Positions 1 to 64,000 of a stretch of DNA of 64,000 nucleotides are shown here, one piece after another. The stretch's first letter is position 1, and each line of letters begins with the position of its first letter. The translations under genes were made by a program, and so were the position numbers. Source of the stretch: Bacteroidota bacterium (GTDB lineage Bacteria > Bacteroidota > Bacteroidia > Chitinophagales > Chitinophagaceae). The notes under the pieces were generated by a model, which worked only from the letters and a program-made list of their open reading frames with translations, did no database searches and was not told the origin of the DNA. The stretch spans positions 62,001 to 126,000 of the forward strand of contig JAUZNZ010000013.1 of NCBI GenBank assembly GCA_030706735.1, written 5' to 3'.

Positions 1-233
1 AAACGCTCCAGGAACGCATGCGATCCGCACGTCGTGACGACGGCAGTCCGGTCTATACCTTGGCGAGCGGCGTGAGCCTGATGATCTTCTACGTACTGGC
101 CATGCAATGCATGAGCACGCTGGCGGTCGTGCGGCGCGAGACCCGGAGCTGGAAATGGCCCGCCATCCAATTCGTCTATATGACGGGGTTGGCCTATATC
201 ATGAGCTTTATCGCGTATCAGCTGTTGAAGTAA
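1..233 (+). CDS. feoB: ferrous iron transporter B, C-terminal end (partial)
   Basis: This is the last 77 codons of an open frame that enters from the left edge. The visible part has two hydrophobic segments separated by a basic stretch (VVRRETRSWKWP), which is the characteristic end of FeoB, the GTP-driven Fe2+ permease of the inner membrane. The G-protein domain and the gate region lie outside the window. The next gene is convergent. The small FeoA partner is not visible beside it; a feoA-like gene occurs at 53660 instead. Confidence 0.85.
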   Translation, partial: TLQERMRSARRDDGSPVYTLASGVSLMIFYVLAMQCMSTLAVVRRETRSWKWPAIQFVYMTGLAYIMSFIAYQLLK

Positions 234-244
234 GCGGCGGCGGA

Positions 245-1540
245 TCAATCTTTCCAAACGTAATACAACACGCCATTCAGATCGTCAGTGAAAAAAAAGG
301 AGCGATGGGTGTCCATGAGCACGTCGCATGGGCGCCCCTGCCGGTCCCTGTCGCGGCGTCCCGTCAGAAAGCCATCCACGACCGGGACATAGGTATTGCG
401 GCCCGTGATCTTCACGATGGCATTTCCCCTGCGCAAGGACGCATCGGTCGAACCATGGAGAGCGACCAGGAAGGAGTTGCTCAGCAAGGTATCTTCGAAA
501 TGAGCAAAATAGTCGAAGCCCAGGGGAGCGGAGTGAGCCCTGAAGCCGCACCAGGCGGGGGCGGGCCGTTTCGGCAGGACCAGATGCCGTTCGCGCGCAG
601 CCCTTTGCATCGCCGTATCGTCATGGACGCTGTCCTGGTATTGAATATAATAAGGCCAGCCATAGAACTTCCCTTTTTCGACCCGCTCGAAGAGGTCCTG
701 CGGCCGGTCGGGACCGATCAGGTCGCGCCCCATGTAGGTCGCCCATAGATTGTCGCCCACCCAGCGGATGCCCACCGAATTGCGGAGACCGGTCGCAAAG
801 AGGCGCTGGTGGCCTCCATCCGGATCCATTTCAACGATCGATGCGCGTACCTCCTCTTTTTCAATGCAGGCATTGCAACTGCTGCCGACGCTGACATAGA
901 GCTTGTGATCATGGAAGGCGAGGCTCCGCGTCAGGTGCCACCCGCCATATTTATAATCCAGGCCATAGTCGGGAAAGGTGGCGATCACCTGCGGTTTGCC
1001 GGAAGGCACCGTGTCGCCGGCGTGATAAGGATAGCGGGTAAGCTTACCCGTTTCAGCGACATAGATATATTCCTTTCCGTGATCGTTGTAGAAGGCCACC
1101 TGGTTGGGGTTGTGGAGGCTGTCGAGATAGGTGTGGACATTCGCGAATTGCCTGGAGACCGGGTCCCAGCCCGTAAAGAAGTAAACCTTTCCCTCCTTGT
1201 TATCACTGATGTCGAAGAGATCCGTGGCGAAGAGCCGGTGGTCGGGACTCCTGCATAAAAATCGGAGGCGGTCCAGGCCTTCATAGGCGATGCCGATATG
1301 GTAACCGGCCGGGATGCGCAGGGTGAGATCGATCCCTTTCTGGAGGTGGATGGACTGGGATCGCATGGGGAAGGGACTTGCGCCGGGATCGAAATCCGGG
1401 CCCGGATCGGACAGGGTGTCGGGTGCGGGAGCGCTGCCAGCCGATGCGGGTGCAGGCGCCGGACTGTTACAGGCGACCGAGAACCAATAGACCAGGGACA
1501 AAAAGAGCAGGGGTAGCCAGGCATGCCGGAGCGATCTCAT
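245..1540 (-). CDS. PQQ-type sugar (sorbosone) dehydrogenase-like lipoprotein
   Basis: The 431-residue product starts with a hydrophobic signal segment ending in FSVAC, so Cys24 is a likely lipidation site. The rest resembles the six-bladed propeller of L-sorbosone/glucose dehydrogenases: a blade with HLTRSLAFHDHKLYVSVGSS, a Cys pair (SCNAC), the run ATGLRNSVGI and a late segment GFRAHSAPLGFDYF. Such enzymes oxidise sugars in the periplasm with PQQ; the substrate here cannot be told. A longer frame reaches 1675, but that start overlaps the aminotransferase upstream and lacks a signal peptide, so the ATG at 1540 is chosen. It is last in a five-gene minus-strand run, 7 bases after the preceding stop. 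Confidence 0.75.
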   Translation of the reverse strand: MRSLRHAWLPLLFLSLVYWFSVACNSPAPAPASAGSAPAPDTLSDPGPDFDPGASPFPMRSQSIHLQKGIDLTLRIPAGYHIGIAYEGLDRLRFLCRSPDHRLFATDLFDISDNKEGKVYFFTGWDPVSRQFANVHTYLDSLHNPNQVAFYNDHGKEYIYVAETGKLTRYPYHAGDTVPSGKPQVIATFPDYGLDYKYGGWHLTRSLAFHDHKLYVSVGSSCNACIEKEEVRASIVEMDPDGGHQRLFATGLRNSVGIRWVGDNLWATYMGRDLIGPDRPQDLFERVEKGKFYGWPYYIQYQDSVHDDTAMQRAARERHLVLPKRPAPAWCGFRAHSAPLGFDYFAHFEDTLLSNSFLVALHGSTDASLRRGNAIVKITGRNTYVPVVDGFLTGRRDRDRQGRPCDVLMDTHRSFFFTDDLNGVLYYVWKD

Positions 1541-1547
1541 AGAAGGT

Positions 1548-2699
1548 TTATATTTTAACGAGCCTGGACACAGCCGTCTCCAGGGTCTCGTCTTTTTTTG
1601 CAAAGCAAAAGCGAACGACCTTATTATCCTGTCCGGACTGGTAGAAGGCAGACACCGGGATCGTCGCCACGCCATATTCCTTCGTAATGCGAATGGCGAG
1701 GTCCTTGTCGCTCTCGTCGCTGAAGCGGTCGTATGAGTACAATTGAAAATAGCTGCCGTGGCTGGGCAGGGGGGTGAAGCGGGTTTGCCCCATCAGCTCC
1801 TGGAAATAATCCCGTTTCCGTTGCATGAAGGCGCCCAGGGAGAGGTAGCTGGACCGGTCGCCAAGAAATTTCGCCAGCGCGACCTGCGAGGGGGCGTGAC
1901 AGCTGAAACAATTGAATTGGTGCACTTTCCTGAATTCACGCATCAGCGCGGGCGAGGAGACGCTATACCCCAGTTTCCAACCGGTACAATGGAAAACCTT
2001 TCCGAAGGAGAACGACGCGAAGCCCCGCTCCAGCAAGTCGGGATAGCGAAGGATGGATTGATGGGGGATCTTGTCGAAGATCAGGTGCTCGTAGACCTCG
2101 TCCGATTGGATCAGGATCCGGGTATCTTTCACGATGGCCCGCAACTGCTCCATATCCTCCGCTCTCAATACGGCGCCCGTAGGATTATTCGGGGAGTTGA
2201 GCATGATCATCCGGGTACGGCCGGTGATCTGCCGGCGCACCTCGTCCCAGTCAATGCGATAGTCGGGGAAGCGAAGGTCGATGCGAACCGGCACGGCTCC
2301 GTTGATGATGACATTCGGGATATAGCTGTCATAGGCGGGTTCGAATACGATGACCTCGTCGCCTGGTTGCAGAACGGCCGTGAGCGCGGTATAGATCGCA
2401 TAGGTCCCGCCCGGCGTCACGGTGATCTGCGATTCGGCATCGACGGCATGGCCATACAGAAACCGGATCTTCTCGGCGAGGGCCTCGCGCAGGCCGATCA
2501 GTCCGTTCATATGGACGTACTGGTTGTAGCCGTCGCGCATGGCCTGGTCCACGAGGGAGACCAGCTCCGCGCTCATCGGGAAGTCGGGAAATCCCTGTCC
2601 CAGGTTAACGGCGCCGAGCTCGGCCGCGAGAGAACTCATGACGGTGAAGATCGTCGTGCCCACATCGGGTAGTCGGCTATGGATGGTCGGTGCGCTCAT
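1548..2699 (-). CDS. PLP-dependent methionine/kynurenine-type aminotransferase
   Basis: A 383-residue class I/II aminotransferase. NLGQGFPDFP near residue 32, NSPNNPTG at 168-175, the SDEVYE motif with Asp200 that pairs with the pyridine nitrogen, and SFGKVFHCTGWKLGY with the Schiff-base Lys234 are all present. This motif set fits the YbdL-like methionine aminotransferases, which use methionine with 2-oxo acids in methionine recycling; kynurenine or aromatic aminotransferase activity is the main alternative. It lies 12 bases downstream of the exonuclease gene and is probably co-transcribed with it. Length is normal for the family. Confidence 0.85.
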   Translation of the reverse strand: MSAPTIHSRLPDVGTTIFTVMSSLAAELGAVNLGQGFPDFPMSAELVSLVDQAMRDGYNQYVHMNGLIGLREALAEKIRFLYGHAVDAESQITVTPGGTYAIYTALTAVLQPGDEVIVFEPAYDSYIPNVIINGAVPVRIDLRFPDYRIDWDEVRRQITGRTRMIMLNSPNNPTGAVLRAEDMEQLRAIVKDTRILIQSDEVYEHLIFDKIPHQSILRYPDLLERGFASFSFGKVFHCTGWKLGYSVSSPALMREFRKVHQFNCFSCHAPSQVALAKFLGDRSSYLSLGAFMQRKRDYFQELMGQTRFTPLPSHGSYFQLYSYDRFSDESDKDLAIRITKEYGVATIPVSAFYQSGQDNKVVRFCFAKKDETLETAVSRLVKI

Positions 2700-2711
2700 T
2701 TGATCTCGCGT

Positions 2712-3431
2712 TCATTTGATTTCTATATTCTCCGGCCTGATCGGGGCTTCGTCATTCAGCCGGAGCCAGACCTGCGCCACGGTGACCACATCCTTCTGGC
2801 AATAGGTCACGATCCGGGGCAGGTCATGCTGCTGCCAGTACACGTCTCCGACCTGGCTGCCGTCGATATCGTCCTTCGGCGTGGGGATGCCGAGCACGTG
2901 CGCAAGCAGCTTCAGCGAGACGAAACTTTTATAATCTCCGAACTTCCACAGCTCGAGCGTATCGATATGCGGAATTTCCCAGGGGCGCTTGCCCGACAGG
3001 TTGAGGAGCGAAGGAATGTGCAGGCCGTTGATGATGATCCGGCGGCAGAGATAGGGGAAGTCGAACTCCTTCCCGTTGTGCGCGCACAGATACTTATGTC
3101 CGTCGCCGGACCAGCGATGGAGCAGCTCACAGAATTCCGAAAGCAGGATTTTTTCGTCCTCTCCGTAGAAAGACTTCAGGGAGATCCTCTTTGAGGAACC
3201 GGAGCCGGAGATAATGCCGCAGCTGATGCAGATGATGCGTCCGAACTCCGCATAGATGGCCGCGCGATTATAGACATCTGCCGCCGTCCAGTCGGGCTTG
3301 TCCCGAAGCAGGGTCTCGGCCTTATGCTGCCACAATACCCGGGCGGCTTCCGGCAGCTCGTTGAAAACCGGGTACTGGGATACCGTTTCGATATCGATGA
3401 AAAGAATGGTATGTATCGGATAGGGCGACAT
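2712..3431 (-). CDS. PolB-like 3'-5' exonuclease (DnaQ fold)
   Basis: A 239-residue stand-alone exonuclease of the predicted PolB-like 3'-5' exonuclease family. FIDIETVS near residue 11 gives the first DxE pair, LCAHNGKEFDFPYL supplies the second acidic motif, and VTYCQKDVV near the C-terminus supplies the YxxxD third motif, so the DEDDy metal site looks complete. It has no polymerase domain. The start lies 1 base after the stop of the mannose-1-phosphate guanylyltransferase gene, which points to translational coupling. A role in DNA or RNA proofreading or turnover is inferred from the family only. Confidence 0.8.
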   Translation of the reverse strand: MSPYPIHTILFIDIETVSQYPVFNELPEAARVLWQHKAETLLRDKPDWTAADVYNRAAIYAEFGRIICISCGIISGSGSSKRISLKSFYGEDEKILLSEFCELLHRWSGDGHKYLCAHNGKEFDFPYLCRRIIINGLHIPSLLNLSGKRPWEIPHIDTLELWKFGDYKSFVSLKLLAHVLGIPTPKDDIDGSQVGDVYWQQHDLPRIVTYCQKDVVTVAQVWLRLNDEAPIRPENIEIK

Positions 3432-3432
3432 A

Positions 3433-4515
3433 TCACAGGTACTGGTCCCCCTTGTTACGTCTTACCTCGGCGACATATTCCTTGATGTCCTGCTCCTTAT
3501 CCCGCTGACAGATGAGCAGCACATCCTTGGTATCGACCACGATAAAATTGTCGAGCCCCTGCAGGACGACCAGTTTGTCATTGGCGGCGTGGACCATGCA
3601 ACGGGAGGCATCGATCACGACGGCATTGTCGCCGGCCAGCGCGTTTTCGAGATCGTCCTTTTTGAGGTTCTCGTAGGCGCTGTTCCAGGTCCCCAGATCG
3701 CTCCATCCGAAGGAGGAAGGGATCACGTACACATTGTCCGCCTTCTCCATGATGCCGTAGTCGATCGAGATATTGGTGCAAAGAGGGTAGATATGATCGA
3801 GGGCCGCCCGTTCGCCGGGGGTGTTGAACTTATCCTTGTCGGCCGCGAACACCTCGTACATTTCCGGGAGATACTTTTCAAAGGCCTTGATCACATTCTT
3901 TACCTGCCAGACGAAGATGCCGGCATTCCAGAGGAAATCGCCGCTGGCGAGGAAGGTCCTGGCCAGCTCCAGATTAGGCTTCTCCGTGAAGGTCTTGACC
4001 TTGTATACATTATCGGTCACCGAATGCTGCTCGTGCTGGATATAGCCGTAGCCGGTATTGGCGTAGGTCGGCTTGATGCCCAGGGTGATGAACGCGTTGT
4101 GCTTGTTGACGAAACTGAGGGCTTCGAGACAGACCTTGGTAAATGCGCGGTTGTCCAGTATGAGGTGATCGGCCGGAGCGACGATGAGCGAGGCCAGGGG
4201 ATCCTGTTGCAGCAATTTGAACGAGATATAGGCAATGCAGGGAGCCGTGTTCTTGCGGGAAGGCTCTCCGAGGATATTGGCTTTCGGCAGGTGAGGGAGC
4301 TGATCGTGGACGATCTTTGAATACTCGTGTGACGTGACGACGTAGATGTTCTCGACGGGGATGAAGGAGGCGAACCGATCGAAGGTCCATTGGATGAGGG
4401 TCTTTCCCGTATTGAGGATATCCAGGAACTGTTTCGGGAAGTTTTGCCGGCTCATGGGCCAGAAACGGCTTCCGATCCCCCCGGCCATGATGACCACGTA
4501 GTGATGTCTGTTCAT
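3433..4515 (-). CDS. manC: mannose-1-phosphate guanylyltransferase
   Basis: A 360-residue nucleotidyltransferase that makes GDP-mannose from mannose-1-phosphate and GTP. The signature GGIGSRFWPMSRQNFPKQF occupies residues 12-30, and FTEKP occurs in the substrate-binding part. It stops where single-domain enzymes stop, so the phosphomannose isomerase domain of bifunctional ManC/AlgA proteins is absent. It lies 6 bases after the kdsD-like gene and before the exonuclease. GDP-mannose feeds surface glycans, which fits pairing with an enzyme of the Kdo branch. Confidence 0.9.
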   Translation of the reverse strand: MNRHHYVVIMAGGIGSRFWPMSRQNFPKQFLDILNTGKTLIQWTFDRFASFIPVENIYVVTSHEYSKIVHDQLPHLPKANILGEPSRKNTAPCIAYISFKLLQQDPLASLIVAPADHLILDNRAFTKVCLEALSFVNKHNAFITLGIKPTYANTGYGYIQHEQHSVTDNVYKVKTFTEKPNLELARTFLASGDFLWNAGIFVWQVKNVIKAFEKYLPEMYEVFAADKDKFNTPGERAALDHIYPLCTNISIDYGIMEKADNVYVIPSSFGWSDLGTWNSAYENLKKDDLENALAGDNAVVIDASRCMVHAANDKLVVLQGLDNFIVVDTKDVLLICQRDKEQDIKEYVAEVRRNKGDQYL

Positions 4516-4521
4516 ATAGTG

Positions 4522-5490
4522 CTAAATAATGCCTTCCCTAATCAGGTCGTGCAGATGGATAAAACCCAGGTATTTTTGCCCGCTGGTGACGACCAGCTGG
4601 GTAATGTCGTGTTTTCGCATCAAATCCAATGCCTCGACGGCCAGGGACTCTTCCTCGATGGTCTTGGGGCTCATAGTCATGATGGCCGAGGCGGTGACGG
4701 CGTCCGGTGAGCTGCGTTTCTCCAGCATCCGTCGCAGGTCTCCGTCCGTAATGATCCCCAGGAGATTGCCCCCCTTGTCCGTTACGGCGGTGGCGCCGAG
4801 GCGCTTCGAGGTCATTTCCATGATCACGGCGTGCAGGGACTCATCCGGGCCAACGGCGGGGCGTTCATTATGAAGATACAGGTCCTGGACGCGGAGATAG
4901 AGCCGCTTGCCGAGCGTGCCCCCGGGATGAAAGCGGGCAAAATCGTCATTGCTGAACCCGCGGATCTCCATCAGGGTCACGGCCAGGGCATCCCCCATGA
5001 CCATCTGGGCTGTGGTACTGCTGGTGGGCGCGAGGTTGTTGCGGCAGGCCTCCTGTGAAACCGTGGTATTCAATACGATAGTTGCCTGCTTGGCCAGGAT
5101 GGAGTGGAGGTTGCCGACGATGGCGATCAACGGGTTGCCGAAATTCCTGATAAAGGAAAGGAGCACTTTGACCTCGGGGCTTTCGCCGCTCTTGCTGATG
5201 ATCATGACCAGGTCCTGTTCCTGGATCATTCCGAGATCGCCGTGGATGGCGTCCGCCGCATGCATGAAGATGGCCGGGGTTCCGGTAGAATTCAAGGTGG
5301 CTACGATCTTTTGGCCCACGATGGCGCTTTTTCCGATGCCGCTGATGACCAGCCGGCCCTTGCAGGAGCGGATCAGCGAAATGGCCTTTTCGAACTGTTC
5401 ATCCAGGAGCCCTTCCAGTGCCGCCACGGAGGCGGCCTCCATGCGGATCGTATCCCTGCCGATGTCGATGATGCTTTTGACGCCTTTCAT
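4522..5490 (-). CDS. kdsD: D-arabinose 5-phosphate isomerase (KpsF/GutQ family)
   Basis: A 322-residue protein with an N-terminal SIS sugar-isomerase domain (GIGKS at 51-55, IHGDLGM near 82-88, SKSGES near 99-104) followed by two CBS modules from about residue 205 to the end. Enzymes of this layout interconvert ribulose 5-phosphate and arabinose 5-phosphate, the first step toward Kdo for lipopolysaccharide. It is first in the minus-strand operon; a promoter of Bacteroidota type lies 12 bases upstream of the ATG. GutQ-like use on another sugar phosphate cannot be excluded. Confidence 0.88.
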   Translation of the reverse strand: MKGVKSIIDIGRDTIRMEAASVAALEGLLDEQFEKAISLIRSCKGRLVISGIGKSAIVGQKIVATLNSTGTPAIFMHAADAIHGDLGMIQEQDLVMIISKSGESPEVKVLLSFIRNFGNPLIAIVGNLHSILAKQATIVLNTTVSQEACRNNLAPTSSTTAQMVMGDALAVTLMEIRGFSNDDFARFHPGGTLGKRLYLRVQDLYLHNERPAVGPDESLHAVIMEMTSKRLGATAVTDKGGNLLGIITDGDLRRMLEKRSSPDAVTASAIMTMSPKTIEEESLAVEALDLMRKHDITQLVVTSGQKYLGFIHLHDLIREGII

Positions 5491-5501
5491 AAAAGATTTC
5501 G

Positions 5502-5531
5502 CAAACCTAAGCTAAAATGGAGAACTGGCAA
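5502..5531 (-). promoter_or_regulatory. Bacteroidota-type promoter of the kdsD operon
   Basis: On the minus strand the sequence reads TTG, 19 bases, TAGGTTTG, which fits the phylum's -33/-7 consensus with correct spacing. The -7 box ends 12 bases before the ATG at 5490, so the transcript leader would be very short. Confidence 0.6.
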
Positions 5532-5782
5532 GGAGGCCGGGAAGGGGGCTGGCCGGGGATATATTTAACATTCTTTATATAAGTGTTTACCCCCACCGTT
5601 TTAACATAAACGGCTCGCTCCTTCCCTTGTTTTTTCGTAATTTCGCCATCCCTTAATCAAAGGAAACGCCCCAATTACCATTAATCCTCGTACGTGAATA
5701 ACTACTTCCGTCTGTTCTGGGTATTTTGATTATCTTATCTTAAATCAAACTGATCAGATCGTGGGGAGGAAAATAATCGAGC

Positions 5783-8056
5783 ATGGCAACAACCGCAACT
5801 AAAAAAACCGCAACTGTAGGACAAACAAAGGCCATTAGTAGCAAAAACGGTAAGAAAAAAGCATCCAACGAACTGCTGCCCCATTTGCAGGAGCATTTTG
5901 GCTTCAGCGCCTTCAAGGACAACCAGGATGCGATCATCCAGAATCTTTTGGCCGGAAAAGACACTTTTGTCATCATGCCTACGGGTGGAGGCAAGAGCCT
6001 TTGCTATCAATTACCCGCGCTGATCAGCGAGGGGGTGGCCATTATCGTGAGCCCCCTGATCGCCCTGATGAAGAACCAGGTCGACCTGGTGCGCGGATAC
6101 AGCAGTAAGGACAACGTGGCCCATTTCCTAAATTCCACACTCAATAAGCGGCAGATCAAGGAGGTTCATGAGGACCTGCTGAACGGTCATACGAAAATGT
6201 TATATGTCGCCCCGGAGACCCTGACCAAGCAGGAGAATATGGAGTTTTTCAGCGACCTGAAGATCTCCTTTTTCGCAGTAGACGAGGCCCATTGTATCTC
6301 CGAATGGGGACATGACTTCCGGCCGGAGTACCGCAGATTGCGGGAAATGATGGATCAGATCAGCCCCGACATCCCGGTGATCGCCCTGACGGCGACTGCG
6401 ACCCCGAAGGTGCAGAGCGACATCGTGAAGAACCTGGGTCTGCGGGACCCGAAGATCTTCATCTCCTCCTTCAACCGGCCGAACCTATACTATGAGATCC
6501 AGCCGAAGATCAAGAAAGATCAGACCATCAAGAGCATCGTCCGCTATATCACGCAGCAGAAGGGCAAGAGCGGCATCATCTATACGCTGAACCGGAAAAC
6601 GACCGAAGAGCTGGCGGACATGCTGGTGGCGAACGGGATCAAGGCCGTCGCCTACCACGCCGGCCTGGACAGCAAACTGCGCGCCGAGAGGCAGGACCTG
6701 TTCCTGAATGAGGACGTGCAGGTGATCGTCGCCACCATCGCTTTCGGCATGGGCATCGACAAGCCGGACATCCGCTTCGTCATCCACTTCAATATCCCGA
6801 AGTCCATCGAGAACTATTACCAGGAGACGGGGCGCGCGGGGCGTGACGGCCTGGAAGGGAATTGCATTCTCTATTATTCGCATAAGGATGTCGCCAAGCT
6901 GGAGCACCTGATGAAGGACAAGCCGCTCAGCGAGCGCGAGGTAGGCGCCCAGCTCATCAATGAGACGGTGGGCTTTGCCGAGACCGGCGTTTGCCGCCGC
7001 AAGGTGTTGATGAGCTATTTCGGCGAAGAATATACGACCGAGAACTGCGGCAGCTGCGACAACTGCCTGCATCCGAAGGAAAGGGTCGAGGCGCGCGAGC
7101 AGGCTGCAAAAGCCCTGCGGACCATCAAGGCCCTGGACGAACGCTTCGCCACCAACTATGTCATCAACATCATCACGGGGAAGCTCACTCCCCAGATCCA
7201 GATGTACCGGCATGAAGGCATTGCGGAATTCGGGATCGGGAAGGACGAGCAGGAGCATTACTGGCATTCGTTGATGCGGCAACTGCTGCTCGAAGACTTG
7301 CTTAAAAAGGATATCGAAGAATACGGCGTCCTGAAATTCACGAAGAAGGGCGAGGAATTCCTGAAGCGCCCGCGCTCATTCAAGATCGTCCTCAATAACC
7401 TGTTCGAGGAGGCCAATGCCGACGACGAGGAGGAAGGAGCAGAAGCCGCCGGTGCGGCCGCCACGGATCAGAAGCTGTTCGAGTTGCTGAAGGAGATGCG
7501 GCAGAAGGAGGCGAAGAAAAAGTCATTGCCGCCTTTTGTGATCTTCCTGGAGACGTCGTTGCAGGATATGGCAACCTTGTACCCTACGACGGTGCAGGAG
7601 CTGGAGAAATGCCAGGGAGTGAGCAAGGGAAAGGCGATCCGCTACGGCAAGCCCTTCATCGAGCTGATCGCGAAGTATGTCGCGGAGAATGATATTGAGA
7701 AGCCGGATGACTTCATCATGAAGAGCGTGGTCAATAAGAGCGTCAATAAAGTCTATATCATCCAGCAGGTGGATAAGAAGATCGCGCTGGAAGTCATTGC
7801 GCGCAATAAAGACCTTCGCCTGGACGCCTTATTGGAAGACATGGAAACCATCGCGGCCAGCGGCACCAAGCTGAACCTGGACTATGCCGTCGATGAGATG
7901 CTGGATGAATACGAGCAGGACGAGATCATCGAATACTTCAAGAGCTGCGAGACCAGCAGCCTGCAGGTCGCCCAGCAGGAGCTCTCCGAGGGGAATTTCA
8001 CCTGGGAGCAGCTGAAGATCATGCGGATCAAGTTCTTAAGCGAGTATGGGATGTAG
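5783..8056 (+). CDS. recQ: ATP-dependent DNA helicase RecQ
   Basis: A 757-residue RecQ helicase. A basic Lys-rich tail (1-28) precedes the helicase core with MPTGGGKS (Walker A, 65-72), a DEAH box in [17 protein letters not shown] and the conserved [10 protein letters not shown] of motif VI. The zinc-binding Cys set of the RQC region is seen in [12 protein letters not shown] and CGSCDNC. An acidic linker ([11 protein letters not shown]) leads to an HRDC domain ([20 protein letters not shown]) and a C-terminal helix-turn-helix-like domain, as usual in this phylum. It unwinds DNA in recombination and fork repair. It is divergent from the kdsD operon. Confidence 0.95.
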
Positions 8057-8085
8057 GGGCTGGCAGGCGCCAGGGATCCGCCAGA

Positions 8086-8454
8086 ATGGTTATGATTTCC
8101 TTCAAACGATTAGATCATGTACAAATCTGCATACCTGCCGGAAGGGAGGATGAGGCGCGCGCATTTTATGGCGGCGTGCTTGGCTTGAACGAAATTCCAA
8201 AGCCGGCGGCGCTGATCCCGAACGGAGGCTTGTGGTTCCAGGTGGCCGACATCCAGTTGCATATCGGGACGGAGAATGAGCTCAACCGATCGAAGAGGCA
8301 TCCCGCTTTTGAGGTCGCGGATCTCAAGGCGGCTCGCGAGCACCTTGAGCGTCATGGCGTCCAACTTAAGGAGGAGATCCAAATCCCGGGTCAGGAGCGC
8401 TTTTCATTCATCGATCCGTTTGGCAACCGGGTCGAGTTATTGGAAAAGCTATAG
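8086..8454 (+). CDS. VOC/glyoxalase-fold protein
   Basis: A 122-residue single-domain vicinal-oxygen-chelate protein. It has the two beta-alpha-beta-beta-beta halves; FKRLDHVQICIP holds the first metal-ligand His and FIDPFGNRVELLE holds the last Glu. Family members include glyoxalases, dioxygenases and antibiotic-binding proteins, so the substrate is unknown. An ATG two codons downstream (8092) is equally possible as start. It follows recQ by 29 bases. Confidence 0.75.
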   Translation: MVMISFKRLDHVQICIPAGREDEARAFYGGVLGLNEIPKPAALIPNGGLWFQVADIQLHIGTENELNRSKRHPAFEVADLKAAREHLERHGVQLKEEIQIPGQERFSFIDPFGNRVELLEKL

Positions 8455-8483
8455 ATGGGCGTGCGTACCCCTGGCCGTTAGGA

Positions 8484-8518
8484 AAAAAAGGCCCGCCGTT
8501 CGACAGAAACAGGCGGGC
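8484..8518 (-). terminator. terminator-like hairpin facing the minus strand
   Basis: GCCCGCC (8491-8497) pairs with GGCGGGC (8512-8518). On the minus strand the hairpin is followed by seven T residues, the layout of an intrinsic terminator. Both flanking genes are on the plus strand, so it would act only on antisense transcription. Confidence 0.4.
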
Positions 8519-8577
8519 AGGGCTTGCAAGCGTCGGGGTTATTTATAATTTTTGCGATCATCCTAAATCCAAATTTT

Positions 8578-9339
8578 ATGAAGCCGACGCCAGTCATCCT
8601 TCTTCTATTTTGCGCTCTTCTGACCTATTCTGCCTGTAAGAAAGACAATCACCAACCCCCGCCTCCCCCTGTTCCAAAAGTAAAGACCGTCTCATGGCTC
8701 AACTATGTTTATACGTATACGTATGATAACCAGGGGAGACAGATTCGGGCCGATTACAATGCCGCGGGGCAGAAGACGTATGCGACGTATACCTACAACG
8801 ACACCGCGGTGATCAGCAACTATTTCGATACGGCGGGCAAGATGACCTACCAGACCATTTATAAACTGGGCGCCAATGGAATGGTTGCTGCCTTTTACCA
8901 GGCTGGAGCGACCAACGACCAAACGGTCATTGACTACACTCCCCAAAAACAATTGCATAGCAAGACCGAGACCCGGATCCTGCCGGGCGACCCGAATCGG
9001 ATATGGAGTTCGCTCTACTATTACACGGGGGCAAACCTGGACAGTATCGTGGAAACCTATAACCAAAATCCGCCGGGCTCGCCTGCGACCTACACCTATT
9101 ATGATGCCTACTATACCGACCAGATCAACACCGTCGGCAATGCCAATTACGGGCAAGCCTGGCTGGGCTCCAGCAGCGCAAACCCGGTCAAGCTGGCCAG
9201 GGATATCGGACATGACGGAACGGGAAATTATCCACAGACCTCATATACCTATGATTACGATTCTCTCGGCCGGATCGTCAAGCAATACCATATGTGGGGA
9301 AGCTCGTCGTTCCCGGCGGTAAGCTATACCTACTATTGA
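8578..9339 (+). CDS. lipoprotein with YD-like repeats
   Basis: A 253-residue product whose signal segment ends in LLTYSACKKD, a likely lipidation Cys. The mature part has many Tyr/Thr/Asp-rich strands (YTYTYDNQGRQIRADY, ATYTYNDTAVISNYF) reminiscent of YD repeats or DUF4595-type beta proteins, and it ends in YTYY. The gene at 17256 gives a related lipoprotein with the same last residues. Function is unknown; exposure in the periplasm or at the cell surface is inferred from the lipobox. The ATG at 8578 is chosen over one at 8524 because it starts the signal peptide. Confidence 0.7.
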   Translation: MKPTPVILLLFCALLTYSACKKDNHQPPPPPVPKVKTVSWLNYVYTYTYDNQGRQIRADYNAAGQKTYATYTYNDTAVISNYFDTAGKMTYQTIYKLGANGMVAAFYQAGATNDQTVIDYTPQKQLHSKTETRILPGDPNRIWSSLYYYTGANLDSIVETYNQNPPGSPATYTYYDAYYTDQINTVGNANYGQAWLGSSSANPVKLARDIGHDGTGNYPQTSYTYDYDSLGRIVKQYHMWGSSSFPAVSYTYY

Positions 9340-9389
9340 GGTTTGCGATCCGACTGAGGGTCTCTCCCGCATGAGGCGGAGTTGTTCCA

Positions 9390-9420
9390 AGCCCCGGATG
9401 CTGAAGCCGGGGCTTTTTTT
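9390..9420 (+). terminator. intrinsic terminator
   Basis: AGCCCCGG (9390-9397) and CCGGGGCT (9407-9414) form a perfect 8-bp stem with a 9-base loop, followed by a run of T. It lies 50 bases after the lipoprotein stop. Confidence 0.8.
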
Positions 9421-9476
9421 CGTTTTTGGCTGGAATTACCTATTTTTGCTGCCCCGAATGACAAATTCAGGAAGGC

Positions 9477-9549
9477 GGTGCGGTAGCTCAGTCGGTAGAG
9501 CAAAGGACTGAAAATCCTTGTGTCGGCGGTTCGATCCCGCCCCACACCA
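9477..9549 (+). tRNA. tRNA-Phe (GAA)
   Basis: A complete cloverleaf: acceptor 9477-9483 with 9542-9548, D stem GCTC/GAGC, anticodon stem AAGGA/TCCTT with loop CTGAAAA (anticodon GAA at 9510-9512), T stem GGCGG/CCGCC with loop TTCGATC, discriminator A at 9549. CCA is not encoded. The fifth acceptor pair is C opposite A (9481/9544), an unusual mismatch. Part of its 3' half recurs at 10683. Confidence 0.92.
9511..9540 (+). repeat. left copy of imperfect direct repeat in tRNA-Phe (att-like)
   Basis: Twelve bases (AAAATCCTTGTG) covering the anticodon loop, the anticodon stem and part of the variable region recur exactly at 10683-10694. The next bases remain similar, giving 19 of the first 23 identical. 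Confidence 0.5.
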
Positions 9550-9567
9550 CGAATATCAAAAGTAAGG

Positions 9568-9598
9568 GCCTGTAAATTAAATATTTGCAGGCTTTTTT
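9568..9598 (+). terminator. intrinsic terminator after tRNA-Phe
   Basis: GCCTGTAAAT (9568-9577) pairs with ATTTGCAGGC (9583-9592) with one wobble, and is followed by a T run. It ends the tRNA transcript 18 bases after the gene. Confidence 0.75.
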
Positions 9599-9741
9599 AT
9601 TTTCAGGCGGACATTTTAGGGGACAGCAAATTCTGCGACACCTTCCTATCATTGTTTTCAAGGCGCCAACAGCCATTCCTTACTAATTCTTGTCTTTTGG
9701 CAATTCCACCTTGCCTTCCTTTATTTAATTTTACTCAAACT

Positions 9742-9764
9742 TTATTCTTATAATCGAAGAATAA
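9742..9764 (+). promoter_or_regulatory. perfect inverted repeat upstream of barstar gene
   Basis: TTATTCTT (9742-9749) and AAGAATAA (9757-9764) form a perfect 8-bp inverted repeat 17 bases before the barstar-like ATG. It could be an operator or a leader hairpin; nothing further supports either. Confidence 0.3.
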
Positions 9765-9781
9765 GAAAATACGGGTTACTA

Positions 9782-10171
9782 ATGAAGACGTTTCTGTTGG
9801 ACGGGAACGATTTTTCCACTCTGCTGTCGTTTTACAGTGCAGTAGAAAAGGTATTTACGAAAGATCTGGGTTGGAAGATCGGACGGAATTTAGATGCATT
9901 TAATGACATCCTTCGGGGCGGGTTCGGCGTGCATGATTACGAAGAGCCTGTCCGGCTGATCTGGCTGCATAGCGGCAAAAGCCAGGAGGACCTTGGTTGG
10001 GAGGAAACGGTTAAATACCTTTCAGCTAAGCTAACAACTTGTCATCCCTCCAATACAGAATCCGTAAAAAAGGACCTGATACTGGCTAAAACTCATGCAG
10101 GCAAAACAATTTTTGAACTTATCATAGACATCATTGAGAGACATGATCACATTGAATTAAGCTTGCAGTAA
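9782..10171 (+). CDS. barstar-like ribonuclease inhibitor (orphan)
   Basis: A 129-residue small acidic protein. The N-terminal strand (MKTFLLDGNDF), the helix with FYSAVEKVF and the hallmark IGRNLDAFNDIL (residues 33-44), followed by a strand with RLIWLHS, match the barstar family, whose members bind and block barnase-type RNases. The C-terminal part ends with a long helix (IFELIIDIIERHDHIELSLQ). No RNase gene is recognisable nearby, so it may be an orphan immunity protein against toxins of neighbours or a remnant of a toxin module. It sits in an AT-richer insert just behind tRNA-Phe. Confidence 0.75.
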   Translation: MKTFLLDGNDFSTLLSFYSAVEKVFTKDLGWKIGRNLDAFNDILRGGFGVHDYEEPVRLIWLHSGKSQEDLGWEETVKYLSAKLTTCHPSNTESVKKDLILAKTHAGKTIFELIIDIIERHDHIELSLQ

Positions 10172-10221
10172 AATGGATTGCCTGCCGACGCAAATCGAAT
10201 AATTTCATTCTTTTTGGAAGG

Positions 10222-10630
10222 TTATGCTTTACCGATGTACCTATCCTTTGCTGATTCTCCTTCATAAAAAATTATTTCTGCGTTCCCAAATACAAGGATG
10301 GTACCCATTCCGGAACCTATTATTTCGTGCATTGCGATCTCGCTTTCTAAAATCTTCATGTCATGCTCAGAATTCTCGCTCATTACATAGCATGTCTTGC
10401 TAGGGATGGAATACTTCTGGAGAGTTGATAAAATGATGCTTGATGCTCTGTTCATTGTTCCTGCCGACCACATGAAAAAGATTCAACTTAAAGTCAGCAA
10501 AATGAGCAAGTTCTCTAATGAATTTATGTCGATTTTTAGGACTCGCAACGAATTGAAGGTACCTGTCTTGCTTACGTTCCTCAACGTATTTCAGTATGAC
10601 ATTTCTTTCCAAGTCTATGTTGTGCGTCAT
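10222..10630 (-). pseudogene. small conserved hypothetical gene broken by a +1 frameshift
   Basis: Two minus-strand frames overlap. The first, from the ATG at 10630, reads ERKQDRYLQFVASPKNRHKF and ADFKLNLFHVVGRNNEQ, then runs to a stop at 10400. The second carries ILSTLQKYSIPSKTCYVMSE to AKDRYIGKA and ends at 10222. Skipping one base near 10462-10470 joins them into one protein of about 135 residues of even composition. The joined protein resembles a short uncharacterised bacterial family as I recall it. The break could be real decay or a sequencing error. Function is unknown. Confidence 0.55.
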
Positions 10631-10682
10631 TACACTACTTTCCTGACGTGATCAATTGGTATTGTACATGATTTTGTGATTC

Positions 10683-10712
10683 AAAATCCTTGTGCCTGCT
10701 GTTCGCTTTCCC
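10683..10712 (+). repeat. right copy of tRNA-Phe-derived direct repeat (att-like)
   Basis: AAAATCCTTGTG at 10683-10694 is identical to tRNA-Phe 9511-9522, and GTTCG is kept at the expected spacing in the T loop. The rest has drifted. It lies 1172 bases from the tRNA copy, at the right edge of the AT-richer segment. Confidence 0.5.
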
Positions 10713-11323
10713 TATTCTCCAACAGTACCCGTCTTGACTTTTCCGGCCCGCTTGTAATTGGCTATAATCACTCCGGTCGAGGTAACGGTACTTTCTGTCA
10801 ATGTAAATGCCGCCGGAATCGCGCCATTGTCAAAAAGTTTTTTTCCTTTGCCTAAGGTCAAGGGGTAAATTTTGAGTCTGAGTTCGTCTACAAGATCATT
10901 TTTTAGCAGCAGCTGGATCAGCTTGCTGCTGCCCCAGACCTGAATATCGGTGCCCTTCGAATTTTTGAGCTTTTTGATATCCGCCACGTTCTTTAAAACT
11001 ATTGAGTTTTTCCAGCCGGTAAGGATCGGGTCCGACTTTTTCATTTTTTTTGAAAACACATATTTTGTGCCTTCATTGATGCCCGGCCAAAAGTCTCCAT
11101 GTTCAGGCCAATAGCCGGCCCAAATTTTAAATGTCTTTCTGCCCAGGAGATAATCCGCCGGTTGGCTAAGCTCTTCTTGGACTGCCTTGTCCCCCGCTTC
11201 GTCACCCAATGGTGCGGTCCAACCGCCATATTTAAAGCCGCCTGATTTATCTTCCTTAGGTCCGCCAGGCGCCTGCATGACTCCATCTAATGTGATCATG
11301 GATAAAACGACTATTCTTCTCAA
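10712..11323 (-). CDS. RibD C-terminal/dihydrofolate reductase-like protein
   Basis: A 203-residue protein of the RibD-C reductase superfamily. RIVVLSMITLDGVMQAPGG is the usual N-terminal strand and substrate loop, LLGRKTFKIWAGYWP follows, and IQVWGSSKLIQLLLKNDLVDELRLKIYPLTLGKGKKLF is the typical core with the NADPH-binding GS and the acidic helix. The start is taken as TTG at 11323, because AAAGGA lies 5 bases upstream and the product then begins as in homologues (LRRIVV). A frame to 11356 lacks such a site. These stand-alone proteins reduce unknown pterin- or flavin-like substrates. Confidence 0.8.
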   Translation of the reverse strand: MRRIVVLSMITLDGVMQAPGGPKEDKSGGFKYGGWTAPLGDEAGDKAVQEELSQPADYLLGRKTFKIWAGYWPEHGDFWPGINEGTKYVFSKKMKKSDPILTGWKNSIVLKNVADIKKLKNSKGTDIQVWGSSKLIQLLLKNDLVDELRLKIYPLTLGKGKKLFDNGAIPAAFTLTESTVTSTGVIIANYKRAGKVKTGTVGE

Positions 11324-11391
11324 AATTTCCTTTGTTTTACCATATAAATTTAGCAAATAAATACGAGGTCATTGCGGCGTGAATGCGACAA

Positions 11392-11940
11392 TCATCGTGG
11401 GAGAATGCGACAATGTGCGCTACAGATGCGGCCGAACACGAGGTTGATTAGTGGCGGATGCTCTATTGGCATGGAAAGCCGGTAGGAATAGTCTGCCTGT
11501 ACTTCCCCCTTTACGAGGAGCAGGCTTCCTTCGTGAAGGGTTCTGGTAACCGCTGCTTTTGAAAGATCTTTCCATCCCAATCGGAAGGTCCTGCTCCCTC
11601 CGAAGGAAAGCAAGGCGGCGACTGTCTCGAAGTGTTGTTCTCCCCGGTAGTTTTTTGTAAGTGTTGCGGTATCAAACTCAAGATCTAACCGGTCCTCGAT
11701 AAATTGCTTAATGTCCAGGAGTGTATTGGTCCAGGGAAGAGGCTTATGGCAATGGGCATTCAATTCGTGGCTATTCGGCCGGTCGGTTTGTTTGCCGTAG
11801 AAGATGTTTTGCTGCCCGCTTTGTTCGAACTCGTCTGACAACTCTGCAACTATTTCCCTGCATTCTTCGGGTGTGAAGAATGAATGATAAACAACTATTT
11901 CGCTATCAAGCAGCGGCCTGATCTTATTCTTCGTCCACAT
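11392..11940 (-). CDS. AlkB-like protein lacking active-site residues
   Basis: A 182-residue product that follows the AlkB/2OG-Fe(II) oxygenase pattern: FFTPEECREIVAELSDE, IFYGKQTDRPN, the conserved PLPWTNTLLDIKQFIED, LTKNYR, AALLSFGGSRTFRLGW, LHEGSLLLVKGEVQ and a C-terminal INLVFGRI. The block that carries the iron-binding HxD of AlkB between NYR and the SFG strand is missing, the distal His is Tyr (QADYSYRL), and the two 2-oxoglutarate Arg residues are Leu and Gly (PLINLVFG). It is probably catalytically dead. It overlaps the upstream Ada-like gene by 17 bases if the ATG at 11940 is used; a TTG at 11970 is also possible. Confidence 0.65.
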   Translation of the reverse strand: MWTKNKIRPLLDSEIVVYHSFFTPEECREIVAELSDEFEQSGQQNIFYGKQTDRPNSHELNAHCHKPLPWTNTLLDIKQFIEDRLDLEFDTATLTKNYRGEQHFETVAALLSFGGSRTFRLGWKDLSKAAVTRTLHEGSLLLVKGEVQADYSYRLSMPIEHPPLINLVFGRICSAHCRILPR

Positions 11941-12805
11941 TGGGTTGCGTTTTAACAGCCTCCCATCCAATAATGGCCGACTTCCTGGTTTGGCCCCAAT
12001 GATAGTCTCCGATGAGTCCCGTAGAACGAATCACCCTGTGGCAAGGGATTAAGAACGCGACAGGATTATCGCCCACCGCGGATCCAACAGCCCTGGACGC
12101 TTTGGGGTTATTTATGGCCTGCGCAATGTCGCCATAGGTCGTCAAAGAACCCATCGGCACCCTGAGTAGGGCATTCCAGACCTTTAATTGAAAGTCGGTT
12201 CCTTTCAGATGAAGCTTTATCTTATTGGGTTTACTCCAGTCCTGGTTGAATAAGGAAACCGCGTTGTCCTGCAGGGCGTCCGACGCATGATTGAATTTGG
12301 CATTAGGAAATCGCTGCTTCAGCTCATGAAGCGCCTCTTTCTTATTTTCTGCAAAGGACATGTGACAGATCCCTTTGGTGGTAGACGCCGTCATTATTGA
12401 ACCGAAGGGGCTTTCGGTATAGCTGTAATTTATGACCAGTTCCCTGCCTCCGTTTTTGTATTCGCCCGGGGTCATTCCCTCGATGTTTATGAACAGATCG
12501 TGCAGCCGGCCTGTTCCCGATAAGCCGGCGTCCAGCGCAGCATCAAAAATACTTGCCTTCGAATCGAGGATCTTTTTTGCATGTTCAATGGTGATGAACT
12601 GCAAGAACTTTTTGGGACTCACACCCGCCCATTCCGTGAAGGTCCGCTGAAAGTGAAAGGGGCTCATATGTATTTCCCTGGCGATGCTGTCCAGATCAGG
12701 CTGCTGGGCGTAGTGCGTATTGATATATTCAATGGCCAGCGCGACCTGATCGTACATATATGAATCTTTCGGAGCCATCTTATTGATTTTTATAAAATTA
12801 GACAT
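11924..12805 (-). CDS. AraC-type regulator fused to O6-methylguanine-DNA methyltransferase (Ada-like)
   Basis: A 293-residue two-domain protein. An AraC helix-turn-helix pair covers about residues 18-115 (LDSIAREIHMSPFHFQRTF, then LSGTGRLHDLFINIEGMTPGEY). The methyltransferase domain follows, with the acceptor cysteine Cys255 in IPCHRVI and the GAIA-like VGDNPVAFLIP segment before it. The Ada N-terminal zinc domain that senses methylphosphotriesters is absent. It repairs O6-alkylguanine by transferring the alkyl group to its own Cys and may activate alkylation-response genes. A start at 12898 is open but less likely. Confidence 0.85.
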   Translation of the reverse strand: MSNFIKINKMAPKDSYMYDQVALAIEYINTHYAQQPDLDSIAREIHMSPFHFQRTFTEWAGVSPKKFLQFITIEHAKKILDSKASIFDAALDAGLSGTGRLHDLFINIEGMTPGEYKNGGRELVINYSYTESPFGSIMTASTTKGICHMSFAENKKEALHELKQRFPNAKFNHASDALQDNAVSLFNQDWSKPNKIKLHLKGTDFQLKVWNALLRVPMGSLTTYGDIAQAINNPKASRAVGSAVGDNPVAFLIPCHRVIRSTGLIGDYHWGQTRKSAIIGWEAVKTQPNVDEE

Positions 12806-12840
12806 ACGTGCTGTCTTGAACAACCCGAAACTTGCTGGAA

Positions 12841-13032
12841 TTACAGGGTTAAGCCCCTGCGAATCACGACGGGCTTTTTCAAATGTTGGATCCTCCATAA
12901 TTCCTGCCCTGTGAATCGAGCCTTATTGGCCGGGGGAACCTGACAGAATATTGTTTCTTTTACTTCCATGGTTAAGTTGTTCAATTCGGCGGGGGTTAGG
13001 AGCACTTGTGCCTGGTTTACTACCTGTTGCAT
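12841..13032 (-). CDS. small conserved hypothetical protein
   Basis: A 63-residue protein: a start LLTPAELNNLTMEVKETIF, a proline-containing linker, then RFTGQELWRIQHLKKPVVIRR. The second half resembles a short motif (xDLWNIQR-like) that I recall from many small Bacteroidota proteins of unknown role. It has no signal peptide and a basic tail. It lies just upstream of the Ada-like gene on the same strand, 35 bases from its ATG. A function cannot be given. Confidence 0.5.
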   Translation of the reverse strand: MQQVVNQAQVLLTPAELNNLTMEVKETIFCQVPPANKARFTGQELWRIQHLKKPVVIRRGLTL

Positions 13033-13153
13033 GATTAGTGATTTTAAATTTTTACAAAATCTATTGATGATGTAAAAATGGCGAGTAGAAAACCCGATTC
13101 TTGCGTAGATTGCAGACCTTCGCAGCTTCGGGCAATTGTCCGGCTTACGTTTT

Positions 13154-14041
13154 ATGAAAAAATATAATTTGTCCTTGACAACCCTGGTGCTTGCAGCGGT
13201 GCTATCTTTCTCCAGTACTCATTCCGCAGCCCAAAAACTCATTCCGCTACCCAATTTCAAGCCCTCCTGGGTACAGGATTACAAGCCGTTCCGCATTGCC
13301 GGTAACCTCTACTACGTCGGGAGCTACGAACTTGGCTGCTATCTTATCACGACCCCACAAGGCCATATCCTGATCAATACCGGCCTCCCGGGATCGGATA
13401 CCATGATCCGCAGGCACGTGGAAGAGCTGGGGTTCCACATGTCGGATGTCAGGATCTTGTTGACAAACCAGGCACACTTCGACCATGTCGGCGGATTCGC
13501 GGCAATAAAAAAAATGACGGGCGCCCGGGTTATGATCGACGAAATGGATGCCCCCGTATTGGCGGATGGCGGTAATTCGGACTATATAATGGGTGGTCAT
13601 GGCATGATCTTCGAACCGGTCAAAGCAGATCGACTGCTGCACGACCGGGATACCGTAAGATTAGGGAATATGAAGATCGTCGTATTGCACCATCCGGGTC
13701 ACACCAAGGGAGCTTGCAGCTTTCTTTTCGATGTGAAGGATGAGACCCGAACCTATCGTGTTCTCATCGCCAATATCCCAACGCTGCTTGACAAGACAGA
13801 ATTCCCGGGTATGCCCACCTATCCCGGGGTTGAGAAGGACTATGCCTATACGTTTCGCTCAATGAAAACCCTGCAATTCGATCTCTGGTTTGCCGCGCAC
13901 GCGGGCCAGTTTGATCTGGATAAAAAGCATAAACCGGGAGACGGCTATCACCCGGACACTTTCTCCGACCGCGCGGGATATGATAAGGCCATTGCCGATT
14001 GCTATCAGGACTACCTGAAAAGGCGTGACAGGAAGCAATGA
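13154..14041 (+). CDS. GOB-like subclass B3 metallo-beta-lactamase (Gln variant)
   Basis: A 295-residue protein with a signal peptide (to about residue 26, THSAAQ). Zinc ligands are visible in NQAHFDHVGG (Gln106, His108, Asp110, His111), HHPGHTKGACSF (His183) and AAHAGQFD (His249). The first ligand position is Gln instead of the usual His, as in the GOB enzymes of Elizabethkingia; the segments GNSDYIMG, RVLIANIPT and KDYAYTF also match GOB as I recall it. GOB enzymes hydrolyse penicillins, cephalosporins and carbapenems in the periplasm. The ATG at 13154 starts the signal peptide. No regulator of the ampR type is adjacent. Confidence 0.85.
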   Translation: MKKYNLSLTTLVLAAVLSFSSTHSAAQKLIPLPNFKPSWVQDYKPFRIAGNLYYVGSYELGCYLITTPQGHILINTGLPGSDTMIRRHVEELGFHMSDVRILLTNQAHFDHVGGFAAIKKMTGARVMIDEMDAPVLADGGNSDYIMGGHGMIFEPVKADRLLHDRDTVRLGNMKIVVLHHPGHTKGACSFLFDVKDETRTYRVLIANIPTLLDKTEFPGMPTYPGVEKDYAYTFRSMKTLQFDLWFAAHAGQFDLDKKHKPGDGYHPDTFSDRAGYDKAIADCYQDYLKRRDRKQ

Positions 14042-14049
14042 ATTTCTCT

Positions 14050-14424
14050 TTAAGCAGGTTCCCACAATTGTATCTTATTTCCTTCTGGGTCCAGGATATG
14101 GACAAATTTTCCATATTCAACGGCTTCAATCTGGTCGAGAATGGTCACCTTTTCCTTTCTTAATTCTTCAACCAATGCTTCCAGGTTCTCTACTCTATAG
14201 TTGATCATGAAGTCCTTTGCGGAAGGATCAAAATATTTTGTATGTGCCGGAAAGGGATTCCATTGGGTAAGCCCCTTTTTAGCAGGGTCATCAAGCTGCA
14301 GCCACTCAAAGCTTGTTCCATAGGGAGTTGTGTCAAATCCAAGATGCGTCTTGTACCATTCGTTGATCGCTTTGGGGTCTTTACATTTGAAGAAGACGCC
14401 GCCTATTCCTGTGACTTTTTTCAT
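14050..14424 (-). CDS. VOC/glyoxalase-fold protein
   Basis: A 124-residue single-domain VOC protein starting VTGIGGVFFKCKDPKAINEWY and ending VHILDPEGNKIQLWEPA, with the terminal Glu as likely metal ligand. Family members are small-molecule lyases, dioxygenases or binding proteins. The stop lies 8 bases from the convergent beta-lactamase stop. The VOC protein at 27178 has a related layout. Confidence 0.75.
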   Translation of the reverse strand: MKKVTGIGGVFFKCKDPKAINEWYKTHLGFDTTPYGTSFEWLQLDDPAKKGLTQWNPFPAHTKYFDPSAKDFMINYRVENLEALVEELRKEKVTILDQIEAVEYGKFVHILDPEGNKIQLWEPA

Positions 14425-14449
14425 TCCTTTATTTTTTTGTTGTTAGAAA

Positions 14450-14986
14450 TTATCTGCTCTTCGTTCCCTTTCTTTTTAAGATCAATGAACTGATCAGCGT
14501 AACGATCAACCCGACGGGCAATATTTCGATATATGTTGACATGACAATGAAGAACGGGTTCTTATACATCCGGGCAAAGTCTGCCATTTCCTTTGCCTGC
14601 TTGTCGATTTCCAACTGGCTTGCGCCGCTTGCTCTTAGCCTGTCGAGCGTATGTGCTCCATATTTTTCTGCAAAATCCGGCATGAAAACATAATAGTCTA
14701 CAAGCCAGGCAATAACATAGATGGTCGAAGCGATCAAAACCATCAGGATGCCTATCTTAAATGCCTTGCCGAAACTGATCACTCCTGCATTGTACTTATC
14801 TCTGTAATTGCGGATGCCGACAAAGACCAGGGAAAAGGCGATGAGCATGGAGGCATACCCGATAAGCATGCTTTCGAGATAGTCCATGTTGCCTGAGCAA
14901 AAGCTCTTGCTGTTGACCATGATCAGCATCAAAATAGAAACAATGGCACCTGCTATAAGGCCGTAGATGATGATATTCTTTTTCAT
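14450..14986 (-). CDS. DUF4199 membrane protein
   Basis: A 178-residue inner-membrane protein with four hydrophobic segments: about residues 5-23, 40-60, 75-97 and 145-168. A charged loop with EIDKQAKEMADFARMYKNP lies before the last one. The layout and the pattern NAGVISFGKAFKIG near residue 66 are typical of DUF4199, a common Bacteroidota family of unknown function. It is in the same orientation as the VOC gene downstream, 25 bases away. Confidence 0.75.
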   Translation of the reverse strand: MKKNIIIYGLIAGAIVSILMLIMVNSKSFCSGNMDYLESMLIGYASMLIAFSLVFVGIRNYRDKYNAGVISFGKAFKIGILMVLIASTIYVIAWLVDYYVFMPDFAEKYGAHTLDRLRASGASQLEIDKQAKEMADFARMYKNPFFIVMSTYIEILPVGLIVTLISSLILKRKGTKSR

Positions 14987-15095
14987 TTGCTATTTCTTGG
15001 TTGGTGCAAATGTGGGTATTGCGCCGCTCATTCCGGTCAACCTTTCGGCTATTTATTTGCGGTGGCGCTCATTTTCCCGGCTCATCTTGGGAGCT

Positions 15096-15575
15096 TTACG
15101 GGATGAGATTCAATCGTTTAGCTTTTTCAACCGCCTGGGTTCGCCTTTTCACCTCCAATTTTTCAAAAAGGCTTTGAATGTGCGTTTTGACGGTGCTCAA
15201 TGAAATGAAGAGTTTGGCGGCAATCTCCTGATTGCTGTGTCCCCGCGCCATCAGGTTCAATATTTCCAGTTCCCGTTTGCCCAGCTCGAGTTGGGAGACC
15301 AGGGATCTATCCAGAACAAAGGGTTCATTCCTGTTTACATACACTTCCTTTTCGACCACCACGGTTTCGATCTTCGGTTTCGATAGTTTTAAGGCAAGCC
15401 AGATACCTAAGGCTGTGAAAATGACCGCAATAAATCCGATGTAGATCTCAAATAAATGGTCAAACAGGATAAACCGAAGTTCCAGCCATCGAAGAAGGAA
15501 CAGCAGAAAAGCCAAACCGATACTATATAAGATAGTCGCTTTATACCTTCGCCAACCCTGTTTGTAATCTGTCAT
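15096..15575 (-). CDS. membrane-anchored LuxR-type transcription regulator
   Basis: A 159-residue protein. Two transmembrane segments fill about residues 15-33 and 40-62, then a short linker (IETVVVEKEVYVNR) leads to a complete LuxR helix-turn-helix (LGKRELEILNLMARGHSNQEIAAKLFISLSTVKTHI). There is no receiver domain, so it is not an ordinary response regulator. The DNA-binding part would be held at the inner membrane on the cytoplasmic side. The adjacent DUF4199 gene on the same strand may be co-regulated; this is inference from position. Confidence 0.8.
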   Translation of the reverse strand: MTDYKQGWRRYKATILYSIGLAFLLFLLRWLELRFILFDHLFEIYIGFIAVIFTALGIWLALKLSKPKIETVVVEKEVYVNRNEPFVLDRSLVSQLELGKRELEILNLMARGHSNQEIAAKLFISLSTVKTHIQSLFEKLEVKRRTQAVEKAKRLNLIP

Positions 15576-15814
15576 AGCATAGATGCCGATCGCGGCTAAC
15601 GTCTGTACAGTCTAATATACGAACATATTGTTTTTTCCTGCCCGGATACAGGGATATTGCAAGCCAATCAAATATCCTATCTTTATATCGCTTTCCGGAA
15701 GCATCCCGTCCGCGGAAATGGGCAAAGCCCACCGGTGTGGTTTTCGAACACATCTTTATTAACTTAACTTCTTGCCTTTAATGCGGACAGGGGCATATTA
15801 AAAGAAGTAAAGTT

Positions 15815-17098
15815 ATGTCAACCGTCAAACGGCGCTTTCCTGCAAAGCCCCACCTCGATGTTCCCAAACAACAAGCACGCGACCTGCTCCGGCAATGTAA
15901 GGCCGGCCTAACGGATGCCTTTGACCGCGTCCGTCGCCATCATCCCAGGTTCAAAAGCGCAGATAACGAGGCTATTTCAAGCCGCCTGAAGTTGAGCGAT
16001 GCCCAATTGGTCCTGGCGCACGAATACGGTTTCGCCTCCTGGACAGAACTCAAGGAGCGCATTGCCGGCAATACCGTGGCCTTACTGATCGAAAAGGCCA
16101 TTCGGTCCAATGATGCGACGAGCGTTACGGAATTGCTGACCTCACACCCCAATTTATTGCACGTACCGGTCCGAAGCGGCAACTGGGGTCCGCCCATGAG
16201 CTATGCCGCCAATCTGGGCTTGCTCGACATGGTTAAGGTCATTGCGGGCCTGGGGGCCAGGGATTTTCAACACGCTTTTGTTCGAGCTTTATTGCATGGC
16301 GATATCGAGACTGCCAAATGGCTGCATGAGCACGGCGCCGTATTTACCCCCGGTATTATCATGGGGTCTTGCGAAACCCTGAATGAACGCGGCTTCGGGT
16401 TTTTGGATGATTCGGGCGCACCGCTGACTGATGAAAAGGGGAACAGGCAGGCCCCGCTGACCATGATCTTGGAAACCTACAGCCGTCACCCCGCAGGTAA
16501 ACACGCTATTTTAGAGCGATTCCGCGCCAGGGGGTATGATTGGGAAGACGGCCCGGTGATGGCGTTTCATTGCGGCGATCTGGATCGGCTAAAGATCCAT
16601 TTTCAGCGTGATCCGCAATTGATCCACCGCCGGTTCAGCTATCGCGAGATCTATCCACCGGAACTGGGTTGTGCAGACGACGGGCGGTCAGGCTTGCATG
16701 GCACGCCGATCGACGGAACCACCCTCCTGCACCTGTCCATCGATTTCGACGAGCGGGAGATCTTCGACTGGTTGCTGGAGCAAGGAGCGGATGTAAATGC
16801 CCCGGCTACCGTCGACAACGAAGGCTTTGGCGGACATTCGCCCCTATTCAATGCCATCGTAAGCTGCGCCTATTCGAACGGAAGACAGCGGGACGGGTAT
16901 ATGGCTTTCCGGCTGCTGGATCTCGGGGCCGATGTCCACGTCCGGGTAAATATGAGAAAATATCTCGATTGGTGCGAAACACCGGGATGGCATATCGCCA
17001 AAAATGTGACGCCGCTGGAGTGGGCTACCGGCTTTCCGGAAAGAACCTGGGTGAACAAGGAGGTGGTGGACCAGCTGACTATGGGCCCGACGAATTAG
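15815..17098 (+). CDS. ankyrin-repeat protein
   Basis: A 427-residue protein without a signal peptide. The N-terminal 75 residues (LDVPKQQARDLLRQCKAG, then LSDAQLVLAHEYGFASWTELKERI) form a helical region seen in many bacterial ankyrin proteins. Ankyrin-like repeats follow, e.g. PMSYAANLGLLDMVKVIAGLGA, TTLLHLSIDFDEREIFDWLLEQGADVNAP and HSPLFNAIVSCAYSN. Such proteins mediate protein binding; the partner is unknown. The region upstream (15576-15814) holds no other gene. Confidence 0.85.
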   Translation: MSTVKRRFPAKPHLDVPKQQARDLLRQCKAGLTDAFDRVRRHHPRFKSADNEAISSRLKLSDAQLVLAHEYGFASWTELKERIAGNTVALLIEKAIRSNDATSVTELLTSHPNLLHVPVRSGNWGPPMSYAANLGLLDMVKVIAGLGARDFQHAFVRALLHGDIETAKWLHEHGAVFTPGIIMGSCETLNERGFGFLDDSGAPLTDEKGNRQAPLTMILETYSRHPAGKHAILERFRARGYDWEDGPVMAFHCGDLDRLKIHFQRDPQLIHRRFSYREIYPPELGCADDGRSGLHGTPIDGTTLLHLSIDFDEREIFDWLLEQGADVNAPATVDNEGFGGHSPLFNAIVSCAYSNGRQRDGYMAFRLLDLGADVHVRVNMRKYLDWCETPGWHIAKNVTPLEWATGFPERTWVNKEVVDQLTMGPTN

Positions 17099-17255
17099 CG
17101 CCGGAGTTCAAACCGCAGCTTGTCCAAAAGTTAGGTTTTTGGGAAATCCGGCCGATGGGAAAAAAAATCACGCCATTCGTACGACCATTTCCGCCCTTCA
17201 GCTTTTCGTTCCAAAAACCGGCCCGAAGAGGGTTAACTTTATTGCAAAATCAGGT

Positions 17256-18074
17256 ATGCGCTTTGGAACCGCACTAAGGGTAATGACTCTTGCAGCATTG
17301 GTGGCCTCCTGCAAGAAGGAGCACGCTCATTATATGCCTCCCCCAGTCGGGCAGGCGAAGAAGATCCTGCTTAAAGACATTACGATACCCAACCTGCCTT
17401 CGCCTTTTTATCATTTTGCGTATAACCCGGATAGCACGGTGGGCAGCGTCGATTTCAGTTCCGGCTTCTCCATCTATCATGTCGTTTATTCCAGCGGGAG
17501 GATCAGTGAGATGAGAGTCGATCGCGACACTTTGCGGTATCAATATGATAATGACGGCAAGCTGACGCTGATCAAATTCATCAATCAGGCCAACTCCATT
17601 TATCGGATTGTCTTTCTTTCTTACAATGGAGATCAGGTCAAAGGAATAGAATGGGACCAAAAGGTGGACAATGTCGGCTATCTGCTTGACCGTACCTTAG
17701 CTTTTACGTATTATCCCGACGGGAATGTAAATACGATCACGGAGCACCGGCCCGCCCGGGACAGTCTGCCGGAATATAACTCAACCTGGCACTTCGAACA
17801 ATACGACGACAAGGTCAATGTTGACGACTTCAGCCTGGTTCATGACCCCTTCCATGACCACCTTCTTCTCTTTCAAGGATTTCGTTTGCAGAAGAACAAC
17901 CCGGGAAAAGAAATTTTCTCGGCGGGGGCCGGAAATGCTGCCTACACTGTCAATAATACCTATACCTACAATAGTGATCATACCCCTTCACTAAAGACGG
18001 GTGATCTGTTATTTACCGGCGGGTCCGACTCGGCAAAGAGGTTTCAGACGAGCACGGCCTATACCTATTATTGA
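17256..18074 (+). CDS. lipoprotein related to the 8578 product
   Basis: A 272-residue product starting with MRFGTALRVMTLAALVASCKKE, a lipoprotein signal with Cys19. The mature part is rich in beta-strand-like Tyr/Asp/Asn segments and ends in TSTAYTYY, close to the end of the lipoprotein at 8578. The ATG at 17256 begins the signal peptide; an in-frame start at 17139 would add an unlikely 39-residue leader. Function is unknown; it is probably a cell-envelope protein. Confidence 0.65.
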   Translation: MRFGTALRVMTLAALVASCKKEHAHYMPPPVGQAKKILLKDITIPNLPSPFYHFAYNPDSTVGSVDFSSGFSIYHVVYSSGRISEMRVDRDTLRYQYDNDGKLTLIKFINQANSIYRIVFLSYNGDQVKGIEWDQKVDNVGYLLDRTLAFTYYPDGNVNTITEHRPARDSLPEYNSTWHFEQYDDKVNVDDFSLVHDPFHDHLLLFQGFRLQKNNPGKEIFSAGAGNAAYTVNNTYTYNSDHTPSLKTGDLLFTGGSDSAKRFQTSTAYTYY

Positions 18075-18120
18075 TCCGATGGCCGCGATCTACGCCGAAT
18101 AATATTTTGTATATTGGATC

Positions 18121-18990
18121 ATGCGTCTCCTGATCCTTGTCCTTTTTTCGTTGCTTCTTGCCTGCCGGAACAATCCCCATTCCCAGGTCACCCCCGCGCA
18201 GACGAAGGATTTGCCGGCCCGGGGCGATACGGCGGGAAGTGATACGACACGAGCGGCCACAGGTGGTGGGGGTGAAGGCAGGTTTGACACGGCTGACTAT
18301 ACGCTCCACACGCGAACGTTGCTGCATGAATATAGTGTCTCCCTTTGGCAATGTGCGGCAGCCATCCATTCTGCATGTCCTCCCGTTTTGGTGATAAGGA
18401 ATACCCGCACTCAGAGGGGAGATACGCTTGCACTTACCCAGATTTCGGATTTGCAGGGTCGTCACGCTGATTTTGAAGACATTACAAGAACGGCCGGGTT
18501 TCGCCAATTGACGCTGATGGTCAGTTGGGAAGGGGAGGATGACAATCAATTTTCCGAGGTCGTGGGATACCAGCAGGATACGCTCAAAGAGCTCTTTGCC
18601 ATCCCAAATGCCGGTGGAATGTCGGACAGCCTCAGAAGAAAGGACCAATGGACGTTGGAAGGCCATGTTTTTGATCGCGATGATGTTGTTGCCGCGTCGC
18701 ACGATAATTACCTGATCAGGGTCTCGTTAAAAGACTATTCCGTTAAGGTTTTACCTCCCGACACCCTTGCCATCGATTATGAAACCAGGTCCAAGGAGCG
18801 CATTCATGCCTACCGAGTCCTCGCATCAGGCAAGAAAGTCCCCTTTATGATCCCGGCTGGCGCCCGTGTCCATATCGATACTCTTTATTATAAACAACAG
18901 ATCGTCCACCTGCGTCTGGATGATTCGATTCGTTTGACCGTCCCACACGACGAGATCCAATTCAAAGTGAATGGCGAAACGGCGGGTTGA
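18121..18990 (+). CDS. hypothetical lipoprotein
   Basis: A 289-residue protein with a short signal ending LFSLLLACRNN (Cys15 as lipidation site). Then comes a low-complexity Thr/Asp/Ala stretch (about 20-55). The rest contains strands such as HTRTLLHEYSVSLWQ and YLIRVSLKDYSVKVLPPDTLAIDYETRSKE, and no recognisable catalytic motif. It follows the previous lipoprotein by 46 bases on the same strand, so an operon is possible. I do not recognise the family. Confidence 0.6.
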   Translation: MRLLILVLFSLLLACRNNPHSQVTPAQTKDLPARGDTAGSDTTRAATGGGGEGRFDTADYTLHTRTLLHEYSVSLWQCAAAIHSACPPVLVIRNTRTQRGDTLALTQISDLQGRHADFEDITRTAGFRQLTLMVSWEGEDDNQFSEVVGYQQDTLKELFAIPNAGGMSDSLRRKDQWTLEGHVFDRDDVVAASHDNYLIRVSLKDYSVKVLPPDTLAIDYETRSKERIHAYRVLASGKKVPFMIPAGARVHIDTLYYKQQIVHLRLDDSIRLTVPHDEIQFKVNGETAG

Positions 18991-18997
18991 TGGCCGG

Positions 18998-19414
18998 CTA
19001 TCGCTGAAGGATCACTTTCATACTGCCGAAGTCGATGGGCGAGGAGGAGTGCTGGTGGATGATCTTCCAGGCTTGATCTTTTTTGACGAAGATCCACGTG
19101 ATACGTTCCTCGAGGCTGCGGAGCTCTTCCCCCTTTTCCGTTACGTTGGTAAACCGAATGAATGCCGTCATCAGGGCCATGTCTTCGCCAGCCCGGATCT
19201 GCACGTCGTCGAATGTTACTACGTCCCGGTTTGGCCCCAGTGAGGCGAACCAACCCTGCACCATATCACGCCAGGCAGGAAGGCCGGAATAGCTCCAGCG
19301 CTGCCACATGTCGAAGACGCGGAGGTTCTCATCATAGAGGGAGCAGAAGGCTTCCAGGTCTTTTTGGAAGACGGCCTGCTTATATCTTTCGATCAATCCT
19401 TCTATCTGTTTCAC
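18998..19414 (-). CDS. SnoaL-like/DUF4440 NTF2-fold protein
   Basis: A 138-residue NTF2-fold protein. It begins with IEGLIERYKQAVFQKDLEAFCSLYDENLRVFD and ends with strands ERITWIFVKKDQAWKIIHQHSSSP, the typical cone-shaped fold with a central pocket. The family includes enzymes, ligand-binding proteins and stress proteins; the role here is unknown. It is convergent with the lipoprotein (7-base gap) and divergent from the AraC gene at 19461. Confidence 0.75.
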   Translation of the reverse strand: MKQIEGLIERYKQAVFQKDLEAFCSLYDENLRVFDMWQRWSYSGLPAWRDMVQGWFASLGPNRDVVTFDDVQIRAGEDMALMTAFIRFTNVTEKGEELRSLEERITWIFVKKDQAWKIIHQHSSSPIDFGSMKVILQR

Positions 19415-19446
19415 GGTTGTGAGTAGCTGTTGGACAACAAAATTAT

Positions 19447-19454
19447 ACCTTTGC
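19447..19454 (+). promoter_or_regulatory. TAnnTTTG -7 box before AraC gene
   Basis: TACCTTTG fits the Bacteroidota -7 consensus. It lies only 6 bases before the ATG at 19461, so either the mRNA is nearly leaderless or the ATG at 19470 is the true start. No clear -33 TTG at the usual spacing was seen. Confidence 0.35.
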
Positions 19455-19460
19455 TGCTAA

Positions 19461-20357
19461 ATGCGGGACATGGACGTCTATCATTTACCGGGAGAGTTGC
19501 TTGAAGACGGGTCGGCGGCGAGTAGTACGCTGATCTTCCGGCATTTCAAGAGTGACCGGCCTGTATTCAAGGGCAAGAGCGTGCTGCACATGAGCGCGAT
19601 TAGCCTGGTCATTTCGGGAACCAAGTCGATGACGTTCGCCAACCGGATGGTAGAGGTCAATGACCGGGAGTTTCATTTCCTTTCCGTGGGGAATTGCATT
19701 GTCACGATGGACCTTCCCGCGCGACGCCCCTTTGAAAGCATCCTTATCTTCTTTGACGATTCGCTCCTGGCGGCCTTTCATGCCCGGCACTCGGAAGAGA
19801 TTCGGATCATCAGGGAAAAGCATCGCATCGGAACCGAGCCCTATCTCGCGATCAAAAAGGACGAATACCTACGTCATTATATTGCCGGATTGCAGCTGCT
19901 TTGTCAGGCGCCGGGCGGGATCCCGGAGAAGATGAAGGCCCTGAAATTCGAAGAGCTCCTTATCTATCTGCTACGAAACGAGCCGCAGCAACTGCTGGCG
20001 TTCCCCATCGCCAGGGGAAGGGACCTGGACGACCATTCAATCAGGAGCGCCGTGGAGACGCATAGGTCAGGAAATACCAGCCTGGAGGAGCTTGCTTTTT
20101 TGTGCAACCTGAGCTTGTCCACGTTCAAGAGACGCTTTGTAAAGATCTATGGCCAGGCTCCCGGCAGATGGCTGCTTCAGAAAAGAATGGAGCTGGCCAG
20201 GGACCTGATCCAGCAAAAGGGAGAACGGCCCGGTGAGGTCTATGATAAAGTGGGCTATGAAAATCACTCCAGTTTCTCACAGGCCTTCAAGCAATACTTT
20301 GGAGAGAGTCCCACGCAACTGGGCAAGAGCACCACGCGGCTTGCCGAAGCAGAATGA
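19461..20357 (+). CDS. AraC-family transcription regulator
   Basis: A 298-residue regulator. The N-terminal two thirds form a cupin-like sensing region (VLHMSAISLVISGTKSMTF). The C-terminal AraC pair of helix-turn-helices comprises SLEELAFLCNLSLSTFKRRF and GYENHSSFSQAFKQYFGESPTQL. The effector is unknown. It precedes the SnoaL/sigma-factor/YciI run on the same strand and may regulate it. The start could be 19461 or the ATG three codons on. Confidence 0.85.
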   Translation: MRDMDVYHLPGELLEDGSAASSTLIFRHFKSDRPVFKGKSVLHMSAISLVISGTKSMTFANRMVEVNDREFHFLSVGNCIVTMDLPARRPFESILIFFDDSLLAAFHARHSEEIRIIREKHRIGTEPYLAIKKDEYLRHYIAGLQLLCQAPGGIPEKMKALKFEELLIYLLRNEPQQLLAFPIARGRDLDDHSIRSAVETHRSGNTSLEELAFLCNLSLSTFKRRFVKIYGQAPGRWLLQKRMELARDLIQQKGERPGEVYDKVGYENHSSFSQAFKQYFGESPTQLGKSTTRLAEAE

Positions 20358-20456
20358 CCCGATCCCAACAAGAATTGACCGGATCCCTCTAACCGGCCGG
20401 CTTCCCCAGGCCTAGCTTTGCTTCTTTCATTCACAAATCCGTCAAATCATCAAACC

Positions 20457-20870
20457 ATGCAAAGCGAAAAGAACAAGGCCGTCGTACGCCGTTTCAACAA
20501 GGAATGTATAGAACAGGGAATTCCAGCCTCCTTTGAAGAGCTGCTGGCCGAGGAGGTCATCAACCATGCTGCGCCTCCGGGAAGCCCCAATGGACGGGCA
20601 AGTTTTTATTATTTCCTGAACGATGTCTTGCGGAAAGGATTCCCGGACCTGCGCGTAGAGATCCTTTCGCAGATCGCCGAGGGGGAGCAGGTGGCAACCC
20701 GGAAGCGGATCAGCGCAACGCATACCGGCGCCATATTGGGCATTGCGCCCACGCAGAAGAAAGTGCAGATCGACGTGATCGACATCATCCGCCTGGAGAA
20801 TGGAAGATACGCCGAACACTGGGGGCAGAGCAATTTTGCAGAAGTGATCAAAGGGTTGGCGGGGAAATAG
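20457..20870 (+). CDS. SnoaL-like ester cyclase-type protein
   Basis: A 137-residue NTF2-fold protein of the SnoaL-like polyketide/ester cyclase type. It shows EELLAEEVINHAAPPGSPNGRASFYYFLNDVL and a C-terminal VQIDVIDIIRLENGRYAEHWGQSNF, with the H-W pair common at the family's pocket. The ATG at 20457 is used; a longer frame from 20418 lacks a plausible leader. It lies 51 bases upstream of the ECF sigma gene. The substrate is not known. Confidence 0.8.
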   Translation: MQSEKNKAVVRRFNKECIEQGIPASFEELLAEEVINHAAPPGSPNGRASFYYFLNDVLRKGFPDLRVEILSQIAEGEQVATRKRISATHTGAILGIAPTQKKVQIDVIDIIRLENGRYAEHWGQSNFAEVIKGLAGK

Positions 20871-20921
20871 ATCTGCGGGTTTTCGCGGTAAATCTTTAGT
20901 CGTATCTTGGCACAAGGCGAT

Positions 20922-22190
20922 ATGACTGCACAACGGGAAATACCACAGCTGGTCGACAACCTGTTCCGCCATGAGGCGGGGAAACTGATCTCGGTGCTGA
21001 CCAAGGTCTTTGGTGCGGATCATATGGAGTTGGCGGAGGACGTGGTGCAGGAGGCGCTGGCCGAGGCGCTCGAGCATTGGCAATACCGGGGTATCCCGGA
21101 AAGGCCGGCAGCCTGGTTGTACCGGGTGGCAAAGAACAAGGCCTTGAATATCGTAAACCGCGAAGGCTATCATCGCCGCTATGCCTCGGAAGTGGCGCAT
21201 TTCCTCAGGTCGGAGCCGGCCACGGAACCCGCCCCGTATCCCTTGTTCTCAGAGGAGGAGATACAGGATGACCAGCTGCGGATGATCTTTACCTGCTGTC
21301 ATCCGGCCCTTTCGCCCGATTCACAGATCGCGCTGGCGTTGAAGACCCTTTGCGGATTTAGCATCCCTGAGATCGCGAAAGCCTACCTGACAACGGAGGA
21401 GAACATTCATAAACGGTTGGTGAGGGCAAGGCAAAGCATCCGGGATGCCAAGATCCCCTTTGAGGTCCCATCGGGGCAAGACCTGGAGAAGCGGTTACAT
21501 GCCGTAATGGAAACGGTGTATCTCCTGTTCAACGAGGGCTATAGCGCATCGAAAGGAGACGAGATCATCCGGTATGAGCTGTGTGAAGAGGCCATCCGGC
21601 TTGCACGGATCATTGTGGACGACAAAACGATACGTCGCAAGGAGACCGTCCACGCCTTGCTTGCGCTGATGTTCATCAATGCATCCCGATTCAGGGCCCG
21701 ACAGGACGAGGCGGGTAATTTGCTCACGCTGGCCGAACAGGACCGGTCGCTCTGGGATAAGCAACTGCTCGGAACCGGGCTGGGCCATTTGTCCATGGCC
21801 ACGCAAAACGAAAGCATCAGCATCTATCATATTCTCGCCGCGATCTCGGCGCAGTACAGTATCGCTCCATCCTATGAGGCCACCGATTGGCAAAGCATCC
21901 TATCGCTTTACGATAGTTTGATCCGTTTGGATGATTCTCCCCTTATTTGGTTAAACAGGGCAATCGTCGTTTCCAAGGTGAGCGGCGCCAGGCAGGGATT
22001 GGCCGAGCTGGAGAAAATAAGCAGCCATCCGGCTTTTACGTCTTATCACTTATTCTATTCCACGCAGGCGGAGTTCTATATACAGGATGGCGATCTTGAA
22101 CGGGCTGTCGCCGCGCTGGAGACGGCGATCCGGCTTGCCTCCGTTCCGTCGGAGATCAGCCTCCTGGAAAAAAAGCTAAAGATGTTATGA
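20922..22190 (+). CDS. ECF42-type RNA polymerase sigma factor with C-terminal extension
   Basis: A 422-residue ECF sigma factor. Region 2 (LISVLTKVFGADHMELAEDVVQEALAEALEHW, then AAWLYRVAKNKALN) and region 4 (LKTLCGFSIPEIAKAYLTTEENIHKRLVRAR) are followed by a long helical, TPR-like C-terminal domain from about residue 185. This architecture and the neighbouring YciI/DGPF genes fit group ECF42, in which the C-terminal extension takes the place of an anti-sigma factor. The stop overlaps the next ATG in ATGA, so translation is coupled. Confidence 0.88.
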   Translation: MTAQREIPQLVDNLFRHEAGKLISVLTKVFGADHMELAEDVVQEALAEALEHWQYRGIPERPAAWLYRVAKNKALNIVNREGYHRRYASEVAHFLRSEPATEPAPYPLFSEEEIQDDQLRMIFTCCHPALSPDSQIALALKTLCGFSIPEIAKAYLTTEENIHKRLVRARQSIRDAKIPFEVPSGQDLEKRLHAVMETVYLLFNEGYSASKGDEIIRYELCEEAIRLARIIVDDKTIRRKETVHALLALMFINASRFRARQDEAGNLLTLAEQDRSLWDKQLLGTGLGHLSMATQNESISIYHILAAISAQYSIAPSYEATDWQSILSLYDSLIRLDDSPLIWLNRAIVVSKVSGARQGLAELEKISSHPAFTSYHLFYSTQAEFYIQDGDLERAVAALETAIRLASVPSEISLLEKKLKML

Positions 22191-22549
22191 AGGAATTCCT
22201 TTTATTGATCAGAACAGCGGGCGATTGCGCCGACGAGATGTCGCCGGAATTGTACCAGGCCCACTTCAAAAAAGTAGTTGACTACATCGACAACCTGAGC
22301 GCCGCAGGCAATCTGATCAGTGCGCAGCCCCTGGCCATGAAGGGTTCAATCCTGCAGGGCAAGGGCGCCAGTTTCAAGGATGGCCCTTTTGTCGAGACCA
22401 AGGAGGTGATCGCGGGCTACTTCCTGTTAAGAGCGGCCGACTTCGCGGAGGCCCGGGATATGGCCATGGCTCATCCGATCCTGGAGGATGACCCGGTCGC
22501 CAGGATCGAACTCCGGGAGATCAAGCGGGAAAGCGGGATCAACTGTTGA
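22187..22549 (+). CDS. YciI-like DGPF-domain protein
   Basis: A 120-residue alpha-beta barrel protein of the YCII-related family. It contains the characteristic FKDGPFVETKEVIAGYFLL with the DGPF motif near residues 65-68. It starts inside the stop codon of the ECF42 sigma gene, the classic arrangement for this group. DGPF proteins are frequent targets of ECF42 factors; biochemical activity is not established. A paralogue is encoded at 23173. Confidence 0.88.
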   Translation: MKEFLLLIRTAGDCADEMSPELYQAHFKKVVDYIDNLSAAGNLISAQPLAMKGSILQGKGASFKDGPFVETKEVIAGYFLLRAADFAEARDMAMAHPILEDDPVARIELREIKRESGINC

Positions 22550-22613
22550 ACTTTTTTTTGTCCACCATGTCCCTTTGGTGAACGGGTGTTTGTCTTCTAA
22601 AAAAGCAAACACC

Positions 22614-23138
22614 ATGAATCTAATTCAAACAATTCAATTTCAAGGAATTACTCCCGAGAGGCTGTATACGGCCTACCTCAACTCGGTTGAACACGGCCAC
22701 ATGACGACCTCCGGTGCGGGAGAAGATCATACGACCTGGTTCCGTCCCGGAAAGGGCAATGTAGGGGACGCGGAGGTGGGTGACGAGCTCCGCTGCTGGG
22801 GTTTTAAGGATGGGCAGGGGGAACAGGTCTATAACCTCAAGGCGACCATCCTGGAGCTGGTGCCGAACCAGTTGATCGTACAGACCTGGAAGAACCTCCC
22901 GTTCACCCTGGCCACAAACAAGGAGCTGGTGACAGCCCTGCCCTCCACGCTGGTGCTTCGTTTTCGGAAGACCGCCTTTGGATCGGAGATCCACATGGCG
23001 CATATCAATGTCCCCGACTACGAAGTATTCATCGAGCAGACGGGGGAGAAAGACGCACTGGGCAATATCATCAACACGCACTGGGGATTACAGTACTGGG
23101 AGCCCATGCAAAAATATTTTGGCTGCAACCCGAAATGA
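22614..23138 (+). CDS. SRPBCC/AHSA1-type protein
   Basis: A 174-residue protein of the START-like SRPBCC fold, AHSA1 branch. It begins with strand IQTIQFQGITPERLYTAYLN, has the loop WFRPGKGNVGDAEVGDELRCWG and ends in the long C-terminal helix (ALGNIINTHWGLQYWEPMQKYF). These small domains bind hydrophobic ligands. It lies between the two DGPF genes on the same strand. The ATG at 22614 is chosen because residues before it do not match the fold. Confidence 0.8.
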   Translation: MNLIQTIQFQGITPERLYTAYLNSVEHGHMTTSGAGEDHTTWFRPGKGNVGDAEVGDELRCWGFKDGQGEQVYNLKATILELVPNQLIVQTWKNLPFTLATNKELVTALPSTLVLRFRKTAFGSEIHMAHINVPDYEVFIEQTGEKDALGNIINTHWGLQYWEPMQKYFGCNPK

Positions 23139-23172
23139 TATCCAAACAATTAACCGAATAAAAAGCAATCAA

Positions 23173-23553
23173 ATGAAAGAGTTTATGTTATTGATCAGAA
23201 ACGAGGGGGATAATAAATCCGCCCTCTCGCCCCAGGAGCAACAAGAGTTCCTCAAGGCTTGCCAGGTGTATATCGAAGACCTGATGAAAAAAGGAAATCT
23301 GAAGAGTGCACAGCCCCTGGTGAGGGAAGGCAAGATGATCTCCGGCGCCCCCGGGCATTTTAAGGATGGTCCCTACAACGAGTCAAAGGAGATCATTGTA
23401 GGATATTATCATATCCTCGCCAATGACCTGGATGAGGCCGTAGCCATTGCCAAACGGAATCCCGAGTTTGCCTTTAAGAAAGGGGCTAAGATCGAAGTGC
23501 GGCCGATAAAGATGGTGGAGACGTCGACCCAGTTCACCTATCCGACGAAATAG
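23173..23553 (+). CDS. YciI-like DGPF-domain protein, second copy
   Basis: A 126-residue paralogue of the 22187 product. Both begin MKEFxLLIR, and this copy has FKDGPYNESKEIIVGYYHIL, a Tyr variant of the DGPF motif. The longer C-terminal tail (MVETSTQFTYPTK) is its own. It ends the run started by the SnoaL and ECF42 genes. Function is unknown beyond the fold. Confidence 0.85.
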   Translation: MKEFMLLIRNEGDNKSALSPQEQQEFLKACQVYIEDLMKKGNLKSAQPLVREGKMISGAPGHFKDGPYNESKEIIVGYYHILANDLDEAVAIAKRNPEFAFKKGAKIEVRPIKMVETSTQFTYPTK

Positions 23554-23594
23554 GTTGCGGGTGGTTTGGGGGGGCAGGTCGCGACGCCAGCCGA

Positions 23595-24578
23595 TCAGGA
23601 GAGCAACTCGGACCCGTCGAGTCTGCCTTCGAGAAATTGAGCGAGCTGCGTGCAGGCGATCCGCGCGAATTCTTCAAACACTTCTTCAACCGTCCACCCG
23701 ATATGCGGAGTGAGGATGACATTGCGCAGCTTGCGCAAGGACGAGCTGGCTGGCAAGGGTTCTTCGACAAATACATCGAGCCCGGCGCCGGCCAGCTTTC
23801 CGTTTTGCAGGGCTTCTGCCAACGCGGCCTCGTCGATGATCGCGCCGCGTGCGGTGTTGATCAGGATGGCATCGGGCCGCATGAGGGCCAGGCGTTCTTT
23901 ATTGATCAGGCCGGTGGATTCTTTCGAGAGCCGCAGGTGTATGCTGACGACATCGCTGGTGGCTAGCAACTCGTCGAGGGGCAACCTTTTTATGGCGGGG
24001 GATGCAAAGGATGCAGGGGGTGTAGGGTTCGCGGAGGAGTTGCCCCGGTCCCAGGCCACCACGTCCATATTAAAGGCGGCGCTCGCGATATGGGCCACGC
24101 GTGACCCATGTCTGCCCAGACCGAGGATGCCCAACCTTCGATTGGCCAGCGTGCGGCCGGTCAACAAGGGCCATTCCCCATTCCGGATCGCAAAATTGCC
24201 CAGAGGGACTTTATGCATGAGCCCGAGCGCCAGGGCAAAGGTGAGTTCGGGAACGGAATCGAGGGGCGCCCTGACCCGTCTGCCGAGTGCGATCAGGATG
24301 CCCCGGGCTTTTGCCGCGACGGTGTCGATATGATAGGCATGTCCTCCTGTCTGAAGCACCAGCTTCAGGTTCGGCATCCTGGCAAACACGGTTTCGTTCA
24401 GCGCCGTGCGCTCTCGGATAGCCATCAGGAATTGCGCCCGCGCCAACGTGGCGGGATCGGCGCCTTCGATGGTGCCATCCAGGAACTCCCTATCGACAAG
24501 TTGTTCAAGTTCTTTCCAACAGGAGGAGGACCGGATGAGCCCTTCCCGGTCATCTAGAATAAGCAGTAACGGCAGCAT
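23595..24578 (-). CDS. D-2-hydroxyacid dehydrogenase
   Basis: A 327-residue NAD-dependent dehydrogenase. The Rossmann motif LGILGLGRHGSRVAHIA lies near 148-164, the catalytic Arg occurs in SIHLRLSKES and INTARGAIIDEAAL, the Glu in FVEEPLP, and the His-Trp pair in LTPHIGWTVEE. Glycerate, phosphoglycerate or other 2-hydroxyacid dehydrogenases share this pattern, so the substrate is open. It is convergent with the DGPF run and 18 bases downstream of the permease stop-side neighbour. Confidence 0.85.
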   Translation of the reverse strand: MLPLLLILDDREGLIRSSSCWKELEQLVDREFLDGTIEGADPATLARAQFLMAIRERTALNETVFARMPNLKLVLQTGGHAYHIDTVAAKARGILIALGRRVRAPLDSVPELTFALALGLMHKVPLGNFAIRNGEWPLLTGRTLANRRLGILGLGRHGSRVAHIASAAFNMDVVAWDRGNSSANPTPPASFASPAIKRLPLDELLATSDVVSIHLRLSKESTGLINKERLALMRPDAILINTARGAIIDEAALAEALQNGKLAGAGLDVFVEEPLPASSSLRKLRNVILTPHIGWTVEEVFEEFARIACTQLAQFLEGRLDGSELLS

Positions 24579-24596
24579 GGAAACGAAATTACAAAA

Positions 24597-27017
24597 TTAC
24601 TCCGTTCTCAGGCTCTTCACCGGGTTGGCGGTTGCCGCTTTTATTGCTTTCAGGCTCACCGTGACCAGCGCGATCAGGGTGGCTATGAGCGCCGCCAAGG
24701 CGAAGATCCACCAGTCGATCGTCGTCCGGTAGGCGAAGTTCTGAAGCCACCTGGTCATTAGCCACCAAGCCAGCGGAAAGGCGACGAGCGAAGAGATCAG
24801 CAATAGTTTCGCAAAATCGGCGGAAAGCATGGCGACGATCCCGGTCACGCTCGCGCCCAATACTTTTCTCACGCCGATCTCCTTGGTTCTTTGCTCGGCT
24901 GCATAGGTCACCAATCCAAACAAACCGAGACAGCCGATAAAGATGGCAAAGATGGCGAAGGTGACGAACAGCTTTCCGGTCTCCTGTTCCGCCTTATAGG
25001 TGTTGTTGAAGTCCTCATCGAGAAACGTATAATTGAACGGCTGCCCGGGCGCCAGGGCTTTCCATTTCTCTTCCAATGCCGTTACTACCTGGCGGAGATC
25101 TTTCCCATGCGCCCGCAACGCCAGGGTCTGATATTGATCGGAAAGCCCGATGGCCAGCGGCGTGACGGCCTGGTGCAAGGAGTTAAAGTTGAAGTCTTTC
25201 ACGATCCCGATGACGTGAAAGGGCGCTGGGGTAATCGTTCCGTCAGGATGAAAGGAAGGACGGTACAGTGTTTCGCGGAACGGATCCTTGAAGCCCAGCA
25301 CTTTAACCGCGGCCTCGTTCAGGATGACGCCGTTGGAATCGGTTGGGTATTGCTTTGAGAAGTTGCGGCCTTCCTTCATTTGCATGCCCAGGGTGGGCAC
25401 ATATTGCTCATCGACGTAGAAATTAGTTAGCACCACCGCGTGCGTGGCGTCGAAATTGGCGTCCCGGAACCATCCTTCACTGTCAAAGCTCCCACCGACG
25501 GGGACGTCTCCTTCCGTGGCATTGACGACGCCGGGCAGTACCGCCACCTGGTCGCGGAATAGCTTACGGTTCTTGTCGAGGTTATAGATATTGTGGACGA
25601 CAAGGATCTGGTCGCGGTTAAACCCAACGTTCTTGTTACGTATGTAGTTCAGCTGATTGTAAATGACGATGGTACCCACGATCAAGCCGATCGATATCGT
25701 AAATTGAACGACCACCAGCGTACTCCGGAGCCAGCTGTTTCGAAACCCCCTGGCGACTTTGCCTTTCAGCACCTGGCTCGGCTGGAAGGAAGACAGGTAA
25801 AATGCGGGATAGCTGCCAGCTATAATTCCCACGATGACCACGAGGGCCAGCATGACCGGAAAAAGCCAGGTGGAGAAGAAGGTCGCGACGCTCATCGTCT
25901 TTCCGGCCAGTTCATTAAAGAGCGGCAGCAGTGCGGCTGCAAGGCCGATCGCCAGCAGCAGGGAAAAGGAGCTGATCAGCACCGACTCGGTCAGGAATTG
26001 TGCGATCAGGTTGGACCGCAGGGAGCCGGCGACCTTTCGTATGCCCACCTCCTTGGCGCGGTTTGCCGAGCGTGCCGTAGAGAGGTTCATGAAGTTGACA
26101 CAAGCGATCAGCACGATAAGCAAGGCAATGACAGAGAAGATATATACATGGGTGACATTCCCGTTTGCTTCTATCTCGTATTGCTTGTTGACAGAGTGCA
26201 AATGGATATCGGTTAACGGCATCAGGTGATAGACGAAGTGGTTGCCTTTTTGCTGCAGATCCGAAAGGGATATGCGCATCTGCTGTTGAAGGTCTCGCCC
26301 GATATACTTGTCGACCACAACATTGACCTGCTTCTGAAGCGCTTTTCGAGATACGCCGGGCCTGGCCAGAATAAAATTGTACGTGTTGTTGCTCAGCCAG
26401 GAATCATTATCCTTTCCGCGCAAACGCAGGAAATGAAAATGGAAATGCGATTGTCGGGGAATATCCTTTATCACCCCGGTGATCTTACTGGCGGTTTTGC
26501 CGTTATCGATAATGAGCGTCTTGCCAAGGACGTCAGTGGAGTTGAAATATTTTCTGGCAGTAGTCTCGTCAATGACGACGGAATTGGGTTCGCGCAATGC
26601 AGTTGCCGGGTTGCCTGCGAGCATCGGGATAGTGAACACCTCAAAGAAGGTCGAATCGACAAAGGCTGCCTGATGATCCTGGACATTCTGATCGTCTTTT
26701 TTAACGAGGAGATCTTTTGCATAGTTGATCCGCGTCATGTTCTCGACGAGCGGGCATTCTTTTTTCAAGGTCAGTGCCAGTGGGTCGGGGGCGGTGGCGA
26801 AGATCGCGCTGGTGTTATTGAAGTAGATGTCCGCATCCAACCGGTAAATACGATCGGCGGTCTTGTTGTACCGGTCATAGCTCCATTCGTCAGTCACATA
26901 CAACACGATCAGCAGGCAAACGGCCAGGCCGGATGCGAGACCGATGACGTTCATGGCGGAAAAAGCTTTGTTCTTCCACAGATTTCGGAAGGCGATCTTC
27001 AGGTAATTTCTGAGCAT
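24597..27017 (-). CDS. FtsX/MacB-type ABC transporter permease
   Basis: An 806-residue permease with the usual start MLRNYLKIAFRNLWKNKAFS and a first membrane span. A large periplasmic MacB-type domain follows, then three spans (around VTHVYIFSVIALLIVLIACVNF and on), a second periplasmic domain, and three final spans. The motif AKEVGIRKVAGSLRSNLIAQFL and its repeat TKEIGVRKVLGASVTGIVAML mark the two FtsX halves. It lacks an ATPase; the partner is not adjacent. Proteins of this kind move lipids, peptides or drugs across the envelope. Frames beyond 27017 are not supported. Confidence 0.88.
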   Translation of the reverse strand: MLRNYLKIAFRNLWKNKAFSAMNVIGLASGLAVCLLIVLYVTDEWSYDRYNKTADRIYRLDADIYFNNTSAIFATAPDPLALTLKKECPLVENMTRINYAKDLLVKKDDQNVQDHQAAFVDSTFFEVFTIPMLAGNPATALREPNSVVIDETTARKYFNSTDVLGKTLIIDNGKTASKITGVIKDIPRQSHFHFHFLRLRGKDNDSWLSNNTYNFILARPGVSRKALQKQVNVVVDKYIGRDLQQQMRISLSDLQQKGNHFVYHLMPLTDIHLHSVNKQYEIEANGNVTHVYIFSVIALLIVLIACVNFMNLSTARSANRAKEVGIRKVAGSLRSNLIAQFLTESVLISSFSLLLAIGLAAALLPLFNELAGKTMSVATFFSTWLFPVMLALVVIVGIIAGSYPAFYLSSFQPSQVLKGKVARGFRNSWLRSTLVVVQFTISIGLIVGTIVIYNQLNYIRNKNVGFNRDQILVVHNIYNLDKNRKLFRDQVAVLPGVVNATEGDVPVGGSFDSEGWFRDANFDATHAVVLTNFYVDEQYVPTLGMQMKEGRNFSKQYPTDSNGVILNEAAVKVLGFKDPFRETLYRPSFHPDGTITPAPFHVIGIVKDFNFNSLHQAVTPLAIGLSDQYQTLALRAHGKDLRQVVTALEEKWKALAPGQPFNYTFLDEDFNNTYKAEQETGKLFVTFAIFAIFIGCLGLFGLVTYAAEQRTKEIGVRKVLGASVTGIVAMLSADFAKLLLISSLVAFPLAWWLMTRWLQNFAYRTTIDWWIFALAALIATLIALVTVSLKAIKAATANPVKSLRTE

Positions 27018-27177
27018 AGTACCGGAAAAGGACACAATATCGTGCCGCGCTGTAAGCGACTGACTTTCAGCTGGTAGCTTGTGATCGACGGCGTCCCGAG
27101 TTCGTTTTCGCGACAATGCCTGTACGATTTCGATACAGCGGCCGGCCGGCCGTCTGTCGCCGGCGCCATCCGTTACG

Positions 27178-27627
27178 TTAGTGGGCGGTCAGCAGCCCGA
27201 TCATATTGCCTTCGGGGTCGGAGAACCAGGCGAACTGTCGCTTGTCGGGGAGGGGGAAGGGGCCGATGATCTTTTTACCGCCGGCGGCTTCGATCCGGGA
27301 CAGGGTCTCCCTGATGTCGTCCACCTGGATATAGACCGTGACATAGTTATTCGGTTCATGTCCGAGCGCGGTGAGGTGGCCCTGGATGCCTTCCTTCGAG
27401 TTGGTGTTTATGTTCTCCGCCGGGCCCATATTGCTCGCATCCCAGCCGAAGAGTTTGGTGTAAAAGTCTTTTGTTTTGGCCAGATCGCGGCAGCCGATCT
27501 CGAAATGAATGACGGGGGATCCTGTTGGCGGCGGTTTGAGGCTGACCAAGGCCAGGCAGGCGATGATGGTCAACCAGATGAGATCCCTTTTGCCCAGGCC
27601 GCGCTTGTTGGGGTGGTGCTTGTTCAT
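27178..27627 (-). CDS. VOC/glyoxalase-fold protein with N-terminal hydrophobic segment
   Basis: A 149-residue protein. Residues 1-37 contain a basic start and a hydrophobic stretch (LIWLTIIACLALVSL) that may be a signal or anchor. A VOC domain follows (VIHFEIGCRDLAKTKDFYTKLFGWD ... FAWFSDPEGNMIGLL). The His and Glu positions of the metal site are partly conserved. The secretion signal is unusual for this fold and suggests an envelope location. Confidence 0.75.
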   Translation of the reverse strand: MNKHHPNKRGLGKRDLIWLTIIACLALVSLKPPPTGSPVIHFEIGCRDLAKTKDFYTKLFGWDASNMGPAENINTNSKEGIQGHLTALGHEPNNYVTVYIQVDDIRETLSRIEAAGGKKIIGPFPLPDKRQFAWFSDPEGNMIGLLTAH

Positions 27628-27658
27628 GTGACGGGTATTTCCCGCTAATTTAGGCGGC

Positions 27659-28519
27659 TTAGGCCGAGATAAATTGTAAAAATGTTTCCCGGGACATGGG
27701 AAGGAAATTGGGAGTATGTTTTATAGCGGGGAATTGACTGCAAAGGCGCTTGTATTGTAGTGGGGTAATGCCCGTCCGCGCCCTGAAGTCATTGATGAAA
27801 TGGGACTGGTCATAATACTCGTGCAGGGAAGAGAGGGATTGTTCGGGTTGGCGGGCAATGGCCGAAAGGGTATTGTTCAGCCGGAGGATGCCCTGTATAT
27901 TCTTTACCGATCCGCCGAAATAATACAGGGCATCTTCCCGCAACCTCTTTCTGGTCACGCCCATCGCGCGGCAGATCTCATTGACCCGCATCGTATGGAC
28001 GGCTCTGCCCAGCCATTTGACCTTGTCCAGGGGACCCCGGTCCTGCTTACTCAAGTGGTTCTCCAGGAATTTTGCGATCAGGTTGAACCCTCCTTCGATG
28101 GTCGGACAGGCGAGCAACTGATCCTGCAGGTCGAAGATCGCGTCGGAAGGGCCGGTCCAATGCTCTGCGCCGACGGTCTGTTCATTGGTGGCAGAAGCCG
28201 GCAACCCCGCGAAAAAAGGAAGCATGCCTAATTTCACGATGATCACATACATCGCCGTAACGCCTTGATTTCCCAGCATAAAGGGCAGGTCCTGCTTGCC
28301 GTTGATCCATACCGGGCTGGATTCCTCCTTTCTCCCGGTTTTCGCATCATAAACGCCCGACACGGTGAAGCGGGAGCCTACATTGAAAATGATCGTCTGG
28401 TTCGTGCGGGGAAAAGCGACGCCCGTACCCATCTCTTCTCCACTAAGGAAATAGAGGGCATCGACAAAATCCCGCAGCAGGCCTTGAGGGTGGTAAATCC
28501 GGAATTCAGGGGGCTTCAT
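27659..28519 (-). CDS. AraC-family transcription regulator
   Basis: A 286-residue regulator. The N-terminal half is a cupin-like region (FRIYHPQGLLRDFVDALYFL, NQTIIFNVGSRFTVSG). The C-terminal DNA-binding domain includes VNEICRAMGVTRKRLREDAL and YYDQSHFINDFRARTGITPLQY. The first 14 bases overlap the end of the small acidic-protein gene, so the two are co-transcribed. A longer frame to 28765 lies antisense-free but reads in another frame of the acidic gene and is rejected. Confidence 0.8.
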   Translation of the reverse strand: MKPPEFRIYHPQGLLRDFVDALYFLSGEEMGTGVAFPRTNQTIIFNVGSRFTVSGVYDAKTGRKEESSPVWINGKQDLPFMLGNQGVTAMYVIIVKLGMLPFFAGLPASATNEQTVGAEHWTGPSDAIFDLQDQLLACPTIEGGFNLIAKFLENHLSKQDRGPLDKVKWLGRAVHTMRVNEICRAMGVTRKRLREDALYYFGGSVKNIQGILRLNNTLSAIARQPEQSLSSLHEYYDQSHFINDFRARTGITPLQYKRLCSQFPAIKHTPNFLPMSRETFLQFISA

Positions 28520-28754
28520 TGTCTTCGCGCTCTTCCAGGTCCTGGTGGTCTTCGCCACCCAGGCTGTAATAGTTATTTTCTTCATCCTCTTCTCCAATCT
28601 CCTCATCCGGATCATCCAGTTCGGAACCGGGAACATCAAGGCCTTCGGGGGTCTCCGTTGTTTCATCCGCCAGTTCTTCTTTCTTGTCCCGGGCGTAGAT
28701 ATCTTCTTCGGGACCGTATTCCGGGTCGCCCCATACCTTCTTTTTCTTTGCCAT
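28506..28754 (-). CDS. small acidic conserved hypothetical protein
   Basis: An 82-residue highly acidic protein. It starts MAKKKKVWGDPEYGPEEDIYARDK, a recurrent beginning in Chitinophagaceae small proteins as I recall, and continues as Glu/Asp-rich low complexity (DDPDEEIGEEDEENNYYSL). It is probably disordered. It overlaps the start of the AraC gene by 14 bases. Function is unknown. Confidence 0.65.
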   Translation of the reverse strand: MAKKKKVWGDPEYGPEEDIYARDKKEELADETTETPEGLDVPGSELDDPDEEIGEEDEENNYYSLGGEDHQDLEEREDNEAP

Positions 28755-28846
28755 AGAATTACCATTTTACCATTACCTAAATTTAAGCTATTTCGGCGGA
28801 TCGGGAGTTTGTGGTAATTTTATTGGCGAGAATAAATCCTTTTTAT

Positions 28847-29317
28847 ATGAACACAATTATCGGGCTCAAGACGCCAAGTCGCGCGAAAGCCGCAGAAATG
28901 CTGTCAACCGTCCTGGCTGACGAATTCCTCCTGTACACCAAGACACTCAATGCCCATTGGAATGTCGAGGGGCCGGACTTTCATAGCAAGCATCTTTTTT
29001 TTGAGGGCCAATACAAGGCATTGAGCGAAGAGATCGACGAGATAGCGGAGCGCATCCGGTCACTCGGCCATTATGCGCCTGCCACGCTCGAGCAGTTCCT
29101 GAAACTGACGCATTTCACGGAAAAGTCGAATGATGAAAATACGAGCCTGGGCTTTATTGCCTCCCTGCTCAGCGATCATGACGACCTGATCATGCATTTG
29201 CGTGGGATGATCGAGGAGCTGACCGATAAAGTGAAGGATTCGGGTACGGCCGACTTTCTTACCGGCATCATGGAGACGCATGAGAAGATGGCCTGGATGC
29301 TGAGAGCCCATTTGTAA
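28847..29317 (+). CDS. dps: Dps-family DNA-protection ferritin
   Basis: A 156-residue four-helix ferritin-like protein. The ferroxidase residues are in LYTKTLNAHWNVEGPDFHSKHLFFEGQYKALSEEIDEIAERI, with the His, Asp and Glu set shared between subunits. Dps dodecamers oxidise Fe2+ with peroxide and protect DNA under starvation or oxidative stress. The ATG at 28847 matches homologues; a frame from 28811 adds residues that do not. It is monocistronic between divergent and convergent neighbours. Confidence 0.92.
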   Translation: MNTIIGLKTPSRAKAAEMLSTVLADEFLLYTKTLNAHWNVEGPDFHSKHLFFEGQYKALSEEIDEIAERIRSLGHYAPATLEQFLKLTHFTEKSNDENTSLGFIASLLSDHDDLIMHLRGMIEELTDKVKDSGTADFLTGIMETHEKMAWMLRAHL

Positions 29318-29354
29318 CGCAGGTTGAAACCTGTAGGCGCTCCTGCCGACTTAT

Positions 29355-29855
29355 TCAACCCGATTGACCGGCCGCAGGGTCGATCGGTAATGGCCGTTCC
29401 ATTCTCATTTGTATCATATACTTTGAGAAACCGATCTTCTCGTATGCCCTGATCGCTGCTTTATTCTGGTCGTAAACCTGTAATCGGATCTCCGTCATGT
29501 TTTTTGACGTCGCCCATTTAATAAGCGATTCAATAATTCCTTTGTTTATTCCCTTCCCGCGATGTTCCGGAACAACGAACATAAATCCCAGATACGCATG
29601 CTTGTCGTGCGATAAAAAAGATTCTGAATCCCTGATCGTTGCATATCCGGATGCGATTACCCGATGATCCAGCTCCGCAACCATGACTAGGGTGTTTTCA
29701 GCGCGCAACATTTCCCGCAGGTCATAATAGTGGATGTGTCCGGGCCGGAGTGTGGGGTCAAATGGCCGTTCTGTTCCTATAATTCCCTGCTCAAACTGCA
29801 GAAGCGTTTCCAGGTCGTTTTCGGTTGCCTTTCGAAATAGGATTTCCTTTTCCAT
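29355..29855 (-). CDS. GNAT-family N-acetyltransferase
   Basis: A 166-residue acetyltransferase. FRKATENDLETLLQFEQGI opens the fold. The CoA-binding segment is FMFVVPEHRGKGINKGIIESLIKWA, and LQVYDQNKAAIRAYEKIGFSKYM is the typical C-terminal motif B. The acceptor is unknown. It lies 21 bases downstream of the HxlR regulator on the same strand and may share its transcript. Confidence 0.85.
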   Translation of the reverse strand: MEKEILFRKATENDLETLLQFEQGIIGTERPFDPTLRPGHIHYYDLREMLRAENTLVMVAELDHRVIASGYATIRDSESFLSHDKHAYLGFMFVVPEHRGKGINKGIIESLIKWATSKNMTEIRLQVYDQNKAAIRAYEKIGFSKYMIQMRMERPLPIDPAAGQSG

Positions 29856-29876
29856 ATCTTATCCTGTTCTTTTGGA

Positions 29877-30272
29877 TTATTTAGTAAGGGCAAGCATCTC
29901 TCCGATGGACAATACCCCGGTCAGGTGTTCAAGGCCCCAGTTCTGCAATCGATCCAGTATTCCCAGAAGGGATCGGCCGGTTTCCGACAGACCATATTCG
30001 ACGCGCTGTTTCTTCGCGTCATGCTGTATGCGAACAAGGATCTGGTCGGATTCGAGTTCGCGCAGATGCCCGGAGAGCATCTTGCGACTGATATTCGGGA
30101 TCATGCGGTAGAGTTCGTTATATCGCATCGATCCCTGAGATAAATAGCAAATAATGCAGGGCTTCCATTTCGTTGAAAATATTTTGAGCGTGGCAATCAC
30201 CGCACATCGCTTGTTTTGGACGTCCGTTCTCCGTTTCAGGGCCGGTAACGTTTTGGTAACTTCTTGTTTCAT
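29877..30272 (-). CDS. HxlR-type winged-helix regulator
   Basis: A 131-residue HxlR protein. The conserved Cys near residue 23 (NKRCAVIATLKIFSTKWKP) and the winged helix (RYNELYRMIPNISRKMLSGHLRELE, then VEYGLSETGRSLLGIL) are clear. HxlR-type regulators often sense electrophiles or oxidants through this Cys. It is divergent from the DUF3291 gene with 46 bases between the starts, a usual target arrangement. Confidence 0.88.
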   Translation of the reverse strand: MKQEVTKTLPALKRRTDVQNKRCAVIATLKIFSTKWKPCIICYLSQGSMRYNELYRMIPNISRKMLSGHLRELESDQILVRIQHDAKKQRVEYGLSETGRSLLGILDRLQNWGLEHLTGVLSIGEMLALTK

Positions 30273-30318
30273 ATGAATGGCTGTACTATTTTTCGTGCAA
30301 CTTAAATGAAAATAATAA

Positions 30319-30855
30319 ATGGATTTTCATATTGCCCAATTAAATATCGCCAAAATGTTATACCCGCTGGATGCGCCGGAAATGGAGGATTTCAGAAGTA
30401 GCCTGGACGCCATCAACGCTCTTGCGGATTCAAGCGATGGGTTTATCTGGCGACTGCAGGATGCGTCTGGCGATTCCACCGGATTCAGGATCTTCGACGA
30501 CGAATATTTGCTGGTAAACCTTTCGCTTTGGACGGACTGCGACCATTTACACCGTTTTGTATACAAGTCTGCGCATGTTTCGCTGTTCAAAAGGAAAAAA
30601 GAATGGTTCTCCAGGATGACCGACATGCATATGGTGCTTTGGTATATTCCGGCGGGAACGGTGCCGACCGTCGGGGAGGCGATTGAACGTCTAATGCATT
30701 TGAGGGAGAAAGGGGAAAGTCCGCTTGCCTTTTCTTTCAGGAGGATATTCAGGCCCGAGGACCTATCTGCGTCAACCGATCCACAGATCGGCGTATCGTT
30801 CGGGATGCCGCCTGAATTGGGCAAGCACGTAGGGGCAGATGGGCACAACGCGTAA
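30319..30855 (+). CDS. DUF3291 protein
   Basis: A 178-residue protein of the DUF3291 family: MDFHIAQLNIAKMLYPLDAPEMEDF, a middle LVNLSLWTDCDHLHRFVYKSAHVSLFKRKKEWF, and HMVLWYIPAGTVPTVGEAIERLMHLRE. The fold resembles dimeric alpha-beta-barrel monooxygenases; activity is unknown. Its divergent HxlR gene probably controls it. Its last 84 bases overlap the convergent GNAT gene at 30772. Confidence 0.82.
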   Translation: MDFHIAQLNIAKMLYPLDAPEMEDFRSSLDAINALADSSDGFIWRLQDASGDSTGFRIFDDEYLLVNLSLWTDCDHLHRFVYKSAHVSLFKRKKEWFSRMTDMHMVLWYIPAGTVPTVGEAIERLMHLREKGESPLAFSFRRIFRPEDLSASTDPQIGVSFGMPPELGKHVGADGHNA

Positions 30856-31062
30856 TTTATTTTCCCGCGCATGAGCCACCATCGCGTCCAGCAGTTGGCG
30901 GGCAATCCCTTTCCCCTCATGGGCGGGGTCCACTTCGGTATGAATGGCCTTTAAAGTGTCGCCGGAGATGAGCACGACCATGGAGCCGACGGGTTCGCCG
31001 TCCTCGTAGGCTTTGAATGCGCTTTGTCCGTGCGCCAGGGATTCTAATTTTATGCTGATCAT
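30772..31062 (-). CDS. single-domain GCN5-like acetyltransferase
   Basis: A 96-residue minimal acetyltransferase. It has IHTEVDPAHEGKGIARQLLDAMVAHAR, the CoA-binding loop and helix, and VVPICPYVLAQFRRHPERY at the end, as in the YjdJ-like short GNAT proteins. The start overlaps the methyltransferase stop by 4 bases (ATGA), so the two are translationally coupled. The substrate is unknown. The 3' end overlaps the convergent DUF3291 gene. Confidence 0.8.
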   Translation of the reverse strand: MISIKLESLAHGQSAFKAYEDGEPVGSMVVLISGDTLKAIHTEVDPAHEGKGIARQLLDAMVAHARENKLRVVPICPYVLAQFRRHPERYADLWIG

Positions 31063-31871
31063 CGGGATGGCTTTTTAAGAGCCATTTCATAGTATTCCGG
31101 CACAATATCGATCCCGATGGCATGGCGGCCCATCCGGTTGGCGACATGGATGCTGGTGCCGGAGCCCATGAACGGGTCGAGGACGGTGTCGCCCGGCTGG
31201 GTAAATAATTTAATGAACCATTCGGGCAGTTCCATGGGAAAGGCGGCGCTATGATTCTTATTATTGCACTCGGTGGCCAGGTGCAGGACATTTGTCGGGA
31301 AGGCCTTGTCGCGGCTCAGCCAGTTGGATATATTCTTACCGAAGCCGCTACCGACCTTCGAAGGATCGCGGATCTTGTCGGTTTTGCTGAGGTTCTTCAG
31401 TCGGGAACGGGCCCAATCGCCCATGGGCACCATAACCTCGTCCTGGTGCATGTTGAACTTTTTGGACTTGTTGAATTGGAGCAGCCTTTCCCAGGCGTCG
31501 CGGAAACGATTCGGCCACTTGCCCGGATAGCAGTTCTTTTTATGCCAGATGAACTCTTCCGTCCAAAGCCAGCCCTGTTTCCGCATTTCCAGGATCAATT
31601 CCATGACGTAGGTGCTGCGCTCGCCTTCGACGACCTTTTCTTTAATATTGAGAATAAAGGTGCCGGAGGGCTTCAGCACGCGAAGGAGCTCCCTGCTTAC
31701 CGGCAGGAACCACTCCACATAATGATCGGGATGTACCCCGCCGTACGTTTCCTTCCGCTGGTCTGCATAGGGGGGCGAGGTGATGATCAGGTCGACCGAC
31801 CCCTCGTCCAGCCGTTCGAGGACCTCCCTGCAGTCGCCTAAAAACAATTCGGTTCGAACTTGCTGCTGCAT
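31059..31871 (-). CDS. orphan site-specific DNA methyltransferase (N4-cytosine/N6-adenine)
   Basis: A 270-residue amino-methyltransferase. The catalytic motif TSPPYADQR is near residue 33 and the SAM-binding DPFMGSGTS near the C-terminal quarter, an order typical of the beta class. A target-recognition region lies between, with FNKSKKFNMHQDEVMVP. No restriction endonuclease is adjacent, so it is solitary and may act in gene regulation or mismatch marking. The ATG at 31871 is chosen; it is divergent from the Nudix gene with a 51-base gap. Confidence 0.85.
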   Translation of the reverse strand: MQQQVRTELFLGDCREVLERLDEGSVDLIITSPPYADQRKETYGGVHPDHYVEWFLPVSRELLRVLKPSGTFILNIKEKVVEGERSTYVMELILEMRKQGWLWTEEFIWHKKNCYPGKWPNRFRDAWERLLQFNKSKKFNMHQDEVMVPMGDWARSRLKNLSKTDKIRDPSKVGSGFGKNISNWLSRDKAFPTNVLHLATECNNKNHSAAFPMELPEWFIKLFTQPGDTVLDPFMGSGTSIHVANRMGRHAIGIDIVPEYYEMALKKPSR

Positions 31872-31922
31872 AATGCCTATTTCCTTAAAACAAATGTACG
31901 GCAAACTGCTACCTTTATTCAT

Positions 31923-32480
31923 ATGAAAGAGCCTATTACGTTGGGAAACCGGGAGCCTTTACTGGCGCTGCTGAGGCATCACCGGACCAGCTACCCCGAG
32001 GAACTGAATATGCTGGAGGAAATGATCCGCTTCGTCACCGATCATCCGGATTGTTTTGAGCGCAGTCTTCTGGAAGGGCACGTGACGGGGTCGGCCTGGA
32101 TCGTCAATCCGGAAAGGAGCCATGTCTTGCTCATGCATCACTTTAAGCTGGACAAATGGGTGCAGCCGGGCGGGCACTGCGACGGGGATCCGGACGTCAT
32201 GGCCGTAGCGATCCGGGAGGCGGAAGAGGAGACCGGCCTCTTTGTTGTACCGATCACGAAGAGCATATTTGATCTCGACATTCATACCATCCCCGCAAAA
32301 GGAGATGTACCGGAGCATCTGCATTACGATATCCGCTGGCTGATGGAGGCGGCGAAGGGGGACGAGGACTTGCCGAATAATCATGAATCGCATGCCATCC
32401 GCTGGATCAAAATGGACGAGGTTCACCGGTATACCTCAAGCGATTCCGTTCTCCGGATGCTGCAAAAGACTGCAACATAA
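31923..32480 (+). CDS. Nudix hydrolase
   Basis: A 185-residue Nudix protein. The catalytic helix reads VAIREAEEETGLFVV, matching the REUXEEXGU half of the Nudix box; the upstream part is GGHCDGDPDV, a variant in which the first Glu is replaced. The C-terminal segment ends ESHAIRWIKMDEVHRYT. Family members hydrolyse nucleoside diphosphates linked to other groups; the substrate is open. Its last codons carry the -35-like element of the downstream sigma-factor gene. Confidence 0.85.
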   Translation: MKEPITLGNREPLLALLRHHRTSYPEELNMLEEMIRFVTDHPDCFERSLLEGHVTGSAWIVNPERSHVLLMHHFKLDKWVQPGGHCDGDPDVMAVAIREAEEETGLFVVPITKSIFDLDIHTIPAKGDVPEHLHYDIRWLMEAAKGDEDLPNNHESHAIRWIKMDEVHRYTSSDSVLRMLQKTAT

Positions 32481-32500
32481 TTGTGACTCATCGGTCTAAT
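32471..32500 (+). promoter_or_regulatory. ECF-type promoter, copy 1 (sigma gene)
   Basis: TGCAACAT, 13 bases, CGGTCTAAT. The same two words at the same spacing occur at 33546. From AAC to GTC there are 17 bases, normal for ECF promoters. The -10 element ends 7 bases before the GTG start at 32508. Confidence 0.6.
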
Positions 32501-32507
32501 CAGTCCA

Positions 32508-33083
32508 GTGAATACGCCAAACAGAGAACACTATGTCGACAAATTGCTGGTTGACAGAGTATTGCGTGGGGACACGCAGGCCTTTGGCATCATTATCCAA
32601 AACACGCAGTGCCTGGTCGCCCAGATCGTCCATCGGATGATCCGGGGTGCGGAGGATCGGAAGGATATCGCGCAGGATGTCTATTTGAGGGCGTTTCATA
32701 AACTGGGCTCATTCAAATTCGAAGCCAGGCTATCCACCTGGATCGGGCAAATCGCCTACAATTCCTGCCTCAGTTGGTTGGATAAGAAAAAAAATGCGGA
32801 TATACGCGAAGCCGTTTTTCACCGGTCAGCCGGCGCTTTCCAGGATGAGACCGAGAAGCAGTTCAGTCAAAAGGAATTGTCGTCCATACTAAAGACCGAG
32901 GTCGGTAACCTGCCTCCCCTGTATCAACTGCTGATCACCTTATTTCACCACGAGATGCTTAGCTATGTAGAAATGGGACAGATCACCGGCCTGCCCGAAG
33001 GCACGCTGAAGAGTTATTTATTCAGGGCAAGAAAGCAGTTGAAAGAGAATTTATTGTCGAAATATAAAAAGGAGGCATTATGA
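32508..33083 (+). CDS. ECF RNA polymerase sigma factor
   Basis: A 191-residue sigma-70 factor. Region 2 runs from VDRVLRGDTQAFGIIIQNTQ to KLGSFKFEARLSTWIGQIAYN and contains DIAQDVYLRAF. Region 4 reads LYQLLITLFHHEMLSYVEMGQITGLPEGTLKSYLFRARKQL. The only upstream start that keeps region 2 complete is GTG at 32508; a TTG at 32544 is an alternative. The stop overlaps the anti-sigma start in ATGA. It probably directs transcription from the repeated promoters at 32471 and 33546, i.e. of itself and of the 33600 operon. Confidence 0.88.
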   Translation: MNTPNREHYVDKLLVDRVLRGDTQAFGIIIQNTQCLVAQIVHRMIRGAEDRKDIAQDVYLRAFHKLGSFKFEARLSTWIGQIAYNSCLSWLDKKKNADIREAVFHRSAGAFQDETEKQFSQKELSSILKTEVGNLPPLYQLLITLFHHEMLSYVEMGQITGLPEGTLKSYLFRARKQLKENLLSKYKKEAL

Positions 33084-33538
33084 AAACCGAACATGTTTCC
33101 GATCTGGAATTACAGCAGTATGCGTTGGACCCGACCGGCTGCAGTAAGGAGGCCCAGGACCATATGGGGTCATGTGCCCTTTGCCAGGGCGAGGCGGCAA
33201 CCTACCGGCACCTGTTTAACGGCCTCCGGGATCAGCCTGCAGCAACCTTCGATTTCGATCTGGCCGAGATGGTCCTATCCCGGCTGCCTGCGCCAGGGCC
33301 CTTGCCAACCGAACCGGAGCGCCCGGGTATTTCCACCTGGGTGATGATCGCGCTCGTTTGCGTCATGACCGGCATTCCCTTGTACTTATTCCGAAAAAAT
33401 ATCTGGAACACGTTTTTGGGGATCTCCGGCCTGTTCCTGTACATTATCCTTGGGGTCGCGGCCATCATGGTGGTTTCCCGGATCATGGCCATGTACAAGA
33501 AATATCAACGGCAATTGGACAGACTGAACTTTACCTGA
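33080..33538 (+). CDS. zinc-type membrane anti-sigma factor
   Basis: A 152-residue protein. The N-terminal HMGSCALC gives the HxxxCxxC zinc motif of anti-sigma factors (His28, Cys32, Cys35). A linker leads to two membrane spans (ISTWVMIALVCVMTGIPLYLF and FLGISGLFLYIILGVAAIMVV) and a short basic tail. It starts within the stop of the sigma gene. It should hold the sigma factor at the inner membrane until a signal arrives; the signal is unknown. Confidence 0.82.
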   Translation: MKTEHVSDLELQQYALDPTGCSKEAQDHMGSCALCQGEAATYRHLFNGLRDQPAATFDFDLAEMVLSRLPAPGPLPTEPERPGISTWVMIALVCVMTGIPLYLFRKNIWNTFLGISGLFLYIILGVAAIMVVSRIMAMYKKYQRQLDRLNFT

Positions 33539-33545
33539 ATTTTTT

Positions 33546-33575
33546 TGCAACATCGGATCGGACATCCGGTCTAAT
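33546..33575 (+). promoter_or_regulatory. ECF-type promoter, copy 2 (33600 gene)
   Basis: TGCAACAT (33546-33553), 13 bases, CGGTCTAAT (33567-33575), identical in words and spacing to the copy before the sigma gene. It ends 24 bases before the ATG at 33600, leaving room for a short leader. It starts 8 bases after the anti-sigma stop, so the membrane-protein gene has its own ECF-type promoter. Confidence 0.62.
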
Positions 33576-33599
33576 TGATCACAACATCAAAAGAAAAAA

Positions 33600-34040
33600 A
33601 TGAAAAAATTGTTAAGCACGTCGGCCGTTCTGATGATCTCTCTCGGCGCCTTTGCCCAGGAGGATAAGGAGCCGCTGGTCAACAGGCAGCTCATTTTCGA
33701 CATCCTTAATATTACGGCCGTTGTAGGGATCATTTACCTGCTGTCCAATTGGATCCTGCAGATCATGAAGACGAACCTGGACTACCGGCTCAAGAACAAG
33801 ATCATCGAAAAGGAAACGGCCGAAAATATCGTGTCGCAGCTCGTGCAGCCTGCCAGGCGGGATGAGGGCAACGGAAGGACGATCCTGCAGTGGTTCTTCA
33901 TCCTGGCGGGTATCGGCGTCGGTTTCACGCTGGTCGACTTTACCCAGCCGTTTGGATTGCATTCCCTGGCGATCATGGCCTTTTCGATTGCCGCAGGTTT
34001 TGCCGGATTCTATTATGCATCCCGCCGCTTGCCTAAATAA
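33600..34040 (+). CDS. small membrane protein of the ECF regulon
   Basis: A 146-residue protein with a signal-like start (MKKLLSTSAVLMISLGAFAQ), one span near residues 30-50 (IFDILNITAVVGIIYLLSNW), a charged middle (YRLKNKIIEKETAENIVSQL) and two spans at the end (ILQWFFILAGIGVGFTLVDF, LAIMAFSIAAGFAGFYYASR). The layout resembles DUF6249-type proteins, though this is not certain. It is preceded by its own copy of the ECF promoter and lies 23 bases before the next gene. Function is unknown. Confidence 0.65.
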   Translation: MKKLLSTSAVLMISLGAFAQEDKEPLVNRQLIFDILNITAVVGIIYLLSNWILQIMKTNLDYRLKNKIIEKETAENIVSQLVQPARRDEGNGRTILQWFFILAGIGVGFTLVDFTQPFGLHSLAIMAFSIAAGFAGFYYASRRLPK

Positions 34041-34063
34041 TTTACTTTCTTAAATCGTTCGCG

Positions 34064-35161
34064 ATGAAAATCACCTTCTTCCTGATCGCATTCTGCCTGG
34101 TGTTCCTGCGCATGTATTTCTTATGGACAGGCCATTGGGGTCATAATGGCAATAATGGCAGTATCGTCATCAGCAGTGACGGCGATTATGAGGTCAGGAT
34201 CAAATGGTCGGGGAAGGTCAAATTCACCGATGATGAAACGGCCATTGCCAGCATCACGCCCGGCGGTTATCTCAAATACAGCTTCAATGAGAAGAAGATG
34301 ACCGCGGAGAGCAATCTGCAGGGCGATATCGCCTATACGCTGTACGATGGCCATCAGACCTTGCCGTTAAATGATTCAGGACGAAAATTCCTGGCGGCAA
34401 GCATCCGTGAAATCTTTGCCGATGGTTTTGATGCGGAGGGACGCGCGGATCGCGTGGCGGCGAGGGGTGGGAAGAGGGCCCTGCTGGAGGAGGCGGGGAA
34501 GTTCAAATCCAGTTACATCAGGGGCCTGTACCTGGACCGGCTGTTCAAAAACGACAGTCTGACCCGGGATGATCTTCAGGGGTTGTTGATCCATATCGGC
34601 GAGTTGGATGGGGACTACGAAAAGGAGCAATACTTAAAGCGATTCAGTGCGGTGCAGCTTGAAGATACCGTACTCGTCGGGGCCTGGCTTGGCGCCGTCG
34701 AAAATATCCACTCGGATGACAATAAGAAGAACCTGCTGATCCGTCTCATAAAAAAAGACAGCCTGTCCAACGGGAGCTTCAACAAGGTCCTGGATATTTC
34801 GGAGACCCTCGGCGGAGACTGGGATAAGGAAAATGTGTTGGGCACATTGATCGATAAAGGCGGCCTTTCGGCGGGCCAAATCGAGCGGGTGCTGGAGGCA
34901 GTCAGGCATTTAGGTCCCGATCCGGATAAGGAGAACATGTACAGGAAATTGATCGCCCGAGATGGGATGATGGAGACAGAATGGGAAAACCTGATCGGAG
35001 AGGTCGCGCTGATCGGGCCCGACTATGACAAGAGCAATTTGCTGGTGCAGATCGCCAGAGAAATGCCCAGGACGGATAATCTGAAAGCCGCTTATGTTAA
35101 AGCCGCCAGAACGATCGGGGCCGACCCGGAGTACGGAAGGGCCATGCGGGCCATCCAATGA
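34064..35161 (+). CDS. membrane-anchored protein with ~34-residue solenoid repeats
   Basis: A 365-residue protein with an N-terminal hydrophobic anchor (residues 2-20). A beta-rich domain follows (SIVISSDGDYEVRIKWSGKV ... YTLYDG, about 30-110), then five to six repeats of roughly 34 residues from about 145 to the end. Each repeat begins D(Y/W/P)(D/E)KE(N/Q) and contains a helix with LL or VL and a turn IGxD or LGGD. The repeats resemble a helical solenoid suited to protein binding; the beta part may be surface-exposed. It is last in the ECF-controlled run. I do not recognise a named family. Confidence 0.65.
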   Translation: MKITFFLIAFCLVFLRMYFLWTGHWGHNGNNGSIVISSDGDYEVRIKWSGKVKFTDDETAIASITPGGYLKYSFNEKKMTAESNLQGDIAYTLYDGHQTLPLNDSGRKFLAASIREIFADGFDAEGRADRVAARGGKRALLEEAGKFKSSYIRGLYLDRLFKNDSLTRDDLQGLLIHIGELDGDYEKEQYLKRFSAVQLEDTVLVGAWLGAVENIHSDDNKKNLLIRLIKKDSLSNGSFNKVLDISETLGGDWDKENVLGTLIDKGGLSAGQIERVLEAVRHLGPDPDKENMYRKLIARDGMMETEWENLIGEVALIGPDYDKSNLLVQIAREMPRTDNLKAAYVKAARTIGADPEYGRAMRAIQ

Positions 35162-35257
35162 AAAAATACCCGGGGAAAGCACATTACATTTTCGGAATAA
35201 GGACTACCTTATTTTTACATCGCCTTTCCAACTACGGATAAAACAGGCGATCGCTCC

Positions 35258-37225
35258 ATGAAGAAATTTATCATAGCCGGTTCGATCCTTTTTTCGGGTC
35301 TGATGGGCCTGGCCCAGCAACCACTCCGGCAACCTGCGGCCCCCGTCGCCGTTACGCCGATATCGCTGATCCCCGCGCCCGTCTCCCTTCGTCCCGATGG
35401 AGGCCATTTTACCCTTCCGCCTGTCATTACGATCGAGGCCCGTGACCGGCAGGACCTGGCAGCCACGCTGGTGGACCTGGTCCGTCATCTTTCCTTACCC
35501 ACCGGCGCCGCCGTCAGCATCGCCAAGGTCGATCCGGGCGCCACCATACGGCTGATCGTCAATAAGACACCAGAAGCCGTGCTTGGAGAAGAAGGATATC
35601 ACCTGACGGTCAGCCCCCGGCATGTCGTCATCCAGGCGAACCGGGCAGCCGGCCTGTTCTACGGCATCCAATCGCTCTATCAGCTCCTGCCGAAAGAAAT
35701 AGAGAGCCCCGTGCGCGTACATGGCATGGTCTGGCGGGCGCCCTGCGTGACCATCACCGACTATCCGCGCTTCGGCTGGCGGGGACTTATGTTCGACGTA
35801 TCGCGTCATTTCTTCACCAAGGCGGAAGTGAAGCAATTCATCGACGAGATGGTAAAATATAAATACAACCTGCTGCATCTTCACCTGACCGATGACGAGG
35901 GATGGCGGATCGAGATCAAGAGCCTGCCTAAACTGACGTCTGTTGGCGCCTGGCGTGTCGATAAAGTGGGCACCTTCGGGACCTTTTCGGCGCCGGCGCC
36001 CGGTGAGCCGCGCAACTATGGCGGCTTCTATACCCATGACGACATCCGTGAACTGGTGCAATATGCGAAGGAGCGATTTGTCAATATCCTGCCGGAAGTG
36101 GACGTTCCCGGGCACAGCCTCGCAGCCATCGCCAGTTATCCCGAACTATCCTGTACCGCGGGCGCCGAGAACTATCAGGTCCGTTCCGGGGAGAAATTCA
36201 TGAACTGGCCGGGTCCGGTGGCCTTGATCGATAATACGCTTTGCCCCGCCAATGAGAAAGTTTACCCCTTCCTTGACGCGGTCTTTACCGAGGTCGCTCA
36301 ACTCTTTCCTTTTGGCTATATCCATGTCGGCGGCGATGAGTGCGCAAAGAATTTTTGGGAAAAAAGCGACGCGATCCGGCAGCTCATGCAAAAAGAGGGC
36401 TTGAAAACGATGGAAGAGGTGCAAAGTTATTTTGAAAAGCGGGTCGAGAAGATCGTCGGATCGAAGGGGAAGAAGGTGATAGGCTGGGACGAGATCCTGG
36501 AAGGAGGATTGGCGCCCAATGCTCTTGTCATGAGCTGGCGGGGTGTTAAGGGGGGCATTCAGGCCGCGAAAATGGGCCATGAGGTCGTCATGAGCCCGAC
36601 CACCTTCGTATACCTCGACTATATGCAGGGAGATGCGGTCGTGGAGCCGCCGGTCTATGCCACGTTGCGTCTGAAGACGGCCTATTCGTTCGAGCCGGTG
36701 CCGGATAGCGTCGATGCGAAGTTGATCCGGGGAGGACAGGGCAATTTATGGACGGAACAGGTTTACAATATGCGGCATATGGAATATATGATCTGGCCGC
36801 GCAGCCTGGCCATCGCGGAATGCCTTTGGTCGCCGAAAGAAAAAAAGGACTGGAATGATTTTGCGAGAAGGACGGAAGCAAATTTCGGACGAATGGACCT
36901 CGAACAGGTAAAATATGCCCGCTCGATGTTCGACCCGATCTTCATGCCGAAAAAGGACAGTAGCGGCGCGGCGGCGGATTCCCTGATCGTGCAGCTTTCC
37001 ACGGAAGTCGAGGGCCTCGATCTGTACTATAGCTTCGACAATTCCAACCCGGATAATTTCTATCCCAAATATGCTGCACCGCTCATTCCGCCCAGGGACG
37101 CCTCGATGTTGAAGGTCATTAGCTATCGGGGCGGAAGGCCGATCGGGCGGCAGATCGACATGCCGATCAATGAATTGCGGCGGCGGGCGGGCCTGAGCAC
37201 CAGGCCCTGGCTCAAGCCGGATTGA
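35258..37225 (+). CDS. GH20 beta-N-acetylhexosaminidase
   Basis: A 655-residue secreted glycosidase: signal peptide to about residue 19, a GH20b domain (about 35-165) and a TIM barrel from residue 170. The catalytic pair Asp360-Glu361 lies in YIHVGGDECAKNFW. Substrate-binding motifs include FDVSRHFF, HLHLTDDEGWRI, ILPEVDVPGHS and GWDEILEGG. A C-terminal part of about 140 residues ends in the chitobiase-like region. It removes terminal GlcNAc or GalNAc from chitin- or glycan-derived oligosaccharides. It is followed by other glycan genes. Confidence 0.95.
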   Translation: MKKFIIAGSILFSGLMGLAQQPLRQPAAPVAVTPISLIPAPVSLRPDGGHFTLPPVITIEARDRQDLAATLVDLVRHLSLPTGAAVSIAKVDPGATIRLIVNKTPEAVLGEEGYHLTVSPRHVVIQANRAAGLFYGIQSLYQLLPKEIESPVRVHGMVWRAPCVTITDYPRFGWRGLMFDVSRHFFTKAEVKQFIDEMVKYKYNLLHLHLTDDEGWRIEIKSLPKLTSVGAWRVDKVGTFGTFSAPAPGEPRNYGGFYTHDDIRELVQYAKERFVNILPEVDVPGHSLAAIASYPELSCTAGAENYQVRSGEKFMNWPGPVALIDNTLCPANEKVYPFLDAVFTEVAQLFPFGYIHVGGDECAKNFWEKSDAIRQLMQKEGLKTMEEVQSYFEKRVEKIVGSKGKKVIGWDEILEGGLAPNALVMSWRGVKGGIQAAKMGHEVVMSPTTFVYLDYMQGDAVVEPPVYATLRLKTAYSFEPVPDSVDAKLIRGGQGNLWTEQVYNMRHMEYMIWPRSLAIAECLWSPKEKKDWNDFARRTEANFGRMDLEQVKYARSMFDPIFMPKKDSSGAAADSLIVQLSTEVEGLDLYYSFDNSNPDNFYPKYAAPLIPPRDASMLKVISYRGGRPIGRQIDMPINELRRRAGLSTRPWLKPD

Positions 37226-37260
37226 CAACGGGAGCGGAGACTACCCTGCCGGCATGGTGG

Positions 37261-38400
37261 CTAATGCGCGCGCAGAAGGTCGAGGAAGGCCCTGTCCAGC
37301 TTGTGCCCATGCCAGTCCTCATAGACTACATCGGCGCGCCCGGAATCCAGCACCCCGAAGTCGCCGATGAAATTCCAGATGGCAAAGCCGATCTGGCCGG
37401 CAGAAAGGATGTCCAGCACGTCCCGGAACCAGGCCATGAAGACATCATGCGGCGTTTTATTCCAGCAACCGCATTCCCCGCAATGCACGCCAATCCCTTT
37501 TTGTACCGCATCGATCCAGGGTTTATAGTAGACCTCCAGCATGGAACGGCTCAGGTATTGGGCACCAACCTGTCCCGGCCATTTGGGTTCGGGCAAATGA
37601 TCGGGATCCTTATTGGCCCATGGCGCCTTATAGTGAGAGATGGCATGCGGGTAATACCCCCTGCAGCTCTGTGCTATATTCAGATCCATGATCTCCGGGA
37701 TGACCGAACTGCCCACATTGTTGCCGTCCGCGATGACCAGGTGTTCGCTGTTCTCTTTGCGGATCGCCTCCGCCGCCGCTTTGGCGACCTTGCGATAGAG
37801 TTCGCCGGGTACGGGGGTCTGCCGGGAATGTTGATCGTTCATGTCCTCCCGCATGCTCGGCTCGTTCAGCAGGTCGAAGCTGATCTTTTTCGGTGACGTG
37901 TGTTTGAAGCGTTTCGCCCAAAGGCTCCAGTGCCAATAAAAAGCGTCTTGCGCGCGCTGGTCGGTCCACAGGTTATAAGGCTCATGGAACCCTGCATTGA
38001 TGCAGTAGCCCGGCGCCCGGTGCAGGTTGAGGCTAACGTGCATGCCTGCCTGATGCGCCAGGCCGACCAGGGCGGCGATCTCTTCTATCCTGGATTCATC
38101 GACCTGGTACACCTCATCCGGGTTGATGTCGCGGCTTCGATCGAATTTGAGATAATGCGGGTAGGCGATCGGGATGCGGATAAAATCGAACCCCCAATCC
38201 CGCATCCAGGCAAAATGTTCGCGTGTGGTCGGCCTTCGCGAAGGCGCGGGATCCGGGGAGAAGAAATCGAGCACATTGAACCCTTTCCATTTCGGCAGTT
38301 TGTTGGAAACGGTGGCGGGCCGGGCAAGGACTGCCGTCTCTGCCAGCGAGAGGCCAACGGTTATCAGGCCGGTGCGTTTAATGAATACTCTTCGATGCAT
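37261..38400 (-). CDS. GH5-family glycoside hydrolase
   Basis: A 379-residue enzyme of the GH5 cellulase type. The start MHRRVFIKRTGLITVGLS is a twin-Arg-like signal. The proton donor is Glu180 in FDLLNEPSMRED, and Glu309 in GVHCGECGCW is the likely nucleophile; HVSLNLHRAPG carries the conserved His. It could act on beta-glucan, mannan or cellulose; the substrate is not evident. It is convergent with the GH20 gene and 12 bases downstream of the NagX-like gene. Confidence 0.85.
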   Translation of the reverse strand: MHRRVFIKRTGLITVGLSLAETAVLARPATVSNKLPKWKGFNVLDFFSPDPAPSRRPTTREHFAWMRDWGFDFIRIPIAYPHYLKFDRSRDINPDEVYQVDESRIEEIAALVGLAHQAGMHVSLNLHRAPGYCINAGFHEPYNLWTDQRAQDAFYWHWSLWAKRFKHTSPKKISFDLLNEPSMREDMNDQHSRQTPVPGELYRKVAKAAAEAIRKENSEHLVIADGNNVGSSVIPEIMDLNIAQSCRGYYPHAISHYKAPWANKDPDHLPEPKWPGQVGAQYLSRSMLEVYYKPWIDAVQKGIGVHCGECGCWNKTPHDVFMAWFRDVLDILSAGQIGFAIWNFIGDFGVLDSGRADVVYEDWHGHKLDRAFLDLLRAH

Positions 38401-38412
38401 GATCTGTACTGT

Positions 38413-39627
38413 TTAAATATAGCTCAGCCACCACTTCTCTTTATGCCCGCGTTTGTAGCGGTCGTACCATCGGCAAGGTAGATAGAGGATCAGGACCACC
38501 AATGCCCAGACCCCATAGGTCACGCCAAGCGAAAAGCCATAACCATGCAGTGCGGGCGTGTCTTCCAGGCCGATAAAATGATCCAGGATCATGTCCCCGG
38601 GGGAATGTCCGCAGAACGTCGTGGCGATGACCGCTATCAGATGGAGAAGATATATATGGAGTATGTAATAAAACATCGGTACCCGCCCGTAGATCATGAC
38701 CTGGCGGCTGAACCTTCCTTGCGCGTTCTCGGACCAAGCCAGGAACAGCAGTGCCGGGCCAAGCGTCATGAGCAGGTAGAGCAGGGAGGGCGGATATTTG
38801 GACGTATTGATAAAAGAAAGCAGCGTAAAGAAGGCGGAGGGCATGGCCTTCCAGTGTGAAGGATCCCCATAGTGATTGATGTACCGGATGACGATGAACA
38901 GGCCGATGGCCGCAAAGCCAAGCTGCAACAATATACGCCGCCTTCGTTCCGGGGGGAAGCCGGCCTTGTACAGGGCGCCCATGCAGTAACCCAGGGCCAT
39001 TACGCCTATCCAGGGAACCACGGGGTAGATCGTGGTGATCAGGTAGCCATGCCAGGGCACAAAATTAGGCACGTGCACGAGGGACCAAAGAAAGGCGCCG
39101 ACCCCTCCGCCGGAGACGCGGATGCTGTCGAGTAGATTATGACCAAAAACCAACACGAGCCCAAAAACCAGGATAAACCTGCGCGGCAGACGTACGAGCA
39201 AGGCAAGCACGATCATGCTAAAGCCCAGGGCCCAAATGACGATGAAATCGATCTCGTGCGCAAAGAGGTTGAAATACCAGCCGACGCGGACCACGGTAAA
39301 TTCCAGAAAGACCAGCCAGATCCCTCGCTTCAATAAAAAGGAGGACAGTTCAGGGATCGTTTTTCGTTCGCCCACCAGCGAGGCCGAGGTACCCGAGAGG
39401 AACATGAACAAGGGCGCGCAATAATGTGTGATCCAGCGGGTAAAGAACAGAATCCCCGTGGTCTTGCCGAGGTCCGTCGGGCTATATAAAAGGGCATCGC
39501 GATGAAAATAGTCGCGAACATGGTCGAGCGCCATGATGATCATGATGAGGCCGCGCAACAGGTCGATAGAGGTGATCCGGGCCCTGCTATGGGACGGGGA
39601 TCCGGGATTGGCAGTCAATGCGGACAT
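38413..39627 (-). CDS. DUF1624/NagX-like membrane acyltransferase
   Basis: A 404-residue integral membrane protein with about ten spans. It begins SIDLLRGLIMIIMALDHVRDYF and continues with FFTRWITHYCAPLFMFLSGTSASL, the typical start of the heparan-alpha-glucosaminide N-acetyltransferase/NagX family (DUF1624). It may acetylate an amino sugar at the membrane, which fits the adjacent glycosidases; this is inference. It lies 12 bases upstream of the GH5 gene on the same strand. Confidence 0.82.
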   Translation of the reverse strand: MSALTANPGSPSHSRARITSIDLLRGLIMIIMALDHVRDYFHRDALLYSPTDLGKTTGILFFTRWITHYCAPLFMFLSGTSASLVGERKTIPELSSFLLKRGIWLVFLEFTVVRVGWYFNLFAHEIDFIVIWALGFSMIVLALLVRLPRRFILVFGLVLVFGHNLLDSIRVSGGGVGAFLWSLVHVPNFVPWHGYLITTIYPVVPWIGVMALGYCMGALYKAGFPPERRRRILLQLGFAAIGLFIVIRYINHYGDPSHWKAMPSAFFTLLSFINTSKYPPSLLYLLMTLGPALLFLAWSENAQGRFSRQVMIYGRVPMFYYILHIYLLHLIAVIATTFCGHSPGDMILDHFIGLEDTPALHGYGFSLGVTYGVWALVVLILYLPCRWYDRYKRGHKEKWWLSYI

Positions 39628-39791
39628 AGTAGGAGTTTTTGGTAAGTAGGGATGTCCTAAGATACGGGACTTTGGGAAAAATCCTGCCCCATAAAAGGGT
39701 GAGGCCGGAAGATTGGCGTCCCGGCAGGGTCCGGACGAGATTCTGTGCGCGGCGGTTCCAAAAACGAGGAAAATGGAGTAGCTTTATATGC

Positions 39792-40502
39792 ATGAGGTTG
39801 CGTGGTTTCATGGTCGGCATTTTACTAACTGCCACGGAATTTGCCTTTGCGCAAGTTCCGCAGGACTCTTCCTTTTTTCTTCTGCTCAACAGCCACGTCA
39901 GTTTCTCTCACGCCAACGATCTGCACATCAACCGATGGCTGGCCAGGTATGGCTATCCAACGGAATCTCGTGTGCCTGCCAGCGTAAATCTGGAGCTGGC
40001 GGCGATGCCTGTCGGATCCAACCTGCTTTACAGCATCAAAGCGTGTACCATCGTTTCCGACAAGAACCTCAGCTCCCTCAACCTGCAGGCCGGTCTCTAT
40101 TACGCGGTGATCCGCAAAAGGTCCTTCCTGCTGTTTGCCGGGCTGGGCGCGGGTTACCAGGCTGATATCATCACGCTGAACGGGGACATGCCGCAGGATT
40201 ATAAAGTATTGGCCGCACAGTACAGGCGGCAGCTCTCTTTGCGGCGCCAGGGCCTCTTCGTTGATCCATCAACGAGAGTTCTATGGTATCCGGTCAGCAT
40301 TCACCAGCTTCAGATCGGATTTGATGCCGGCCTGGGCTATGACCTCGATTTCAATTCCCGCTGGAGGCTCGGCTACTATGAGAGCAGCAGCGGAAAATAT
40401 AGCCATTTCAGGAAGATCAGGAAGCCTTCCGACCAGCAAAGAGTAAGTGAATTTGGGCTCTCGTACTTTGCCGGTCTCTCCCTTCGCCTCCAACTGCGCT
40501 AG
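39792..40502 (+). CDS. hypothetical outer-membrane-type beta-barrel protein
   Basis: A 236-residue protein with a signal peptide (MRLRGFMVGILLTATEFAFAQ). The mature part alternates strands and turns (GSNLLYSIKACTIVSD, LQAGLYYAVIRKRSFLLFAGLGAGYQ, LGYDLDFNSRWRLGYYESSSG) and ends in an aromatic/Leu strand (FAGLSLRLQLR), as in small outer-membrane barrels. No family is recognised. The ATG at 39792 starts the signal peptide. It is divergent from the acyltransferase gene. Confidence 0.6.
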   Translation: MRLRGFMVGILLTATEFAFAQVPQDSSFFLLLNSHVSFSHANDLHINRWLARYGYPTESRVPASVNLELAAMPVGSNLLYSIKACTIVSDKNLSSLNLQAGLYYAVIRKRSFLLFAGLGAGYQADIITLNGDMPQDYKVLAAQYRRQLSLRRQGLFVDPSTRVLWYPVSIHQLQIGFDAGLGYDLDFNSRWRLGYYESSSGKYSHFRKIRKPSDQQRVSEFGLSYFAGLSLRLQLR

Positions 40503-40832
40503 TAGGATCACCTTAGGACGGCCTGATGAGGTCCCGCCCAAAATCGTCATATAGGTGAAATAGCAACCCAAGGGAGACAATACCCACCCCCGGAGCAATG
40601 GAAAGCCGTCCAAAATCGTTATTTTGTGTTGTTGTTTCATTACCCCTGACCCGCAAATCTGCCTTCATTTTTGCTCATCTGCGAGTCGTCCCAAATCTGG
40701 AATAACCGTCCAGGCCTGAGAGCAAGTGGTTCCGAAACAATTGCATAAACCCCTAATAAACAGTATAGTAGAAAATGGTTCCGTATTGGATATTACTATT
40801 TCTATTATTCTGTTACCGTAAATCCGTTATCG
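40503..40832. other. intergenic region without recognisable gene
   Basis: This 330-base stretch has no supportable open frame. It contains a short direct repeat (CCAAAATCGT at about 40539 and 40610) and an AT-rich end before the ATG at 40833, which probably holds the promoter of the type IX-secreted protein. No clear TAnnTTTG box was found. Confidence 0.4.
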
Positions 40833-42926
40833 ATGAAAAGTTTTCATCTCTTCAACAACTTAAGAAGCCGCCTCGGCCTGTGCTGTTTGGTCGGTTCTCT
40901 TAGCCTTATCAGCGTTGTGGTGGCTGCCCAGACCTGTCCGGCAACCATTTCCACCACACCCATTTCCACTTTTCCAAATACGTATTTCTCTGCTAACCAG
41001 TCCGATTTATTGGCCGGCGGCAAGAATATTACGATTGGACCGGCCGGATATGGCAGCACGCCGATCACCTCGGGCGACATCCTGCTGATCATCCAGATGC
41101 AGGGCGCCGAGATCAATGCGTCCAATGGCGTGAATTACGGGAATAGTACGGGCATAGGTACAGGCTATTTGTCCAACGGTAACCTGATGGCCGGGTACAT
41201 GGAATATGCCGTAGCCGCGACCAGTGTTCCGATCACGGGCGGCAGCCTCACGCTAAAGAACGGCGTCACGCACTCCTACCACAATTCTCAATACCCGTCA
41301 GCGGGGGATGGCCAATACAGCTTTCAAATCCTGAGGGTGCCGGTCTATTACCGCGCCAAACTCACCGCCAATATTACCGTGCCGACATGGAATGGTCATA
41401 CCGGCGGCGTAATGGTCATGTATGCTACGGACAGCATCATCATGAATGGCGATACGATCAATGCGGTAGGGTCCGGTTTTCGTGGCGGCGCCGGAAGACA
41501 GTTGAGTGGCGGCGTCGGTTCGAATGCGGACTACATCACTCTGTCAACGAATAATGCCAATGGATCTAAAGGAGAAGGGATTGCGGGCACTCCGCGATTC
41601 ACGATCTATAATAATGCACTGGTCGATAGCGGCAGTTCTCTTGAAGGGTATCCTTCCGGCAGTTATGCCGAGGGTGCGCCGGCGAATGCAGGCGGCGGCG
41701 GTACGGACGGTAATCCCAGTGGCAATACCGACAACTGCGGTGGAGGTGGCGGCGGCAATGGCGGCAATGGCGGCAATGGCGGTAAGTCATGGAGCAGTAA
41801 CCTGGCCATTGGCGGCCGCGGAGGGATCGCTTTCACTCAGGTTTCAGCTTCGAGGCTGGTCATGGGCGGCGGCGGCGGTGCGGGCACAACAAATAATGGT
41901 ACCGGTAATCCAGGCGGCGGCCTTGCCAGCAGTGGCGCGGCAGGCGGGGGCATCGTGATCCTGATGGCCAATACGATCAGCGGAACGGGCGTGATCCTTG
42001 CCACCGGCGGGAATGCCAACAGTACGGTCACTAATGACGGTTCAGGCGGTGGCGGTGGCGGCGGCAGCGTAATCGTTTATTCGGCTACGGGCAACCTGAC
42101 CAACCTGACCGTGAATGCCAAGGGCGGCAATGGCGGATCGAACACGGGTGGCGGTGCGGCGCACGGGCCTGGTGGGGGCGGCGGCGGCGGAGTGATCTAT
42201 TCCAATTCGGCCCTGAACGCGTCCAGCTCGACGTCCGGCGGATTCAACGGCAGCACGGCCGGCAGTCCTTCCGCTTATGGCTCGCTGAGCGGCACCCTGG
42301 GTTCCTCCCATCAGAACATGACCCAGGTCCAGATGGCGACCTTCCCCTTGAATTGTGCCATATTGCCCATGTCCTTCGTCTCTGTCGAGGCAAAGAACCA
42401 GAGCGGAAATATCGCCGTTCAATGGTCGGTAGCCAATGAGGCCGGTACAAGCGAATACCTGATCGAACGCAGCGCGGACGGAAACACGTTCATGGCAATC
42501 GGCTCGGTAGCCTGCCAGCCCAAGTCTTCCGTTTCGTTCAGCCAATATAGTTATAATGATCAAAATGCCCTCCCCGCGAGTGGTACGCTGTACTACCGGG
42601 TGAAGGCGATAGGCATGAGCGGCCAGATCATCTACAGTTGGGTCGTAACGGCAAAAATGAATGCGGTCGCGGGTGGCTTGTCGGTGTATCCGAACCCGGT
42701 GAATGCGACGACGCTCGTAAGCTTTGCCGCAGCGGCTCAGGGCGAGGTAAGCCTCAAAGTATATGATCTCAGCGGCAACCTGTTCTGGCAGAAGGCTTAT
42801 CAGGCGAATGCCGGGATGAACTCCGTCCAGGTCGACGCTTTCCGGACGGTGCCCAATGGCGTCTATATGCTGGAAGTTTCCGACGGCCAGGCTCCTGTTT
42901 CAACGAAGATCATGGTAAGACATTAA
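40833..42926 (+). CDS. glycine-rich type IX-secreted protein
   Basis: A 697-residue protein with an N-terminal signal (MKSFHLFNNLRSRLGLCCLV to about residue 32). The middle (about 275-500) is Gly/Asn/Ser-rich, with stretches such as GGGGGGNGGNGGNGG and APANAGGGGTDGNPSGNT. An Ig-like part follows (VQWSVANEAGTSEYLIERSADGN). The C-terminal VYPNPVNATTLVSF ... KIMVRH is a type A sorting domain. It is therefore exported and anchored by the type IX system. The glycine-rich region may be adhesive; the role is unknown. Confidence 0.85.
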   Translation: MKSFHLFNNLRSRLGLCCLVGSLSLISVVVAAQTCPATISTTPISTFPNTYFSANQSDLLAGGKNITIGPAGYGSTPITSGDILLIIQMQGAEINASNGVNYGNSTGIGTGYLSNGNLMAGYMEYAVAATSVPITGGSLTLKNGVTHSYHNSQYPSAGDGQYSFQILRVPVYYRAKLTANITVPTWNGHTGGVMVMYATDSIIMNGDTINAVGSGFRGGAGRQLSGGVGSNADYITLSTNNANGSKGEGIAGTPRFTIYNNALVDSGSSLEGYPSGSYAEGAPANAGGGGTDGNPSGNTDNCGGGGGGNGGNGGNGGKSWSSNLAIGGRGGIAFTQVSASRLVMGGGGGAGTTNNGTGNPGGGLASSGAAGGGIVILMANTISGTGVILATGGNANSTVTNDGSGGGGGGGSVIVYSATGNLTNLTVNAKGGNGGSNTGGGAAHGPGGGGGGGVIYSNSALNASSSTSGGFNGSTAGSPSAYGSLSGTLGSSHQNMTQVQMATFPLNCAILPMSFVSVEAKNQSGNIAVQWSVANEAGTSEYLIERSADGNTFMAIGSVACQPKSSVSFSQYSYNDQNALPASGTLYYRVKAIGMSGQIIYSWVVTAKMNAVAGGLSVYPNPVNATTLVSFAAAAQGEVSLKVYDLSGNLFWQKAYQANAGMNSVQVDAFRTVPNGVYMLEVSDGQAPVSTKIMVRH

Positions 42927-43002
42927 TCAGGACTTTAAAACGAAATAGGCAAGGGCGTTAATCAAGAGGTTGTTTACTCCGTACTCTACATCAGGCTTTA
43001 TG

Positions 43003-43036
43003 AACGACCCCGGCTTCGGCCGGGGTTCGTTATTTT
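43003..43036 (+). terminator. intrinsic terminator after the glycine-rich protein gene
   Basis: AACGACCCCGGC pairs with GCCGGGGTTCGTT around a TTCG loop (one bulged base), followed by TATTTT. It lies 77 bases after the stop at 42926. Confidence 0.75.
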
Positions 43037-43210
43037 GGGGGGTGAACCGTTATGCGGCACCATTCGAAACTATTGTCGAGCTTGCCTGAATTTTGGATCT
43101 TTTGCAGCAAAACGAGGAAGGTCGAGGGGGAAAGGGCTTGAATGCTTGGGAGGACTGCCACATAATGATCTCTCCCATAGCTGATCAAAGTCTCTGTTCT
43201 TACCATCCGG

Positions 43211-44178
43211 CTATTCCAGGGAAAGGCAAAGAACCGGGCCCCGATACCGTGGCCGCCGTGTCAGCCGGCAAGTGCGCGTACAAGAAATCTTTTTGATCAG
43301 GGTGTCCGGGAAGGGAATCTCCCGGATCTGAGTTATTTTGCCTCGGGCAGCATCGATCCGCGCCTCATATACCCCGGAGAGATAGTCCGGTTTGTCGGAC
43401 CAGGTGCCGGTGATCGCCATATCATCGCAGTCTTTCACGTTAAGCAGGGAAACAGAGACCGGAAAGCCGTTAGCTAACCGGAACTCCCGATCTGAAAAGG
43501 CGCCATCCGGATTGCAGATGCCGATATGGCTGGCCGGGAAATCTTCTTTCCTGTCCCTGGTTCTGTCCGGCAGTCTGACTGGATTGCCGGCGGGGGTTCT
43601 CGCGGAAATTCCTGCCCGTTTTCCACCCAGGCCCGACGTATACGCAAAAAATACGTTGCCCCTGTCCGTCACGCCCATGGATTGCAACTCGAGTGCACCA
43701 CCCGGCCGGATTTGCTCTTCTTTGCTCCAGATACGATCAAGCCGGCGATCCAACACGTCGATAAAGAGGTCGCTACCGGCAAGCGAGGCCCAGTAAACCA
43801 GGATCTTCGAACTATCGGGAGAGGCCAGGATCCCGAGTGGTGGCATATTGAGGGCTTCCAATGACCTGTAAGGGCCCGCACTCCTTTTTTCCAGCAGGAA
43901 CAGCTCCTTTGGCTGCCCCGGCTGCAGCGTGGATGTATCGATCTTTGCCAGCATGATCTGCAACCTTCCGTCCTCGTCGTCAGACAGGAACTGGTAATAG
44001 AGCAGCCAGGGCTGGCCATAAAATTGGAGCAAGGAAGGAACATAGGGTCCGCAGGATTTTCCACCGTTAAAAAGAGCGCTTTCCTTTTTTCTGATCCGCC
44101 GATCGTCACGTCGAAGGATTGCGGGTGGGAAAAGAGAACGAGCAAGAGAGAAAAGGCAAGACAGATGGGCTTTTTCAT
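43211..44178 (-). pseudogene. exported hypothetical protein gene with a frameshift in an A-run
   Basis: The ATG at 44178 opens a signal peptide (MKKPICLAFSLLLVLFSHPQ) and FDVTIGGSE. In the next frame the sequence continues as a normal protein (SCGPYVPSLLQFYGQPWLLYYQ) to a stop at 43211. The two join if the run of six A at 44085-44090 (minus strand GAAAAAAGG) gains one A or is read with a -1 slip. The last residues after KK (SCTRTCRLTRRPR) are odd; a second -1 slip at AAAAAG (43290-43294) would instead give KKDFLYAHLPADTAA and end at 43200. A terminator lies about 30 bases upstream and no promoter is visible. No family is recognised. Confidence 0.55.
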
Positions 44179-44207
44179 CGACAAGGCTGATTTGAGAGGC
44201 GAGACCC

Positions 44208-44242
44208 AAAAAAAAGGCCCCCATGGATATGGAGGGCCTTTT
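44208..44242 (-). terminator. intrinsic terminator of the 44308 gene
   Basis: On the minus strand AAAAGGCCCTCCAT pairs with ATGGGGGCCTTTT around an ATCC loop, followed by a run of eight T. It lies between the type IX-secreted protein gene and the frameshifted gene and should uncouple them. Confidence 0.8.
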
Positions 44243-44307
44243 ACTATTAACACCTGTTTAACCCTTGATACTTGCGTATCTTTTATTATGAAAGAGATGA
44301 TTCTGGA

Positions 44308-45657
44308 TTATGACCGGTTGATGAGCAGCTTGCTGCTTTCGTGCGTGCCGTCGGCGCCCACTACAGAAAGGATATAGAGGCCGGTAGGATACTGCTGTAC
44401 CGGGAAGGAGACCGTGGCGCCATTGCCGCTGGTTCCTATCCTCTCCTGAAGAACCTGGCCGGCCTGATTCAGCAGACGAACCGTTACCTGTGTCGCGGAA
44501 CTGCCGCTCAGGGCTACGTTCACATAATCATGGGCCGGGTTAGGGAAGAAGCTCACCTTCGCGGACAATGAAGCCCTGGCGATGACGCGGATGGCGGAAT
44601 ACGTGCTCCTGCCGTCCAGGTCGATCATCTTGAGGCGATAGTAGTTATTGCCATTCGAAGGATTCTCATCCGTATAGGCATAGAGAGAAGGAAGGTAAGC
44701 ATTGCCCTTTGCTGCAACCTCTCCGACCTTGTTCCACTCGCTGCCATTGGTGCTGCGCTCGATATCGAAATGACTGGAATTGGATTCCTGTGCAGTCGTC
44801 CAGCTCAGGCCGATCGTCGCATTGCTATTCAGTTCGGCGTTAAATTCTTCGAGCGTGATGGGGAGGATCGTCGGGCCCTGAACCGTACCGGCTGCGCTCA
44901 GCGAAGAGGGGCCGTACAGGTTGGGGTTCGAACAAGCATGTGCATAACCGGCCCCACAGTTCATGTTGGTGCTAGGCGTGCCGTTATAGCTGCTATGCGA
45001 AGTCACCGTACCGCCAACAGTAGGCGCCGTATTATACGTTGACCAGTTCTGGTAGGTATTATTATCGTTACCAACGGCAATCTTCGACGTGCCATAGATA
45101 TTCAGGGTAGGGCCATTCATCAGGAAGGTGGCCGTGCTCGCTACGCTGCCGTCGCCGACCGCGATATCGCTGCCTGACATCATGTTCACCGGACCGCCGT
45201 TCGCCGTCCATTTCGAGTTGCCATACAGGTCGATATAACTATTGGTCATGTCGAACTGATAGCTATTGGTCATCGTCGACGTGCCGTAGAAGGTAAAGGA
45301 GGAATTGGTCATGGCGAGGGGGGCGTTGACCGTGATTTTTCCCGTACCGTTGATCGTAAGTTTATTGTTGTTAAAGTTGGTTGTCGTTACGGGTCCTGCA
45401 TACTGGATATTCAGCGTAAAGTTGGTTATGCTGACATTACCGCCGGCAAAAGTACAGTTCTGGCAGGTGACCGACTTGTCGATCGTCAGGGTCACGCCGG
45501 TCGATATATTAATGGTGCAATTCGAACAGGTCGTAGGAATCGTAAAGGTCGACCAGTTGGCGTTAGACGTAATGTTGTAGGTAGTCTGTGCATTGGCCGT
45601 CGTGGCGAGGATCAGGCTGCTAATCAGGGCTACAAGGGAAGTAAAAATCGTTTTCAT
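44308..45657 (-). CDS. type IX-secreted protein with beta-helix-like repeats
   Basis: A 449-residue protein with a signal peptide (MKTIFTSLVALISSLILATTANA). Thr/Asn-rich strands follow that look like a short beta-helix (LTIDKSVTCQNCTFAGGNVSI, FTFYGTSTMTNSYQFDMTNSYIDLYGN), including a CxxC pair of the kind TCSNC/TCQNC. An Ig-like domain (IGLSWTTAQESNSSHFDIERS) leads to a type A sorting domain (FFPNPAHDYVNVAL ... KLLINRS). It is exported and bound to the surface. Ligand and role are unknown. Confidence 0.82.
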   Translation of the reverse strand: MKTIFTSLVALISSLILATTANAQTTYNITSNANWSTFTIPTTCSNCTINISTGVTLTIDKSVTCQNCTFAGGNVSITNFTLNIQYAGPVTTTNFNNNKLTINGTGKITVNAPLAMTNSSFTFYGTSTMTNSYQFDMTNSYIDLYGNSKWTANGGPVNMMSGSDIAVGDGSVASTATFLMNGPTLNIYGTSKIAVGNDNNTYQNWSTYNTAPTVGGTVTSHSSYNGTPSTNMNCGAGYAHACSNPNLYGPSSLSAAGTVQGPTILPITLEEFNAELNSNATIGLSWTTAQESNSSHFDIERSTNGSEWNKVGEVAAKGNAYLPSLYAYTDENPSNGNNYYRLKMIDLDGRSTYSAIRVIARASLSAKVSFFPNPAHDYVNVALSGSSATQVTVRLLNQAGQVLQERIGTSGNGATVSFPVQQYPTGLYILSVVGADGTHESSKLLINRS

Positions 45658-45876
45658 AAAGTATCGGTTGTTCGGTGTATACCATCCATTACCAACCCGA
45701 TGCCATCTTGTAAGTTATTGATAACGAGAGGTTAAGCTCTCTGTTGCGATTGGGAAATTTCCAAAAAGGGGAGAGGTTATTCGAATTTGGGAATGGGCTC
45801 CCAAATTTGCTCCGACCGGACAGGTCTAATGCCCCGCGGGGGTGCGGCAGGCTTTCGAGGGGCGTAAAGGACACTG

Positions 45877-48540
45877 TCAGGGGACGCTCTGGCCCGTAGG
45901 CGCCTTGGCGAGAGAGGGGCTGATCTCCTGCCTTGCGCCCAGCTCCTGGATCAGTTCGGCCACCAGGGACGTCCAACCGGTCTGATGACTGGCGCCGAGG
46001 CCATGGCAGGCATCGCCATGGAAATATTCGTAGAACAACAGGAGATCCTGGTTGCCGGGTCGTTGATAGAACCAGTTATACTTACCATGGAGGAGCCTTC
46101 GTCCCTTCCCGTCCTTTTCGAAGAGGCTGATGACGCGGCGGGTCAGTTCGTCGGCGACGTGTTGCAGGTCGACCTTATTACCGGAGCCCACGGGATATTC
46201 GACAAGCAAGCCGGGCCCATAAAATTTGCCGAACTGGCGAATGGACTGAATGATCAGGTAATTGATCGGTATCCATACAGGTCCCCGCCAGTTGGAGTTG
46301 CCGCCGAAGAAATCGGAGGTACTGTCGCCCGGGTCATACTTGATATGGTAGTCGATCCCGCTGATATTGATCGTGTACGGATTTTTCTCATGGTATTTGG
46401 AGAGGGCGCGAATGCCTCCGGACGAAAGGAATTCCGCCTCGTTCAGGAGCCGCTCCAGGAGGAAGACGACCCGTTTCTGCGGCACCAGGGATAAGAGGAT
46501 CTGTTCCCCGTCGCTATGTTCCTCGTTGGGCCAGTAGCGTTTGTTCTTGAGGCGATAGTTCTCGAACCAGGTAATGCGCTTCTTGAAATCCGAAAGCTTG
46601 TGCAGGGTCTGCTTGTCGATGACCGATACGGCGAACAGCGTCGTGAGGCCGACGATCGATTGAATGCGCAGCTGGACGGGCGAGCCGGCGATGGACAGCG
46701 TGTCATAAAAGAACTTGTCCTCGTCGTTCCACATGCCCTGCTCATTGAGCGCTTCGGCGATGAGCACAAAATGCTCGAAGAACTTGGTGGCGGTGTCTTC
46801 GAACGACTCGTCCCTGATCGCGATCTCGAGGGCCATGTCCATCATGTTGAGCGCGTACATGCCCATCCAGCTGGTGCCGTCGGCCTGTTCCAGCTGCATA
46901 TCGTTCGAAAGCTGATGACTGCGATTGAATACGCCGATATTGTCCAATCCGAGGAAACCTCCCTCGAACATATTATTTCCATTCGCATCCTTTCGGTTGA
47001 TCCACCAGGTAAAATTGATCAGCAATTTCTGGAAGATCCTCTTCAGGAAGCCGATGTCGCCCTTTCCCGTTTTTTCTTTTTCGATCTTATACACCTGCAG
47101 GGCCGCCCAGGCCTGGACGGGAGGGTTCACGTCGCTGAAGTTCCATTCGTAGGCCGGGATCTGCCCGTCAGGCTTCATATACCACTCGCGCATGATCAGC
47201 AAGAGCTGATGTTTGGCGAAAACCGGGTCTACGAGAGCCATGGCGATGCTCTGGAAGGCCAGGTCCCAGGCCGCGTACCAGGGATACTCCCATTTGTCGG
47301 GCATGGCGATGATATCCTGGTTCTTCAGGTGCCTCCATTCATGATTGCGGCCGTACAGCTTACCCGCGTTCACGGGCGTCACCCCGTCGCTGGTCGTAAG
47401 CCATCGTTCCACGTCAAAATGATAATATTGCTTGCTCCATAACAATCCTGCCAGGGCCTGACGTTGCACCTTGGCCATTTCCGGCGAGATATGGGCCGGA
47501 AAGATCGAGTGATAGAAGTCATCCGCCTCCTGGCGCCTGGACTCAAAGATGCCGGCCGCGCCGCCGGAGAAGGGGTCTTCGGTGATCTTATTGCTGAGGC
47601 GCAGATAGATCGTCTTCGATTGACCCGGACCGATCGTATAGTTGTAGACGGGCGCAAACTTGGTTCCCGTTCCCCGCTTTTGCAACAGTTCGCGGTTCAC
47701 GCCTTTGATGATGGCGTCATGAAAAGCGTCCTTGACGAAGGGTGTCTTGTTCGGGACCCCCGAGACCTTTTCCATGTTCGACTCGTTCTCGGTGAAAAGG
47801 CAATATTGGGGCGGTTGAAAATACAAATAATAGGGCCCGAGGCGGCTGTGTGCTGCTTTCACGGATGTTTTGCTCCGGGCGCTGATGACGGGTTTCTTTT
47901 CCTGCCCGTCATAGTTCCAGCGATTGTAGAACCAGAGGGTAGGGGCCACCGTGATCTCTGCGGGCTTGATGTACCGGTTGTGGATATTGATGCGAATGAA
48001 GATGTCCTTGGCATTCTGCTTCGCATACGTGATGGTCACGTCGAAATATTCATCCTGATCGAAGACGCCCGTATCCAGGATCTCGTATTCGGGGTCGTCC
48101 TTCGAACGCCTGCGATTCTCTTCTTTGATCGCCGAATAAGGAAACTCCTGCTGGGGATACTTGTACAGGTATTCCATATAATAATGCGTGGGCACATTAT
48201 CGAGGTAATAGTACAGCTCCTTCACATCCTCCCCGTGATTGCCCTGCTTGTTGCCCAGGCCGAAAAGCCGCTCCTTGAGGATGGGATCCTTGCCATTCCA
48301 CAGGGAAACCGCAAAACAAAGGTTCTGGAAAAAGTCGGAAATGCCTGCAAGGCCGTCCTCGCCCCAGCAATAGGTGCGATAATGGGCCTGTTCATAGGGA
48401 AAATACTGCCAGGCGTCCCCATGGGCGCTGTAGTCTTCTCTTACTGTTCCCCATTGACGCTCACTCAAATAAGGCCCCCACTGCTCTAAAGGTATCTTTT
48501 TAGCGGCGTTAACCGCGAGTCGTTGATGTTCTGCCGTCAT
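45877..48540 (-). CDS. GH63/MGH1-like glycoside hydrolase
   Basis: An 887-residue cytosolic-looking enzyme (no signal peptide). The N-terminal part includes REDYSAHGDAWQYFPYEQAH and WGEDGLAGISDFF. An (alpha/alpha)6 barrel of the GH63/MGH1 type follows from about residue 360: LLWSKQYYHFDVERWL, KWEYPWYAAWDLAFQSIAMALVDP, GGFLGLDNIGVFNRS. The WEYPWYAAWDLAF segment carries the acidic catalytic position. Such enzymes hydrolyse alpha-glucosides or glucosylglycerate; the substrate is open. A frame beyond 48540 is not open. Confidence 0.85.
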   Translation of the reverse strand: MTAEHQRLAVNAAKKIPLEQWGPYLSERQWGTVREDYSAHGDAWQYFPYEQAHYRTYCWGEDGLAGISDFFQNLCFAVSLWNGKDPILKERLFGLGNKQGNHGEDVKELYYYLDNVPTHYYMEYLYKYPQQEFPYSAIKEENRRRSKDDPEYEILDTGVFDQDEYFDVTITYAKQNAKDIFIRINIHNRYIKPAEITVAPTLWFYNRWNYDGQEKKPVISARSKTSVKAAHSRLGPYYLYFQPPQYCLFTENESNMEKVSGVPNKTPFVKDAFHDAIIKGVNRELLQKRGTGTKFAPVYNYTIGPGQSKTIYLRLSNKITEDPFSGGAAGIFESRRQEADDFYHSIFPAHISPEMAKVQRQALAGLLWSKQYYHFDVERWLTTSDGVTPVNAGKLYGRNHEWRHLKNQDIIAMPDKWEYPWYAAWDLAFQSIAMALVDPVFAKHQLLLIMREWYMKPDGQIPAYEWNFSDVNPPVQAWAALQVYKIEKEKTGKGDIGFLKRIFQKLLINFTWWINRKDANGNNMFEGGFLGLDNIGVFNRSHQLSNDMQLEQADGTSWMGMYALNMMDMALEIAIRDESFEDTATKFFEHFVLIAEALNEQGMWNDEDKFFYDTLSIAGSPVQLRIQSIVGLTTLFAVSVIDKQTLHKLSDFKKRITWFENYRLKNKRYWPNEEHSDGEQILLSLVPQKRVVFLLERLLNEAEFLSSGGIRALSKYHEKNPYTINISGIDYHIKYDPGDSTSDFFGGNSNWRGPVWIPINYLIIQSIRQFGKFYGPGLLVEYPVGSGNKVDLQHVADELTRRVISLFEKDGKGRRLLHGKYNWFYQRPGNQDLLLFYEYFHGDACHGLGASHQTGWTSLVAELIQELGARQEISPSLAKAPTGQSVP

Positions 48541-48610
48541 TCATTTGCAAAATTCCTGATAAACTGGTCATTTTCCAATAGTAAGTTACTAATTGTACGC
48601 CCAATTACTC

Positions 48611-48618
48611 TACTTTTG
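48611..48618 (+). promoter_or_regulatory. TAnnTTTG -7 box before the RNA helicase gene
   Basis: TACTTTTG fits the Bacteroidota -7 consensus and lies 69 bases before the start at 48687. The -33 element was not found at the expected spacing. Confidence 0.35.
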
Positions 48619-48686
48619 CACATTATTTCAATCCATGATCCCGGTTTGCTGTTTGGCGGTTTGCCGGTTTCATTAACAGATCCACA

Positions 48687-49961
48687 TTGAACTTCAGAGA
48701 ATTTGGCCTGAACGACAACCTTCTTGAAGGCATCGACGCTTCCGGCTATGAGAACGCCACCCCTGTGCAAGAACAGGTGATCCCGCTCATCCTCGCAGGC
48801 AGGGACATCATCGCCTCTGCCCAGACGGGCACCGGAAAGACGGCCGCATTCCTTCTTCCCATCATCAATAACCTGATGATCTCGCGGATCGAGGATCAGG
48901 TAAATGCCCTGGTGATCGTTCCTACGCGGGAGCTGGCGGTGCAGATCGCCCAGAACCTGGAAGGCCTTTCTTATTTCACGCCGATCAGTTCGATCGCGGT
49001 ATACGGGGGTGGGGACGGAAGCAACTTCACCACCGAAAAGCAAGCCCTTTCGCGGGGCGCCGATATTGTTATCTGCACGCCGGGCCGGATGATCGCCCAT
49101 TTGAACATGGGCTATGTCCGGCTGCAGGGCCTGCATTACCTGGTGCTCGATGAGGCCGACCGTATGCTGGACATGGGCTTCTTCGACGATATCATGAAGA
49201 TCATCTCCTTTCTGCCCCTGAAAAGGCAGAATCTGCTTTTCTCGGCGACGATGCCGCCCAAGATCAGGGATCTGGCGAGGAAGATCCTGCATGAGCCCGC
49301 CGAGATCAATATCGCTATATCCAAGCCGCCTGCGAAGATCATTCAACAGGCTTATATCGTATACGAGACCCAAAAGATCCCGCTGGTAAAATGGCTGCTG
49401 GGTTCCCGCGACTTCAAGAGCATCCTGGTGTTCTGCTCGAAAAAACACAATGTCAAGCAGCTCACGATGGAGCTCAAGCGATCCCGGTTCTCCGTCAAGG
49501 AGATCCATTCCGATCTCGACCAGCCGACCCGGGAGCAGACCCTGCTGGAGTTCAAGAGCAGGCGCCTGCCCATTCTCATTGCAACGGACATCCTGTCCAG
49601 GGGCATCGACATCGACAATATCGACCTGGTCATCAACTATGACGTACCCAATGACGGAGAGGACTATGTGCATCGTATCGGGCGTACCGCGAGAGCGGAG
49701 ACCGATGGAACGGCCATTACCTTCGTCAGTGAAAAAGAGCAGAACAAAATGCAAGCCATCGAGCGGTTGCTGGGGCACCCCGTTCCAAAGGAGGTGTTGC
49801 CGGAACAATTCGGCCCGGGACCGGATTATAGTCCGGGCAAGGCCAGGCATTCCGGAGGACGAGGCCATGGTGGCGGCGGGCATGGGGGCGGTAGCGGGGG
49901 CAGTGGCGGAGGTGGCGGTCGCAGGAACTTCCGGCCGCAGCAGCAGAGAAGACCGAAGTAA
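48687..49961 (+). CDS. DEAD-box RNA helicase with glycine-rich tail
   Basis: A 424-residue DEAD-box helicase. Motifs seen are the Q-motif region (YENATPVQEQ), AQTGTGKT (45-52), PTRELA, VLDEADRMLDMGF, SAT, and HRIGRTARAE. A low-complexity tail follows (GGRGHGGGGHGGGSGGSGGG ending QQQRRPK), common in cold-shock RNA helicases and likely RNA-binding. The start codon is TTG at 48687, where the product begins MNFREFGLNDNLLEGI as in homologues. It is divergent from the GH63-like gene. Confidence 0.9.
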   Translation: MNFREFGLNDNLLEGIDASGYENATPVQEQVIPLILAGRDIIASAQTGTGKTAAFLLPIINNLMISRIEDQVNALVIVPTRELAVQIAQNLEGLSYFTPISSIAVYGGGDGSNFTTEKQALSRGADIVICTPGRMIAHLNMGYVRLQGLHYLVLDEADRMLDMGFFDDIMKIISFLPLKRQNLLFSATMPPKIRDLARKILHEPAEINIAISKPPAKIIQQAYIVYETQKIPLVKWLLGSRDFKSILVFCSKKHNVKQLTMELKRSRFSVKEIHSDLDQPTREQTLLEFKSRRLPILIATDILSRGIDIDNIDLVINYDVPNDGEDYVHRIGRTARAETDGTAITFVSEKEQNKMQAIERLLGHPVPKEVLPEQFGPGPDYSPGKARHSGGRGHGGGGHGGGSGGSGGGGGRRNFRPQQQRRPK

Positions 49962-49989
49962 GGCGATAGGCGGATGGCCGGGCCGCCGG

Positions 49990-51264
49990 TTAAAAAAAGG
50001 CCCAGCCAAGGGTCAGGCAGATCATGACGATCACCGGAGAGGGGAACCGGGTGAACTTAAGCATCGACCAGGTTCCTGTGATCACGACGATATTGAGCAG
50101 AATATCCTTCCAGTCATTCATCGGGAAATCCTTCACCATGTATAGCGCGGCCGCGATCATGATCCCGACCACCACGGAATTGATCCCCTCCAAAGCGCGA
50201 TAGACAGCCGCATATTTCTTCAGGTTATGCCAGATGGGAAAAAAGAAGAGCACCAGCAGGGCGCTGGGCAGAAAGATCCCTGTCGCGCCGATAAAACATC
50301 CGAATAGTTGCATAGGGACGCCCCGATCCTTCATCGCGTTGCCTCCCACGAAGGTGGCCACCGAGAACACCGGGCCCGGAATAGCGCGCACCATGCCCCA
50401 TCCCATATAAAAATCTTCGCGGCTGATCCGGATGACCCCGGGATTGCGCTGGATAAGGTTTTGTGATTCCGGACGCGCGACGAACTGTTCGTACATCATA
50501 GGGAACAGTACCTGGCCGCCGCCGAAGACCAGGCTGCCGAAGCGATAGGTATTCTCAAAGAGGTTCAGCGGCCGGCGATTCGGCCAATTATTCTTGTGAG
50601 CCAGTTCGCTGCTTGCGCCTGCCAACAGGAAGATGATCGCGAACAGCCATATATTTCCCCATTTGATCTTCTTCGGCGGGACCTCCTTTTGCGGAATGCG
50701 TTTCTCGCTCAGGTTCGTCACGATGCCGCCCAGCACCAGCAGGATCGGGAAGATCCATGGCGTCTTGAACAGGAGAAAGGTGGCGACCGTGCTGACCGCG
50801 AGGATCACCCGGGTAATCGTGTTGTGAATGGAAAGACGGAAGGCCTTTTGTGCCGCGTAGGTAAGGTAGCCGACGCTCATCGGCCCGATAAAACGAAAAA
50901 GGCCCATGCCATTATTGATGGGGAAAAAGGAGAAGGTTCCCATCAGGATGCAGGCGGGCAGGGTCCAGATCAGAAGGGTCAGCACGGCCAGCACGACTCC
51001 GCCACGCTTATAGCCGATCAGGGTCAGGGTTTGGGTGGAGGAGGCGCCGGGCAAGAGCTGACAGAAGGCGTTATAATCGAGCAGCTCTTCTTCGGTCACA
51101 TCCCGGCGTTTGTGCACAAAGGTCTTCATCATCATGCCGAAATGCCCCTGCGGCCCGCCGAATGCGGTGATGCTGTGCAGGAACACAGCTTTTAGGAACG
51201 CTATATGACGGAAAAGGACGGTCAAAGGAACTTGGTGGCTCAATTTATTGATTGTTGAAAACAT
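49990..51264 (-). CDS. chrA: chromate transporter
   Basis: A 424-residue membrane protein with two homologous halves. The first holds [21 protein letters not shown] and [22 protein letters not shown], the second [20 protein letters not shown] and [21 protein letters not shown]. This is the full-length ChrA layout, with about 12 spans, that exports chromate at the inner membrane; other anions are possible in vivo. The ATG at 51264 precedes the first hydrophobic segment. It is divergent from the amidohydrolase gene. Confidence 0.9.
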
Positions 51265-51358
51265 GGACAAAAGGAATCGATCAATGGAAAGAATTAACCC
51301 GTAAGCGCGGGAGCATGTGACGGCGGAATGCCGTATATTCAATGACCAAAAACTTCCC

Positions 51359-52660
51359 ATGATCAGATCGCTGTTGCCGGTTGTTGCCGGCCTTCTCCTC
51401 GCGCTAAGCGCGGGAGCGCAAAAAAAAGATCTTCGTGCCCGCATCGACGAGGCCGCGGACAAGATAGAGCCGAAGACGATTGCGTGGAGAAGGGACTTTC
51501 ACCTTCATCCCGAATTGGGCAATCGCGAATTCAGGACCTCGAAGATCATTGCCGATCATTTGCGTTCACTGGGCATGGAGGTGAGAACCGGAGTAGGCAA
51601 GACAGGCGTGGTCGGCATTCTGCGCGGCGCCAGGCCAGGCCCGGTCATCGGGCTGAGGGCGGACATGGATGGTCTGCCGCTGGTGGAGCGGACGCCCGTC
51701 CCGTTTGCTTCGAAGGATACGACGACCTATAACGGGCAGCCTGTCGGCGTCATGCATGCCTGCGGGCACGATTCGCATATGGCCATCATGATGAGCGTGG
51801 CCGAGATCCTGGCCGGCATGCGAAGCGAATTGAAGGGAACGGTGAAATTTATTTTTCAGCCGGCCGAAGAGGGGCCGCCGAATGGCGAAGAGGGCGGCGC
51901 GGCGCTCATGATCAAGGAGGGCGTTATGGACGATCCGAAAGTAGATGTGGTCTTTGGCCTGCATATCAACTCGTCCACCGAAACAGGCAAGATCAAATAT
52001 CGCAGCGGTGGCGCCATGGCAGCGTCGGACTGGTTTACGATCAAGGTCAGGGGAAAGGGCTCACATGGTTCGCAGCCCTGGGCCGGCGTCGATCCGGTGA
52101 TCGTTTCGGCGCAGATCATCGAAGGCCTGCAAACGATCATCAGCCGGCAGACGGAGTTGACCAAGGATGCGGCGGTGATTTCCGTCTGTACCCTCAACGG
52201 GGGCGTGCGATCGAATATCCTCCCGGAAGAGGTCGACATGACGGGCACCATCCGGACGCTGGACTCGGCCATGCGGTTGGACATACACGAGCGGATCCGG
52301 AGGACGGCGATGAAGATCGCGGAAGGTTCGGGCGCTACGGCGATCGTGAATATCTACCCGAAAACGCTGATCACGTATAATGATCCCGGGCTGGTACGGA
52401 AGATGCAGCCTTCCTTGCAGAGGACGGCAGGTGAAGGGAACCTGGTCTGGATGGACGCCATGACGGGATCGGAAGACTTTTCCTTCTTTGGGGAAAAGGC
52501 TCCTTCCTTCTTTTTCTTTCTCGGCGGAATGAGGAAGGGTCAGGATCCGCGGACTGCCTTTCCGCATCATACGCCGGATTTTATGATCGACGAAAGCGGG
52601 TTCAAGCTTGGGGTGCGCGCCTTTTGCAACCTGGTCTTCGACTACGCCGATGCACGATGA
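51359..52660 (+). CDS. M20-family amidohydrolase, exported
   Basis: A 433-residue amidohydrolase of the hippurate/IAA-amino-acid hydrolase type. A signal peptide ([21 protein letters not shown]) precedes the metallopeptidase core: [34 protein letters not shown] (metal ligands) and PAEEGPP. The dimerisation insert includes [17 protein letters not shown], and HHTPDFMID is the last motif. It cleaves N-acyl amino acids in the periplasm; the exact substrate is unknown. The ATG at 51359 begins the signal peptide. Confidence 0.9.
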
Positions 52661-52670
52661 GGGATAAATC

Positions 52671-53042
52671 ATGAATATTGAAACGTTGCGTGCGTATTGC
52701 CTCGAAAAAGCCGGGGCGGAAGAGGGATTTCCTTTCGGCGAGACCGCGTTGGTCTTTAAGGTCGGAGGGAAGATGTTCCTGCTGGCCATGCTGGACAGCC
52801 CGGTGCTTGAGTTCAATGTGAAATGCGATCCGGAGCAAGCCATCGAGTGGAGGGAGCGGTTTGCGGCTGTTCGGCCGGGTTACCATATGAATAAGCGATT
52901 GTGGAATACGGTGACCGTGGATGGAACCATCCCCGGCAATGTGATCAGGCAGATGATCGATGACTCGTATGGACTTGTCGTCGCGTCGCTCCCGAAGAAA
53001 GATCGGGAGGCCCTGGCGAGGCGGCGGCCCCGGAAGCGCTAG
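52671..53042 (+). CDS. MmcQ/YjbR-family protein
   Basis: A 123-residue protein of the CyaY-like-fold MmcQ/YjbR family. It starts NIETLRAYCLEKAGAEEGFPFGE, contains KVGGKMFLLAM and LEFNVKCDPEQAIEWRE, then PGYHMNKRLWNTVTVDG. The family is annotated as DNA-binding, but function is poorly known. It starts 10 bases after the amidohydrolase stop, so an operon is likely. Confidence 0.88.
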   Translation: MNIETLRAYCLEKAGAEEGFPFGETALVFKVGGKMFLLAMLDSPVLEFNVKCDPEQAIEWRERFAAVRPGYHMNKRLWNTVTVDGTIPGNVIRQMIDDSYGLVVASLPKKDREALARRRPRKR

Positions 53043-53056
53043 CCGGCCGCGCGTTT

Positions 53057-53632
53057 CTAGCGATAGTACCCGTTCCGCCCGATCTCCTCATTCACTGCGT
53101 CGGGCACCAGGTAACGGATCGACCGCCCTTCCTTTAGATTTCTTCGTATGTGCGTTGCCGATATAGGCAGGAGGGGGGCGTCCATAACGACAATGCGCTT
53201 GGCCTCCGGGTAATCCGGAATGGCTTCATGGCCGGGGCGTTTATAGACATAGATGGGGTAGTTCTTCAGGATATAGGAATAGTTCTTCCATTTGGGGAGG
53301 TTCCCGAAGCTATCGCTGCCCATCACCAGGGCGAATTGGTGGTCGGGATATTTCTCCGTCAGGTAGGCAAGCGTATCCGCCGTATAGCTGGGCTTGGGAA
53401 GCTTGAATTCGATATCGGACGCTTTCAGCGCATTTTCCCCTTCCACAGCCAGTCTGACCAGGTGCAGGCGATGGTACTCGTTCAACAGGGAGTTTGAGGG
53501 CTTGAGGGGGTTTTGGGGGGAAACGACGAACCAGATCTGATCCAGCCCGGCATGCTGAAGAATAAAATTGGCAATGATCAGGTGCCCGTGATGAATGGGA
53601 TTGAAGGACCCGAAATAGAGACCGATCTGCAT
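53057..53632 (-). CDS. nadD: nicotinate-nucleotide adenylyltransferase
   Basis: A 191-residue adenylyltransferase for NAD synthesis. GSFNPIHHGH (8-17) is the nucleotide-binding motif and LPISATHIRRNL the second; GSDSFGNLPKWKN and YKRPG are also typical of NadD. With nadA at 56467, two NAD genes lie within 4 kb but on separate transcripts. It is convergent with the MmcQ gene, 14 bases apart. Confidence 0.92.
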   Translation of the reverse strand: MQIGLYFGSFNPIHHGHLIIANFILQHAGLDQIWFVVSPQNPLKPSNSLLNEYHRLHLVRLAVEGENALKASDIEFKLPKPSYTADTLAYLTEKYPDHQFALVMGSDSFGNLPKWKNYSYILKNYPIYVYKRPGHEAIPDYPEAKRIVVMDAPLLPISATHIRRNLKEGRSIRYLVPDAVNEEIGRNGYYR

Positions 53633-53659
53633 GAAGATGTTTGATGCGAATATATCCTG

Positions 53660-53902
53660 CTACTCCTGATCGACCAAGTACTCTTCTTCGATAAATATGT
53701 TCTTAGCCTCGTCGAGGCGGAGACTCAGGTTGTAGCCGGCCACGGTGATCGAAATGGGGTCGCCGAGGGGGGCCACCTGTTCGACCTTGATCAACTCACC
53801 CGGAACGCAACCCATCTCCATCAGCTTCAGGAACAGATCGTTCTTTTCGAAGGAGTGGATCCTCCCGATATTACCCGGCTCCAATTCAGATAGTCGCTTC
53901 AT
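53660..53902 (-). CDS. feoA: FeoA-like protein
   Basis: An 80-residue SH3-like protein. MKRLSELEPGNIGRIHSF, LKLMEMGCVPGELIKVEQVAPLGDPISITVAGYNLSLRLDEA and the end IEEEYLVD match FeoA, which assists FeoB in Fe2+ uptake. The ATG at 53902 is used; a longer frame to 53971 has no support. It is not next to feoB, whose 3' end is at the left edge of the window. Confidence 0.8.
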   Translation of the reverse strand: MKRLSELEPGNIGRIHSFEKNDLFLKLMEMGCVPGELIKVEQVAPLGDPISITVAGYNLSLRLDEAKNIFIEEEYLVDQE

Positions 53903-53996
53903 TTTTGATATTTTTGTTCCGCCATGCCCTTTCCCGTTTGCCGCCGGAATAGCAAATTTAGGCTTTGTCAACTCAAATAGGTTACGATTTTCGGAA

Positions 53997-54434
53997 ATGC
54001 CTCCACCTAAGACGATAGTCCGTTTTCATTACCTGGAGAAAGGGTTTTCTCTTTCAGAGCGAACGCGACTGAAGGAAGGCCTGCGGACCCTATTCAGCAA
54101 GGAGCGGCGCCGCCAGGAGGAGTTAGATTATATCTTTTGCTCCGATGATTACCTGCGGGGCCTGAACAGGCAATTTCTCCAACACGACTACTATACCGAT
54201 ATTCTCAGTTTTGACTTATCAGAACCCGGGGGAGCCGGGAAAGCGGAGATCTATATCAGCGTCGATCGGGTGCGGGAAAATGCTGAGAAATTGGGCGTTT
54301 CCTTCAAAAACGAGCTGCATAGAGTGATTTTTCATGGCGCCCTCCATTTATGTGGCTTTCGGGACAAAACCCCAGAGGAACAAGCAAAAATGAGGAAAAT
54401 GGAGGATAAGTACCTAAGCAGCTATTTGGGCTAG
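53997..54434 (+). CDS. ybeY: rRNA maturation endoribonuclease YbeY
   Basis: A 145-residue YbeY. DYIFCSDDYLRGLNRQFLQHDYYTDILSFDLSE is the conserved front, and HRVIFHGALHLCGFRDKTPEEQAKMR the metal site. The third His of HxxxHxxxxxH is replaced by Asp/Lys (FRDK), a form I recall in other Bacteroidota YbeY proteins. It matures 16S rRNA. Its stop lies 37 bases before the first parS-like palindrome. Confidence 0.88.
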   Translation: MPPPKTIVRFHYLEKGFSLSERTRLKEGLRTLFSKERRRQEELDYIFCSDDYLRGLNRQFLQHDYYTDILSFDLSEPGGAGKAEIYISVDRVRENAEKLGVSFKNELHRVIFHGALHLCGFRDKTPEEQAKMRKMEDKYLSSYLG

Positions 54435-54470
54435 GCCGATGCGCGGGCTAGGGGCTGACCGATTCACGGC

Positions 54471-54486
54471 TGTTTCACGTGGAACG
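54471..54486. promoter_or_regulatory. parS-like palindrome 1 (ParB/Spo0J binding site)
   Basis: TGTTTCACGTGGAACG; the reverse strand matches the bacterial parS consensus TGTTCCACGTGAAACA at 15 of 16 positions. It lies upstream of mnmG, a usual neighbourhood of parAB and the origin in other bacteria. Confidence 0.7.
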
Positions 54487-54530
54487 ATTCCGGCCATCCA
54501 ATATTGCGTCCATCGATCGCATTCCCCCTA

Positions 54531-54546
54531 ATTTTCACGTGGAACA
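54531..54546. promoter_or_regulatory. parS-like palindrome 2
   Basis: ATTTTCACGTGGAACA; the reverse strand reads TGTTCCACGTGAAAAT, 14 of 16 matches to parS. Its centre is exactly 60 bases from that of the first site. It ends 34 bases before the mnmG start. Confidence 0.62.
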
Positions 54547-54580
54547 AAAGTGGAACAAAATCGGTAATTTTGCCCCTTCC

Positions 54581-56470
54581 ATGTTTCCTGAATACGATAT
54601 CATAGTAGTAGGCGCCGGACATGCCGGCTGTGAAGCGGCCGCGGCGGCTGCCAACCTGGGTTCTAAGGTCCTGCTGGTAACCATGAATATGCAGACCATC
54701 GCCCAAATGAGCTGTAATCCAGCCATGGGGGGTATCGCCAAGGGCCAAATTGTCCGGGAAATCGACGCGTTGGGGGGATATTCTGGAATCGTAACGGACC
54801 GAAGCATGATCCAATTCAGGATGCTGAACAGATCGAAAGGTCCGGCCATGTGGTCTCCGAGAGCCCAAAATGACCGGATGTTGTTTGCCGCAACCTGGAG
54901 AGAGATCTTGGAAAAGACACCCAATATTGATTTTTACCAGGACATGGTAAGCTCTATCCTAATCCGGAATGGCAAGGCCTGCGGGGTGGTCACTGGCCTG
55001 GGCCACCAAATACATTCCAAAGCGGTCGTGGTCACCAGCGGCACTTTTCTCAATGGCGTGATCCATATCGGAGAGAAGAAGTTCGGAGGGGGGCGGGTTG
55101 CGGAGAAGGCGGCCACTGGCATCACGGAACAGCTGGTATCCCTGGGATTTGAAAGCGACCGGCTTAAGACCGGCACGCCGCCCCGGGTGGATGGCCGGAG
55201 TCTGGACTACAGTAAGATGGACGAGCAGAAGGGAGATGAAGAGATTGTTGGATTCAGCTTCCTCGAAGAAGAGGAACAACGCGATGGGAAGGAACGACTT
55301 AAACCCGGTGATCAACGGAGCTGTTGGATCAGCTATACCAACCAGGCCGTGCACGACCTGCTGAAGACCGGATTTGACAGAAGCCCGATGTTTACGGGCC
55401 GGATCGAAGGAGTAGGTCCTCGTTACTGCCCAAGTATTGAGGATAAGATCAATCGTTTTGCCGATAGGGAGCGACATCAACTGTTCATTGAGCCCGAAGG
55501 ATGGAATACTGTGGAGATCTATGTTAACGGATTTTCCACCTCTTTACCGGAAGATGTTCAATATCAAGCACTTAGACACGTGCCAGGTTTCGAGAACGTG
55601 CGCATGTTCCGACCGGGTTATGCTATTGAATACGATTATTTCCCCCCGACCCAGCTCTCCCATTCCCTGGAGACCAAATTGATCAGGAACCTATTCTTCG
55701 CCGGGCAGATCAACGGGACCACAGGATATGAAGAGGCCGCCTGCCAGGGCCTCATGGCGGGCATCAATGCGCATCAGCAAGTCCGCAATCTGGATCCCCT
55801 GATCCTGAAAAGAAGCGAGGCCTATATCGGGGTGCTGATCGACGACCTGATCAGCAAGGGCACGGAGGAGCCGTATCGCATGTTCACTTCGCGGGCGGAA
55901 TTCCGGACCTTGCTACGGCAGGATAATGCCGACCTGCGGTTGACGGAAACCAGCTATCGCCTCGGTCTGGCATCGCAGGTTCGAATGGACAAAATTGTCG
56001 AAAAAAGGGCTAAAATCGATAAAATTCGGTCAATTTTGGCCGATTTTGCCATAAATCCGGAGGAATCGGGGCAATTTCTGCTTGATCAGAAAACGAGCGT
56101 ACTCACCCAAAAACAGCGAGCCAACCAGGTTCTTTTACGTCCCGGGATCGCCCTTGCCCCGATGATCGAGGCCTTGCCGAGGCTTAAGGCCGCCCTGCCC
56201 GATGCCTCCGCGGAGATCGTCGAGCAAGCCGAGATCCAGATCAAGTACGAGGTATATATAGAGAAAGAGAAAGACCTGGTCAGGAAGATGTCGCAGCTTG
56301 AAGACCTGCTGATCCCTGAAACGTTCAATTACGACCAACTCCCCTCCCTGTCCAATGAAGCCATGCAAAAATTCAAGCGGATTAAGCCGCGTACCCTTGG
56401 CCAGGCCAGCCGGATCAGCGGAGTCAATCCCAGCGACGTCCAGATCCTGATGGTGTACATGGGGCGCTAG
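54581..56470 (+). CDS. mnmG: tRNA uridine-5-carboxymethylaminomethyl modification enzyme MnmG
   Basis: A 629-residue FAD protein. [12 protein letters not shown] (FAD-binding), [23 protein letters not shown] and [12 protein letters not shown] are diagnostic of MnmG (GidA), which with MnmE makes the cmnm5 modification of wobble uridines. The C-terminal helical domain ends [28 protein letters not shown]. The ATG at 54581 is chosen over 54479 because the first 34 codons there span the parS-like sites and do not match the family. It is convergent with nadA. Confidence 0.95.
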
Positions 56471-57447
56471 CGGGCGCTTATCTCCAGCATCCTTTCAATC
56501 GGTCGCCTGGCCGCTTCGCGGATGACGGGATCCATGACGAGTTCGGGCTTTTCATATTTCATGCAGAGATATAATTTCTCGAGGGTATTGAGCTTCATAT
56601 GCGGACAATCATTACAGGCACAATTATTCGTGGGCGGCGCCGGGATGAAGGTCTTATCCGGCGAGGCGAGTTGCATCTGGTGTAGGATGCCTGTTTCCGT
56701 CGCCACGATGAATTCCCTGCCCGGATCGGTTTGCGTGAACTTCAGCAAACCGGTGGTCGAGCCGATATAGTCCGCCTCGCGCAAAACAGCCTCTTCGCAT
56801 TCCGGGTGTGCGATCAACTTTGCCTCCGGGTGGCGGACCTTTAATTTCATGATCTTCTCCAGGCTGAAAATTTCGTGCACCATGCAGGTCCCGTTCCATA
56901 GCACCATGTCGCGTCCCGTACGTTTGATCAGGTAGGCCCCCAAATTTCGATCCGGCGCAAAAATGATCCCCTGATCCCTCGGGACGCTTTCGACGATCTT
57001 CTGCGCATTCGACGAGGTGCAGATGATATCACTGAGCGCCTTTACCTCTGCAGAACAATTAATATAGGAGATGACAAGGTGATTGGGATACTTCTGACGA
57101 AAGGCCCTGAACTCCGCAGCAGGTGCGGAATCCGCCAGACTGCAGCCGGCGCGGAGATCCGGCAGCAGCACTTTCTTGTCAGGGTTCAGGATCTTCGCCG
57201 TTTCCGCCATAAAATGAACTCCGGCAAAAACGATACAGTCCGCCGTTGTTTTGGCGGCCTCCTGGGCTAATCCCAGACTATCACCAATATAATCGGCTAC
57301 ATCCTGAATATCCGGTTCCTGATAATAATGCGCGAGGACGATCGCGTTCCTTTCTTTTTTCAGCGTGTCGATCTCGGCAAATAGATCCAGGTCGGGCGGC
57401 ACCTCGATGTCGAGGAAGCCTTTGATCGCGATGTTAATATCTTCCAT
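56467..57447 (-). CDS. nadA: quinolinate synthase
   Basis: A 326-residue quinolinate synthase, which joins iminoaspartate and dihydroxyacetone phosphate for NAD synthesis. The [4Fe-4S] cysteines are in [19 protein letters not shown] and [11 protein letters not shown]. Its stop overlaps the last bases of mnmG on the opposite strand by 4. Upstream of its start lies the 514-base gene-free region discussed as origin candidate. Confidence 0.93.
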
Positions 57448-57961
57448 AGTATTATTAAAACTATAATTTATTATAAAAGACTACTACTACTAGGACCGTG
57501 AATTGGTGGAAAACAAAATTCGACGAAGCGGGGAAAAATGAAAAATCCTTCTTCTCCACGGCAATCCACATTTATTTAACAACGATAGACCCGGTTTGGA
57601 TCATTGTTTCGTTCATTTATCCACTACGGTGGACCCGATGAGCCTGCGCATAACTATTTTGCCCGGGCCCTGGTCGTCGGAGAGGGATAAGTCGCCGCTT
57701 ACCAACGCAAGATCCCGCGTGACCAGGATCGGAAAAAGTTATCTCCTATTTCCGCTCCATGCCGGGGCCCCGGAAACCGGGGTTATCCACCCGATCCGGG
57801 AGTTATCCCGGCCGCCTGTTGATTGGCGTTTCACGGCAGGGTTTTTCACGCGTTAAACCTCCCTCCGAAGCGATTTTCGCCCGATTTCCACAATTTGTTG
57901 ATAAACTTTTTTACCCCTATTTTTGCCATCCTGTTCAAAAATATTACATAATAATATAGAT
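57448..57961. other. candidate chromosomal replication origin region
   Basis: No gene fits this 514-base gap. It holds several DnaA-box-like words: TTATCCACT (57617-57625), TTATCCACC (57783-57791), TGTTGATAA (57896-57904, reverse TTATCAACA), TGCGCATAA (57645-57653, reverse TTATGCGCA) and CAATCCACA (57562-57570), with weaker TTATCCCGG (57803) and TTATCTCCT (57738). Very AT-rich stretches flank both ends (57448-57480 and 57901-57961). Location between nadA and a foldase, 3 kb from two parS-like sites and mnmG, supports the idea. The right edge also carries a promoter. No DnaA gene is in the window. Confidence 0.5.
57894..57925 (+). promoter_or_regulatory. Bacteroidota-type promoter of the PpiD-like gene
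   Basis: TTTG (57894-57897), 20 bases, TATTTTTG (57918-57925) match the -33/-7 consensus TTTG-N19/20-TAnnTTTG. The start codon at 57962 follows after 36 bases. Confidence 0.65.
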
Positions 57962-60106
57962 ATGTCAATTATTCAGCAAATAAGGGAAAGGGCAGCGTGG
58001 TTGGTTTTTGGCTTGATCGCCCTGAGTTTGATCGGCTTCTTATTGATGGATGCGTTCGTGGGCAGGAGCCGCTTGTTCGGCAACAAGTCGACGGTCATCG
58101 GCAAGATCAACGGGGAGAATATTGAATATGCCCAATTCGAAAGCCTGGTTCAGTCCCAGGAAGACAGATATAAGAGTCAGGGTTACCAGATCTCGGAAGC
58201 CATTACGCAGAATATCCGCGAGGGCGTCTGGAAGCAGATGGTGGAGGATGCCTTGCTCAGCGGTATTTACAAATCCCTGGGACTTGAAGTCACCCAGCGG
58301 GAGATCGACGACATGTTGGTGGGCCCCAATGCCCTGCCACAGGTGAAACAGGCCTTTACCGATCCGCAAACAGGGGTTTTCGACCCGCAGGCTGCCGCGC
58401 AACGCATCAACCAAATGCGGCAAATCGTCAAGAGCGGAAGAAAAACCGACAAGTTTTATGAACAGGCCAAGGAATTCTTCGAGCAATATGTCCCCCAGAT
58501 CGTCAACATGCGGCTGAAGGAGAAATACATGGCCTTGCTCACGAATAGCGCCTATGTCCCCAAGTGGATGCTGGAAAAGAATAATGCCGACAACAGCCTG
58601 ATCGTGCCGGCCTCCTATGTCATGGTGCCTTACTTTAGTATTGCCGACAGCACGGTAAAGGTCACCGAAGACGAAATAAATCAATATGTCGGCGAGCATA
58701 AGGACCAATACAAGCAGACCGAGAGTCGCAGCGTGGCCTATGTCAGCTTCAGCGCCGCCCCCTCCGCTTCCGATAGCGCCGCGGAACGGCAGCAGCTAAA
58801 TGAACTGAAAAAGGAATTTGCCGTCGCGAAGGACCCACAGACCTTCCTGGACCGCGTAGGCACCGAAACGCCTTATTCCAAGGCCTACGAACCGAAATCC
58901 AAAATATTGGATCCGAGCAAGGATTCGTTGTTGACGCTCCCGAAGGGCGGGCTCTTCGGACCCTATCTGAATGGCGGCGAATACGTGGTCGCGAAGATGA
59001 TCGATCAAAAAACGCTGCCCGATTCCGTGAGAGCGCGCCATATCCTGGTGGCCACGACGGACCCAAGAACGCGCCAGCCCATCATGGAGGACAGCGTCGC
59101 GAAGAAGAAGATCGACAGCATCAAGACCCTGATCGATCGGGGAGATCGCTTCGACAGTGTAGCGTCCAAATTATCTGACGATCGGGGGAGCGCGGTAAAG
59201 GGCGGGGACCTGGGCTATTTCGGCCAGGGAGCCATGGTACCCGAATTCAATGATTTCTGCTTCGACGGCAAAAAGGGAGACAAGAAGATCGTGAAGACCC
59301 AGTTCGGTTACCATTATATTGAGATCGTGGATCAGAAGAATTTCGAGCCGGCCTATAACATAGCTTACTTGTCCAAGAAAATTGAGACCAGCAGCGAGAC
59401 CGACCAGGCAGCGAGCGGGCAGGCCATCAACTTCGCGGGACAAAGCCGCGATCAGGCCGCCTTCGACCGAAATGTCCAGAAAGATAAATTACAGAAACTG
59501 GTCGCTCCGGACATCCAACCCACCGCCGCGACCATTCCCGGACTGGGCGATAGCCGCGCCTTCGTTAAGTGGCTCTATGGCGCCTCCCTGGGCGATGTGT
59601 CCGAGCCGCTGCCCGTAGGCGACAAATACGTCGTGGCCATCGTGACCGAGATCAATAAAGAAGGGACGATGACGGCCTCCAAGGCGAGGACGATCGTCGA
59701 ACCCGTCTTGCGCGTTCGGAAAAAGGGGGAGCTGATCATCAAGCGGCTGGGTACGCCTGCCAGCCTGGACGCCGCCGTAGCGGCAGGAGGTCAGCCTATC
59801 CGGAGTGTCGATAGCCTTCAATTCGCATCACCCAGCATTCCCAATCTTGGCCCTGAGCCGAAGGTTATCGGGTATGCTTTCGATAAGGAGCTGGCGGGCA
59901 AGCCGGCATCTGCACCCGTTGCCGGCAACCAGGGCGTATTCGTCCTGAAAGTGGGCACGATCAGCGCCAAGGCCAATCCCGGCGCCGACATAGAACAACA
60001 GCGGATCGCCCAGGAACAACAGTCGCGGTCGATGCTGCCTTACCAGATCGTCGAAGAGTTGAGGAAGCTGGCCTCCATCAAGGACAACCGCAGCAATTTC
60101 TTTTGA
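57962..60106 (+). CDS. PpiD/SurA-like peptidylprolyl isomerase
   Basis: A 714-residue periplasmic foldase held by an N-terminal span (WLVFGLIALSLIGFLLMD, about 13-30). The SurA-type chaperone region spans about 45-200. The parvulin domain reads VRARHILVATTDP near residue 357 to GGDLGYFGQGAMVPEFNDF and TQFGYHYIEIVDQ. A second degenerate parvulin region follows (about 490-590). It helps fold outer-membrane and secreted proteins. The ATG at 57962 begins the family-typical SIIQQIRERAAWLVFG. Confidence 0.9.
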   Translation: MSIIQQIRERAAWLVFGLIALSLIGFLLMDAFVGRSRLFGNKSTVIGKINGENIEYAQFESLVQSQEDRYKSQGYQISEAITQNIREGVWKQMVEDALLSGIYKSLGLEVTQREIDDMLVGPNALPQVKQAFTDPQTGVFDPQAAAQRINQMRQIVKSGRKTDKFYEQAKEFFEQYVPQIVNMRLKEKYMALLTNSAYVPKWMLEKNNADNSLIVPASYVMVPYFSIADSTVKVTEDEINQYVGEHKDQYKQTESRSVAYVSFSAAPSASDSAAERQQLNELKKEFAVAKDPQTFLDRVGTETPYSKAYEPKSKILDPSKDSLLTLPKGGLFGPYLNGGEYVVAKMIDQKTLPDSVRARHILVATTDPRTRQPIMEDSVAKKKIDSIKTLIDRGDRFDSVASKLSDDRGSAVKGGDLGYFGQGAMVPEFNDFCFDGKKGDKKIVKTQFGYHYIEIVDQKNFEPAYNIAYLSKKIETSSETDQAASGQAINFAGQSRDQAAFDRNVQKDKLQKLVAPDIQPTAATIPGLGDSRAFVKWLYGASLGDVSEPLPVGDKYVVAIVTEINKEGTMTASKARTIVEPVLRVRKKGELIIKRLGTPASLDAAVAAGGQPIRSVDSLQFASPSIPNLGPEPKVIGYAFDKELAGKPASAPVAGNQGVFVLKVGTISAKANPGADIEQQRIAQEQQSRSMLPYQIVEELRKLASIKDNRSNFF

Positions 60107-60167
60107 GGCCATTATTTCTTCCAAACCGGGAGAATACCTGAGGATCGGGGAGATTGCGCAGGCTTCG

Positions 60168-60175
60168 TACCTTTG
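60168..60175 (+). promoter_or_regulatory. TAnnTTTG -7 box before the DUF2480 gene
   Basis: TACCTTTG lies 21 bases before the ATG at 60196 and fits the Bacteroidota -7 consensus; no clear -33 element was seen. Confidence 0.45.
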
Positions 60176-60195
60176 CACTATACAATCGCAAGCGT

Positions 60196-60702
60196 ATGAG
60201 TGAAGAGATCGTCAACCGGGTAGCATCAAGTGCGCTGGTCAGTATCGACCTGGCGGACTGGTATCCCAGGGAGGAGATCGTCCTGTTCGACCTGAAGCCG
60301 CTCCTCTTCCGCGAAATGATCCTGAAGGAGGCGGAATTCAGGGCCGCCCTGCAGGGGATCGACTGGAGTTCTTACCAGGGAAAGATCCTTGCCGTCACTT
60401 GTTCCGCCGATGCCATTATTCCCCAGTGGGCCTACATGCTGATCGCCATACATGCCGCCGCGTATGTAAAGGGCATCGTCATGGGCGACGAGCAGAGTGC
60501 TGCGCAGCAAACCTTGCTGGACCGGATCCGGACGCTCGACCTGCAGCAATATATCGATAAGCGTGTGGTGATCAAAGGATGCGGGGACCTGCCGATCGGC
60601 GCCGCCGCCTACATGGAGATCAGCAGGCGACTTCAACCGGTGGTAAAGAGCATCATGTATGGAGAGCCCTGCAGCACGGTACCCGTTTTCAAAAAAAAGT
60701 GA
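60196..60702 (+). CDS. DUF2480 protein
   Basis: A 168-residue protein of the DUF2480 family, found in Bacteroidota. EEIVNRVASSALVSIDLADWYP starts it; ILAVTCSADAIIPQWAYMLIA and VVIKGCGDLPIGAAAYMEISRRLQPVVKSIMYGEPCSTVPVFKKK are the conserved Cys-containing blocks. Function is unknown. It is convergent with mgtE. Confidence 0.85.
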   Translation: MSEEIVNRVASSALVSIDLADWYPREEIVLFDLKPLLFREMILKEAEFRAALQGIDWSSYQGKILAVTCSADAIIPQWAYMLIAIHAAAYVKGIVMGDEQSAAQQTLLDRIRTLDLQQYIDKRVVIKGCGDLPIGAAAYMEISRRLQPVVKSIMYGEPCSTVPVFKKK

Positions 60703-60733
60703 GGAACCCCATGAGCCGTCGCGATAAGGGACG

Positions 60734-62104
60734 CTACAATAATTTTCCGTGCATGATGATGTAGGCGACGGAGAAGTAGATCACGAGCCCGGTCACATCC
60801 ACGAGGGTGGCCACGAAGGGAGCAGAGGAGGCAGCGGGGTCCGCTCCACAGCGCTTCAACACGAGCGGCAGCATGCTACCCGACAGGGTTCCCCACATGA
60901 CCACCCCGATCAGCGCGAAGAAGACCGTTCCGGCCACCAGGAACCACTCTTCCCCATAAGAGGGCTGAATGCCCAGCTTTTGCCAGATCAACACGCGCAG
61001 AAAACCCACGACGCCAAGGATGATACCCAGGATGAAGCCGGAGGCGATCTCGCGCCGGACCACGCGCCACCAATCGCGAAAGCCGACTTCGCCGAGGGCC
61101 ATGGCGCGGATAATGATGGAAGACGCCTGGCTGCCGGAATTGCCGCCGCTTGAAATGATGAGCGGGATGAAGAGGGCCAGCACGACGGCCTTGCTGATCT
61201 CCTTTTCGTAATGGCCCATGGCCGTTGCCGTTAGCATCTCGCCGAGAAAGAGAATGATCAGCCAGCCGGCCCGCTTCCTGATCAAGCGCGGAAGGGATAT
61301 GGTATTGTAGGGCTCATCGAGCGCTTCGGAACCTCCGATCTTCTGCATTTCCCGTGTATCTTCCTTTTCCGCGAGCCGGAGGACGTCATCCAGCGTAACG
61401 ATACCGAGCAGGACGCCGTTATCGTCGGTCACCGGCAGGGCGAAGCGGCTGTTATTGCGGAACACCTTGATGGCGGCCGTCTGCGCGTCGTTGACATTCA
61501 GGGCGATGAACTGATGATCCATGAGATCGGCCACGTGTGCTCCGGGATCATGCACCAGGAAATCCTTGATATTAATATCATCGATCAATACCCCTTTTTC
61601 GTCGAGGATGAAGAGGAAATTGAGATTCTCCGTCGCCTGTCCGAGCTTCCGGATCTTATTCAGCACGTCCTGGCAGGTGTCGCTGGCTTTGATGGACAGG
61701 TAGTCCGGCGTCATCAACCTGCCCACGGAGCCTTCCTCATAACCCAGGAGCTTGAGTGTTTCGGCCCGTGTTTCCGGGGTCAGCACTTTGAGCAGCTCCT
61801 TCACCGCATTCCCCGGCAGAAGAGATAGAAAGGCCGTGCGATCGTCGGGTTGCAGGGCATTCAGGAGTTGGGCGGCTTTCTCTTCGGGCAGGGACTTGAT
61901 GATGATCTCCTGCTTTTTCTTCCTGACGAACTTGAAGGCGCGGGCGGCGCTTTTGGTATCGAGGTGCTGGAAAAGTTTTACTGCCCAGCGGCTATGGCGA
62001 TTGGTGAAATCGGCGATATCCCGCGGGGTAAGCTTGTTTAGCTTAACAAACTCCGTGATCTTGTTGTGCTGCAGCAGATTTTTAATGTCATTCAGGCCAA
62101 GCAT
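60734..62104 (-). CDS. mgtE: magnesium transporter MgtE
   Basis: A 456-residue Mg2+ channel. The N-terminal helical domain (about 1-130) contains LLNALQPDDRTAFLSLLP; a CBS pair (about 133-255) includes VLLGIVTLDDVLRL. Five spans follow, with the family hallmark PLIISSGGNSGSQASSIIIRAMALGE and ATLVDVTGLVIYF at the end. It admits Mg2+ and closes at high internal Mg2+ through the cytosolic domains. A TACATTTG -7 box on the minus strand (62109-62116) lies only 4 bases before the ATG. Confidence 0.95.
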   Translation of the reverse strand: MLGLNDIKNLLQHNKITEFVKLNKLTPRDIADFTNRHSRWAVKLFQHLDTKSAARAFKFVRKKKQEIIIKSLPEEKAAQLLNALQPDDRTAFLSLLPGNAVKELLKVLTPETRAETLKLLGYEEGSVGRLMTPDYLSIKASDTCQDVLNKIRKLGQATENLNFLFILDEKGVLIDDINIKDFLVHDPGAHVADLMDHQFIALNVNDAQTAAIKVFRNNSRFALPVTDDNGVLLGIVTLDDVLRLAEKEDTREMQKIGGSEALDEPYNTISLPRLIRKRAGWLIILFLGEMLTATAMGHYEKEISKAVVLALFIPLIISSGGNSGSQASSIIIRAMALGEVGFRDWWRVVRREIASGFILGIILGVVGFLRVLIWQKLGIQPSYGEEWFLVAGTVFFALIGVVMWGTLSGSMLPLVLKRCGADPAASSAPFVATLVDVTGLVIYFSVAYIIMHGKLL

Positions 62105-62182
62105 ATTTCAAATGTACTGAACCCGGCCTTTTCGGCCGGATGGGGATGAAATTATTTTATTTGATAAGGGCGGGCAAGTTCT

Positions 62183-63124
62183 TCAGGGGCCCAACAACCG
62201 GTCGATCCGGTGTACCACGAGCGAGGCGCCGACGGTCTGGTTGCCATTCAGCAGGTCAGCCGGAACCGGGTTCCCGCTGCCCGAAAACTGCAGCAGCCCA
62301 TTTTTCAAACTAACGCTTACCGGGCTCCCCTGCAACGTGGGCAGTGAACTTTGGCTCGCCAGGGAATTCGTAAAAAAAGTGCCCTTTACGACGTGGAATT
62401 TGATCAGGTTACTGAGACTCGTTGAATCGGCCGAATCGATGGCTGGCAGGCTATCGTAGCCGGCGTTCCTGAACGCGCTGTTCACGGGAGCCAACAGGGT
62501 ATGGGCGCCGGACCGGATGAGGCTGTCGAGACCGGTTCGACGGATGGCCTCTGTCAGAAAGGTCAGGCTGCTGTCGTCGCCCGTGAAATGGAGCAGGGAG
62601 TCGTAACCCGGCGCCAGCGGTGCGTCGAGCCGGTAAACGATCGCCAGTCCCACCGAGCTGGTGTCCGGCGAGGCCTTCGTGCCGTTGAACCAGATCTGCA
62701 TGCCGTCGGACATCCCGTATACGGGCGTGCCGGCGAGGGTCATGTACGGCGTATAGGCGCCGCTGTCTGCCACGGGAATGCTCACCCGGGAAGGTATAAA
62801 ATGGTAACGCACCAGGTGATCGGCCAGCGTGGCGCTGATGGAATCGATATAGGTCTGTGAATAACCCAGGGCGCGAAGCGCCGCATTGCCCGGAATGAGC
62901 AAGGTGACGGATTTATCGGCCAGGAGCCCGGTTTCGTTCGCCTGGAGCAGGAGCCGGTGATAGAGGCTGAGCGACGTATCGGAATTGATCAGTTTTTGAA
63001 GCGGCGTGATCGGGGTGGGCGTCGGAACCACCTTTTTACAGGAGGCTAGCCCGGATGCAAGGAGCAGGGTGGCCATTCCGCCAAGAACAAATAAAGTTAA
63101 CCGACGACCGATCCGGACTTGCAT
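62183..63124 (-). CDS. fasciclin-domain lipoprotein
   Basis: A 313-residue lipoprotein (signal ending LLASGLASCKKV, Cys29). Two FAS1-like domains follow: the first from about residue 40 (SVTLLIPGNAALRALGYSQTYIDS) and the second from about 180 (HTLLAPVNSAFRNAGYDSLP, then LIKFHVVKGTFFTN). The protein ends LVVHRIDRLLGP, the usual FAS1 end strand. Such proteins act in adhesion at the cell surface. It lies 26 bases downstream of the dehydrogenase stop. Confidence 0.88.
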   Translation of the reverse strand: MQVRIGRRLTLFVLGGMATLLLASGLASCKKVVPTPTPITPLQKLINSDTSLSLYHRLLLQANETGLLADKSVTLLIPGNAALRALGYSQTYIDSISATLADHLVRYHFIPSRVSIPVADSGAYTPYMTLAGTPVYGMSDGMQIWFNGTKASPDTSSVGLAIVYRLDAPLAPGYDSLLHFTGDDSSLTFLTEAIRRTGLDSLIRSGAHTLLAPVNSAFRNAGYDSLPAIDSADSTSLSNLIKFHVVKGTFFTNSLASQSSLPTLQGSPVSVSLKNGLLQFSGSGNPVPADLLNGNQTVGASLVVHRIDRLLGP

Positions 63125-63150
63125 CGTGCCTTATTTAGTTACCACCTTAG

Positions 63151-64000
<850 letters not shown>

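Follow-up and report, generated by a model that had tools for sequence, protein, structure and literature searches.

Sites and genes at the mnmG locus

The DNA that was analysed is a stretch of 64 kb (the window), in which mnmG (gidA) occupies positions 54581..56470 on the plus strand. The gene encodes a protein of 629 aa and is recognized by TIGR00136 with 836 bits (cut-off 525). It is followed by nadA on the minus strand (56467..57447; NF006878, 462 bits, cut-off 294), which separates mnmG from a candidate replication origin. TAnnTTTG is the -7 box motif of Bacteroidota, and a possible mnmG promoter box of this type, TAATTTTG, is found on the plus strand at 54565..54572, 8 nt before the ATG. 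A chromosomal parS was taken to be a 16-bp palindrome near TGTTYCACGTGRAACA, present in few and clustered copies, located close to the origin, and served by a cognate ParB with parS-type DNA-contact residues. Two such palindromes precede mnmG. Site 1 (TGTTTCACGTGGAACG, 54471..54486, plus strand) agrees with the degenerate palindrome TGTTYCACGTGRAACA at 15 of 16 positions, and site 2 (ATTTTCACGTGGAACA, 54531..54546, plus strand) at 14 of 16; scored against TGTTNCACGTGAAACA, the values are 14/16 and 13/16. Neither is a perfect 16-mer, and site 2 is without the outer TG. The start-to-start distance is 60 bp. A possible extra half-site, GTGGAACA, whose function is presumed, begins 3 bp past site 2 (54550..54557, plus strand). 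Coordinates and sequences of the two sites are exactly those given in an earlier note on this DNA, and the 15/16 and 14/16 reported there hold against the degenerate palindrome.

The CACGTG core by itself is at chance level in the window (9 occurrences vs 9.5 expected). The remaining seven cores score 7-12 of 16 against TGTTYCACGTGRAACA, which bears out the earlier statement that they do not extend to the palindrome. The site pair exceeds chance expectation. In 200 Markov controls of the window, the density of TTYCACGTGRAA was 0.03 per 64 kb, and no control had two such sites within 100 bp of each other.

Occurrence in the draft genome

The draft genome has 5,048,036 bases (5.05 Mb) in 100 contigs and is 99.98% complete. 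A genome-wide search, as the earlier note had proposed, found TTNCACGTGNAA at two places alone, site 1 and site 2, and the reversed-pattern control once. When at most 3 mismatches to TGTTTCACGTGAAACA were allowed, there were 11 matches vs 15 for the control; site 1 alone had as few as 2 mismatches. The many equally good sites that would have spoken against a centromere were not found across the genome; one isolated TGTTCCACGTGGAGCA on contig C14 (11825-11840; positions 825-840 of locus L304) reaches 15/16 on the degenerate palindrome, equal to site 1, and is a possible third parS. This copy is inside mechanical minus-strand reading frames, which may or may not be truly coding. The sites are thus few and clustered, with two TTNCACGTGNAA copies 60 bp apart and the isolated match on C14.

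Partition genes and dnaA

The earlier note had made its reading depend on a ParB gene in the genome and had called for the location of parAB. A single ParB is encoded on contig C16 (locus L003). It scores 176.7 bits with TIGR00180 (cut-off 58) and has the domains ParB_N, HTH_ParB, and ParB_C. In an ungapped alignment with solved ParB and Noc chains, it reads GKER and SMGH where Noc has GKGQ and TERH, and so holds R and G at two positions that are Q and R in the aligned Noc. According to the excerpted text of one study, R and G at these positions accompany parS, while Q and R accompany the Noc site (PMC7383237). A cognate ParB with parS-type DNA-contact residues is therefore present. The best whole-protein NCBIfam score of this ParB belongs to the Noc exception model. 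A Noc binding site (NBS) was nevertheless rejected on account of the CACGTG in both sites, the R and G in place of Q and R, and the Noc score itself, which is below the cut-off (225 of 315).

A gene for a ParA-like ATPase lies directly upstream of parB on C16; its product passes no cut-off in NCBIfam. SMC is also encoded in the genome (1001.5 bits, above cut-off). The parAB genes on C16 are apart from parS, which is on C6, and dnaA is on C1.

Distribution of the sites across Bacteroidota

The first comparative sample consisted of 80 named mnmG loci (739,286 bases). Since the best hits were Chitinophaga, Terrimonas, and other Chitinophagaceae, the host is probably a member of the Chitinophagaceae. 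The strict word TTYCACGTGRAA was found within 1 kb of mnmG in 59/80 of these Bacteroidota loci, and the sample as a whole held 138 such sites vs 0 reversed-pattern controls. The 21 loci without a site within 1 kb comprise five (L020, L021, L027, L029, and L055) with a near-match of one or two mismatches no more than 600 bp from mnmG, two (L014 and L053) with a three-mismatch version in that range, and 14 others. By title, these 14 are eight Saprospiraceae, Saprospirales, Lewinellaceae, or Neolewinella, two Chitinophagaceae, one Raineya, and three assigned to the phylum only. A strict site at mnmG was found in 0/9 loci titled Saprospiraceae, Saprospirales, Lewinellaceae, or Neolewinella (L030, L032, L036, L042, L048, L053, L054, L064, and L074). 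A lineage-wide shift or an altered site is possible in loci of this type.

The earlier note had placed weight on the spacing of 60 bases. The distance was confirmed by measurement, but its exact value carries no such weight, as the 41 upstream pairs of adjacent sites in the named relatives that are separated by at most 150 bp have spacings of 27-148 bp, with 26/41 at 36-49 bp. Helical phase was not evident among these 41 spacings. An exact 60-bp spacing was therefore rejected as a signature of the element.

A phylum-wide draw gave a site match in 143 of 148 genomes and a reversed control 0-4 times per genome, so that the signal rests in position and not in number. An mnmG match was obtained in 147 of the 148 (all except G115). 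Thirty of the 147 loci were scanned, all from the class of the window, and 28 had a site near mnmG, with 0 controls in 143,354 bases. For the outgroup, one genome was scanned from each of 20 of the 24 families. A site was present within 1 kb of mnmG in 19/20, again with no reversed controls, and eight of these 19 loci have one site on either side of mnmG, each within about 200 bp. Genome-wide counts point in the same direction. Among the fully listed class genomes (22/37, with G133 left out), 55/73 sites are within 1 kb of mnmG, where <0.1 would be expected. The corresponding outgroup value is 42/75, also with <0.1 expected, in 23 of 24 genomes (G013 left out; 22/24 if counted). When site loci were gathered without reference to mnmG, 22/29 contained the gene. 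The closest relatives were covered by a set of 58 genomes, seven of them without an mnmG match; 30 loci, own included, were scanned, and a strict site lies upstream of mnmG in 28. As to the other two, L296 has two one-mismatch sites, and the upstream DNA of L292 is only 26 bp long.

Exceptions were also recorded. In G090 (locus L119), a draft from the same family rated 100% complete, TTYCACGTGRAA was found nowhere in the genome, and no parS-like word was found within 600 bp of mnmG. G063, G036, and G108 have sites elsewhere only, and in G013 no site was found within about 9 kb of mnmG. A separate case is G024, which carries four sites at mnmG on its contig C7 and a cluster of six at a contig end (C1:262-558); this second cluster may mark another replicon or a duplicate of the centromere. 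By these counts, parS tracks mnmG through the phylum; parAB and dnaA do not.

A candidate origin downstream of mnmG

The intergenic region 57447-57922, between nadA and a SurA-like gene and 3 kb from the parS pair, is a candidate replication origin (oriC). The features sought in an oriC with a basal unwinding system (BUS) were an intergenic cluster of DnaA boxes, three or more trios no farther than 16 bp from a DnaA box, and a change in GC skew or a peak in the replication profile. The distance rule for the trios is that of the published BUS search, in which the spacer length peaks at 10-13 and GAT (5'-TAG) is the commonest trio, as far as the excerpted text goes (PMC8287927). The candidate region begins with an AT-rich stretch (57447..57480), which may be the DNA unwinding element and is AT-rich in aligned relatives too. 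It is followed by four DnaA-trios (TAG) on the minus strand (57481..57492, TAGTAGTAGTAG) and, 12 nt from these, by the DnaA box that completes the unwinding unit (TTTTCCACC, 57505..57513, minus strand) and has 2 mismatches. Three further DnaA boxes with 1 mismatch each are found at 57617..57625 (TTATCCACT, plus strand), 57783..57791 (TTATCCACC, plus strand), and 57896..57904 (TTATCAACA, minus strand); the whole window has 13 one-mismatch boxes.

DnaA-box clusters were scored with a hand-set weight matrix. The intergenic cluster in the window reaches 31.8, the top value in 264 kb of own DNA that includes 20 kb around dnaA; the next is 19.9, and the best clusters near the organism's own dnaA score 19.9 and 17.6. 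Five shuffles reached at most 10.6. Across 60 control segments, each 20 kb long and drawn from other genomes, the maximum is 29.5, so that the window is only just above it, as is G117 (29.8). The arrangement of box, spacer, and trios was found in 0 of 100 Markov copies of the window and 0/60 control segments. With TAG or TAA accepted as trios, the unit is present in 17/30 loci, 1.0-1.3 kb downstream of mnmG. The carriers are the own locus and 16/25 relatives of the same genus, with 0/4 among the others, and the spacer is 12 nt in 16/17. An alignment of 18 loci, hand-chosen from the 30, displays the unit as a conserved block. In 10 of the 16 unit-bearing relatives, the unit box is TTATCCAC plus G, T, or A.

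Farther afield, 14 named loci (Cytophagales by title) have 6-14 DnaA boxes per 500 bp at a distance of 1.8-2.7 kb past the downstream end of mnmG. Among the 80 named loci, only 26 have a cluster of DnaA boxes that clearly exceeds the shuffles and is no more than about 4 kb from mnmG; it is downstream in 22 of them.

GC skew

The GC skew of relatives favours mnmG over dnaA as the origin. It fits mnmG better than dnaA in 5/5 one-contig genomes of the class, and dnaA was accordingly rejected as an origin marker. In G007, from the same family, the skew is negative in each of the five windows to the left of mnmG and positive in each of the five to its right (10/10). The best-fit origin interval includes mnmG in G117 (10/10 signs) and G056 (9/10). 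The best fit is off mnmG by about 20 kb in G133 (6/10), by 250-460 kb in G094 (7/10), and by 380 kb in G032 (14/20), and the skew in G125 (6 windows), G114 (4), and G173 (5) is uninformative. DnaA-box clusters are located 17 kb from mnmG in G007 (score 45.9), 32 kb in G117 (29.8), and 20 kb in G056 (35.7); in the last genome, the skew flips within the same 5-kb step as the cluster.

A skew flip was not found on the own contig C6. The skew is positive on both sides, also when genes are separated by strand; only about 6.5 kb of the right side was covered. This is unlike the same-family G007, which flips at mnmG. An inversion or a relocated origin would produce such a pattern. The own-contig skew was therefore rejected as support for an origin and counts against it.

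Alternative explanations

The two palindromes could be an operator of mnmG, read by ParB or by another protein that recognizes the CACGTG core, with segregation uninvolved. Both sites are within 110 bp of the mnmG start, and site 2 is just upstream of the TAATTTTG box. Most Chitinophagaceae loci have a TAnnTTTG box close before the ATG, and their sites, where present, are upstream of it; over all loci, the box is found within 60 nt before mnmG in 39/79. This geometry is not kept, however. In L040, L045, L049, and L061, such a box stands 83-96 nt ahead of the ATG, with both sites in the interval, and in Flavobacteriaceae and other families a site is often just downstream of mnmG. Five loci (L015, L016, L017, L022, and L051) even have a 15-16/16 palindrome inside the mnmG frame at about +388, where it encodes VSRGT/VSRET; eight other printed loci (the window, L008, L010, L013, L014, L018, L019, and L023) read otherwise at this position. 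The in-frame palindrome seems to dictate protein sequence. A site at +387 of mnmG was also seen in G016 (L123). Further points against an operator are that the word is the parS sequence and that ParB has parS-type residues. Sites that vary between promoter, leader, 3' flank, and reading frame argue against an operator, and a model with an operator only was set aside as very unlikely. The conserved feature is the neighbourhood of mnmG and not the geometry of its promoter, which suits the needs of a centromere.

Chance, or the passive retention of words beside a conserved gene, would agree with the chance rate of CACGTG in the window and with the 0-4 reversed-pattern matches in the drawn genomes. 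We consider this explanation negligible. The sites stand in otherwise differing flanks and change in number and place, yet they stay at mnmG; the reversed pattern has no counterpart near mnmG to the 138 sites; the own genome holds TTNCACGTGNAA in this pair alone; and the named, class, and genome-wide counts already contradict chance. A different objection is compatible with the best explanation of the parS sites and concerns the origin. On this view the sites are real parS, but replication now starts elsewhere, and 57447-57922 is either an origin no longer in use or a stretch regulated by DnaA. The positive skew along both sides of C6 speaks for this, as does the own unit box, which has 2 mismatches where 10/16 relatives share one sequence plus a single base. 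Nevertheless, the trio array, the 12-nt spacing, and the three one-mismatch DnaA boxes are in place, and no other cluster in the 264 kb of own DNA, the surroundings of dnaA included, is as strong; had the left arm been inverted recently, the skew would look identical. On balance, a former or merely DnaA-regulated stretch is rather improbable.

Comparison with known systems

Chromosomal ParABS systems include Spo0J/Soj-parS of Bacillus subtilis and ParAB-parS of Caulobacter and Pseudomonas. The two putative parS sites resemble these in the 16-bp palindrome with a CACGTG core, in the small number of clustered sites, in a single ParB with parS-type residues, in the ParA-like gene adjoining parB, and in the presence of SMC. 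They differ in that the own parAB genes are on another contig than parS and that the sites are tied to mnmG. A tblastn search of 20 outgroup loci found no ParA or ParB within about 9 kb of mnmG (less at contig ends).

In other bacteria, mnmG/gidA, rsmG, parAB, and dnaA form an origin gene cluster. The present arrangement is like this cluster in that mnmG stays beside parS, and in the outgroup loci L207, L209, L212, and L214 dnaA is also about 4.6-6.7 kb from mnmG, with the strongest DnaA-box cluster adjoining dnaA. In the window's own class, G002 has dnaA at a distance of 14 kb from mnmG. The arrangement is unlike the origin gene cluster in one-contig genomes G028, G032, G056, G094, G117, and G133, where dnaA is hundreds of kb from mnmG.

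An oriC beside mnmG has been predicted in Flavobacteriaceae with Ori-Finder 2022 and GC skew (PMC11278836, PMC12843772), and dnaA did not fit the skew in one of these reports (PMC11278836). These are single-genome predictions from another family, and parS is not mentioned in the excerpted text of either. In gut strains, parS was identified by consensus in 12/12, two of them Bacteroidetes, and was clustered at ori, which was not always at dnaA (PMC10197239). The excerpt of that study does not name mnmG, and it gives no known condensin for the two Bacteroidetes, whereas SMC is present here. The link to the origin is thus partly known from the predictions of oriC at mnmG and from parS at ori, as far as these excerpts extend. 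With respect to the BUS as excerpted (PMC8287927), the own unit is typical in its 12-nt spacer and four TAG trios, and departs from it in a box with 2 mismatches and an origin that is not beside dnaA.

The element itself is of a known kind. A literature search over the titles and abstract starts of the papers listed, which did not cover the standard survey of parS (Livny et al. 2007), found no description of parS at mnmG in Bacteroidota or of the arrangement tied to this gene.

A probable centromere at mnmG

The two palindromes are very probably chromosomal parS sites and would form a working centromere. The earlier note had proposed a chromosome-partition centromere, and this reading is supported by the presence of ParB, by the near-uniqueness of the sites, and by the way in which the sites follow mnmG. 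It was incomplete in that it lacked the candidate oriC 3 kb downstream and the phylum-wide link to mnmG.

The sites, their near-uniqueness, the partition and SMC genes, the phylum-wide link to mnmG, and the DnaA-box/trio unit shared with relatives are observed; from them we infer that ParB binds and spreads as clamps, that segregation and the loading of SMC follow, and that the origin fires. On the two palindromes, ParB, whose gene follows the ParA-like gene on a different contig, would nucleate and then form CTP-bound clamps able to slide over adjacent DNA. Through these clamps ParA would move the origin region once it has been copied, and ParB would also load SMC at parS. The sites would be beside mnmG because this gene belongs to the origin neighbourhood of Bacteroidota. 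A position of parS near the origin is consistent with the candidate oriC 3 kb away and with a skew origin at mnmG in G007, G117, and G056; the offset fits in three more genomes and the missing flip on the own contig are contrary to it.

A more speculative proposal, which we think doubtful, is that mnmG serves as the fixed address of the Bacteroidota centromere, at which sites turn over and from which parAB and dnaA have gone, and that ParB clamps may set the expression of mnmG. If this were true, a tRNA-modification enzyme would be coupled, through ParB clamps, to segregation and to the copy number of the origin.

To our knowledge, chromosome segregation has been little studied in Bacteroidota. 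One conserved gene may serve as a direct guide to the position of the centromere, and in many cases to the surroundings of the origin, in those genomes of the phylum for which dnaA is of little help. The mnmG locus may also represent a natural experiment, in which the address of a centromere is kept during the turnover of its sites.
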